DNA of 40,873 bases, from the IMG/VR virus record IMGVR_UViG_3300020392_000030, positions 1 to 40,873 of that record; one strand, given 5' to 3'. Both the position numbers and the translations under genes were made by a program. The stretch is from a virus. Positions 1 to 40,873 of the stretch are shown here, piece after piece; positions within the stretch are counted from its first letter, which is position 1, and each line of letters starts with the position of its first letter. The notes beneath the pieces were generated by a model. It worked only from the letters and a program-made list of their open reading frames with translations, ran no database searches and was not told the origin of the DNA.

Positions 1-2
1 TT

Positions 3-302
3 ATGACATACAGGAAGATGTCTAAGTTCACTACAATAAGTGCTGCAAAGCGACTTATGTCTAGTATGGAGGTTGCTATCAATAATATGATTGATGAGAT
101 CAAAAAACCTGTTGATCCAGAGATCAACGGTAGTGCGCGTAAAGCTGAACTGCAATCCATAAAGCAGACAGCTACGGATTGTAAAGAACTAATTGTTGAA
201 AGACAGCGATTAGAGCAAATGATAAAGGACCTAAACGAAAATGGATCTATCGAACAAACCAGAGACTACAGCGGAGGATTCGCTGAAAGATTCTCAAAGT
301 AA
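3..302 (+). CDS. Small coiled-coil protein, unknown; possible 5'-truncated
   Basis: A 99-residue, highly charged, probably all-helical protein with no recognised domain. The second half (IVERQRLEQMIKDLNEN) looks like coiled coil. Two in-frame ATGs exist, at 3 and 18. The window begins only two bases before the first, so the true start may be either of these or lie upstream. Its position before the large terminase is where podoviruses often encode a small terminase subunit, and the size (T7 gp18 is 89 residues) would fit, but no sequence motif supports that, so it is only a guess. The 3' end overlaps the tiny ORF at 241. Confidence 0.6.
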   Translation: MTYRKMSKFTTISAAKRLMSSMEVAINNMIDEIKKPVDPEINGSARKAELQSIKQTATDCKELIVERQRLEQMIKDLNENGSIEQTRDYSGGFAERFSK

Positions 303-393
303 GCCCAGTGGGTTGATTTATTGGGACGATTATAATTTTGATAATCAGTCAGTTACTATAGAACACTTAAATGTAAACTTTAAGCTCTCTTAG
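241..393 (+). CDS. Putative 50-residue protein overlapping its upstream neighbour
   Basis: An ATG at 241 opens a 50-codon reading frame ending in TAG at 391-393, overlapping the preceding gene by 62 bases in a different frame. It fills an otherwise empty gap before the HNH gene. The product starts MDLSNKPETTAEDS, continues with an aromatic/acidic middle (YWDDYNFD) and ends NVNFKLS. No family is recognised. The long overlap is unusual for this compact genome, where overlaps are usually 1, 4 or about 10-20 bases, so a chance frame is possible. Gap filling and correct phase to the next gene (7 bases to ATG 400) are the main support. Confidence 0.4.
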   Translation: MDLSNKPETTAEDSLKDSQSKPSGLIYWDDYNFDNQSVTIEHLNVNFKLS

Positions 394-399
394 CGCAGC

Positions 400-738
400 A
401 TGCCATACAAGAGGAGGAAGGATCAAGCGGCAGCGGCAGCCAAGCACTACAGGAAGAATAAGAAAAAAATTATCTCTAGAAGCTCGGCTAGAAACAAAAG
501 GCAGAAAAAGAAGAACAAAGAATTTGTACACAGAGTAAAAAGAAGATTTAGCTGTGTTGATTGTGGCGAGTCAAATCCTATAGTTCTTGAGTTTGATCAT
601 GTGAGGGGAGAAAAAAGAAAAAATATAGCTGACATGGTGGTAAACTATTACAGCATAAAGACAATAAAAGATGAAATGAGAAAGTGTGACATTAGATGTG
701 CTAATTGTCACAGAATAAAACATCAGAAAGAAAAATAA
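400..738 (+). CDS. HNH endonuclease
   Basis: A 112-residue protein with a very basic N-terminal third followed by an HNH nuclease. Visible motifs are a first zinc knuckle C52-x2-C55 (SCVDCGES), the catalytic strand LEFDHVRG with D66-H67, and a second knuckle with C100-x2-C103 followed by H104 and H108 (RCANCHRIKH). Small HNH proteins beside the large terminase are common in tailed phages, and in HK97-type cos phages they take part in DNA end cleavage during packaging. Alternatively it is a free-standing homing nuclease. The immediate neighbourhood, with only a tiny ORF between it and the terminase, favours a packaging role but does not prove it. Confidence 0.85.
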   Translation: MPYKRRKDQAAAAAKHYRKNKKKIISRSSARNKRQKKKNKEFVHRVKRRFSCVDCGESNPIVLEFDHVRGEKRKNIADMVVNYYSIKTIKDEMRKCDIRCANCHRIKHQKEK

Positions 739-744
739 ATTAAA

Positions 745-873
745 ATGAAAAGGCTATCTATAAAAATTGAAAAGCACAAGGTTCGAAGAAGGGGAGTTCA
801 TTCAAAAACAAAGCACTCTAAAAACAAAGGCTCGAAGAATTACGTAAAAGCGTATGCTGGTCAAGGTAGATAA
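745..873 (+). CDS. Tiny basic protein upstream of the terminase
   Basis: A 42-codon frame from ATG 745 to TAA 871-873, overlapping the terminase start by 20 bases. The product is strongly basic: it begins MKRLSIKIEKHKVRRRGVHS and ends YVKAYAGQGR, with a run KTKHSKNKGSKN between. It lacks acidic residues except one Glu and looks like a nucleic-acid-binding peptide. The KHSKNKGSKNY-type string resembles tiny proteins I recall next to terminases in uncultured marine phages; that is memory, not a search. Its function is unknown. It fills the only gap between HNH and terminase, which supports its being real. Confidence 0.65.
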   Translation: MKRLSIKIEKHKVRRRGVHSKTKHSKNKGSKNYVKAYAGQGR

Positions 874-2968
874 TTACAAAGATGAGGCGGTCTGCATTTG
901 TCCCAACGGTACGCAAGGTGATGTTGTCGAACTCGGCGGGCTACTCATTGTTCTTCCCGTTGCACCGCCCGAGAAGGAGGTTGCGGGATATGAAAGATCA
1001 GAAGCTATGCAGATGTGGGAGAGAGTTCCTATGCCCAAAGAGCTGTCTCGGATTAGCTCTATGGATGAGTGGAGCGAAATGCCCAGGGAGTTTAGACAAA
1101 AGTTTTCTGCATATATCGAAGAGGAGTTTCGCCGTCGGCGTGAAGGCTTTTGGTTTTACAATAAGGGTAAGCCTACATATATTACAGGGCGTCACTATAT
1201 GATGCTTCAGTGGACTAAGATTGATATTGGTTATCCTTCTTATCTAAGCTTTCAAAAAGATATCTTTATCCATATGGCGGCCTGCGAGATAGACGACAGG
1301 TGTCTAGGTCAGTTATACACGAAGTGTCGTCGTAGTGGATACACTAATATTTGTTCGGCTGTGCTGCTAGACGAAGCTACTCAGGTAAAAGACAAGTTAA
1401 TGGGTATACAGTCAAAGACTGGTAAGGACGCTCAAGAAAACATATTCATGAAGAAGGTAGTGCAGATGTTTAGGCACTACCCTTTTTTCTTCAAGCCTAT
1501 TCAAGACGGCACCACAAACCCTCGTATGGAGCTAGCATTTCGCGAGCCGTCCAAGCGTATCACGAAAAACAACAAGACCGCTCAAAAGGGAGAGGCGTTG
1601 AACACGGTAATCAATTGGAAGAATACTACCAACAACGCCTATGACGGTGAGAAGTTGCATATCTTGTATTTGGATGAGGCGGGCAAATGGGAGAAACCTA
1701 CTGATATACGTGATGCCTGGAGGATTCAACGTACGTGCCTAATTGTGGGTAGAAAAATTGTTGGTAAGGCGCTCGTTGGAAGCACGGTAAACCCGATGCC
1801 AAAAGGCGGTAAGGAATATAAAAGCCTTTGGGAGGATTCCAGCCCGCTAGAAAGAAACAAAAACGGAAGAACACGTAGTGGACTATATAGATTATTCATC
1901 CCAGCCTATGAATCTCTTGAAGGGTTTTTTGATGTTTACGGATATCCAGTCGTTGAAGATCCTGATTCGCCTATTGACAGTCTTGACGGTGATAGCATTC
2001 GTATCGGAGCTAAGACGTATCTCAAAAACGAGAGATCATCATTAAAGGACAATGCCTCGGAAATGAACGAGGTCATCCGTCAATTTCCATTTACCTCTGA
2101 TGAAGCGTTTAGAGACAGTATCGATGGTAGCGTATTTAACATCGGAAAGATATACGAGCAGATAGAGCATAACGATGACCTATTTCCAAATCCTGTAGTT
2201 GTAGGAAACTTTGTTTGGAAAGGCGGGGTGAAGGATACTGAAGTAGTTTTTAGCCCAGATCCCATAGGTAAGTTTAAAGTTTCGTGGATGCCACCGCCAG
2301 ACTTCAGAAACAAGAAGGCAATGGTGCGCGGGAAACGTGTAGCGCCCAATGTAGAAATAGGCTGTGGTGGAGTTGACTCGTATGATTTAGATGCTACAGT
2401 AGATGGGAGAGGATCTAAAGGGGCGTTACACCTATACAATAAATTTCATATGGAGCATCCATCTAATATGTTTGTTTTAGAGTATGCGTCTAGACCACCT
2501 CTAGCAAAAATATTCTATGAGGATGTATTAATGGCTGCTGTATTCTATGGGTATCCGATATTAATTGAGAACAACAAATACGGGATTGCCAGATATTTTG
2601 AATCTAGAGGATACGATGGATACCTTATGGACAGACCACACCATTTAAAAAGCGGAAGTGCTAAAGTAAAAGTAAAAACAAAAGGTATACCGTCTAACTC
2701 TCAAGATATTATTCAGTCTCATGCTCACGCGATAGAATCATATATACATGATCACGTTGGTATAAACCATGAGACAGGGGAGATAGGAAAGATGTACTTT
2801 AATGAAACTCTAGAAGATTGGATTTCTTATAAGATAGACAACAGAACAAAGTTTGACTTGACAATTAGTTCTGGACTTGCTTTACTCGCTGCACAAAAGG
2901 TGAAAAAGAAAAAGGTAAAAAACTTTGACGAACGTCAATTTTTTAGACGATATAAAGTCCTGGGCTAA
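854..2968 (+). CDS. terL: Terminase large subunit (packaging ATPase/nuclease)
   Basis: A 704-residue DNA-packaging motor protein that docks on the portal, hydrolyses ATP to translocate DNA and cuts concatemers. The ATPase has a deviant Walker A at about residues 157-164 (KCRRSGYT), with the lysine at the start of the loop and Tyr where the classical Lys sits, as in lambda gpA (KSARVGYS). Walker B is at about 268-275 (LHILYLDE), with D274 and E275. The RNase H-like nuclease domain shows a first acidic residue near D508 (GGVDSYD) and a second near E543 (VLEYASR). Start ATG 854 lies inside the upstream tiny gene. The length is typical of large terminases. Identification is by motifs and position before the portal. 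Confidence 0.93.
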   Translation: MLVKVDNYKDEAVCICPNGTQGDVVELGGLLIVLPVAPPEKEVAGYERSEAMQMWERVPMPKELSRISSMDEWSEMPREFRQKFSAYIEEEFRRRREGFWFYNKGKPTYITGRHYMMLQWTKIDIGYPSYLSFQKDIFIHMAACEIDDRCLGQLYTKCRRSGYTNICSAVLLDEATQVKDKLMGIQSKTGKDAQENIFMKKVVQMFRHYPFFFKPIQDGTTNPRMELAFREPSKRITKNNKTAQKGEALNTVINWKNTTNNAYDGEKLHILYLDEAGKWEKPTDIRDAWRIQRTCLIVGRKIVGKALVGSTVNPMPKGGKEYKSLWEDSSPLERNKNGRTRSGLYRLFIPAYESLEGFFDVYGYPVVEDPDSPIDSLDGDSIRIGAKTYLKNERSSLKDNASEMNEVIRQFPFTSDEAFRDSIDGSVFNIGKIYEQIEHNDDLFPNPVVVGNFVWKGGVKDTEVVFSPDPIGKFKVSWMPPPDFRNKKAMVRGKRVAPNVEIGCGGVDSYDLDATVDGRGSKGALHLYNKFHMEHPSNMFVLEYASRPPLAKIFYEDVLMAAVFYGYPILIENNKYGIARYFESRGYDGYLMDRPHHLKSGSAKVKVKTKGIPSNSQDIIQSHAHAIESYIHDHVGINHETGEIGKMYFNETLEDWISYKIDNRTKFDLTISSGLALLAAQKVKKKKVKNFDERQFFRRYKVLG

Positions 2969-2973
2969 TTTCC

Positions 2974-2981
2974 TATATTTG
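2974..2981 (+). promoter_or_regulatory. Bacteroidetes-type -7 promoter box before portal
   Basis: TATATTTG matches the Bacteroidetes primary sigma -7 consensus TAnnTTTG. It sits in the 33-base gap between terminase and portal, 20 bases before the portal ATG at 3002. No convincing TTG -33 element at the expected spacing is visible, so it would be a -7-driven or weak promoter for the portal-fibre operon. Confidence 0.65.
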
Positions 2982-3001
2982 TGACATATACTCTTTTGTA
3001 A

Positions 3002-5420
3002 ATGAAACAATATAGCGGCAAAAAAAATTTTCCTGATCCACTCGCTTCGCAGGAACAAAAAGAGAGTAGACACTATGGGTTAAGATACGCCAAAGCTATT
3101 GAGTCTCAATGGGGCAAGAGGCGAGACAGTAACTCTTTGTTTTCGAAAAGATATCGATTATTTGAAAGAAATCAAGAATATGCGACGGGTGTACAGGATA
3201 CGAGTATCTACAAAAGACTTTTAAATAATTTAGATCCAAACTCTGGTGACGGTAGTTTGATGAATCTAGATTTTACTCCAGTTCCCATACTGCCGAAGTT
3301 TGTTCGAATCGTTGTTAATAAGATTCTAGGGAGAAACCTGTACCCCAATCTTGAAGCCGTTGACCCACTTTCTTCATCTGAAAAAAACAGAGATAAGAAA
3401 AGAATCGAAATTATGGTTGCCCTCAAGAAGCAACTCATGGCGTTCCAAGAAAAAACAGGGGCGACTATCGGAATGGACCCTGAGATGATTCCAGACAGTG
3501 AGGCAGAAGAAGAGATATTTATCGGGGAGAATGTAAAAAGCGACGCAGAGATCGCTGCACAGGTAGCGACAGACATGACGCTTTCCTGGAATAGTTTTGA
3601 TGACAATATTTTTAGGAGATGCGTTAACGATTTAGCGACTAATGGTATGGCCGTAGTAAAAAGATCTAACGATCCAAACTATGGAATCAAAACGCATTAC
3701 GTTGACCCCAAAAACTTCATACATAGCGAAACCCACGATCCTAGCTTTGAGGATATTACGTATGCAGGACACGTAAAAACTATGCCGATCCAAGAGCTTA
3801 AAAGAATAGCTAGTGGCGAGCTAGAGGAAGAAGACTTTAAGAAGATCGCGAAAAAAGTTACTGGCAAAACTGGAGGCAACTACAATTACGATGGAGATCT
3901 TGGGCGAAATGTGTACGAGTACGATGAATACTCTGTAGATGTCTTGGAGTTTGAGTTCTTGTCAACAGACTGTATGTTCTTTGAAGAGAAAGAAAACAGA
4001 TTTGGTAATCGCAACTTCTTCTATCAAGGCTTCGAATACAAGGAAAAGGCAGGCAGTGTCTTTGAGCGCAAGCCGCATAAGATGGAGGTTGTTAATGTGT
4101 ACAGGGGATTTTATGTTTTGGGTACTGACTACTTGTTTAATTACGGTAGGATGCATAATGTCCCAAAGAATATTTATGACATTAGTAAAGCACGAACTTC
4201 TTATTCTGTAGTTGCCACAAATCTTACTGATATGATGCCTAAATCAATGGTGTCTAGTTGTATCGGATTTGCAGATATGTTGCAACTCACGCACCTCAAG
4301 ATTCAGCAAGCTATTGCTAAAGCAAAGCCTGACGGCCTGATCATTGATATTGAGGGACTTGAGAATGTTCAGCTTGGAAAGGGTGGTGAGTTACAACCAC
4401 TGGACCTACACGATATCTACGAACAAACTGGTGTCTTCTATTACAGAAGCAAGAATCCAGAGGGTGGATTCCAGAATCCGCCTATTCGAGAAATAGGTAA
4501 TAGTATTAGAAACATTAATGAACTTGTTGGGCTGTACAACCACTATCTAAGAATGATTCGTGATACAACAGGTATCAACGAAGTTGTCGATGCTAGTACG
4601 CCAAAGTCTGAAGCCTTAGTGGGGGTTCGTGAACAAGCGATTGCGGCGTCTAACAATGCTACTTACGACATCACAAATGCCTCTATGATTCTTTATAAAA
4701 ATGTGTGCAATGATATCGTAAAGTGTTTGCAGATCTTACCAGAAGAATCGGTGATCATGGAAGTCTATAAGAATGCTATTGGTCAAACAAACATGAGTAT
4801 TCTTTCAAGTTTCTCTCGTTTGCCCATGTACAACTTTGGTGTTCAAGTCCAAAAGGATATGGATGATAAAGACCAAGCATATTTAGAGCAAGCTATTCAG
4901 ATATCTTTAGGTCAGAAAGAAATAGACCTTGAAGACGCTATGGCCATTAGAGAGCTAAAAGATGTAAACCAAGCGGAGCGATTGCTTGTGGTTCGCAGAA
5001 AGAAAAAAATAGAGAAGGCTCAAGCCATGGCGATGCAGCAACAGCAGATGCAGGCTCAAATGGCGCAGCAATCTCAAGCCATGCAGATGCAGATGGAGGG
5101 CCAGAAGTTGCAGGCTGAAGCGCAGTTAGAGGCTCAAAAGATGCAACTTAAAGCGCAGTTAGAATCTCAGATGGTTGCTATGCGACATGAGTTTAATAAA
5201 GAGATAGAGCTTATCAGAGCTAAAGCTACATTGGGATTCAAGGAGACTGACGAGGAGTTTAGAGAGAAAATAGAGGTTTTAAAAGAAGATCGAAAAGACG
5301 ATAGAGTTAAGAAACAGGCCGTTGAACAATCTAAACTGATCTCTCAAAGAAAAGGTCAAAGAACAGAGCTAAAAGATCAAGAGGGTAACCCTATGAGAAA
5401 CGTGTTAATGAATATGCAAG

Positions 5421-5431
<11 letters not shown>
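3002..5431 (+). CDS. Portal protein
   Basis: An 809-residue head-tail connector forming the unique vertex through which DNA is packaged and ejected. Its assignment rests on position directly after the terminase, size within the podovirus portal range, and a portal-like layout. The central region is rich in alternating helix and strand and includes a segment on an internal tunnel-helix-like pattern (NELVGLYNHYLRMIRDTTGI) and a conserved-looking SKSEALVGVREQ-like stretch. The C-terminal 130 residues from about 672 are a Met/Gln-rich coiled coil that becomes highly charged, resembling the barrel or crown extension of P22-type portals. The 3' end overlaps the next gene by 11 bases. A promoter lies just upstream. 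Confidence 0.88.
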
Positions 5432-7647
<2,216 letters not shown>

Positions 7648-7649
7648 AC

Positions 7650-8879
7650 ATGCCAGACATAGCATCACATAACGGAATAGCCGTGGCAGATATAGCATCA
7701 ATAAACGGACAAGACGTCCCAAGCGGAGGGGGCGGAGTATCAGAGCCAACATCAGGGTTTTTAACTTTGGGTGGATCAATTCCAGGCAATAGCGTTCTTC
7801 GTTTTGGCGCAAACAATAACGATACCTTTGAGTCTGTTACGTTTCACTCTAGCGTTTCAAGCGTGCCAGCCACAAGCGCTATTACAAAAGTGTCTTCAGG
7901 TAGATACATGGTAGGGATGTTAGACAGCTCTGGTAATCTATACATGTCAGCCGTAGGAAATCAAGAAACAGGGTCTGCAAGTATTTACGGGGGTCACTAC
8001 AGGCAGTTTAGCATAGAGCTAACCAGTGTTGCTGATTTTTCTTTCGGAAAAGATCACGGCCTTGCAGTGAAGACGGATGGAACGCTTTGGGGGATTGGTG
8101 GTAATGGCGACGGTGAATTAGGAAGGGGTAATACAAGTTCTCAGTATTCTACCTTTGCAGAAGTCGGCGGCGGTGCAACAAACTGGTCCAAAGTTTCTTG
8201 CGGAGAAGACTTTAGCCTAGCCTTGAAAACTACAGGTGCTTTGTATAGCGCAGGTAAAAACCAAGACGGAAGAACGGGGCAAGGGACAACCAGCGGTGAC
8301 ACCACTTCCTGGACGCAAATAGGAAGCGATACAAATTGGACTCAAATTTCCACTGGTGAAAAACATTCTGCTGGTATATTATCTGGAAAGCTGATTACTT
8401 GGGGCGACGGTAGCAGTCGAAGATTAGGAAATAACAGCTACAGCGACGAAACGTCTCCGTATACCGCTAATAGCGATACAGATTGGCAAAGTGTGCATTG
8501 TGGTACTGCCTATACCAAGGCTATAAAAACTACTGATGGTCATCACTACCATGCTGGAAGTGGTGGTGCCTTTGGCAGCGGGACTCGTGGCGACGGCTCT
8601 ACAAGCAGCACTACCACTTTTACAAGAATAGGGTCAGACACAGGTTGGACAGAGTTTCTTGAATTTAAATATTCTTCTTTTTCTAATTACGCCGCTGGCA
8701 AAAAAAGCGGGAGCTGGTATGTTTGTGGTAATTATCAACTTGCCCCATATATCAAAACTGGGGGAACAGCTACGGAAAGCAACACTACTACGTTTGTGCA
8801 GTTAGCCTCCCCTAGTCCGTCTTTCTTTTCGTTAGCTCAATACAGTGGGGCTCAACCTGAAGCACTTTATATCGTTTAA
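7650..8879 (+). CDS. RCC1-like beta-propeller phage surface protein
   Basis: A 409-residue protein with several RCC1/BLIP-II-type propeller blades. Repeated units read HGLAVKTDGTLWGIGGNGDG (about residues 136-155), FSLALKTTGALYSAGKN (188-204), HSAGILSGKLITWGDG (239-254) and YTKAIKTTDG...AGSGG (from 287), with divergent blades on either side. The N-terminus repeats an IAS-NG motif (DIASHNG, DIASING), a pattern common at the start of phage tail fibre proteins. RCC1-type propellers mediate protein binding, so a receptor-binding or fibre-tip role is plausible, supported by the collagen-like fibre gene ending two bases upstream. The start ATG 7650 follows that stop directly. Confidence 0.78.
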   Translation: MPDIASHNGIAVADIASINGQDVPSGGGGVSEPTSGFLTLGGSIPGNSVLRFGANNNDTFESVTFHSSVSSVPATSAITKVSSGRYMVGMLDSSGNLYMSAVGNQETGSASIYGGHYRQFSIELTSVADFSFGKDHGLAVKTDGTLWGIGGNGDGELGRGNTSSQYSTFAEVGGGATNWSKVSCGEDFSLALKTTGALYSAGKNQDGRTGQGTTSGDTTSWTQIGSDTNWTQISTGEKHSAGILSGKLITWGDGSSRRLGNNSYSDETSPYTANSDTDWQSVHCGTAYTKAIKTTDGHHYHAGSGGAFGSGTRGDGSTSSTTTFTRIGSDTGWTEFLEFKYSSFSNYAAGKKSGSWYVCGNYQLAPYIKTGGTATESNTTTFVQLASPSPSFFSLAQYSGAQPEALYIV

Positions 8880-8880
8880 T

Positions 8881-9138
8881 ATGGCAGAATACACAGTTGT
8901 AATTACAAGCGAGGATGATCTGAGTCAGTCTTGGACAGATTCTAGAGCCCCCAACTTTTCGTGGAGGTTTAAAGAGGAAGAGTTAGATGACTGCATTCAG
9001 GTTGGAGAAGGCCAGTGGCAGGCCACCTATGAAAGCATGGAGGTGTCCTCTCCGAAAACATACACCTACCTAGATATGGTGAATGGGGGAGAGGTTACTT
9101 ACACGCTTGCAGCTGGCGAATACGGAATCAAACCGTAA
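8881..9138 (+). CDS. Small acidic protein following the RCC1 fibre gene
   Basis: An 85-residue protein of unknown function, starting MAEYTVVITSEDD. An in-frame ATG at 8845 would add 12 residues but lies inside the RCC1 gene. ATG 8881, one base after that gene's stop, is chosen because the TAATATGG junction repeats the one at 5871-5877. The product is acidic with many Trp/Tyr residues and short predicted strands (YTVVITSEDD, GEVTYTLAAGEYG). Its position at the end of the fibre operon suggests a fibre partner or chaperone; nothing in the sequence proves this. Confidence 0.7.
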   Translation: MAEYTVVITSEDDLSQSWTDSRAPNFSWRFKEEELDDCIQVGEGQWQATYESMEVSSPKTYTYLDMVNGGEVTYTLAAGEYGIKP

Positions 9139-9143
9139 TTTTT

Positions 9144-9151
9144 TATTTTTG
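9144..9151 (+). promoter_or_regulatory. Bacteroidetes-type -7 promoter box
   Basis: TATTTTTG matches TAnnTTTG and lies a few bases after the preceding stop, at the head of a 97-base intergenic region, the longest in the first half of the window. It would drive the three basic-protein genes starting at 9236, giving a leader of roughly 80 bases, the longest predicted here. A 17-codon frame (ATG 9165 to TAG 9216-9218) lies in the leader and could be a leader peptide, though this is weak. Confidence 0.6.
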
Positions 9152-9235
9152 TTACCTTTGCTAAATGTCTAACACTAGAGTCAAAAATCTTCTTAAAAGT
9201 TACAAATTTGTCCAATAGATCAAAATTTTAAAATC

Positions 9236-9496
9236 ATGCCACAAGGAGAAGGTACATACGGAAGTCAAAAAGGAAGACCCCCTAAAAAAGGAATGAAGGG
9301 TGTAAGAGTTATGAAAAAGGGTGGAAAAGCTCCAAAGCTTACTATTTTAAATAAATCCGTCATGGTAGACCCCCCAAGGGGATTTCACTGGATGGAAGAA
9401 CAGGGCAGATATTACCTTATGAAAGGTGACTATAAGCCTCATCCAGGTGCAGTAAAACAGGCTAAGTTCAAGCAGGCCAATCACCCAAAAGGATAA
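9236..9496 (+). CDS. Small basic Lys/Gly-rich protein 1
   Basis: An 86-residue protein, strongly positive overall, of unknown function. The N-terminal half is Gly/Lys/Pro-rich and carries RVMKKGGKAPK at about residues 24-34, a motif echoed near the N-termini of other small proteins here (9759, 38842). The C-terminal half contains FHWMEEQGRYYLMKGDYKPH, which looks folded. The stop overlaps the next start as TAATG at 9494-9498, so the three basic genes 9236-9992 form one translationally coupled unit. A DNA-condensing or capsid-internal role is an inference from charge only. Confidence 0.72.
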   Translation: MPQGEGTYGSQKGRPPKKGMKGVRVMKKGGKAPKLTILNKSVMVDPPRGFHWMEEQGRYYLMKGDYKPHPGAVKQAKFKQANHPKG

Positions 9497-9762
9497 TGGC
9501 AAAGACTCTCGCACAGCAGGCAGCGATAGCTATTTCTAAAAAGGAAAGAGGAGAAGCACCCAAAGCTAAAAAAGGGATGAAGTTTAACCCTAAGTATACA
9601 AGGGGCAGTTCAAATGTGGGGAAGAGAAAGAGGTTAATGCAGCAGATCTCTGACATCTATAAAAAGTACAGAGGCACTAAAGCTAAGAGAAAGAAGAAAG
9701 GATTCCCACCTGCTGTAGAGGCTAGACTAAAAAAACTTATGGCACAAAGAGATAAGATATGA
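9496..9762 (+). CDS. Small basic protein 2
   Basis: An 88-residue Lys/Arg-rich protein with a helical amphipathic look (LAQQAAIAISKKERGEAPK, then RKRLMQQISDIYKKYRG and ARLKKLMAQRDKI). No family is recognised. It is coupled to the gene before it by TAATG and to the gene after it by a 4-base ATGA overlap at 9759-9762, the tightest packing in the window, which suggests the three proteins are needed together and in similar amounts. The alternation of basic helices is what nucleic-acid-binding virion proteins often show, but this is not diagnostic. Confidence 0.7.
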   Translation: MAKTLAQQAAIAISKKERGEAPKAKKGMKFNPKYTRGSSNVGKRKRLMQQISDIYKKYRGTKAKRKKKGFPPAVEARLKKLMAQRDKI

Positions 9763-9992
9763 TTGTACTTAAAAAAGGCGGTAAGTCAAAGAAAAAAAAA
9801 GGCAAGAGCTTTGCGAACTTAAGTGCAGCTCAAAAGCAAGTGTACAGAAGAGGCCTTGCTGCATACATGAGTTCGGGCAATCGACCCAAGGTATCTCAGC
9901 ACGCATGGGCGATGGCTCGTGTGAATAGCGCTTTTGGGAAGCGTGAGGCAGCTAAAATACGAGCTGGTAAAGGCAAGAAAAAGAAGAAGTAA
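9759..9992 (+). CDS. Small basic protein 3 (VLKKGG motif)
   Basis: A 77-residue basic protein. It starts MIVLKKGGKSKKKKGKS, then carries a probable helical domain (YRRGLAAYMSSGNRPKVSQH, AWAMARVNSAFGKREAAK) and a polylysine C-terminus. The W-A-M-A-R-V-N-S core resembles small DUF-type proteins I recall from other viruses, where a W-x-M-A-R-x-x-S string recurs; this is memory and needs a profile search. The KKGG N-terminal motif is shared with the proteins at 9236 and 38842. It is the last gene before the promoter at 10001. Confidence 0.7.
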   Translation: MIVLKKGGKSKKKKGKSFANLSAAQKQVYRRGLAAYMSSGNRPKVSQHAWAMARVNSAFGKREAAKIRAGKGKKKKK

Positions 9993-10000
9993 ATAATAAG

Positions 10001-10008
10001 TATATTTG
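10001..10008 (+). promoter_or_regulatory. Bacteroidetes-type -7 promoter box before head genes
   Basis: TATATTTG sits in the 34-base gap after the basic-protein cluster, 18 bases before ATG 10027. No TTG -33 element is visible at normal spacing. It is placed to drive the head operon (two paralogues, structural protein, scaffold, major capsid, acidic protein) up to the terminator at 14317-14343. Confidence 0.65.
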
Positions 10009-10026
10009 TGCAAATAACTATCGATT

Positions 10027-10425
10027 ATGGCAACAACAACTGCAACACTCACATTATCTAGCGCGGACCTTACTGGTGACGCGCTTGCGTTGTCCACTAC
10101 GGCAACACTCACCAAGGCTGGTACAGTAACTGGATTAGATCAGTTTACTGGAGTAGCTAGACAAACCTTTACTCAAAACACTATGCTAACATTGATTGAC
10201 AAAAGTCTCTACGATGCCGATGGTGCTCACAAGGTTTACATTAAAAATACTAGCACTACAGCTACAGAGAATATTATCGTGACTATTGAAGCGCAATCTC
10301 TTGGAAGACTTTATGCTGGTGACTGGGTGCTGTTGCCTTTCAACGGTGAGCAAGACATTAAGATTACTCCAAGCGTAAATACTGCAATGACTATTGAGTA
10401 TGCAGTTATCTATCAGCAAGTTTAA
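10027..10425 (+). CDS. Small structural protein, paralogue A
   Basis: A 132-residue predicted all-beta protein rich in Thr and Ala, with no lysine-rich region and no known motif. It starts MATTTATLTLSSADLTGDAL, and the next gene starts with the matching ATLTLSSA string. Both then carry a YIKN/FIKN strand (KVYIKNTSTTATENI here) and a late strand ending in E-[YF]-x-V. The pair therefore arose by tandem duplication and diverged. It is a virion protein by context (directly upstream of scaffold and capsid); head decoration, spike or fibre knob are all possible. It is coupled to the paralogue by TAATG. Confidence 0.72.
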   Translation: MATTTATLTLSSADLTGDALALSTTATLTKAGTVTGLDQFTGVARQTFTQNTMLTLIDKSLYDADGAHKVYIKNTSTTATENIIVTIEAQSLGRLYAGDWVLLPFNGEQDIKITPSVNTAMTIEYAVIYQQV

Positions 10426-10838
10426 TGGCTACGCTTAGAGCAACATTAACATTAAGCAGTGCTTCCGTGTTGGCAAGCCCTGTAAGCGTGTCTGCAGATT
10501 TTTCTGGAGCTGCAGATTCTGGTATCCTTAGTCGAGCCAAAGTTGTAAAAACTTCCACGGATGCAAATGCTTTAGAAGTATATACAGCCAACGACAAAAC
10601 CGAATCAGCATATCTCTTTATTAAGAATCTAGAAACAGAGAAAGAGAAATATGTGTACGTGTACAACGGCACCGATGCTGATGGTCTGGTAGCAAAAATT
10701 GGTGGCAATGAGTTTTGTTTTATTCCAGTTGCAGTGAATAAATCATACAGAGTATATGGCACCAAAGTTGATCAGATGGTTGAGTTCGGCGTGTTTGGAT
10801 TGGATAGCTCGGCTGCAGGTCCGTTTAATCAGAACTAA
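10425..10838 (+). CDS. Small structural protein, paralogue B
   Basis: A 137-residue divergent paralogue of the gene before it. Shared landmarks are the N-terminal ATLTLSSA, the central AYLFIKNLETEKEKYVYVYN strand pair corresponding to KVYIKNTSTTATENIIVTIE, and the late hydrophobic strand MVEFGVFGLD corresponding to TIEYAVIYQQ. Paralogue B has a Ser-Ala-Gly-rich insertion after the N-terminal strand and a PFNQN tail. No biochemical role is visible. Two related small beta proteins side by side suggest different quasi-equivalent positions on the capsid or two fibre types. Confidence 0.7.
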   Translation: MATLRATLTLSSASVLASPVSVSADFSGAADSGILSRAKVVKTSTDANALEVYTANDKTESAYLFIKNLETEKEKYVYVYNGTDADGLVAKIGGNEFCFIPVAVNKSYRVYGTKVDQMVEFGVFGLDSSAAGPFNQN

Positions 10839-10848
10839 TAAATAAGAC

Positions 10849-11232
10849 ATGGCAGATAACACTTCAAATGGCGCAACATTCAATATGTTCTCAACAGGAC
10901 AGTTTGGATCTTCACTTCTAAATGGAGACGGTGCCAGTGTTGATTTAGATGGTGGTTCCGCGACTCGATATGTAGGTGCGATTACTATGCTTGTTGACAC
11001 GACATTTGAAAAGCTCGAAAACCTCGGGGATGAAATTGGATCAATTAGCACTGTAACTGCCCAAAACGATCACGACTCCACTACTGGTGGCTTTGGCGCC
11101 GCTGGCAATGCGACTAACGTAATCAATACCATGATATTCCCTAAAGGCGTTACCATTTATGGACGATGGGATTTGGTAGAGCTCAATAGCGGAACGTGCA
11201 TTTGTTATTTCGCGCCACGCCAAAAAGGATAA
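10849..11232 (+). CDS. Small structural protein, unknown
   Basis: A 127-residue protein with a Gly/Ser/Asn-rich N-terminal third (SNGATFNMFSTGQFGSSLLN), a central acidic stretch and a compact C-terminal strand set, IFPKGVTIYGRWDLVELNSG followed by ICYF. The IFPKGVTIYGRW-type string resembles small structural proteins seen in other marine phage genomes from memory, where it often ends a virion-protein gene. It lies 20 bases before the scaffold gene and 11 bases after paralogue B, so it belongs to the same head operon. No catalytic residues or membrane segment are visible. Confidence 0.65.
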   Translation: MADNTSNGATFNMFSTGQFGSSLLNGDGASVDLDGGSATRYVGAITMLVDTTFEKLENLGDEIGSISTVTAQNDHDSTTGGFGAAGNATNVINTMIFPKGVTIYGRWDLVELNSGTCICYFAPRQKG

Positions 11233-11251
11233 TGACGATTAATTAAATACA

Positions 11252-12388
11252 ATGGAAGAAAATAAAAACTCTATTGCGGGATTCGAAGTATACGATTCCC
11301 CTGACGCACTTGCTGCGGCTATGACTGCAGAACCACAAACAGAAACAGTAACTGAAGAGGCTCCCCAAGAAGAGCCTCAAGTGGTTTCTGAACCTACTGA
11401 ACCTACACCTGTAGAGCCACAGGCAGAATCTGTCCCAGCTCCCGAGGTGCAAGAGCCTGTCAGCGAACAGGTCCCACAGGTCAGTCAAGACGAATTCACT
11501 CAGCAGCCCTCTGCTGATACAGAAGAATATAGTGAGCAGGACATGGAGGAAGCGGTTATCTCATACTTAAGCGAGAAGCTTAATCGAGATATCACTTCTA
11601 TCAATGATCTGAACACACAACAAAGCCCACTAGACGAAAGGGTAGAGGCTATAGCCAAGTTCGTTGCGGAGACAGGAAGAGCTCCTCAGGACTGGTTTAC
11701 TTATCAGTCATTAAGCACATCTGAGATGGATGATGCGACTTTGGTAAAAGTAGACATGGCGCTACAGTATCCTAATCTTTCTGCTGATGAGGTGCAAACG
11801 CTCGTTCTGAACAAGTACAAGTTAGATCCAAACAAGTACTCAGAAGACGAAGTAAAAATTGGAGCCCTTCAGATGAAGGTCGATGCAGCAAATGCTAAAA
11901 AGCAAATCGAAGATCAGCGCATGAGATATGCCGCTCCCGAGGTGCAAGAGCAACCTGCGCAACAGGAAAGCTTCCTCAACGACGAGTGGATCTCAACTAT
12001 GAGACAAGAAGTCAACGATTTGACTGGGTTAGAATTTGACTTAGGCAATGACAGGACTTTTACCTTCGGATTGGATGACCGATACAAACAGGACCTTGCA
12101 AATAAGAACGCTCGTCTTGACGAGTATTTTGATGCATATGTCCAAAATGATGGAAACTGGGACTTTGATAAGCTCAATTCGCATCGCGCCATTCTAGACA
12201 ATATTGATGCTATCGTAGCGTCTACCTACAGGCAAGGCCTTAGTGATGGTCAAAGGGGTGTAGTGCAAAATGCGGCTAATGTCTCTACTCAGGTTCCTCA
12301 ACAGAGTTCCGAGCCTGCTAATCCTCTCGGTGATCAGCTCAAAAATATTTTACAAAGGAACTCTAATAAACTTACTATCAAAATCTAA
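11252..12388 (+). CDS. Scaffolding protein
   Basis: A 378-residue, very acidic protein that probably guides capsid assembly and leaves the mature head. Residues about 30-100 are a disordered Glu/Pro/Gln-rich tract (TEEAPQEEPQ, VPAPEVQEPVSEQVPQ). The middle is helical and acidic, and the C-terminus turns basic (QLKNILQRNSNKLTIKI), the usual capsid-binding end of podovirus scaffolds. Its position directly upstream of the major capsid gene, with 13 bases between, matches scaffold order in T7 (gp9-gp10) and many other phages. The call is from composition and order; there is no sequence signature shared with T7 gp9 that I can point to. Confidence 0.78.
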   Translation: MEENKNSIAGFEVYDSPDALAAAMTAEPQTETVTEEAPQEEPQVVSEPTEPTPVEPQAESVPAPEVQEPVSEQVPQVSQDEFTQQPSADTEEYSEQDMEEAVISYLSEKLNRDITSINDLNTQQSPLDERVEAIAKFVAETGRAPQDWFTYQSLSTSEMDDATLVKVDMALQYPNLSADEVQTLVLNKYKLDPNKYSEDEVKIGALQMKVDAANAKKQIEDQRMRYAAPEVQEQPAQQESFLNDEWISTMRQEVNDLTGLEFDLGNDRTFTFGLDDRYKQDLANKNARLDEYFDAYVQNDGNWDFDKLNSHRAILDNIDAIVASTYRQGLSDGQRGVVQNAANVSTQVPQQSSEPANPLGDQLKNILQRNSNKLTIKI

Positions 12389-12401
12389 AAATTAGAGAAT
12401 T

Positions 12402-13847
12402 ATGGCAACTATTACTGCCGCGAGTACAGGCTCAGGTTCAACTTTTGCAGATGCGAAATCGGACTTAAGACTGACTCCCGAAAAATACACTACTCTCAAT
12501 GAGCTCTTGGATCACAACAAGCCAGAGGTCATGGAGGAGCTCGTCCAAACTTTTGGCGAGCAAGGCATCACTGGCTTCTTGAAGCTTACTGGTGCAGTTA
12601 ACTCTGGCGGCTCTGCCGACCAGGTTGAATACTTTGAAGAAGGTCGTCGTCACAGAACTATTTCTGTTACGGAGACTAAGTCAAGAGTTGGTGATCAGAC
12701 CACAATCGTTTTCTCTGCGGATACTACTAATGGTATTCCCTTTGGCGCAAACGATGTTTTGATGGATTCATCTGACGGTACTCGTTATATCGTAAAGTCA
12801 GTCACAACGTCAACTGTTCCTACGGGAACAGGTACTGAAGCTGTCCTTGGTACTCTGGATGGACAGGACGCGATTGCTAATGCAACATCAACTCGCGACT
12901 TTATTGTTTTGGGTAATATGTATGGACAAGGCACTTCTCAGCCTGCCCACTTCACTGATGTTGACGTAAAGAGACGTAAGAATCCTTACATGATCGTGAA
13001 GGATCGTTTCCAGGTAAACGGTTCACAAGCAACAAACATCGGCTACATCAACGTAGGCGGTGACTACCGTTGGTTCATGTACGGTGAGCAAGAGGCTCGT
13101 AAGCGCTTCGAAGACCGTCGTGAGATGATGTTGTTGTTTGCTCAGACAGGTTCAGCAGAAGATCTTGACGCAGCGGTTGGAACACACGTTACTACCCCAG
13201 CGTTTAACGCTATGCAAGATCAGGGGCGAGGTTCAGAGGGCTACATCTCTGCGATTGAGGATCGAGGTATCAACATCTCAAACGCAAACGCTAATCCTTT
13301 GGATTCATTTGCTGAGTTTGATGATATCATCTTGGAACTCGACAAGAACGGTGCGCCTGCTGAGTACGCTATGTACTTGAACAGAAAGCAAGACCTCGCC
13401 ATTGACGACATGCTCGCTTCTGGTGTTTCTACTGGCGTAACTGCTGGTTTGGCTGGACAGTTCGGTGCGTTTAACAACGACGCAGACATGGCCGTTAAAT
13501 TGGGCTTTAAGTCGTTTACTCGTGGTGGTTACACTTTCCACAAGCACGACTTCAAGTTGTTGAATGATCCTACACTGTTGGGTGCTACTAACTTCTTGCA
13601 GGGTTGCATGGTTCCTATGAGCCAAGTAGTTGATCCACGTACAGGCTTTAAGGCTCCTGCTTTGGCTATGTACTACAAAGAAGCAAATGGCTACTCTCGT
13701 GAGATGGAGCACTGGGTAACTGGTGGTGGCGTCTTGGGACACACAAACAATGGAGACGGAGGTAAGGACGTAGCTACGTTTCACTACCGCTCTGAGATTT
13801 GCTTGATTACTCGCGCTGCTAACCAGCACGTTATCATCAAGGGTTAA
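12402..13847 (+). CDS. Major capsid protein
   Basis: A 481-residue shell protein, presumably of HK97 fold, placed immediately after the scaffold. Supporting signs are the typical size, an N-terminal helical region (KYTTLNELLDHNKPEVMEEL), a beta-rich core (SRVGDQTTIVFSADTT, RFQVNGSQATNIGYINV) and a strand-rich C-terminus with HVIIKG end. Its arginine codons are mostly CGT/CGC, while neighbouring genes favour AGA/AGG, as expected for the most highly translated phage gene in a fast-growing host. No signal peptide or membrane segment is present. The fold itself cannot be verified by eye. Confidence 0.85.
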   Translation: MATITAASTGSGSTFADAKSDLRLTPEKYTTLNELLDHNKPEVMEELVQTFGEQGITGFLKLTGAVNSGGSADQVEYFEEGRRHRTISVTETKSRVGDQTTIVFSADTTNGIPFGANDVLMDSSDGTRYIVKSVTTSTVPTGTGTEAVLGTLDGQDAIANATSTRDFIVLGNMYGQGTSQPAHFTDVDVKRRKNPYMIVKDRFQVNGSQATNIGYINVGGDYRWFMYGEQEARKRFEDRREMMLLFAQTGSAEDLDAAVGTHVTTPAFNAMQDQGRGSEGYISAIEDRGINISNANANPLDSFAEFDDIILELDKNGAPAEYAMYLNRKQDLAIDDMLASGVSTGVTAGLAGQFGAFNNDADMAVKLGFKSFTRGGYTFHKHDFKLLNDPTLLGATNFLQGCMVPMSQVVDPRTGFKAPALAMYYKEANGYSREMEHWVTGGGVLGHTNNGDGGKDVATFHYRSEICLITRAANQHVIIKG

Positions 13848-13875
13848 TTTTTTAACAGATAAATACTTAGAAAAT

Positions 13876-14298
13876 ATGAGTGCTGAAAAATATTTGTACT
13901 TTAGAAAGGCAACAACTGCCGCTACAGATGACGACGAGGTAACTGGATCAACTGTTTACCCTCTTAGTTCGTTTAGAGGAATGTGTTCTGGAACATCTAA
14001 TCAAAAAGGAACTGTCACTGATGACGCTGATGCTTTTTCAATTTTCCTAACTCCTAAAGCCTCTACTGGCTCAGGGGGAGATGCGGATGATGTTCAAGGC
14101 GATAATGTTGATGTTGTTGTTGTGGCTATTACTACTGACAATAATCAAAAAGTTGTCATGGAGGCCCTTCTTGATGAGTTCCGTTTTGGAAAGCAAACAA
14201 TGATTACTATTTTTGATGGCGGAGCTGGTGGATCTAGCTCGGCTTTGCATGAAGACATCGAGAACATTACTGTTCTTCACGTTGAAAACGCAGACTAA
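13876..14298 (+). CDS. Small acidic protein after the capsid gene, unknown
   Basis: A 140-residue acidic protein with a Ser/Thr/Asp/Gly-rich middle (SGGDADDVQGDN) and strands such as VDVVVVAITTDNNQK and ENITVLHVENAD. It is the last gene before the strong terminator at 14317, so it is transcribed with the capsid gene. Small beta-rich acidic proteins here are often head-decoration or auxiliary capsid proteins, but no motif confirms that. No close relative is recognised. The 28-base gap from the capsid stop has an AT-rich leader with no promoter box. Confidence 0.65.
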   Translation: MSAEKYLYFRKATTAATDDDEVTGSTVYPLSSFRGMCSGTSNQKGTVTDDADAFSIFLTPKASTGSGGDADDVQGDNVDVVVVAITTDNNQKVVMEALLDEFRFGKQTMITIFDGGAGGSSSALHEDIENITVLHVENAD

Positions 14299-14316
14299 TA
14301 GTATTAGCGGAAATGA

Positions 14317-14343
14317 GAAAGGGGGCCTAAGCCCCCTTTTTCT
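14317..14343 (+). terminator. Intrinsic terminator of the head operon
   Basis: Stem GGGGGC (14321-14326), loop CTAA, stem GCCCCC (14331-14336), followed by a T-run (14337-14341). It ends the capsid operon 23 bases after the stop at 14298. The T-run runs straight into the promoter box at 14350-14357, so the next gene starts a fresh transcript. Confidence 0.92.
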
Positions 14344-14349
14344 TTTCTT

Positions 14350-14357
14350 TATATTTG
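14350..14357 (+). promoter_or_regulatory. Promoter box predicting a leaderless mRNA (basic protein gene)
   Basis: TATATTTG, followed by only four bases (CGGT) before ATG 14362. In Bacteroidetes the transcription start lies about 5 bases past this box, so transcription should begin at or next to the ATG and give a leaderless mRNA. Identical spacing is seen at 16853-16860 and 17492-17499. Confidence 0.8.
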
Positions 14358-14361
14358 CGGT

Positions 14362-14652
14362 ATGAGAGCTAAAAAGCGAGATCCAAAGGTTGGAACAGGC
14401 AAGAAACCCAAGGGTTCTGGCAGAAGGCTTTATACAGATGAGAATCCTAAAGACACAGTTAGGATTAAGTTTGCTACTCCTGCTGACGCAAGAGCTACTG
14501 TTGCTAAAGTAAAAAAAATCAATAAGCCTTTTGCAAGAAAGATTCAGATCTTAACTGTTGGCGAACAGAGGGCTAAGGTTATGAAGAAGAATGAGGTGGC
14601 CGCTATATTTAGAAGAGGCAAGGAGGCTTTGCGTAAAGATAGACGATCATGA
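14362..14652 (+). CDS. Small basic protein (GTGKKPKGSGRRLYTDENP motif)
   Basis: A 96-residue basic protein that starts directly at a promoter, so it is probably translated from a leaderless mRNA. The N-terminus contains KVGTGKKPKGSGRRLYTDEN, followed by a folded-looking central part (RIKFATPADARATVAKVKKI, RKIQILTVGEQRAKVMKK). I recall the GTGKKPKGSGRRLYTDENP string from small proteins of other marine phages, including cyanophages, with no known function; no search was made. It is monocistronic with respect to the head operon, because a terminator precedes it, and has its own promoter, which suggests separate expression control. Confidence 0.78.
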   Translation: MRAKKRDPKVGTGKKPKGSGRRLYTDENPKDTVRIKFATPADARATVAKVKKINKPFARKIQILTVGEQRAKVMKKNEVAAIFRRGKEALRKDRRS

Positions 14653-14668
14653 GTACTGATAAAATTAG

Positions 14669-14676
14669 TATATTTG
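14669..14676 (+). promoter_or_regulatory. Bacteroidetes-type -7 promoter box before the lectin gene
   Basis: TATATTTG matches TAnnTTTG and lies 17 bases after the preceding stop (14650-14652), 20 bases before ATG 14697. No clear TTG at normal -33 spacing is seen. It would drive the lectin-like gene and probably the gene at 15998. Confidence 0.65.
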
Positions 14677-14696
14677 TGTGCAGTTGAATTTACTTG

Positions 14697-15986
14697 ATGA
14701 AATTTTTTCTCTTTAATATATCTGATGTTTCGTCAGCGAGTACGAGAAACTCTGACGATGGGCTTGGTATCAGCACAATATCTATACCAGCTAACAAGCT
14801 ATGCAACATCACTGCGTCTGAAGGCTTCATCAATCTCACATTCGATGATGCTGGGATCTACGAGGAGTCCTTTATGAACCCAGGCGAGGCCATTGAAAAG
14901 GTAAATATTACCGTGGCTGCTGTAAAGTCTCGTGAAACGCAGCTCATAGAAGACATACTCAACTTCATATCTCTAAACAACAACGTCTTTGTCATGAAGT
15001 TTGATGCCGTAAACAAGGTGTCAAACTTTAGGTTCTCGGATGTTACAAGCCCGCTCAACTTGTCCGTAAAGGTTTCTAGCATGCCTGTAAACATGGAGAC
15101 AGGTAGGCTGTCTGTTGGTTCGGATGCAGAAGAATATCAAGACACTATAGCTGGGATTAACTTTAGAGGAAATCTACCTGCACTTGACTTCAATCACGAA
15201 GGGCTAACAATCTACTCTGCTGGGGACGAAATAACTTCTTGGGTTAACGCTGGCACAGCGGGATCAACTCACAATATATCCTCCAATAGCGGAGACCCTA
15301 GCTGCTCAGAAGACGCTGCGTTTAGCAATCTGTCAAAGAAATCTGCAAACCTAACTGGAAATGATGAACACTTTATTGTTCCTGGTTTTACTGCGGTTGA
15401 CGACTACACGCTCTACATAGTTCTTGGAACAACTATTCCGCCTATGTGTGTTTATGGAGATGCGGCTGGGCAGACAGTTGGTTTTGGAGCCCGATATCCT
15501 TCTGGTACAGATTTTACTGTAACTAATGTGATTGACAGAAGGTATGCATTCTCTGTGCGTCACAATGGTATCGAGGGGGCCGTAGCTACTACTCAAACAG
15601 ATAATACTGATAACGGGACTGTGTCTTATAAATGGCCAGATTCTCAGATACAGAATTACGTTGTGGCTGAATCAGAGCCAGAGGTATTTATCGTTAGGAG
15701 AGATAAGAACTTCAATATGTTTCTCCATAATAAAAATGGAGACATCATAGGATTTATCCCATCAAAAACCAAAAAAGAACTCCCCTACCTGACAGCAAAT
15801 TCTGCATTTAGAACAGATGGAAGCCTGTTAATCGAAAGACTGGGTACCGTAAAGGATTTGACCTCACTCCCTGGAGGCATTGGGTTTAGAGGATACATTG
15901 GCCGCTTTGGGGTAATACCTCAAGACATCGGCGTCTCTAAGGCCCGCCTGCTTGCGCAGGACTTGTTTAAATTTTACAAACCTTAA
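14697..15986 (+). CDS. Virion protein with C-terminal lectin-like domain
   Basis: A 429-residue protein. The ATG at 14697 is the start preferred here; a TTG one codon earlier (14694) is in frame but not needed. The N-terminal part (about residues 1-150) looks like an attachment domain. From about residue 155 the pattern is that of a concanavalin A/LamG jelly roll: YSAGDEITSWVNAGTAGS, the hydrophobic strand DYTLYIVLGT, YAFSVRHNG, and the ending FRGYIGRFGVIPQDIGVSKA then LLAQDLFKFY. Such endings are typical of phage jelly-roll lectins. It is likely to bind glycans on the host surface or decorate the head. It has its own promoter. Confidence 0.72.
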   Translation: MKFFLFNISDVSSASTRNSDDGLGISTISIPANKLCNITASEGFINLTFDDAGIYEESFMNPGEAIEKVNITVAAVKSRETQLIEDILNFISLNNNVFVMKFDAVNKVSNFRFSDVTSPLNLSVKVSSMPVNMETGRLSVGSDAEEYQDTIAGINFRGNLPALDFNHEGLTIYSAGDEITSWVNAGTAGSTHNISSNSGDPSCSEDAAFSNLSKKSANLTGNDEHFIVPGFTAVDDYTLYIVLGTTIPPMCVYGDAAGQTVGFGARYPSGTDFTVTNVIDRRYAFSVRHNGIEGAVATTQTDNTDNGTVSYKWPDSQIQNYVVAESEPEVFIVRRDKNFNMFLHNKNGDIIGFIPSKTKKELPYLTANSAFRTDGSLLIERLGTVKDLTSLPGGIGFRGYIGRFGVIPQDIGVSKARLLAQDLFKFYKP

Positions 15987-15997
15987 TTCATTTTAAT

Positions 15998-16843
15998 ATG
16001 ACTACTAAAACAAAAAGGTCACCTGGGCGACCCAAGTCCCAGCCAGTTGCTGCACCAGTTGCGGTTGCAGAGCCACCAAAAAAGGCGACACCTAAGAAAC
16101 AAAAGCCTATTCGCAAAAAGCAAAACGCAAGTATTGCTACTGAATACGAAATTAAAAAAGGTGGAGGCATTGTCTTTATGTTGCCCCAAAAAGGCGTCAC
16201 TATTTACGATGAGGAAAAAGACACTGTTCGTGAAATTAGATACTGCCCTAACGAGCCATCTATCTTTGTTGACGAGCAATCAGAAAATGCAGTTCGTAAA
16301 TCTGTTTCGTTTAGTGAGGGTAGACTTTTTGTGCCAAGAGAACAGCCAAATCTTAAAAAGTTTTTAGATCTCCACCCTGCAAACAAAGCAAACGGAGGCA
16401 CCGTCTTTAATGTCGTTGATAAAACACAGGACGCCGCAAAGGAGCTAGAGAAGGAGTTTGCTGTTTCTGACGCTGTGTCAATCGTAAGAGATAGAGACAT
16501 CAACGATCTATTAGCTATTGCTTTGTATTATGGTATCAATATCAACTCTAATACGTCAGAGATCCGATACAATCTACTAAGGATTGCTAAGTCTAAACCC
16601 ATTGAATTCATGCAGTCCCTGGATTCACCAGAAGTTACTTGCAGGTCTTCTATCAAGCAGGCGGCAGAGTATCAAATCATCTCTCTCAAGCCGAGCGGTG
16701 TATACTGGTTTGATTCAAACGGACTTATCGTTTCTGTGCCTGCGGGTATGGATGCGGTAGACGTTATGGTCAGATTCTGCCTCACGGAGAAGGGCGCTTC
16801 TACCCTATCGATTATCGAAGAGAAGCTTGAAAGACTGTCATAG
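15998..16843 (+). CDS. Protein with AT-hook-like N-terminus, unknown
   Basis: A 281-residue protein. Residues 8-16 (SPGRPKSQP) match the AT-hook core GRP, within a basic, Pro/Ala/Lys-rich tail to about residue 45, so binding to the minor groove of DNA is possible. The rest is folded-looking: GGIVFMLPQKGVTIYDEEKD, REIRYCPNEPSIFVDEQ, LFVPREQPNLKKFLDLHPANK, then a helical region. The IRYCPNEPSIFVDEQ and FLDLHPANKANGG strings resemble conserved proteins from other phage structural regions from memory, but I cannot name a family. It starts 11 bases after the lectin stop and probably shares its transcript. Confidence 0.65.
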   Translation: MTTKTKRSPGRPKSQPVAAPVAVAEPPKKATPKKQKPIRKKQNASIATEYEIKKGGGIVFMLPQKGVTIYDEEKDTVREIRYCPNEPSIFVDEQSENAVRKSVSFSEGRLFVPREQPNLKKFLDLHPANKANGGTVFNVVDKTQDAAKELEKEFAVSDAVSIVRDRDINDLLAIALYYGININSNTSEIRYNLLRIAKSKPIEFMQSLDSPEVTCRSSIKQAAEYQIISLKPSGVYWFDSNGLIVSVPAGMDAVDVMVRFCLTEKGASTLSIIEEKLERLS

Positions 16844-16852
16844 ATTATTGCG

Positions 16853-16860
16853 TATTTTTG
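16853..16860 (+). promoter_or_regulatory. Promoter box predicting a leaderless mRNA (CBM-like gene)
   Basis: TATTTTTG followed by exactly four bases (CTTT) before ATG 16865, the same spacing as at 14350 and 17492. A TTG at 16827-16829 lies 23 bases upstream of the box, within the reported -33 spacing range for Flavobacterium promoters (about 17-23), which makes this the best-supported promoter of the set. Confidence 0.78.
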
Positions 16861-16864
16861 CTTT

Positions 16865-17431
16865 ATGCTAGGACTAAATCAAACTTCATCGTCTTCTGGG
16901 GCACTTGCAGAAGTGTTCCCTTTGGTTGAATACACTAGTGATTTTTCTGCTGGTGTAGATTCATTCAGTAAAGAGTTTGACCCTAGCGGAGTCGCTACTT
17001 TGGCTGGGAATACAGACGCCCATGGAAAAACTGATGTGTTAAGTATTACCTGGAGGGGAAATGAAGATGATGGTCTTTTTTATGTGACTAGATCTTTTTC
17101 AGACCTCTCTGCACAACAGCAACTTAACTCATACATGACATTTCGAGCTGATATATACTATGAATTCGCAGCTTCTGGTCCCGTGCAGACATATGTTCAG
17201 GCTGGTAATGCAATAAGCAGTACAGTATCTTTAATTACTAAAGACGGAAATTCGTTTCAAAATGTAAATGTTGGCGAATGGACAACAGTTCAGGGTCAGT
17301 TGCATATGAACACTGCTACATCACTTGACAATCTTTTAAGAATTGGATTTGTAGACAGTGCTGACGCACCTGTAAGTGGAGACAAGATGTACATACACAA
17401 CGTGGTATTTATTTTTGAAGACAGAAGTTAA
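16865..17431 (+). CDS. Jelly-roll/CBM-like protein, unknown
   Basis: A 188-residue protein with an all-beta jelly-roll pattern similar to carbohydrate-binding modules: strand starts VEYTSDFSAGVDSFS, SITWRGNEDDG, LNSYMTFRADIYYEFAASGP, VGEWTTVQGQLHM, and end KMYIHNVVFIFEDRS. The W and DS positions are typical of CBM-like folds, but no binding residues can be named. It is transcribed alone: promoter immediately upstream (leaderless), terminator immediately downstream. As a one-gene transcription unit with a glycan-binding-like fold, it may be expressed at a level or time different from the tail genes around it. Confidence 0.6.
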   Translation: MLGLNQTSSSSGALAEVFPLVEYTSDFSAGVDSFSKEFDPSGVATLAGNTDAHGKTDVLSITWRGNEDDGLFYVTRSFSDLSAQQQLNSYMTFRADIYYEFAASGPVQTYVQAGNAISSTVSLITKDGNSFQNVNVGEWTTVQGQLHMNTATSLDNLLRIGFVDSADAPVSGDKMYIHNVVFIFEDRS

Positions 17432-17457
17432 TAGTATTTTTTCATTATTCATATTGA

Positions 17458-17485
17458 AAGAGCCGCCTGAAAGGGCGGCTTTTTT
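17458..17485 (+). terminator. Intrinsic terminator after the jelly-roll gene
   Basis: Stem AGCCGCC (17461-17467), loop TGAAAG, stem GGCGGCT (17474-17480), followed by a T-run to 17485. It ends the one-gene unit at 16865-17431. Seven bases later comes the next promoter box, repeating the terminator-promoter arrangement at 14317-14357. Confidence 0.92.
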
Positions 17486-17491
17486 ATTTCT

Positions 17492-17499
17492 TATATTTG
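17492..17499 (+). promoter_or_regulatory. Promoter box predicting a leaderless mRNA (connector operon)
   Basis: TATATTTG followed by four bases (GGGT) before ATG 17504, the third case of identical spacing. No TTG lies at a normal -33 distance. It is placed to drive the connector-adaptor-nozzle operon. Confidence 0.8.
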
Positions 17500-17503
17500 G
17501 GGT

Positions 17504-18286
17504 ATGGTAAATATTGTTGATGTATATAACGCTGTCAGGGACCTCTGCAATAAAGATCAACGAGGATTCGTCACACCAGAAGTATTTAGCACTTTTGCTG
17601 GCATAGCACAGCAGAACGTCTTTAACGAGATGTTCCAAGAATTAATTACGGCAAACAAAGCTAGAAAGGGCGGGATTGATCCAGCTCGTGATAAGTCTTT
17701 GTACAAGATGGTAGAGGAGGATCTAGCCTATTTCATTACGACTAGGGATTTGAGTGACGCAACCCCAGAGCCAGAAGATTACGATGATGAGGAAGAAGGA
17801 CCTTATGTAGACCCTGCCGATGAGGGGGCTAGTACCTTTAAAAAGCCCAAAGACTTAGCAAGGATCATTAGTATTAAATCTCAACAAACAGATACTAATC
17901 TTGATTTGATCTACAATTCTGAGACAGCGGAAAGGGTTCTGAGAAGCAACTTGTCTGCTCCGACTGTAGAGTTCCCTGTAGCAATCATCTCAAATGTCAT
18001 AGAGGTGTTCCCATTTGAATTGAACAGCGTTTTTCTTAAATACTACAGGCAGCCTAAATCAATCAACCTTATCACTGGTGCTATAGACTTCAACTCTACA
18101 CCAGTATATGTGGAGATGGAGGCAGGTGCGAATATTACTGTTCCAGATGTGATAAACTCTAGGCACTTTGAGTTACCTGATCATTACAAGAACGAATTAA
18201 TTGTTGAAATAGCTAAGATGATTGGTATCAGATTGAGAGATAGCTACCTATCTAGCTTTGCTATTGCAGAAGAAAAAGCTGAATAA
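17504..18286 (+). CDS. Head-tail connector or ring-like protein
   Basis: A 260-residue protein, first gene of the tail operon and probably leaderless. The N-terminal part is helical (VDVYNAVRDLCNKDQRGFVTPE, NVFNEMFQELITANKARKGG), followed by an acidic linker (PEDYDDEEEGPYVDPADEG) and a mixed strand region (IEVFPFELNSVFLKYYRQPK, VYVEMEAGANITVP). The helix-then-strand layout, size and position between the capsid and nozzle genes suggest a connector or ring protein of the tail; crAss-like phages encode several ring proteins in this place. No signature motif was recognised. The stop overlaps the next gene as TAATG. Confidence 0.65.
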   Translation: MVNIVDVYNAVRDLCNKDQRGFVTPEVFSTFAGIAQQNVFNEMFQELITANKARKGGIDPARDKSLYKMVEEDLAYFITTRDLSDATPEPEDYDDEEEGPYVDPADEGASTFKKPKDLARIISIKSQQTDTNLDLIYNSETAERVLRSNLSAPTVEFPVAIISNVIEVFPFELNSVFLKYYRQPKSINLITGAIDFNSTPVYVEMEAGANITVPDVINSRHFELPDHYKNELIVEIAKMIGIRLRDSYLSSFAIAEEKAE

Positions 18287-19182
18287 TGGCATTTGAAGAT
18301 GTATCAACCAAGGGGATGAACTATACCACCCTGCGTCAAGTAATTGATGACTACCTCATCACTATGGATGGTGATGATTATGCGAGTAACGCATCTGATG
18401 CGGCAATAAGAAATATTGCTCTTCGTGGTTTGCGTGAGTTTGGTTTTGATGTTACTGCAAGAGTAAAGTCCATCAAAAGAACTGTCGAATCAAACAACAC
18501 TGTAACTCTTCCTGACGATTACGTCGATCTTGTAAAGCTTGGCGTTGTTGATGGAGAGGGTATTTTGAGAGTCTTTAATCAAAACAAAAATGTAAATTAC
18601 TCTAGAAGGATTCTACAAGACACCAGCGCTGATCCAAACGAGCCACAATCTGTTATTGCAGATACTGTCTTGACGACAGATAGCGATGCGGGTCCTCTTG
18701 ATCTTGCCAACAACTTAATTCTAAATAGAGAGGATGACAAGGGCGCCACAAGTTCTTCTACTCCAGACAGCGGCGATCTTGACTTTTACGTATTTGAAAA
18801 CTATCTCTTCCAGGGAGGCCTTGGCAGGTTGTATGGCGCTGGGGGAGGTTACGCTCCAGGCGAGTATAGAATCAACCTTGATCAAAACAGAATTGAGATT
18901 GCTACAGATTCAGAAACTGGAGATGTGGTTTTAGAATATATCTCTGACGAAGCGAGATCTACAAATCCAGTTGTGCATGTCTACGCGGAGGAGGCTTTAC
19001 GTTGCTATATCTACTACAAACTTTGTGAGCGCAAGTCTACTATACCTTCTAACGAAAAGCTAAGAGCGAGGGCAGAGTATTACAATGAAAGAAGAAAAGC
19101 TAAAGCTAGGCTTTCAAGCTTCACGAAAGAGGAGGCACTCAAGACTATTCGTAAGAACTTCAGACTAGCACCTAAGTATTAA
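18286..19182 (+). CDS. Adaptor (T7 gp11-like) head-tail protein
   Basis: A 298-residue protein placed directly upstream of the nozzle, the position of T7 gp11 (adaptor). N-terminal helices (NYTTLRQVIDDYLITMDGD, AAIRNIALRGLREFGFDVTA) resemble the start of gp11-type tail proteins, followed by the strand pair TVTLPDDYVDLVKLGVVDG, a pattern seen in adaptor-type proteins of other phages. The second half has a Gly-rich segment (GGLGRLYGAGGGY), a strand GDVVLEYISDEA and a helical, basic C-terminus. It has TAATG overlaps at both ends, so it is translationally coupled to the connector and the nozzle. Confidence 0.7.
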   Translation: MAFEDVSTKGMNYTTLRQVIDDYLITMDGDDYASNASDAAIRNIALRGLREFGFDVTARVKSIKRTVESNNTVTLPDDYVDLVKLGVVDGEGILRVFNQNKNVNYSRRILQDTSADPNEPQSVIADTVLTTDSDAGPLDLANNLILNREDDKGATSSSTPDSGDLDFYVFENYLFQGGLGRLYGAGGGYAPGEYRINLDQNRIEIATDSETGDVVLEYISDEARSTNPVVHVYAEEALRCYIYYKLCERKSTIPSNEKLRARAEYYNERRKAKARLSSFTKEEALKTIRKNFRLAPKY

Positions 19183-22100
19183 TGATTGATAAGGTAATAC
19201 CACAGAGATTAAACTCTGATGTAGACTCTAGGTTTCGGCCATCAACAGATATGATTGATGCGCTTAACATCGTATTCAATGAGAGTTACAAGGGGAATGC
19301 AGCAGCGGCTGGGAACACTGCATCTAACGATTTCTCTGGTGACTCTGGTGTTATAAAGCCTACGCCTTCGAACAGAAGCATAGAGGACATTTTTCTTTTT
19401 CAAAATGTAAGTATGCCCACGCCTGCAAACAGCAGTTTTGTAAGGGTGATAGGCTCTGTTTCTGATGAGCTTTTTAATATCATATACTTCTTCGCTTGGT
19501 CCAGCAACTCAAGTGAGATGGGTATCTACGCATGGGATGGAGATGGTATTTTACCTGGCACTCCTGCGCCAGGATCTTACGTAAGGGTTTACACGTCACC
19601 AAAGTTTAACTTCCCGAGTGATGGATTTGTAAAAGCTGATGTCGTTCACATTGGTCAACGTGAAGACATAAATATTACCTCAAGTAGAATAAGAAATACT
19701 ATAGTCTACTTTACGGACAATAGGAATGAGCCCAAGAAGATAAACGTCTATGACGTTATGGAGGCCAACCTAAACTCTTACAACGACCTTGACATACTGG
19801 ACATGATCACAGCGTGTCCTAAAACTCCATTGACGCCAATAGAGTTTGAATTCAACTTTGACCCAGATAGAGACGCATCAAACTTTCAAAGTATCCCAGG
19901 CTTACAGTTTGCCTATCAATATGTATACAAAGGTGATGTAGAAAGTGCTCTTTCCACTTACTCAAAGTTAGCTGTACCCACAGCTTACCTTGCTGTTGGT
20001 GTTGTCTCAGGAACAACGATCTTAGAAAATCGTTGTGTGCTTACCATACCGAGAGGCACAAGAGAAGTTCAATCTATTAACTTGCTCACCAGGTATGGCA
20101 ATCGTGGATTATGGAGATTGGTTGATGAGATTGTTGTTCAGAATCAAGAGTCACCGTTTTACGATGCCCTTGGCGACATAACTTACAACTACTATAACGA
20201 TAGAATCCTTATCCCTATTCCAGATGAGAGGGCTAATATGCCATTTAGCAACCTTCCTAGGGTTGCTCAGGCTCAAAGCGTTATTTCTGACAGGCTTCTT
20301 TATGGTAATTATGTAGAGGGATATCCCGACGTTCCTGTATCTGGCACAGCGGCCCCCGTATACAATGACACGCCGTCTTCACAAGGTTTGTCTTTAAATA
20401 TTGAGGTTACTCCAATTATGAATCAGCTTTTGGCTAGGCCTACCTCTGGCACTGCTGATGAACAAAACATATACAATAAGCTTGGGACAAATAGAGTCGC
20501 TGGATACAAGATACATCTTAGCAGCGTACCAACGGACTTCCTTCAGTCACAGTCTATAGTATCTATTAGCTTCACCGTCTCCCCAGATGCAAACTTTCAT
20601 TTTTACAATCAGCACAGATCGTATCACGGAAGCAACGAATCTGGTCTTTTTGGGGGATTGTATCACAGTTCTGAGACTTTGGACAACATAAACAATCCTG
20701 CACCCTATGAGGGCTTAAATACAGATCTGTATCAAAATGGAAGAAAATACTTTGGGATCAATGCAGGTGTCAAGTTTCTTGATGGAAATGATAATCAATC
20801 ATACAATAAGTGGAGCTATCAGGGGTGGTCGGTATCTGATGACGGAACGGGTCTTGAGGGGCAAGTTGGGGGTGTTATAGATGTCGCGTATGGTACATCT
20901 GCAGCCAATCCATTTATTATAGAGGCAAAGCCTTTAACATTTTCTGTTACAATACAAACCAACTACGATACCACTAACCCCCGAGAAAATATAAGGGATG
21001 CCATATATCACTTTCTTACGGGGGAGGTAGCGATGCCCAATAATGGCACTGAAGATTTTGCAAGTGAGGTTACATCGACTCAGAACACCTCTTCCTACAG
21101 CATTGATTTAGATATTTCAAATGGCCAAAAAATACTTGCTCAATCTGGTACTGATTATAGAAAACAATTAATAGTTGGCCTTATACCAGTCGCCGAAAAC
21201 GGAGCGCCTTCACAGGCTGGCGAACCCGTGGGTTATTTTATTGTCGATAAAGCGGATGTTACGTTTGGTCTAAAGGCATTTAGGTATATGGAAGCGTATC
21301 ATGATACTCTACCCCAAGATGCTAATTGTTACATTGGTTTAGACTTACGTGATCTTTCTAATGTAAGTACTATGACTTGCGTCCCGTATGTTCCCGCCAA
21401 TAACCATTTTGCAGCTAGAGTTTCCGCTGACGTTGTAAATATTGAAAATGGCAATCTATTCATTGGGGCTATGCCTCTTAACTTGATTAACGGTAACATC
21501 GAGTATTGGACGGTCTTTGGTGAAAACTTTATGCAAAATCAAGACCCGTCGCTTTTAAATGTGTTTATTCCAGAAGGCGAGTCTTACAATCCAACATTTC
21601 AAGACAATTTTGGGGATGTAGACTTTAACGACCCTAGAAATATGTATTTCTTTGGTGAGAGTGAGTACGAAAGTGTTGTTAACGAACAGCAGACTAACAC
21701 TCTTTTCTACCCATCGAACGTGAGTCACAGTGATTTTGGGCTATCAATCTGTCCAGCGGGATACAAAGAAGGACGAGGGAATTTTTGCCTAGGGTTTTTA
21801 GTTGACGCTTCTGGCAGCACTGGCGCACCATTAAATCTCATAAACACGAGTGATGATATATATGATTATTACAGTGTTAGCGAAGGGTTAGATTCAGATT
21901 TAGCAAGAGCTAACTCTGTCTTTTCTTTAGTCGATGGGGAGGGTGGCCCTGGCTATAGAGTAAACAAAACTGGAATTGGAGAGAAGGTTTCTTGGGGAAG
22001 TATATGTCCATACGTATTGTTTTTAGGCGACATCCATGACAGATTAATTATCAACAGAGATGAATTAGGATACCCTGGCTCATTTCTTCTTGAAACAAAC

Positions 22101-24452
22101 CTTAACCCCGCTTCAGGCGGGGGAACTGGAATTCCAGCGGAAAACATTTTAGACCTGGGTCAGCCCGATCCGCTAATAAATGGGTGGGTATCGACAGGTG
22201 GACTTTTTCAAACCTTTAGAAACGCAAATATTCCTTCTCCATTCTTTGCGTTGCCCTTTGATGCTCTATCACTTGTGGCTGGATCTGTTTCAACCTTATC
22301 ATATGATTACGCGGTTCCAAACACGGTAAATACTTGGATAGAAACGCGAGCGGTTGATGCATTCTCAAACGGAATCACGGGTAGAAATTACCCCAGGTCG
22401 TTCAAGACAAACGCAAATCACGATTTTGGAATTGTTTATTACGATCAAAGAGGAAGGTCTGGAAATGTCAATTATCTAGGCAACACCTATGTTAGAGGAT
22501 ACAGCAACCAAGACAGACCTACTAATCAAAAGGGGAGGGTAGACGTGCAGATTAACATTGATAGCAATCCTCCAGATTGGGCTACGCATTACCAAATAGT
22601 GTATAGCCCAAATAGCACGGTGGGTGACTTTGTTCAATACACTACGGGCCCAGCATTTTTAGACAATATTGCTCAAACTGAAACCAATGATGATCTTCAG
22701 GATGAAGCATTGATTTATGTGTCCTTGGGTTACCTGCAAGGCGTTAACAATGTGTCATATGCTCATGCGTATGGAGCCGTCAACAAAGATGGCGGGAAAG
22801 ATTTGTACTCATACCAAGAGGGCGACAAGCTTAGAATTTTATTCTATACGGACAATGATGGAGAGACAATTGTCTACCCAAATAATTATGTTTTTGACGT
22901 ATTGGATGTTGTAACACTTCCAGAAAATTCTAATGAAAGCATACTTTTTACGGGCAATGTAGAAGACGGCGCGAACGTAGGTGCACTCATGCCGCCATCA
23001 CAAACTGGGCAGTTTTTGGTTTTAAGAAACAATGTGAACACCACTGGGTTTTCGTATTCCGACGTGTTGGCCTCGTATCAAACTGGTGTTACTCAACAAA
23101 CTAATGATGCTTACACTGGGGAGTCTGGTCAAAACTACTGGAACAACAGAACCGTAGTAGAAATATTCTCTCCCAAAAGAGCTCAAGATTTTGACCAAAG
23201 ATTTTATTACGAAGTAGGCGAAAAATACAACGTCGCCTTGGATTCTAATGGCAACAAAGTTCATTCTCAATCAAGCATCTTATTGAGAGATGGAGACGTG
23301 TACTGGAGGAGAGTTCCTGTAAATTTTTCATCATACAACGAAACCAACAATGCCTTTACTCCAATCTTAAGCACTGACAATCAGAATCCTGGTAATCCAG
23401 CGTTTAAGAATTTGATTCTAGAGACTTTGGCATTTACAGATGTAATATCTGGTTGCGATAGTTTAGATTGGGGTAAACCAAAAGTTGTTGCGGCTCAAGA
23501 TCAGGCCTTGTACAGAAGGTCATCAATCACGTATTCTGATAAAAACAACTACGCATCCAAGATAAACAGCTTCACTACGTTCAACGCTGGTTTGCTAAAC
23601 TTCAAGGACTTACCTAACGAGTATGGTAATATTAATTACATCCTCAACGACTATGATAACGCCGTAGTAATTCAAGAGGACAAGGTTAGCTCTATCCCTG
23701 TAAATAGAAACATTATAGCTACGGCTGGAGGCGATCAATCCTTAGTGGCCTCTCAGGAGGTGTTGGGCACTCAGAAGTTCTATGCTGGCAATTACGGGGC
23801 TGACAACAACCCAGAGGGCGTCGTAAGGGCTGGCGAATCCATATACTTTGCGAATAAGAGTAGAAGAGAAGTATACAAGATGACCAGGTCAAAGGGCATA
23901 CAGGTTATCTCTAAGGCCAACATGAGGGCGTATTTCAATAACATTTTCAATGAGGCATTAAAAGAGCAGCAGTCAAATGGAGGTAAAGTCAGAGTCGTTT
24001 CAGGGTATGATCCTCTGAGAGATGAGTACATCATCTCTATATACAACATGCAAGACTTTACTGATCAAGAGATAAACTATGACCCGTTTACAGGTGTGTT
24101 TGATGACGTAGAGATAATCGACCCCATAGATGATGATGATGATGGGTTTGATCCTGGTGATCCGCCAGGTCCAGAAGAACCATCAGAAGATGACGGCACC
24201 AGACCTATCGATGATGATGGAATCGATGATGATGGAAAGCCAGAAGAAGAGCAAGACCCAGAGGCCGATGTCAAAAGAATTGGCGAATCAATTGCTGAAT
24301 CAGAAGAAGAAGCTGACCCTCGAACTAATTATTTGGGTCTGAATGCAAGTCAGGCTGGATTTAGCTCTATGGCAAGCTCCACACAAAACCGACGGGTTGT
24401 GCAAAATGGTTCTTCGCCTCGAGCGACTGATAATACACTCTTAATGACTTAG
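19182..24452 (+). CDS. Giant tail nozzle/muzzle protein (T7 gp12-like position)
   Basis: A 1756-residue protein, much larger than T7 gp12 (about 794), which it appears to replace. The N-terminal part carries a nozzle-like set of strands: VKADVVHIGQ, NTIVYFTDNRNEPKKINVYD near residue 170, and LQFAYQYVYKGDVESALSTYS from about 239. The middle has many inserted beta domains. Near the end are SIYFANKSRREVYKMTRSKG and GYDPLRDEYIISIYN, patterns I associate with crAss-type muzzle proteins. Residues about 1646-1698 form an Asp/Glu/Pro-rich tail (DDDDDGFDPG, EDDGTRPIDDDGIDDDG). It is coupled to the adaptor gene by TAATG. Confidence 0.75.
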   Translation: MIDKVIPQRLNSDVDSRFRPSTDMIDALNIVFNESYKGNAAAAGNTASNDFSGDSGVIKPTPSNRSIEDIFLFQNVSMPTPANSSFVRVIGSVSDELFNIIYFFAWSSNSSEMGIYAWDGDGILPGTPAPGSYVRVYTSPKFNFPSDGFVKADVVHIGQREDINITSSRIRNTIVYFTDNRNEPKKINVYDVMEANLNSYNDLDILDMITACPKTPLTPIEFEFNFDPDRDASNFQSIPGLQFAYQYVYKGDVESALSTYSKLAVPTAYLAVGVVSGTTILENRCVLTIPRGTREVQSINLLTRYGNRGLWRLVDEIVVQNQESPFYDALGDITYNYYNDRILIPIPDERANMPFSNLPRVAQAQSVISDRLLYGNYVEGYPDVPVSGTAAPVYNDTPSSQGLSLNIEVTPIMNQLLARPTSGTADEQNIYNKLGTNRVAGYKIHLSSVPTDFLQSQSIVSISFTVSPDANFHFYNQHRSYHGSNESGLFGGLYHSSETLDNINNPAPYEGLNTDLYQNGRKYFGINAGVKFLDGNDNQSYNKWSYQGWSVSDDGTGLEGQVGGVIDVAYGTSAANPFIIEAKPLTFSVTIQTNYDTTNPRENIRDAIYHFLTGEVAMPNNGTEDFASEVTSTQNTSSYSIDLDISNGQKILAQSGTDYRKQLIVGLIPVAENGAPSQAGEPVGYFIVDKADVTFGLKAFRYMEAYHDTLPQDANCYIGLDLRDLSNVSTMTCVPYVPANNHFAARVSADVVNIENGNLFIGAMPLNLINGNIEYWTVFGENFMQNQDPSLLNVFIPEGESYNPTFQDNFGDVDFNDPRNMYFFGESEYESVVNEQQTNTLFYPSNVSHSDFGLSICPAGYKEGRGNFCLGFLVDASGSTGAPLNLINTSDDIYDYYSVSEGLDSDLARANSVFSLVDGEGGPGYRVNKTGIGEKVSWGSICPYVLFLGDIHDRLIINRDELGYPGSFLLETNLNPASGGGTGIPAENILDLGQPDPLINGWVSTGGLFQTFRNANIPSPFFALPFDALSLVAGSVSTLSYDYAVPNTVNTWIETRAVDAFSNGITGRNYPRSFKTNANHDFGIVYYDQRGRSGNVNYLGNTYVRGYSNQDRPTNQKGRVDVQINIDSNPPDWATHYQIVYSPNSTVGDFVQYTTGPAFLDNIAQTETNDDLQDEALIYVSLGYLQGVNNVSYAHAYGAVNKDGGKDLYSYQEGDKLRILFYTDNDGETIVYPNNYVFDVLDVVTLPENSNESILFTGNVEDGANVGALMPPSQTGQFLVLRNNVNTTGFSYSDVLASYQTGVTQQTNDAYTGESGQNYWNNRTVVEIFSPKRAQDFDQRFYYEVGEKYNVALDSNGNKVHSQSSILLRDGDVYWRRVPVNFSSYNETNNAFTPILSTDNQNPGNPAFKNLILETLAFTDVISGCDSLDWGKPKVVAAQDQALYRRSSITYSDKNNYASKINSFTTFNAGLLNFKDLPNEYGNINYILNDYDNAVVIQEDKVSSIPVNRNIIATAGGDQSLVASQEVLGTQKFYAGNYGADNNPEGVVRAGESIYFANKSRREVYKMTRSKGIQVISKANMRAYFNNIFNEALKEQQSNGGKVRVVSGYDPLRDEYIISIYNMQDFTDQEINYDPFTGVFDDVEIIDPIDDDDDGFDPGDPPGPEEPSEDDGTRPIDDDGIDDDGKPEEEQDPEADVKRIGESIAESEEEADPRTNYLGLNASQAGFSSMASSTQNRRVVQNGSSPRATDNTLLMT
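24128..24143 (+). repeat. Short GAT simple repeat
   Basis: A run of GAT triplets (GATGATGATGATGATG) within the Asp-rich tail of the nozzle gene, encoding consecutive Asp residues. Triplet slippage here could change the length of the acidic tail without breaking the frame. Confidence 0.6.
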
Positions 24453-24470
24453 CTTTTAACCTGTAGTAGG

Positions 24471-25808
24471 ATGAAACAAACTATCGCATTTCACAATACG
24501 TCAAACTACTGGAAGACCAGGTACTCATACACATCTTCGTGCATGATGCATCTTAATAAACTGTTCTTTACTTCGCCATTCAATAAAGTCCCTAATGACG
24601 TTAAAACAAGCTTTCTGTATAGACATAATGATAGCTCATCAGGATTCAATAGGTTCTATAATGACGATGATCAATCGCTACCTAGCGCTCTGGCTGTAAG
24701 TTTCAATGGGTTTAAAGGAAAGTCTGCTCGATCGGGAGCTTTAAATACTTCTTCGTCTAACAAAATCTTTAAATCCTTTTCTATATCAGGGCTGAACGAC
24801 GCCTCTACCAATACAGATTTAGAGATAGGTGCTAGTTCATTCATAGTGAACAACAATTCCAACCCATCCTCTGGCGGGGAAGGCTTCCATGTTTTGTCCC
24901 CACTTAAGCGTAAGGGTAACTCTGTATATGGTGAGATCGGGAAAGAGCTTGAAATGTCTGGCACTAATATCAAGGCAATAGGCAGGATAAAAGACGTGTA
25001 TAAGTGGTATCAGTTTAACGAAGATGAAGGGGTTAATGTGTGGTACCATCTGACTGGAGATGACGAGATTACTGAGGTAGAGATAGCGGGCCTTCACGTA
25101 GATGAGGATGGTCTTGATGTGGCGCCCAACCTTGGCGCACTCGAACATCTTTATGCTTTTGAGATTGAGTCCTTTATGTCAAACAATCCTCTGCCCTCAG
25201 CAAGCACAGGGGATTCTTTTGCTGAATACGTAAAGTTTTTTAGCGGAAGGGTGAATCCTGAGTTTAGCGGTATGGAATCTGTACCGTACAGAAAGGTTTC
25301 AACATCGCCACCATATACCCCTGTCATAGCTCGCTATCAAGTAAATTTTGATGATTCAATAAACTTTGAAGCAGGTGATAACTTTGGCAGGTATCTGTCT
25401 TATGGGGATCCGTTTTACAACGAAAACAACACCTTCAAGAAAAACAATGGGCAAGGCAATTTCCTGATGATGGTAGCCAGCGACAATGTGTTTGCCAATC
25501 ACGTGAAATACGAAAGGACTCCAGGGTGTGCTTCTAATAACTCGCTAATATCCCCTCAATACACGTGGTTATCACCAGCGGGGCAAGACAGGCTTGTCAA
25601 TCAGGGCAGAGAAATCTTGTTTGCAATGACGCCTGGCTTTATAAATGGTGCAGATCCTCACGGTTCCTATGCAGATGCTTTTGTAATTATCAACGGTGAT
25701 GCAGCAGGAGATTTTGAAGTATCTTCTTTGCAAGTAGAGTACGAATTTACCGAGTACGATCACGGAGGAGTTGTAGGTACAGCAAGCAAAGCAAAGGGTA
25801 AAAAATAA
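24471..25808 (+). CDS. Tail accessory protein following the nozzle
   Basis: A 445-residue beta-rich protein without a signal peptide. It begins MKQTIAFHNTSNYWKTRYSY. The N-WKTRYSY-type string with a following C/N/L pattern resembles the C-terminal region of muzzle-type tail proteins in crAss-like phages, so this may be a split-off or duplicated nozzle domain or a tail-tip subunit. Other strands include VYKWYQFNEDEGVNVWYHLTG and VYVEVSSLQVEYEFTEYDH-like segments. The 18-base gap to the nozzle stop contains a purine-rich GTAGTAGG before ATG, one of the few places resembling a Shine-Dalgarno, but probably by chance. It is the last gene before the promoter at 25814. Confidence 0.62.
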   Translation: MKQTIAFHNTSNYWKTRYSYTSSCMMHLNKLFFTSPFNKVPNDVKTSFLYRHNDSSSGFNRFYNDDDQSLPSALAVSFNGFKGKSARSGALNTSSSNKIFKSFSISGLNDASTNTDLEIGASSFIVNNNSNPSSGGEGFHVLSPLKRKGNSVYGEIGKELEMSGTNIKAIGRIKDVYKWYQFNEDEGVNVWYHLTGDDEITEVEIAGLHVDEDGLDVAPNLGALEHLYAFEIESFMSNNPLPSASTGDSFAEYVKFFSGRVNPEFSGMESVPYRKVSTSPPYTPVIARYQVNFDDSINFEAGDNFGRYLSYGDPFYNENNTFKKNNGQGNFLMMVASDNVFANHVKYERTPGCASNNSLISPQYTWLSPAGQDRLVNQGREILFAMTPGFINGADPHGSYADAFVIINGDAAGDFEVSSLQVEYEFTEYDHGGVVGTASKAKGKK

Positions 25809-25813
25809 TTTAG

Positions 25814-25821
25814 TATTTTTG
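25814..25821 (+). promoter_or_regulatory. Bacteroidetes-type -7 promoter box before ejection-protein genes
   Basis: TATTTTTG matches TAnnTTTG and lies a few bases after the preceding stop, 22 bases before ATG 25844. It is placed to drive the three internal-protein genes and probably the holin operon behind them, since no other box was seen in between. Confidence 0.65.
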
Positions 25822-25843
25822 TTTCACATCATATTGTAGAATA

Positions 25844-26911
25844 ATGGCATTAGGAACAGCAGCAATAATCGCTCAACTTTTAGGGGCTGGAGCTAATTAC
25901 CTGATAGGTAGAGGGCAAGAAAGCGAGGGGGAGGAACTTGCACAGCAGGGTCGAGAAGATTTGCTTGCCACCGCAGGTCCTACCGCAGCTCTACTTGCTG
26001 GAGTAGACGAACAGAAGAGTCTTATCAAGGATGCGCAGGCAAGAGGACAAAGGCAGTTAGACACCTCTGTGGCTGGATTTTTAGATGCCCTTCAATCTGG
26101 AGCTCCTACTGCTTCTGCTTTGGTACCTTCTTTTGCTGGTAGTGTCGCTGACGCTAGCTCAGACCTTGGAGCTCGTACTGCTCAAGCCATGGCGGCAGCT
26201 AATCAGCCAGCGATTGATGCGGCTGAGAGCGCTATGGATGTGTCTAGGAGTCTGGCTGGGATGGACCTTCAGCAGGGTACAGAAGCTTTCAACCAAGGAA
26301 GACAAACACAATACAATGCATTCGGTCAGGCATTAGGTATCCCCATGGATCTTGCCACCTTGCAGACTGCTAATCCTGACGCTTTTTCAAATCTCTTTCC
26401 CAACCTAGCAGAGGGGGCTAAGATTGGCCAACAGGGAACGTACACAGGTGGCGGTATCAACATGAAGACTGTCAAGAGTTTGCTTGACGCTATGCCGCAA
26501 AAAGAAAAAAAAGAGGAAGAGGATAAGAAAAAAAATAAGAAGAGGGTAGGCGAAGCTACTGACACCGTAGACAAGGTGAACAACCTGGCTGCCAGGGGCG
26601 GGGTCATGAGACCTGGTGATACGCTTCGAACTAAGGGCCCAGAAGACCATGACAAGCAAGAGTACGATATTGTAGACGCTGAGACAGGGCAAACTGTAGC
26701 TAAGACTACGGGGCAAGAGGACCACACGGTAAACGAAGACGGCAGCATGACGGTGCTAAACAGCGATCAATCTGGGTCTATTCACGATGCATTCAAAGAC
26801 GTCGATGTCCCTATGCTTCTAAAGTTCCTTGAAAAGTATCCTCAGAAATCTCAGGTAAGAGACTTGATGTCCGCTCTTAATGTGTTTACCTTACCACAAT
26901 TTCAAGATTAA
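25844..26911 (+). CDS. Internal virion protein, T7 gp14-like position
   Basis: A 355-residue protein. The N-terminus (about residues 1-25) is hydrophobic (AAIIAQLLGAGANYLIG) and would suit a membrane or coat-inserting segment, as for T7 gp14, the smallest ejection protein, which enters the outer membrane. The rest is Ala/Gln-rich helix (ATAGPTAALLAGVDEQKSLIK, QAMAAANQPAIDAAESAM), then a Lys/Glu-rich linker (EKKEEEDKKKNKKR) and a small C-terminal domain. It overlaps the next gene by one base (TAATG). Size (T7 gp14 is 196) and gene order, not sequence identity, support the call. Confidence 0.68.
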   Translation: MALGTAAIIAQLLGAGANYLIGRGQESEGEELAQQGREDLLATAGPTAALLAGVDEQKSLIKDAQARGQRQLDTSVAGFLDALQSGAPTASALVPSFAGSVADASSDLGARTAQAMAAANQPAIDAAESAMDVSRSLAGMDLQQGTEAFNQGRQTQYNAFGQALGIPMDLATLQTANPDAFSNLFPNLAEGAKIGQQGTYTGGGINMKTVKSLLDAMPQKEKKEEEDKKKNKKRVGEATDTVDKVNNLAARGGVMRPGDTLRTKGPEDHDKQEYDIVDAETGQTVAKTTGQEDHTVNEDGSMTVLNSDQSGSIHDAFKDVDVPMLLKFLEKYPQKSQVRDLMSALNVFTLPQFQD

Positions 26912-28953
26912 TGTCTAACGGACCAACTCGTCCTGTATACACTGGGCAAGGCATCCCAATGAAGGGATTTGAGCAGCTTATTGAGGCTGCTTCAAACGCT
27001 GCTGCGGTCGATGCCCGCCGCGAACAACAACTACAGAATGCACGTCGATCTCAGGTAAACAAGGTCCAAAAAATTCTTGACGGGGTATACCAAAAGAGTG
27101 GGGCAGAACTGGCTCCTGGGCTAAGGCCCTTCTGGAACGAGTATGTAGCAAAGGTAGATCAGCAGATTGAAAGCATGACGCTGCAGGATGGCGTTCCAAT
27201 TACAAGCGTGGCTCAAGGCCAGGCTCTTTTGTTTCAAGCTGAGTCGTTTTATGATCATCTGTACGGCTACAATCACTTCGATGGCAAGTATGCTGCTGAA
27301 GACGAAATACAGCTCATTGAGGGTTTGATTTCTGACCCAACAAAGCGAACTAAATTCTTGGAAAAAGCCCCAGTAGATAAAAACTACCAGCTAGGAGATC
27401 CTGTAAAGGCAAACAGCCAACTGGCTGCGATGCAGGATTACGCTGACATTGGATTCCTTGGCGCTTCTAGACAGGAAATTGAGGATGGTAGTTACTATAA
27501 TGGGGGATATCAGAATTACGCTGAAATCGACTACACTGGACAGGTGCCACGACTAAAGCTTAGGCAACCCAATGGTGTTGCAGATAGTAAAAGTGCTTCT
27601 GGTTTCGCACAGGCTGGTTCATATTTAGATGGGCTGTCCATATACGGTGCCAATCACCAAGGCCTTTTTAATGTAGAGCGTTTTGCCGTAGACAGAGAAG
27701 CCAAGACTTTGTTTAACCTCGGTCAAGAATACTTGCAGCCGCTTGTTAAAGAAGATATGGTGGGCCTTGGATGGGACAGAGGAACCGCAGATCGCTTGGT
27801 TCCAGGCCTTGTAAACGACAGCACCTCCGACGGTCAGGAGGTTAGATACGCAATGTTGAGCATGGTCAGAAAAGACAATGCAAACATATTCTCTGATGCG
27901 GAAGCCAGAGCTTTTGTTTTCAACAATCCTTTGTTAGCGTTTGATACTGACACTCAAGGGAAAACAACAGCTACAGACGAGCAGATTGCAAGGTTAAGCG
28001 CGAGGTTTGATCGAATCAAGAGTAATGTAGATTACGTCAAAGAGCTCGTTAACGGAAGTAAATATGACAGGCTGATTAGAGAGGACGCTAGGGAGGAACG
28101 TCAAAGCGATCAATTTGCAGATATGCTGGCTGGCATGACCACCTTGAATCCTAACGACATCTTCTCAATTGAGTCGATACAGGAGATGATCAACAATGGT
28201 CAGCTTTTACAAGGGACAGATCCTTCAGGTTTTAACGCTGCAGATGCGTTCAATATTGGATACGCTAAACTTCTTGCAGAATCAAGCGCAGTTTTGGGCC
28301 AACAGATTCAGCCTGGTCAGTCTGTTAGTGATATTATCATATCGACTGCACCTTCATTTTCCTTGGCGGGTCAAGCGTTACAATCACAAGCTGGTGTAAC
28401 CCGTTCATTCCTTGAGCAATTTGAGGTTGATGGAAATCATTTGCCACAAACTATTGGTAGGTTCAACGTAAACTCTAGCGGAAGCACTCAGCTTCAGTTC
28501 TCACCGCAGACAAACGTAGAGGGTAATATTGATACTGTATTCTTTACAGAAGACGACCAAGGCAATCTCAAGATAGGTGTTGCTCTTAATAAGAGTGGGG
28601 TAACTGGATTTGGGGTAGGTAGTCTTGGACTACCAATAACACCATTAGAGGGTCAAATCAGATTTGATCTTGACACTCCGTTGTTTGATGTGGCCACTTC
28701 TAGTGATGGCAGTCAATCACTTAGAGATCTTGGTAGAGTACAAGAGGGAAGCGCCTTGGCGGGGAGAACATACAAGACAGATACACCTGAGCTTGTATTC
28801 TATTTTGACCTTGTGGATGACAAGAGTAGATTAAATATTTTGGGCAGTAAACTTGATGGATTGTACGGTAAGAGCGGCATGAGCTATCCTGACGCTGTCA
28901 ACCCAGAATTTGGATATACCTTAAACGCTATGTTTGACAAGATCAACAGATAA
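26911..28953 (+). CDS. Internal virion protein, T7 gp15-like position
   Basis: A 680-residue protein between the gp14-like and gp16-like genes, similar in size to T7 gp15 (747), which forms part of the ejected DNA-translocation channel. The first 150 residues are helical (FEQLIEAASNAAAVDARREQ, RSQVNKVQKILDGVYQKSG) with an acidic/aromatic stretch (QAESFYDHLYGYNHF). The last third is strand-rich (LKIGVALNKSGVTGFGVG, TPELVFYFDLVDDKSR). No enzymatic motif or membrane segment was recognised. The assignment rests on position and size. It overlaps the gene before it by one base and is followed 2 bases later by the next. Confidence 0.65.
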   Translation: MSNGPTRPVYTGQGIPMKGFEQLIEAASNAAAVDARREQQLQNARRSQVNKVQKILDGVYQKSGAELAPGLRPFWNEYVAKVDQQIESMTLQDGVPITSVAQGQALLFQAESFYDHLYGYNHFDGKYAAEDEIQLIEGLISDPTKRTKFLEKAPVDKNYQLGDPVKANSQLAAMQDYADIGFLGASRQEIEDGSYYNGGYQNYAEIDYTGQVPRLKLRQPNGVADSKSASGFAQAGSYLDGLSIYGANHQGLFNVERFAVDREAKTLFNLGQEYLQPLVKEDMVGLGWDRGTADRLVPGLVNDSTSDGQEVRYAMLSMVRKDNANIFSDAEARAFVFNNPLLAFDTDTQGKTTATDEQIARLSARFDRIKSNVDYVKELVNGSKYDRLIREDAREERQSDQFADMLAGMTTLNPNDIFSIESIQEMINNGQLLQGTDPSGFNAADAFNIGYAKLLAESSAVLGQQIQPGQSVSDIIISTAPSFSLAGQALQSQAGVTRSFLEQFEVDGNHLPQTIGRFNVNSSGSTQLQFSPQTNVEGNIDTVFFTEDDQGNLKIGVALNKSGVTGFGVGSLGLPITPLEGQIRFDLDTPLFDVATSSDGSQSLRDLGRVQEGSALAGRTYKTDTPELVFYFDLVDDKSRLNILGSKLDGLYGKSGMSYPDAVNPEFGYTLNAMFDKINR

Positions 28954-28955
28954 TT

Positions 28956-31900
28956 ATGGAAGAAGAAGAAATCCTACAATTTATAGATGATCAGCGCTCA
29001 CAGGGTAGAAATGACCAGTTTATTGGGCGTAGCCTTCAGATGAAGGGGGTGTCTGGGTATGCTGAATACTTAAAAAAAAAAGACGATACTTCGACCTCAG
29101 CCTCCACTTCGGGAGAGGAAGGTACGGACTCAGCGCAAGCTACAGCTCCTCAACCAGCACAAGAAGCTGGTTCTTCGGATTTACCTGTAGTTCCGCAAAG
29201 AGACCCTAGTTTTAACCCCCTGACAGGGGAGGTAAAGCCTTGGGCGGATACCCCTGCCAACAGGGCAAGGCTTGAAATCGACCCCGTGCATTACGATGCA
29301 TTTCAGAAGGCTGGGTTTACAAGGGCTGCGCAAGGCATCGCACCAGAGTTTGTAACTCCAGAGATAGAGGGGATATTCTCTGACTTTGCAAGTCAAGGAA
29401 ATTGGTGGTGGAACGCTGTGGATGGGAACGTACAGAAGCTGTCTGAGCAACTCGCAAACAACGATCAGTACTTGAGCAGCAATGGCTTAGAGTACAAGAA
29501 GACCAATGTTGTTGATCCTACTGCTGGCGCCAGTATACCTATTATCGGGGACTCCTATGTGGTTAACCTGCCTGAAGAACAGGTATATCAGAATAAAGTG
29601 GAGGCCATAAACAAGCACCTCACTAAGCAGATACAGGATAACGTAGTCACATCTATGCTTGATGCAATGCCCAAGGATGTGAAGGGAAGTGATGTAGCTC
29701 TTAAGTATACGGAGCAGTACATGCTTGAGAACTATGGGTCTATGCTAGACCTTACAGGAGAGGGGCAGGTAGGTAACACCCCGTTTTTAAAGTTTGAGGG
29801 TTTTGGCGGTGGGTTTCGTGCGGCACCAAACTTTTCAGGATATCTCGTAGACAGATTTGATGCTGCGAGTATTGATCTTGTCAATGCTATCTACAACCTG
29901 TTTGGCGGTGAGGCAAAAGACATAACCGCCATGAGAAAAAAGGCTGAAGAAGTTCGGTCTAATACCTTGCAGTTTACAGAAAGCATGAGCGGAAGCTTTA
30001 CTGATGGTCAGTTCGCTAATGGATTAATGCAGCTCAGTGGCTTTATCTCTGAATCTACTCCAACTATGGCTGTTCTCATTCCGTCTGCTGCTGTAACTAC
30101 GGTAGCTACGGGTGGTGCTGCTGCCCCTTGGTGGGTAACTACAGGTCTGATCGGTCTAGAGGGCGCTACATTGAGCACAGCGGTAGAATCCGCAAGGACT
30201 CAAAACCACCCTATGTTCAAGCGGTACACGAAGGACGGGAACACTATAGGCTACGAAGAGATGATGATGGCTACTGGTGGTGACCCAGAGCTTATGGGCC
30301 AATACACCGAAAGCTTTGACAACACAGCACGTTGGGGTCATTTAAGCACAGTATTCGGGACTGACTTTGTCTCTGCTGGCGCATCCTCATTGTTTTTCTT
30401 GCGAGCGCTCAAAGGCGCTGGAGGATCTGCTAATGTTGGCAACAACATGAATTCTTGGTGGAACGCACACCTAAGCAACCTTGGCTACTCTATCCCCGTA
30501 AACAGCGTTACAGCTTCTACTGCTGCGATGGCTCAGTATGTAAGTATACTTGAACAGTCTGGTCAGGAGTATGACGCGCAAGATGTGTTTGAGTTAGGGC
30601 TCGACGTGGCGTTGGGGGTTACGCCAATCACAGTGGGCGTGACTGGAGCTGGCTCTAGTGTCAGTTACGTACAAACTAAAGCTCAGATCGCTAATGCCTT
30701 GGCAAGAGATGCTGTGGGTAGAAATGGTGGCAACATTAAGATCAACCAACAGCGCACTCGGTTCCTCGAAATGCTCCGAAACAGCACCGATAGGAACGAA
30801 CAGATATACGCAGAGCGTCAGCTTGTAGCACTTGAAGAACAAAAGCTCAGTAGCATAGCTGCTGACGAACAGTTCTACTTGCGCATGAACCCAGAAGATT
30901 ACGAGACCGTTCTTAATCTTCACAGAGATTACAACAGCAAGTTTCGTCAATTAAACGCGCTTGAAGATCCTAATGGCGATGCGGCTAAAGCCATTCGTCA
31001 GGATCTAGACGACATAAAAGAGAGAAGACAGAATATAGAAAGCCTTTACGAGGTAGATACAGCGGTAAAAGACCCCACTATGCCTAGCCCAGACCTGTAC
31101 GAACCCACTGTCACGGGACCAGGTGGTGACCCACTTCCCCTTGGGTTTGAGCCAGGCCTTTCTAAGTGGTGGTACGTAGAGTTCTTAGACAAGTACGCCG
31201 ATGTGAATATGTTACAGCGCTCTATCACGGAGTCCCTGGACATAGAAAATCAAGGCGCTAGGGTTGCCCTCAATCAGGACTTTGAGGTACTGCAGAAGCT
31301 TGCTGTATCAAAAGCTGCGCATCAGGTTGAGGAGATGATTAATCTCAGAAGCCAAGATGGCGGCTTGATCGACCAGCTTAGACAGCTTCAGAAAAGTACA
31401 GACGCTTCTCTCTATGACGCACTTCCCGAAGTTCACGATAAGAATATCATTGGCCTATATGACAGGTGGTCCATCGCCAAGTTTGCTCCAGAGAGAAACC
31501 AACAGGTCCTCAACGAGAACGTACAAGAGCTCAATGCCCTGAAGTCAGAGGTAAATGGGGATATGACCAAGTTGCCTGCTGGCAAACGACAGAGAGCGAA
31601 ATTCCTGGAGGAGAAGATTGCAGCAAGGAAGGGTAGTGGTATGGCTGACTCTGATGCAGAGTCGTTCTTGGCGTCACTTCCAGACGATCTGAAGCAAGCA
31701 TTTGAGAGCGTAAGAGAAGAGCACAGGGCGATTCAGCAAAACACCAGAGACGCAGCGCTTGAGTACGGCTTCATCGATCAGACTATGTACGATAAGATGC
31801 AGGCCACTGCCGAGAACTATGTTACCCTTACAGGTGACGGCATGAAGTCTAGCGATGGCAACATCGCCCTTATTGACAACTCAGTTGTAGATCAAATCTT

Positions 31901-34154
31901 CCCATCTAGGTCGAGTCAAGGGGGTGTCCCAGACCAGCTTCGCAAAGCGTCTGGACGTAGTGATGAGACGGGTAGCATCTTAGCCAAAACCATAGATCAA
32001 AACACACAGATACACGTCGCAGGTCAAAAGAACGTAGCCCTCCAAGGCCTCTACGAACTTCTCCGTTCTAATCCCAGCCCTGAGCACTACACTGTTTCTG
32101 ATGACGGAAACTCTTTGGCTAGCAATACCGTAATGGTTTATCTCAACGGCCAAAAGAAGTACATCACATTTGCAAACGAATCATACGCCAAGCCATTCAA
32201 AACGACAGGACCAAGTGACAATCAGTTCTATGTAAAGGTTGTACAGCCTGCTCAACGTCTGTTTAGCTTGGTTCCAAAGATGTACACTCAATACTCTACT
32301 ACATTTTTCGCTGGCAACGCGCCCCGTGATTATCAAGCATCGATTAATAATGCGCTAAGTGCTGCTGAAAAAGAGTTTGGATACGCGCTGTACAACGCTG
32401 ATGGCAATCCGTTAAATATTAAACAGCTTGTTTCGGACTCTCATCTTGTCGGACGTGGTGAATACGCAAGGGCGTTTAAGGCTATCGCCGCAGACGAGTT
32501 TGGAACAGGCCCAGATTTACGAGGTCAAGAAAACGTATTGTACCAAGAGTTCAAGGCTCACGGAGGCAAGACTGGTTGGGCATATAGAACTCCTTTAGAG
32601 GACTTGTCAAAAGAGCTCGCCGCAGAAGTTGACGTTGCGGTAAAAGGTCAAAAGGCAACTAAGTGGCTTTATGACAATAGTTTAGGTCTTATAGAGTCCT
32701 TCAATAACACGTTTGAGAATGTGTTTAGATTTCAGGTTTACAAGGGGCTTCGCAATCAAGGTGTCAAGCCAGATTATGCTGCTGCTGTAGCGAAGGATGT
32801 GAGTATTGATTTTAACAGGTCTGGTAATACTACCCCGAAGATCAGTGCGATGAAGTTCTTCTTAAACGCAGGGCTTCAGGGTGCTGATATGACAGCGCAA
32901 ACTACCATTGCCCTCAGACCAAAGACAACCCCTGAAGGAGAGACGAGAAACCCTATTCAACGATTGACGAATGCGCAAAAGCTTTTGATTGGGAGCGTTG
33001 GATTTAGCTACATGTTGACTCAGTTTAATCAGGCTACGACCGAAGTAGATACGGACGGTGTCACTTTCTATGATAAGATACCAGACAACGTAAAGAAGAG
33101 AAACCACATCATTATGATTCCTGGAGGCCCTACGGGAGAGAGGGTACTTATACCTAAGTCGTATGGTTTTGGTGCCTTCAACGACTTGGGTGTCATGGTT
33201 GCTGAGGTTCAGAGCGGGGAGAGAGACGTTACCGACGCTAGCCTTTATTTTGCCTCGTCTGCAGTTGAGAATATGTCACCAGTATACTTTAGAAGTGTGG
33301 GCGCAGAAGAAGATCCAACTAAGTCTGTAGACCCTGTTCAGCAACCTGGCTTGGTGATGGACGCCTTGACAAGTATTGACCCTATAGCCCCCGTCATTGA
33401 CGTAGCACAGAATGTGGACGGCTTTGGGAATCCCGTATACAAAGAGGCCCGTTCAGGGGAGTCGAGGGTATCTAAGGCAACGGACTCACCTTCACTCCTG
33501 AAGGACGTAGCCACCGTTCTGAATGAGTCATGGGTCAGTGGCGGTAGCGATCAGATTAGCGGTGACTTGGACTTTAATCCTGACGCACTCAACTATCTCT
33601 TTCAGAACTACTTAGGTAGCTCGTATGTCATGTTTGGCGATGCTGCTGAAACCATACTTGAAGCATCAGCAGGCGAAGCTACCGTGGACACCTGGCCCAT
33701 CCTAAAAAAGTTCTACCAACAAGACTTTGAGTACTCTTCTTACGGAAACTATTACGACGCGAAGTCTGTAGTGGGTTCTTACCTATCGGAATTTGGAAAC
33801 ATAGAAGACCTGTTGGAAAACAAGGGGAAGCCCCTTCCTGGTCGCGATGAAAAAATTGCAGACTATGCAGCAGTAGAAACTGAACCTGGCAGTGCAAGTA
33901 AGAGATATGGCCAAGCACTGGCGATGCACGAGCTTTTCTCAGATATCGACAGAGAAATTAGACAGTTTAAGGAAGCCAAGGATTTACTGCAGGAGCAGCA
34001 AGAGGAGCTTGGATACGATATGTTTAACCTTCAAGTTGCTGACAAGTGGGCAGACCTAGAAGAAAAGATCTACAGGATAGAGCGAGCAGAGATGCAGCTC
34101 ATGGAAAAGGCCTTAAAAGAGTATTATAAGTATTACCCTAAAGTTGAAGAATAA
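28956..34154 (+). CDS. Large internal virion protein with LPD38-like domain, T7 gp16-like
   Basis: A 1732-residue protein, longer than T7 gp16 (1318), probably ejected to help DNA cross the envelope. N-terminal helix region IDDQRSQGRNDQFIGRSLQM resembles gp16-type starts. Hydrophobic stretches occur at about 367-410 (TPTMAVLIPSAAVTTV, WWVTTGLIGLEGA), 545-570 and 1343-1357 (LLIGSVGFSYMLTQF). Residues about 1095-1330 look like a large polyvalent protein-associated domain (LPD38 type): TQYSTTFFAGNAPRDYQAS, ENVFRFQVYKGLRNQGVKPD, FFLNAGLQGADMTAQ. A transglycosylase domain like that of gp16 was not seen. It ends TAATG into the holin gene. Confidence 0.72.
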   Translation: MEEEEILQFIDDQRSQGRNDQFIGRSLQMKGVSGYAEYLKKKDDTSTSASTSGEEGTDSAQATAPQPAQEAGSSDLPVVPQRDPSFNPLTGEVKPWADTPANRARLEIDPVHYDAFQKAGFTRAAQGIAPEFVTPEIEGIFSDFASQGNWWWNAVDGNVQKLSEQLANNDQYLSSNGLEYKKTNVVDPTAGASIPIIGDSYVVNLPEEQVYQNKVEAINKHLTKQIQDNVVTSMLDAMPKDVKGSDVALKYTEQYMLENYGSMLDLTGEGQVGNTPFLKFEGFGGGFRAAPNFSGYLVDRFDAASIDLVNAIYNLFGGEAKDITAMRKKAEEVRSNTLQFTESMSGSFTDGQFANGLMQLSGFISESTPTMAVLIPSAAVTTVATGGAAAPWWVTTGLIGLEGATLSTAVESARTQNHPMFKRYTKDGNTIGYEEMMMATGGDPELMGQYTESFDNTARWGHLSTVFGTDFVSAGASSLFFLRALKGAGGSANVGNNMNSWWNAHLSNLGYSIPVNSVTASTAAMAQYVSILEQSGQEYDAQDVFELGLDVALGVTPITVGVTGAGSSVSYVQTKAQIANALARDAVGRNGGNIKINQQRTRFLEMLRNSTDRNEQIYAERQLVALEEQKLSSIAADEQFYLRMNPEDYETVLNLHRDYNSKFRQLNALEDPNGDAAKAIRQDLDDIKERRQNIESLYEVDTAVKDPTMPSPDLYEPTVTGPGGDPLPLGFEPGLSKWWYVEFLDKYADVNMLQRSITESLDIENQGARVALNQDFEVLQKLAVSKAAHQVEEMINLRSQDGGLIDQLRQLQKSTDASLYDALPEVHDKNIIGLYDRWSIAKFAPERNQQVLNENVQELNALKSEVNGDMTKLPAGKRQRAKFLEEKIAARKGSGMADSDAESFLASLPDDLKQAFESVREEHRAIQQNTRDAALEYGFIDQTMYDKMQATAENYVTLTGDGMKSSDGNIALIDNSVVDQIFPSRSSQGGVPDQLRKASGRSDETGSILAKTIDQNTQIHVAGQKNVALQGLYELLRSNPSPEHYTVSDDGNSLASNTVMVYLNGQKKYITFANESYAKPFKTTGPSDNQFYVKVVQPAQRLFSLVPKMYTQYSTTFFAGNAPRDYQASINNALSAAEKEFGYALYNADGNPLNIKQLVSDSHLVGRGEYARAFKAIAADEFGTGPDLRGQENVLYQEFKAHGGKTGWAYRTPLEDLSKELAAEVDVAVKGQKATKWLYDNSLGLIESFNNTFENVFRFQVYKGLRNQGVKPDYAAAVAKDVSIDFNRSGNTTPKISAMKFFLNAGLQGADMTAQTTIALRPKTTPEGETRNPIQRLTNAQKLLIGSVGFSYMLTQFNQATTEVDTDGVTFYDKIPDNVKKRNHIIMIPGGPTGERVLIPKSYGFGAFNDLGVMVAEVQSGERDVTDASLYFASSAVENMSPVYFRSVGAEEDPTKSVDPVQQPGLVMDALTSIDPIAPVIDVAQNVDGFGNPVYKEARSGESRVSKATDSPSLLKDVATVLNESWVSGGSDQISGDLDFNPDALNYLFQNYLGSSYVMFGDAAETILEASAGEATVDTWPILKKFYQQDFEYSSYGNYYDAKSVVGSYLSEFGNIEDLLENKGKPLPGRDEKIADYAAVETEPGSASKRYGQALAMHELFSDIDREIRQFKEAKDLLQEQQEELGYDMFNLQVADKWADLEEKIYRIERAEMQLMEKALKEYYKYYPKVEE

Positions 34155-34591
34155 TGAGTAAGAAAAAGATAAAGGACACTAAGCTCGGCGCTTGGTTGTC
34201 AGAGAAAGCACCCCAAGTATTGGGTGTTGTTGGAGACTTGCTCCCAGATAGCGGGGGTTTAGGTGTTGTAAAGAACCTTATCGACAAAGATCCCGAGGTT
34301 GATTCTAAAGAAGCGCAGGCTGTCATTGACGCTGAGATTCGCTTTCAAGAGAATGTGACTGAGCGATGGAAGGCTGATATGGGCAGCGATGTGAAGTTGG
34401 CAAAGCTCATTCGTCCCGTTACTTTAATCTGCTTGATGGCCATGTTTATGATTACCATGATGATTGATAGCATGGACAACATCGCATTTAATGTAAAGGA
34501 CTCCTATGTCTCTTTGCTTGAGCTGTTGATGCTAACTGCATTTGGTGCATACTTTGCTGGCAGAACAATAGAAAAAAAGGGGAAGAAATGA
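34154..34591 (+). CDS. Holin
   Basis: A 145-residue inner-membrane protein that would permeabilise the membrane at lysis. The N-terminal part is charged, with a helix ending QENVTERWKADMGSD, and is followed by two transmembrane segments at about 86-104 (IRPVTLICLMAMFMITMMI) and 118-136 (YVSLLELLMLTAFGAYFAG), then a basic tail (KKGKK). The ERWKADM...RP-[T]LI layout is the pattern of a known phage holin family of Bacteroidetes phages from memory. The start overlaps the internal protein as TAATG, and the end overlaps the next gene as ATGA (34588-34591), so it leads a lysis-type cassette. No neighbouring endolysin was found. Confidence 0.82.
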   Translation: MSKKKIKDTKLGAWLSEKAPQVLGVVGDLLPDSGGLGVVKNLIDKDPEVDSKEAQAVIDAEIRFQENVTERWKADMGSDVKLAKLIRPVTLICLMAMFMITMMIDSMDNIAFNVKDSYVSLLELLMLTAFGAYFAGRTIEKKGKK

Positions 34592-36651
34592 GGTTGTTGT
34601 TGTTTTTACTGTTTCCCCTGTGTGCCTTTGCTCAACCTAGTTGGGTAAACGTCACCATACTTAGCGATCTATACAGCGGAGAAACTACATGGGAGATATA
34701 CAATGGCCCACAAGCTGTGGCTCAGTCCTCTATCCCCTACCAAAGCAACAATCTATCTAACGAGATGGTGTATCTACCATCTGGCGATTACGAGTTTGTG
34801 ATCTATGACGCTTTCGGAGATGGCATTTGCTGTGAGTTTGGAGAGGGCTGGTTCGCCCTTAGCAACACATGCGGGGTTGACACGGCGGTGTTTGATTTCA
34901 ACAGTGATCAGTTAACAATTCCCTTTGTCCTTGAGCCCTGTGAGCCGCTGATACCTGGCTGCATGGATGAGTCAGCAAACAACTACAACCCTTGGGCTAG
35001 CGTAGACAACGGAAGCTGCAATGTAAGTGAGTGTCCAGATGGTGAGGCGTTTGTATCTATGGAGCTTACGCTAGACAACTGGCCCAACGAGACTGGTTTT
35101 ACACTTGTTGATTTAGCTGTGGGTCAGTTCTATGAACAGGTGCTGCCAGGACAGTTTAACTTTGGAGATCAGCTTGCTACATATACTTATGATTTCTGTG
35201 TAGCCCTTGGATTCGAGCTGATACTTACAGATACATACGGGGACGGACTGAACGGTTCTATGAGTGGGGGGTCTGATGGTGGTGTAGTTATTACAGCGTG
35301 TGGAGATGAGGTGGTCTGGGAGCTAGAGGATCTAGCCTATTCTGACAACGACGGTATGGTTCATTACTCTGGGGCTGTGTTTGTAGAACCATGCGAAGCC
35401 GACAGTGTAATAGTAGGCTGCATGGATGACGACTACGTGGACTACAACCCAGAAGCTACTGATCCAGCAGACTGCTTGACATTGCACACTTGGGGCTGCA
35501 TGGATTCTACATCATTTAACTATGATGTGAACGCTACAATCTCTGATCTCAATAGCCCATGTGTAACTACAATCACTCTTGAAGATGATGCGGGTGATGG
35601 CTGGGGTAATTCGCATGTGGGTGTAAAGCAGGGTGATTTGCAGTGGATATTTACGGTTGGACCAGGAGAGTTTTCTCAATCTTGGGATCTCATCCTGGAT
35701 TCTGACGAAGAGGTAGATGTATACTACTTTGAAATCGGCGGACCGCAACAGCCCCCACAGGAAACACAGTTTCAAACGCTTCATAACTCAATTATTATAA
35801 CCAACGAGGCTGGAGACACCTTGATGGTAGAGGGAGACAATCCATTTTTTGATAACGGGCAGGGTGCTCTACAGCCATTTAGCAATCCCGAGTGGAACAT
35901 CTATCACTTCGTGCCGTACTGTGGCAATAGCTGCCTCCCGTATGTTTATGGATGCCTTGATATAGAGGCGCAGAACTACAGCGAAGAAGCGAATGCTGAT
36001 GATGGTAGTTGTTACTACGCGGCGGGCTGCACGCAGCCTGGATACTTGGAGTATTACAATCAAGGCTATGAAGCAGACTTTGATGATGGGAGCTGTGAGA
36101 TAATGGCTGTATTTGGATGCATGGATGTTACAGCATTGAACTACGATCCCGAAGCCAATGTAGACATCGGCACTTGTATTGAAGCAGTGGTTGACTGTAT
36201 GGACCCTAACGCATTCAATTACAATGAGTTAGCAAACATATCAAATGAAGACGCCTGCTTGTATGATGCGGGTTGTATCACAGGTCCAGGCAATCCATAC
36301 TGGCTGAATGATGGCTGCTATGCTTGGATCATTGATGTTGATCCTTACTGCTGTGATGTAGCTTGGGATGAGGCGTGTGCCGAGCTCTACGCATATTGTG
36401 AGCAGGGGTGGCCTCAAAACATTGAAGAGCCCACGCGATACATCGATGCGTATCCAAACCCAACAAGCTCGTTGTTAAATATTAGTGCGCCTATCGGCTC
36501 TGTCACTACGGTATACAACAGCTTAGGGCAAATAGTCATCAATGAAACGAGAGAAACTATTTTAGATTTTACTGCTCTCCCCAAAGGCGTCTACAATGTA
36601 TTGATACGCTATGAACACATCGTTGTTAATAAATCGATCATAAGCCAATGA
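34588..36651 (+). CDS. Phage-encoded T9SS-targeted secreted repeat protein
   Basis: A 687-residue host-type secreted protein. Residues 1-16 (MRLLLFLLFPLCAFAQ) form a clear signal peptide. The mature part has three modules with a D-x-x-GDG core (YDAFGDGICC near 73, TDTYGDGLNG near 214, DDAGDGWGNS near 333) and about seven Cys-rich repeats like GCMDxxAxNYNPxAxxDxGSC, near 124, 277, 303, 455, 480, 510 and 536, plus a CC motif (DPYCCDVAWDEAC). From about 619 a T9SS type A sorting domain follows (AYPNPTSSLLNISAP, VYNSLGQIV, LPKGVYNVLIRY, NKSIISQ). It should be exported and anchored outside the host cell. It overlaps the holin as ATGA. Confidence 0.9.
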   Translation: MRLLLFLLFPLCAFAQPSWVNVTILSDLYSGETTWEIYNGPQAVAQSSIPYQSNNLSNEMVYLPSGDYEFVIYDAFGDGICCEFGEGWFALSNTCGVDTAVFDFNSDQLTIPFVLEPCEPLIPGCMDESANNYNPWASVDNGSCNVSECPDGEAFVSMELTLDNWPNETGFTLVDLAVGQFYEQVLPGQFNFGDQLATYTYDFCVALGFELILTDTYGDGLNGSMSGGSDGGVVITACGDEVVWELEDLAYSDNDGMVHYSGAVFVEPCEADSVIVGCMDDDYVDYNPEATDPADCLTLHTWGCMDSTSFNYDVNATISDLNSPCVTTITLEDDAGDGWGNSHVGVKQGDLQWIFTVGPGEFSQSWDLILDSDEEVDVYYFEIGGPQQPPQETQFQTLHNSIIITNEAGDTLMVEGDNPFFDNGQGALQPFSNPEWNIYHFVPYCGNSCLPYVYGCLDIEAQNYSEEANADDGSCYYAAGCTQPGYLEYYNQGYEADFDDGSCEIMAVFGCMDVTALNYDPEANVDIGTCIEAVVDCMDPNAFNYNELANISNEDACLYDAGCITGPGNPYWLNDGCYAWIIDVDPYCCDVAWDEACAELYAYCEQGWPQNIEEPTRYIDAYPNPTSSLLNISAPIGSVTTVYNSLGQIVINETRETILDFTALPKGVYNVLIRYEHIVVNKSIISQ

Positions 36652-37685
36652 GACTCCTATTTGCCATACTGCTTTGTCTCTTGAGCTTCAGTACGCAAGC
36701 ACAGACGCTCAAAAAGACCTTTAAATTTGCCACGTTCTACACAGCTTTCAGCGGCGGTAACTCTGTAGCAGACGAGAGCGTATACTCTGTGATGAACGGG
36801 CTCGAAAAAGACGTTTTAGAAACGCCATTTGACTACTCGTTTACGGCAGGTGTAAGAAAGATCGCTCGTTTTGGATACGAAAACAGAGCAAATGTTTTTT
36901 ATGACGGGACAGAAAAATCATACAGCGATGCAGCAAACATCGGTAGAGTAAAAGGCTTTGAGTTTTTGTTTGAGGCGGATTGGCGTAGGCAGCAGGGCCG
37001 TAACTTCTTAGATCAAGATTATTTCTTGCGCTATGTTGCTAAGAACTGGATCGCAAAAGTAGAGTACCTGCAAGACGGCTTTGCTGATGTAGAATACTTT
37101 GAAGGTTCAGAACGCTACAGAATCAACGTCAACGACAAGTTTAGTTTCAACATCGGCCTGGCGCAAAGGATATCTGAGCCATATGGGTACGACCCATTAA
37201 GCGAGTGGCTCTTAGACGATAACAACATCCACTATACTAATCTAGCTCTTGAAGAAGGATACACGATCGAGGTTCAAGAAAACGAGTACTACGATCCAAG
37301 CGGTGAGCTCGTCGCGGACAATGCAGATGTTTGGCAGCAGATAATTATACCTGACGTGATTGGCAACTACGTCAACAGAAAAAGAAACGAACTACCTAAT
37401 CAGTGGAACTATTCGTTGGTTTTAGGTTACGACTATTACAAATACTCAAAGGACTTTTGGATGCATAGCTGGGCGAGCGTCATGCCCTATCACCTAAATA
37501 CAGGAGGGGAATACTCCTACTTTGAGACTACAAATGGCGAGCAGTGGACTGATTATAGTTTAGGCCTTATCTTTGGTTGGAGATTAAATAAAAGCTTGGG
37601 TGTTTTTTTAGAAGGCAAATACAATAGGTATTGGAATAGAGAGTGGCACGACTTTTCTGTTGGATTAAATTATGTGATACTATAA
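36648..37685 (+). CDS. Phage-encoded outer-membrane beta-barrel protein
   Basis: A 345-residue protein with signal peptide MRLLFAILLCLLSFSTQAQ, followed by repeated amphipathic strands (EFLFEADWRRQQG, WIAKVEYLQDGFADVEYF, QWNYSLVLGYDYYKYSKD) and an aromatic C-terminal end (DFSVGLNYVIL), the typical barrel-assembly signal. A C-terminal LGVFLEGKYNRYWNREWH segment resembles barrels of marine Bacteroidetes. It overlaps the T9SS-targeted gene by 4 bases (ATGA), so the two are probably co-translated and may function together at the outer membrane. Possible roles are blocking of superinfecting phages or outer-membrane changes at lysis; neither is shown by the sequence. Confidence 0.8.
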   Translation: MRLLFAILLCLLSFSTQAQTLKKTFKFATFYTAFSGGNSVADESVYSVMNGLEKDVLETPFDYSFTAGVRKIARFGYENRANVFYDGTEKSYSDAANIGRVKGFEFLFEADWRRQQGRNFLDQDYFLRYVAKNWIAKVEYLQDGFADVEYFEGSERYRINVNDKFSFNIGLAQRISEPYGYDPLSEWLLDDNNIHYTNLALEEGYTIEVQENEYYDPSGELVADNADVWQQIIIPDVIGNYVNRKRNELPNQWNYSLVLGYDYYKYSKDFWMHSWASVMPYHLNTGGEYSYFETTNGEQWTDYSLGLIFGWRLNKSLGVFLEGKYNRYWNREWHDFSVGLNYVIL

Positions 37686-37969
37686 TGGCAAAGCAAATCG
37701 GAGAGGATACCAAGGTAACGCTAGACCTGAAGACAATTGGGATGGCAGCGGCAGGCATTGGAACGGTAGTAGCTATGTGGTTTGCACTTCAAGCAGACAT
37801 CGCTGAAGCGAAGGAGTTGCCTGTTCCTGCTGACCCTGAAATCACACGCATGGAGTTTGATATGAAGGACCAGTTGGTTCGTCAAACCATTATGACTACC
37901 CAAGAAGACGTGCAAGAACTCAAAGAAGATCTAGATCGTATAGAGCAAAAAATCGATAAACTCAACTGA
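37685..37969 (+). CDS. Membrane-anchored coiled-coil protein, spanin-like
   Basis: A 94-residue protein with one transmembrane helix at about 18-36 (IGMAAAGIGTVVAMWFALQ) and a C-terminal coiled coil (QEDVQELKEDLDRIEQKIDK), the layout of an inner-membrane spanin or lysis accessory protein. An in-frame ATG at 37643 would add a frame overlapping the barrel gene; ATG 37685 is chosen because it forms the usual TAATG overlap with that gene's stop. The TM-plus-coiled-coil order, and the position at the end of the holin cassette, support a lysis role, but there is no lipoprotein partner (o-spanin) visible. Confidence 0.68.
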   Translation: MAKQIGEDTKVTLDLKTIGMAAAGIGTVVAMWFALQADIAEAKELPVPADPEITRMEFDMKDQLVRQTIMTTQEDVQELKEDLDRIEQKIDKLN

Positions 37970-37970
37970 T

Positions 37971-38231
37971 ATGCCATCACATTACAAAGTAAAAAAGGGC
38001 ATGGCGGGAATGTCCACCATGAACGGAAAAAAGAAAACAACGCCAGGAACAATGCCAGGAGGAGGCAAAGCACCCATGTTCATGATGGGGGGTAAAACCT
38101 ATGCCGACATGGGAGCTATGATTAAAGCGGAGGCAGGAACGCTTGTTCCAGCCCTTGCTGATAATCCCACTACGTTTGCTCAAATGGAGAAAGCCGTAGA
38201 CAAGAAGCGTAACGAGAAGAAGAGTAGCTAA
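37971..38231 (+). CDS. Small Met/Gly/Lys-rich protein
   Basis: An 86-residue protein of unknown function starting MPSHYKVKKGMAGMSTM and containing APMFMMGGKTYADMG. Its composition (Met, Gly, Lys) matches the other small proteins of the region, and the N-terminal KVKKG recalls the VLKKGG motif at 9759 and 38842. The C-terminal half is helical (FAQMEKAVDKKRNEKK). It sits one base after the spanin-like stop. No fold is predicted with confidence; it may be a virion-packaged small protein. Confidence 0.65.
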   Translation: MPSHYKVKKGMAGMSTMNGKKKTTPGTMPGGGKAPMFMMGGKTYADMGAMIKAEAGTLVPALADNPTTFAQMEKAVDKKRNEKKSS

Positions 38232-38237
38232 CAAGTA

Positions 38238-38579
38238 ATGCGAGCCCTAATCGCCGTTTGTTGCATCGCCATGTTTTTTTCGATTGGCTCTGGAATACCA
38301 GAGTCAGGCGTTTGCGTGGTTGAATTTAACGCAGGATTCAATGCAGCGAATGGTGTTGAATGGATCGAAAAGCTATCTGACTGCAAGGGCAGCCGCGTAG
38401 ACATCATGGAGAGTCCAGACCTACAGGCCAAGCACAAGATAGTTGTCGTGCCTACGGTGATTGTATTTAACGACGGAGAAGAGGTCAAGCGCTTCCAAGC
38501 CAACATCATGATGCAGCTTGAAGCCACTAAAAATGACGTGCAAGAAGCCGTTGATGAAGTTATAATGAGTGCATTCTGA
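38238..38579 (+). CDS. Secreted thioredoxin-fold protein lacking redox cysteines
   Basis: A 113-residue protein with a hydrophobic N-terminus (about 1-19) like a signal peptide or anchor, then a thioredoxin fold: strand VVEF at 27-30, active-site loop, strand RVDIM, cis-Pro loop VVVPTVIVF with P72, and a final helix. The positions of the two catalytic cysteines are Asn35 and Asn38 (NAGFNAAN), so oxidoreductase activity should be absent. Loss of both cysteines but retention of the cis-Pro loop suggests a binding role. Related cysteine-free phage proteins are recalled from flavobacterial phages, unverified. No partner is obvious. Confidence 0.68.
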   Translation: MRALIAVCCIAMFFSIGSGIPESGVCVVEFNAGFNAANGVEWIEKLSDCKGSRVDIMESPDLQAKHKIVVVPTVIVFNDGEEVKRFQANIMMQLEATKNDVQEAVDEVIMSAF

Positions 38580-38601
38580 AGATACAATATGAAAAATAAC
38601 T

Positions 38602-38841
38602 ATGGGATACAGAGTTAAGAAGGCAAACAACGGGACCAATACTCGAAAGCAAAATAGAAAGGCCAAGCGAAAAGCGAGAAAAGCAGCGAGACAGGCTAAG
38701 AGGCCAGGTATGTTTGCGCAGTTTAAAGACGAGCGCCAACAGCACAGACAAAATGCAAGCCCTTTACGAAAGGCTGCTGGCGTTATTCCCGCTATTCAGG
38801 CTGGATCTATATTGATGAAAGAGTTGCGTAGAAAACAATAG
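38602..38841 (+). CDS. Small very basic protein
   Basis: A 79-residue Arg/Lys-rich protein beginning MGYRVKKANNGTNTRKQNRK with a long Ala/Lys/Arg helix (AKRKARKAARQAKRPG), the type of segment found in histone-like or nucleic-acid-packing peptides. The C-terminal part has a short hydrophobic helix (GVIPAIQAGSILMKEL). No family is known. It is followed directly, with no gap, by the gene at 38842. A role in packing DNA in the virion is an inference from charge. Confidence 0.68.
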   Translation: MGYRVKKANNGTNTRKQNRKAKRKARKAARQAKRPGMFAQFKDERQQHRQNASPLRKAAGVIPAIQAGSILMKELRRKQ

Positions 38842-39183
38842 ATGGGTTGCGGCTGCTCAACATACAAAGTTTTAAAGAAGGGGGGCACGTCTCGTAAGGG
38901 ACGCATGCCCAAGAAGTTCTCTGTCAAGAGCGGTGACAAGTCTCCTTCTGGTGGATTGACAGCCAAGGGTGTACGGCGATACCGTGCAGCCAATCCTGGT
39001 AGTAAGCTGAAGACTGCTGTAACTACTAAGCCGTCCAAGCTGAAGAAAGGTAGCAAAGCTGCCAAAAGAAGAAAGTCTTTCTGCGCTCGCATGAAAGGCA
39101 TGAAAAAGAGATTAACTAGCGCCAAGACAGCTAGAGATCCAAACTCTAGAATCAACAAGGCGCTTCGTAAATGGAACTGCTAA
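38842..39183 (+). CDS. Small basic DUF6321-like protein
   Basis: A 113-residue protein with N-terminal MGCGCSTYKVLKKGGTSRKG and a core SPSGGLTAKGVRRYRAANPG, then KKGSKAAKRRKSFCARMKGM and a C-terminal NKALRKWNC. The SPSGGLTAKG...RRKSFCARM pattern matches, from memory, the DUF6321 family of small proteins in tailed phages of cyanobacteria and SAR11; its function is unknown. It starts in frame-free succession, directly after the TAG of the gene before. The VLKKGG motif near the N-terminus is shared with 9759 and 9236. Confidence 0.75.
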   Translation: MGCGCSTYKVLKKGGTSRKGRMPKKFSVKSGDKSPSGGLTAKGVRRYRAANPGSKLKTAVTTKPSKLKKGSKAAKRRKSFCARMKGMKKRLTSAKTARDPNSRINKALRKWNC

Positions 39184-39184
39184 G

Positions 39185-40873
39185 ATGAAACTAGGTAAAA
39201 AGGCAAAGCGAGGTACAAGGGTAAAGAAGTTAGCTAACGGTGGGAACGGAGATCCAACGAAAGATCAAGCTGCTGTAGCTGAAAGTACGGCTACACCAAA
39301 GTATATAGAAAATTCTTTCTTAGCATATGCTGGATTACCTCCAGCTCTTGATCCTAAATTTTTTAGAGATGAGGGGACCATTCGGCAAACACCCGAGCGA
39401 AAGCCCACAATGTTACAATCTTTCTATGAAGGCACCCCGCTTGGGATGACCGAACGGGAGAAGTATGAGCCTTTTGATAAGATGTCAATTTTTGATGTCG
39501 CTGCTGAACCACTAAAAGCCTTAGAGTATTATAGCGTAGACGCAAACAAAGGAAGGCTTCCAACAAGGGCCGAATGGGACGGCTTTGGCGGCTCAAACGT
39601 ATTGGATGCTGCAGTAGCCATGGTCAACCCTGCCGCTTATGTAAGCTATGCCATGCAAAGTGAGGCGGGTGCATTGGCTTTATTGCCTGCGCTTAGGCCC
39701 GCGATGAATGCTTATCAAACGGCGTTGAGATCACGGGGAGCATTAGCGCCTGGGCAAACACGAATCCCGTTAGATGGCAGATCTACACCAATAAATCTTT
39801 CTGCAGGACAGGACAAAACAGTACAACTTGCATTAGAATCTGCTGAAGTAAATAACGCTAGAGTCGCTCTGAGTCAAAATCTAGCGCAAGAGGTTAATGA
39901 AGTTCAAAAATTTGGCACCACCGCACTCGAGAGAAAACAAATAACAGACGAGGTGGCTGATTTTTACAATAGATATTTACAGACACCAGGAGCACTTGAA
40001 AAGCTTGAATCTCAGAGAGCTTTCATGGCGGCTGCATCAAAAGCTATACAAAGAGGTGACCTAGAAGATTTGTTTAACAGTACTGAAATTAGTGCTATGA
40101 TGCCCCCTGTAGAAATGTTTGGTGGTCTAAGTGAAGCAAAAACGAAGCTGATTATGCAATCTCCGTATTTCATAGGTAGGTCACCCAAGCTTGTCAATAA
40201 AACACAGTCTCCTCTAGCAGGTAGGGCATATCGAATTAATCAAGAGGTGAAAACACCTTTTTTAACTGGACAAGAAGCGCCACAAGATTTGTACATGTTG
40301 AGATCGCGAGCCTTTACTCGGGCTGATGATGGCGCCTTGGAGGCAAAAGAAGTATTCTATAGCAATACAGAACCAGGAAGAAAGGCTGCGGCTGAAGCCT
40401 TGATTAAAAACTTTCAGATGGCTGCGAATGAGTCTTTTAAGAATCAAGTGCTAGTTACTATTGAGGAAATGAAGGCTTCTGTAGGGGCGGCTGCTCGAGG
40501 AGCAACGGATGCTACAAGTGACATCACCAGAAATATAAGTGATTTTACTAAACAGCCTGTAGAATTTATAGATGGGATGCCTGTTCAAGCTGGTCCATTT
40601 AGATACAATTTTTCTGAGGCTCAAATTAAAATGTTAGAAACGCTTACACCAGAAGAGTTTGTTAATACTTTAACTCACGAAACAAATCACAACATTCTTT
40701 TGCCGTTTCTTGATCAAATCGCAGACATGTCGATCATTGAGATGCACACAATTGGAAGCCGAATTGATAAACCTATGTTCAACGCTTTTGGTAAGAGATT
40801 GTCTGAGACTACTCCAGCAGAAGGCTTTAGGTCTGCCCAAGAGATAGCAGACAATCAAACGGCCCTTGAGGCA
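39185..40873 (+). CDS. Large protein with HExxH metalloprotease motif, truncated by window end
   Basis: An open frame from ATG 39185 to the last base of the window (563 codons, no stop), so the 3' end is outside. The N-terminus is basic (MKLGKKAKRGTRVKKLANGG), like the small proteins of the region. The remainder is mixed helix and strand with no family name. Around residues 498-502 it has HETNH (codons 40676-40690), a match to the zinc-binding HExxH motif of metallopeptidases, in the context NTLTHETNHNILLPFL. E519 or H521 downstream could be a third ligand. It may be a virion-associated protease or ejected enzyme. The motif is short, so catalytic activity is a hypothesis. Confidence 0.7.
   Translation, partial: MKLGKKAKRGTRVKKLANGGNGDPTKDQAAVAESTATPKYIENSFLAYAGLPPALDPKFFRDEGTIRQTPERKPTMLQSFYEGTPLGMTEREKYEPFDKMSIFDVAAEPLKALEYYSVDANKGRLPTRAEWDGFGGSNVLDAAVAMVNPAAYVSYAMQSEAGALALLPALRPAMNAYQTALRSRGALAPGQTRIPLDGRSTPINLSAGQDKTVQLALESAEVNNARVALSQNLAQEVNEVQKFGTTALERKQITDEVADFYNRYLQTPGALEKLESQRAFMAAASKAIQRGDLEDLFNSTEISAMMPPVEMFGGLSEAKTKLIMQSPYFIGRSPKLVNKTQSPLAGRAYRINQEVKTPFLTGQEAPQDLYMLRSRAFTRADDGALEAKEVFYSNTEPGRKAAAEALIKNFQMAANESFKNQVLVTIEEMKASVGAAARGATDATSDITRNISDFTKQPVEFIDGMPVQAGPFRYNFSEAQIKMLETLTPEEFVNTLTHETNHNILLPFLDQIADMSIIEMHTIGSRIDKPMFNAFGKRLSETTPAEGFRSAQEIADNQTALEA

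Follow-up and report, generated by a model that had tools for sequence, protein, structure and literature searches.

A phage gene for a type IX secretion cargo as part of a recurring four-gene module with a possible role at the host outer membrane

Why a bacteriophage should encode a protein addressed to the type IX secretion system (T9SS) of its host, directly behind its own holin gene, is the question raised by one locus in a 40,873-base IMG/VR virus record (the whole stretch of DNA analysed here, referred to below as the window). The window is probably an incomplete genome, since the records of its relatives span 44 to 171 kb. The way in which Bacteroidetes phages pass through the outer membrane is poorly understood, and the gene in question, here called A, proves to be one of four widespread genes, A to D, that are candidates for a part in that passage. 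Gene A (34588..36651, + strand), defined by its ORF call, profile matches and relatives, encodes an acidic, Cys-rich predicted T9SS cargo of 687 aa. Its start overlaps the preceding holin gene by 4 nt (ATGA), and its end overlaps gene B by another 4 nt. The holin (34154..34591, + strand) is GTA_holin_3TM-like, with a match to the phrog_3427 holin family at E 1e-22 and a sub-threshold match to PF11351. The preliminary description had taken A for a single phage cargo gene in the operon of the holin. The overlap and the sorting-domain profiles agree with a T9SS-signalled phage protein in such an operon, but the notion of a single gene was too narrow, as A is part of a recurring module.

The product of A opens with the putative signal peptide MRLLLFLLFPLCAFA (34588..34632, + strand), read by eye as MRLLLFLLFPLCAFA/Q, and comparable hydrophobic leaders, mostly finishing in AQ, GQ or SQ, stand at the start of those relatives whose 5' end is intact. 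The exchangeable passenger that follows (34633..36441, + strand) has DxxGDG motifs in three places (residues 74, 215 and 333) together with Cys repeats, five of which fit a strict GC-x-D pattern and two more of which (GCTQ and DCMD) fit loosely. Seven, the number originally reported, is a fair count of these repeats, and on re-reading the signal peptide, repeats and motifs were all present. The composition of A is strikingly acidic, with 110 Asp or Glu residues and only 7 Lys or Arg residues, besides 30 Cys. Cys and motif positions of the passenger are invariant across relatives of 34-79% identity. No fold is assigned to the passenger, because an AlphaFold2 model of the whole protein reached a pTM of only 0.38 and its PDB matches outside the C-terminal domain came with large rmsd.

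Acidic, Cys-rich proteins with DxxGDG repeats are comparable to extracellular proteins of marine bacteria. Such features would suit a calcium-dependent scaffold or an adhesin outside the cell, which would cause cells to aggregate or attach to matter from algae or particles and so help progeny meet new hosts, its place by the lysis genes reflecting late expression only. A search of 84,980 bacterial and archaeal species genomes gave repeat-level matches to A only, and such matches in MAG genomes are a further point on this side. We nevertheless consider an adhesin improbable, as it leaves unexplained both the linkage of A to C and D and the lysis-gene context of B, C and D described below.

The C-terminal end of A (36448..36642, + strand) is a T9SS type A sorting domain. 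The preliminary description had pointed to such a domain and named TIGR04183 among the profiles that might recognize it. Two curated cut-offs were passed: residues 622-685 score 25.7 bits against TIGR04183 (cut-off 23), and PF18962 matches the C-terminus with 30.1 bits (cut-off 27), or 31.3 bits in a per-genome search. The family profile of A also matches the solved T9SS C-terminal domains (CTDs) 8glk, 8glj and 5hfs. When the AlphaFold2 model is superposed on 8glk_D, which is the CTD of NucA within a T9SS complex, the fit is 2.1 Å over 72 columns with a target TM of 0.75. Among 46 larger relative records of 44-171 kb, TIGR04183 is matched at E <= 0.001 in 45 and above its cut-off in 42. The matching gene in the relative loci is A itself; a few loci have a second CTD gene of 411-521 aa right behind A, for instance L003:10070-11635 (TIGR04183 31.2 bits), with others in L002, L004, L011 and L054. 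Elsewhere, L356:4536-8777 encodes a 1413-aa version of A that lies behind D and carries a CTD (TIGR04183 39.6 bits).

Relatives of A are encoded by 88 stretches of IMG/VR viral contigs, 80 of which were kept, making up 79 loci. One of these (L080) is a 174-aa fragment identical to A of the window, although its IMG/VR sample identifier or contig is another one. Phages that bear the module have been sampled many times over in IMG/VR, and many marine viruses of Bacteroidetes carry A. The suggestion that the gene be sought in other flavobacterial phage genomes was followed, and no cultured phage record has a relative of A by tblastn. The same method found none of B, C or D in cultured phages, also with divergent B queries, and profile searches of P2559S, P2559Y and part of an elemovirus found no module proteins. 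A chimera of phage and host DNA, named at the outset as a finding that would undo the claim, is ruled out because A is found again beside the same genes in many viral contigs that are independent of one another.

Nearly all of the 87 phage records that the portal protein of the window matches belong to Flavobacteriia, and they include phages of Flavobacterium, Cellulophaga, Tenacibaculum and Maribacter, which makes a flavobacterial host likely. None of 46 relatives, whose records may be fragments, has a phage integrase match, while 14 of 14 control genomes were positive, and this points to a lytic lifestyle for the phages that bear A. Gene B was absent from 399 genomes, a sample of the order to which a Flavobacteriales MAG belongs, in a search whose positive control worked. 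The lack of integrase matches and the absence of B from these genomes both speak against A as a prophage moron.

Across the non-redundant loci, the order of the module is ABCD in 81, BCDA in 15 and BCD with no recognised A in 20, other arrangements being few. Intergenic gaps are short, that between A and B being -4 nt in 44 of 82 cases. The 20 loci without a recognisable A suggest that A may be accessory to BCD. Some of them have a short secreted protein in its place: L323:5372-5920 and its relatives encode proteins of 169-202 aa, some with a DxxGDG motif, whose tail resembles the last half of the CTD by eye. NCBIfam leaves that tail unmatched, and these short proteins are not counted here as T9SS cargo.

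Gene B (36648..37685, + strand) encodes a predicted outer-membrane beta-barrel of 345 aa with a signal peptide, the AlphaFold2 model of which has a pLDDT of 78.4 and a pTM of 0.72. Comparison with the PDB returned weak, generic barrel matches only, and one viral model was matched at TM 0.71. NCBIfam gave no match at E <= 1, and the 66 members of the family gave no PorP/SprF match in Pfam; a PorP/SprF protein or another known outer-membrane protein was accordingly rejected as the identity of B. Gene C (37685..37969, + strand; 94 aa) has, in the alignment of its family, one N-terminal hydrophobic segment followed by a charged, heptad-like tail, read by eye as a transmembrane segment and a coiled-coil-like periplasmic part; its PHROG matches are weak. 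Gene D (38238..38579, + strand; 113 aa) combines a signal peptide with a thioredoxin-like fold that lacks CxxC, as judged from its alignment and from PF00085, which 36 of 44 family members match at E <= 0.01 (best 5e-7), the member in the window being sub-threshold. The predicted places of the four proteins are thus outside the cell for A, the outer membrane for B, the inner membrane for C and the periplasm for D. Between C and D the window has a basic ORF of 86 aa (37971..38231, + strand) that is found in few relatives (2 loci). A small basic DUF6321 protein follows at 38842-39183, relatives of which recur around the module in many loci, and far upstream an RCC1-repeat protein (7650-8879; PF13540 65 bits) lies behind a collagen-like tail fibre gene (5875-7647).

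Elsewhere the ABCD module often stands behind the terminase/portal block. This position in many relatives could be taken to mean that A is a component of the virion and its T9SS tag incidental, but nearly all relatives retain the signal peptide and the CTD, two signals that send a protein to the envelope and away from virion assembly in the cytoplasm. A place in the virion is accordingly highly improbable.

The passenger of A recombines freely, while the CTD tracks B. Distances between CTDs follow those between B proteins with a Mantel r of 0.79 in the ABCD loci (n=61) and 0.81 in the BCDA loci (n=13), whose gene order separates the CTD from B. Along A in the 61 ABCD loci, the correlation with B is about 0.8 for the last two 70-column segments, which overlap and together cover about 120 columns (560-677), 0.56 for columns 490-560 and 0.18-0.39 for the rest. 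In the 13 BCDA loci the core of A follows B as well (r 0.72), so that the whole of A correlates with B and the excess of the CTD is small. For the 31 loci with a portal gene, the CTD correlates with B at 0.76, with C at 0.67 and with the portal at 0.25. Single pairs illustrate the exchange. The window and L002 share 87% identity in the passenger, 32% in the CTD and 66% in B; L027 and L059, which differ in gene order, share 93%, 30% and 62%, respectively; and in L059 and L198 the passenger is 35% identical, the CTD 97% and B 87%. This would follow if CTD and B were partners, or else if each had to suit one and the same host, with linkage adding to the effect in ABCD. Plain gene linkage could cause the coupling in ABCD, and the BCDA group (n=13) argues modestly against it.

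A passenger swapped on a fixed chassis of CTD and B, as in the window and L002 or in L059 and L198, raises the prospect that A is a surface mask, placed late by the T9SS to block superinfection or to keep progeny from re-adsorbing to a dying host, while B would be the outer-membrane anchor dedicated to it. Exchange would fit this role because the outside part would have to match variable receptors, and it is consistent with the apparently lytic setting, to judge from the lack of integrase matches in 46 relatives, and with the acidic character of A and its conserved Cys positions. The invariance of Cys and motif positions at 34-79% identity argues instead for one shared job. We regard masking as the main and a strong rival to the lysis reading given below, though as less likely than not; A could have this role even with BCD engaged separately in lysis.

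The surroundings of the module bring lysis into view, at least in part of the family. In divergent phages, an M15 peptidase (PF08291 51.6 bits) starts <=1.5 kb after D in 42 of 51 non-redundant BCD loci, a count that is no frequency for the whole family because the C and D queries that collected the set came from phages in which the endolysin had been seen before, and the set is partly a sample of relatives. Behind this peptidase there is usually a holin relative. The ABCD loci are less uniform: a holin relative lies within 6 kb in 33 of 81 non-redundant loci (the window and 32 others), an M15 relative in 1 of 81 and neither in 47 of 81, and when an M15 endolysin is present in ABCD phages it is mostly far from the module. 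Location in a holin operon, as first described for A, is therefore true of the window, by virtue of the ATGA overlap, but not general.

Four loci show a further resemblance to lysis genes. A Pro-rich lipoprotein of 145-150 aa precedes C in L313:4583-5020 and L316:4574-5020, and also in L314 and L317; in L313 and L316 it overlaps the start of C by 32 nt, an arrangement like that of o-/i-spanin pairs. In L257/L258 it is B that has a similar lipoprotein in front of it. Apart from lipoprotein cases such as these, the neighbourhood of the module shows no enrichment of lipobox ORFs (24/140, against 27 in antisense), and the window, a partial genome, has none in its 40.9 kb. A published survey places two Croceibacter phages and one Bacteroides phage in its spanin-less group, which includes the flavobacterial P2559S/P2559Y, and suggests an outer-membrane protein as a possible o-spanin (PMC6139136). 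Elsewhere, Bacteroidetes phages are reported with unimolecular spanins only (PMC12596118). Cultured P2559Y encodes, by its endolysin, a protein that has a hydrophobic segment near its N-terminus and looks beta-strand-like towards its C-terminus (L282:22998-23621), and one of the same build lies between endolysin and terminase in the cultured elemovirus 6-9C (L283:15976-16521). By eye, both are possible spanin substitutes.

The explanation that we consider best, and to which we give about an even chance of being right, is that ABCD forms a module across the envelope that acts late, at the step in which lysis or egress involves the outer membrane, and of which A would be the variable outside part. 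The host T9SS would export A by way of the CTD, and B would retain it as a variable extracellular part; B itself would be the partner in the outer membrane, where a lipoprotein usually serves as o-spanin, C would be an inner-membrane, i-spanin-like component, and D would serve as periplasmic link or chaperone. Together they would act in outer-membrane disruption or virion release, and the position of the genes suggests late expression. The module is a candidate for outer-membrane breakage because it is often sited with phage cell-lysis genes, and synteny, predicted compartments, M15 and holin linkage, the spanin-like pairs of L313, L314, L316 and L317, the absence of integrase matches and the tracking of B by the CTD all argue for this reading. 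It is weakened by the distance of M15 genes from ABCD, by the 47 of 81 loci with neither holin nor M15 and by the 20 BCD loci without A. Of the roles first proposed, genome context favours a lysis aid, now applied to the module as a whole; masking or exclusion would also agree with a passenger that is exchanged. A bolder form, which we hold to be doubtful, is that marine Bacteroidetes phages break the outer membrane by a new trans-envelope system, with barrel B and coiled coil C linked by D and an external arm A that is delivered by the host T9SS and exchanged like a cassette. If the module does act in lysis or egress, the use of host type IX secretion would belong to the regular life cycle of the phage and would be more than the work of an occasional moron.

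How does the module compare with known systems? With T9SS type A cargo (TIGR04183 / PF18962), A shares a putative signal peptide, a CTD over the curated cut-offs and the CTD fold of NucA (8glk_D). Unlike such cargo, A comes from lytic-looking phages and is coupled to a phage outer-membrane barrel, and its passenger family is confined to viral contigs among the genomes searched here. In SprB/SprF-type pairs, a T9SS cargo gene is followed by the gene for a dedicated outer-membrane barrel. A and B have the same arrangement, but B matches neither PorP/SprF nor any other Pfam or NCBIfam model, and the CTD of A is of type A.

Phage T9SS cargo as such has precedents, while the conserved module appears to be new, no description of ABCD having been found in the open-licence literature, a search outside which most subscription journals lie. 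Cryophage genomes encode T9SS type A cargo with endoglucanase, GH39 and PA14 domains (PMC7468147). This cargo is, like A, phage-encoded and varies between phage variants, but the parts of that report available to us describe no conserved B-C-D module. BACON gut-phage cluster 2 likewise has phage proteins with a T9SS sorting domain; in the parts of the source consulted, these differ from A in lying upstream of head genes, in having BACON domains and in having no such module (PMC6949934). Two-component Rz/Rz1 spanins (PMC6139136) offer a parallel to the proposed role, as C, read by eye, may have the topology of an i-spanin and is paired with a Pro-rich lipoprotein in L313, L314, L316 and L317, and the module is often found beside endolysin and holin. 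It departs from them in having an outer-membrane barrel that replaces the lipoprotein or stands besides it, and in the extra exported proteins A and D.
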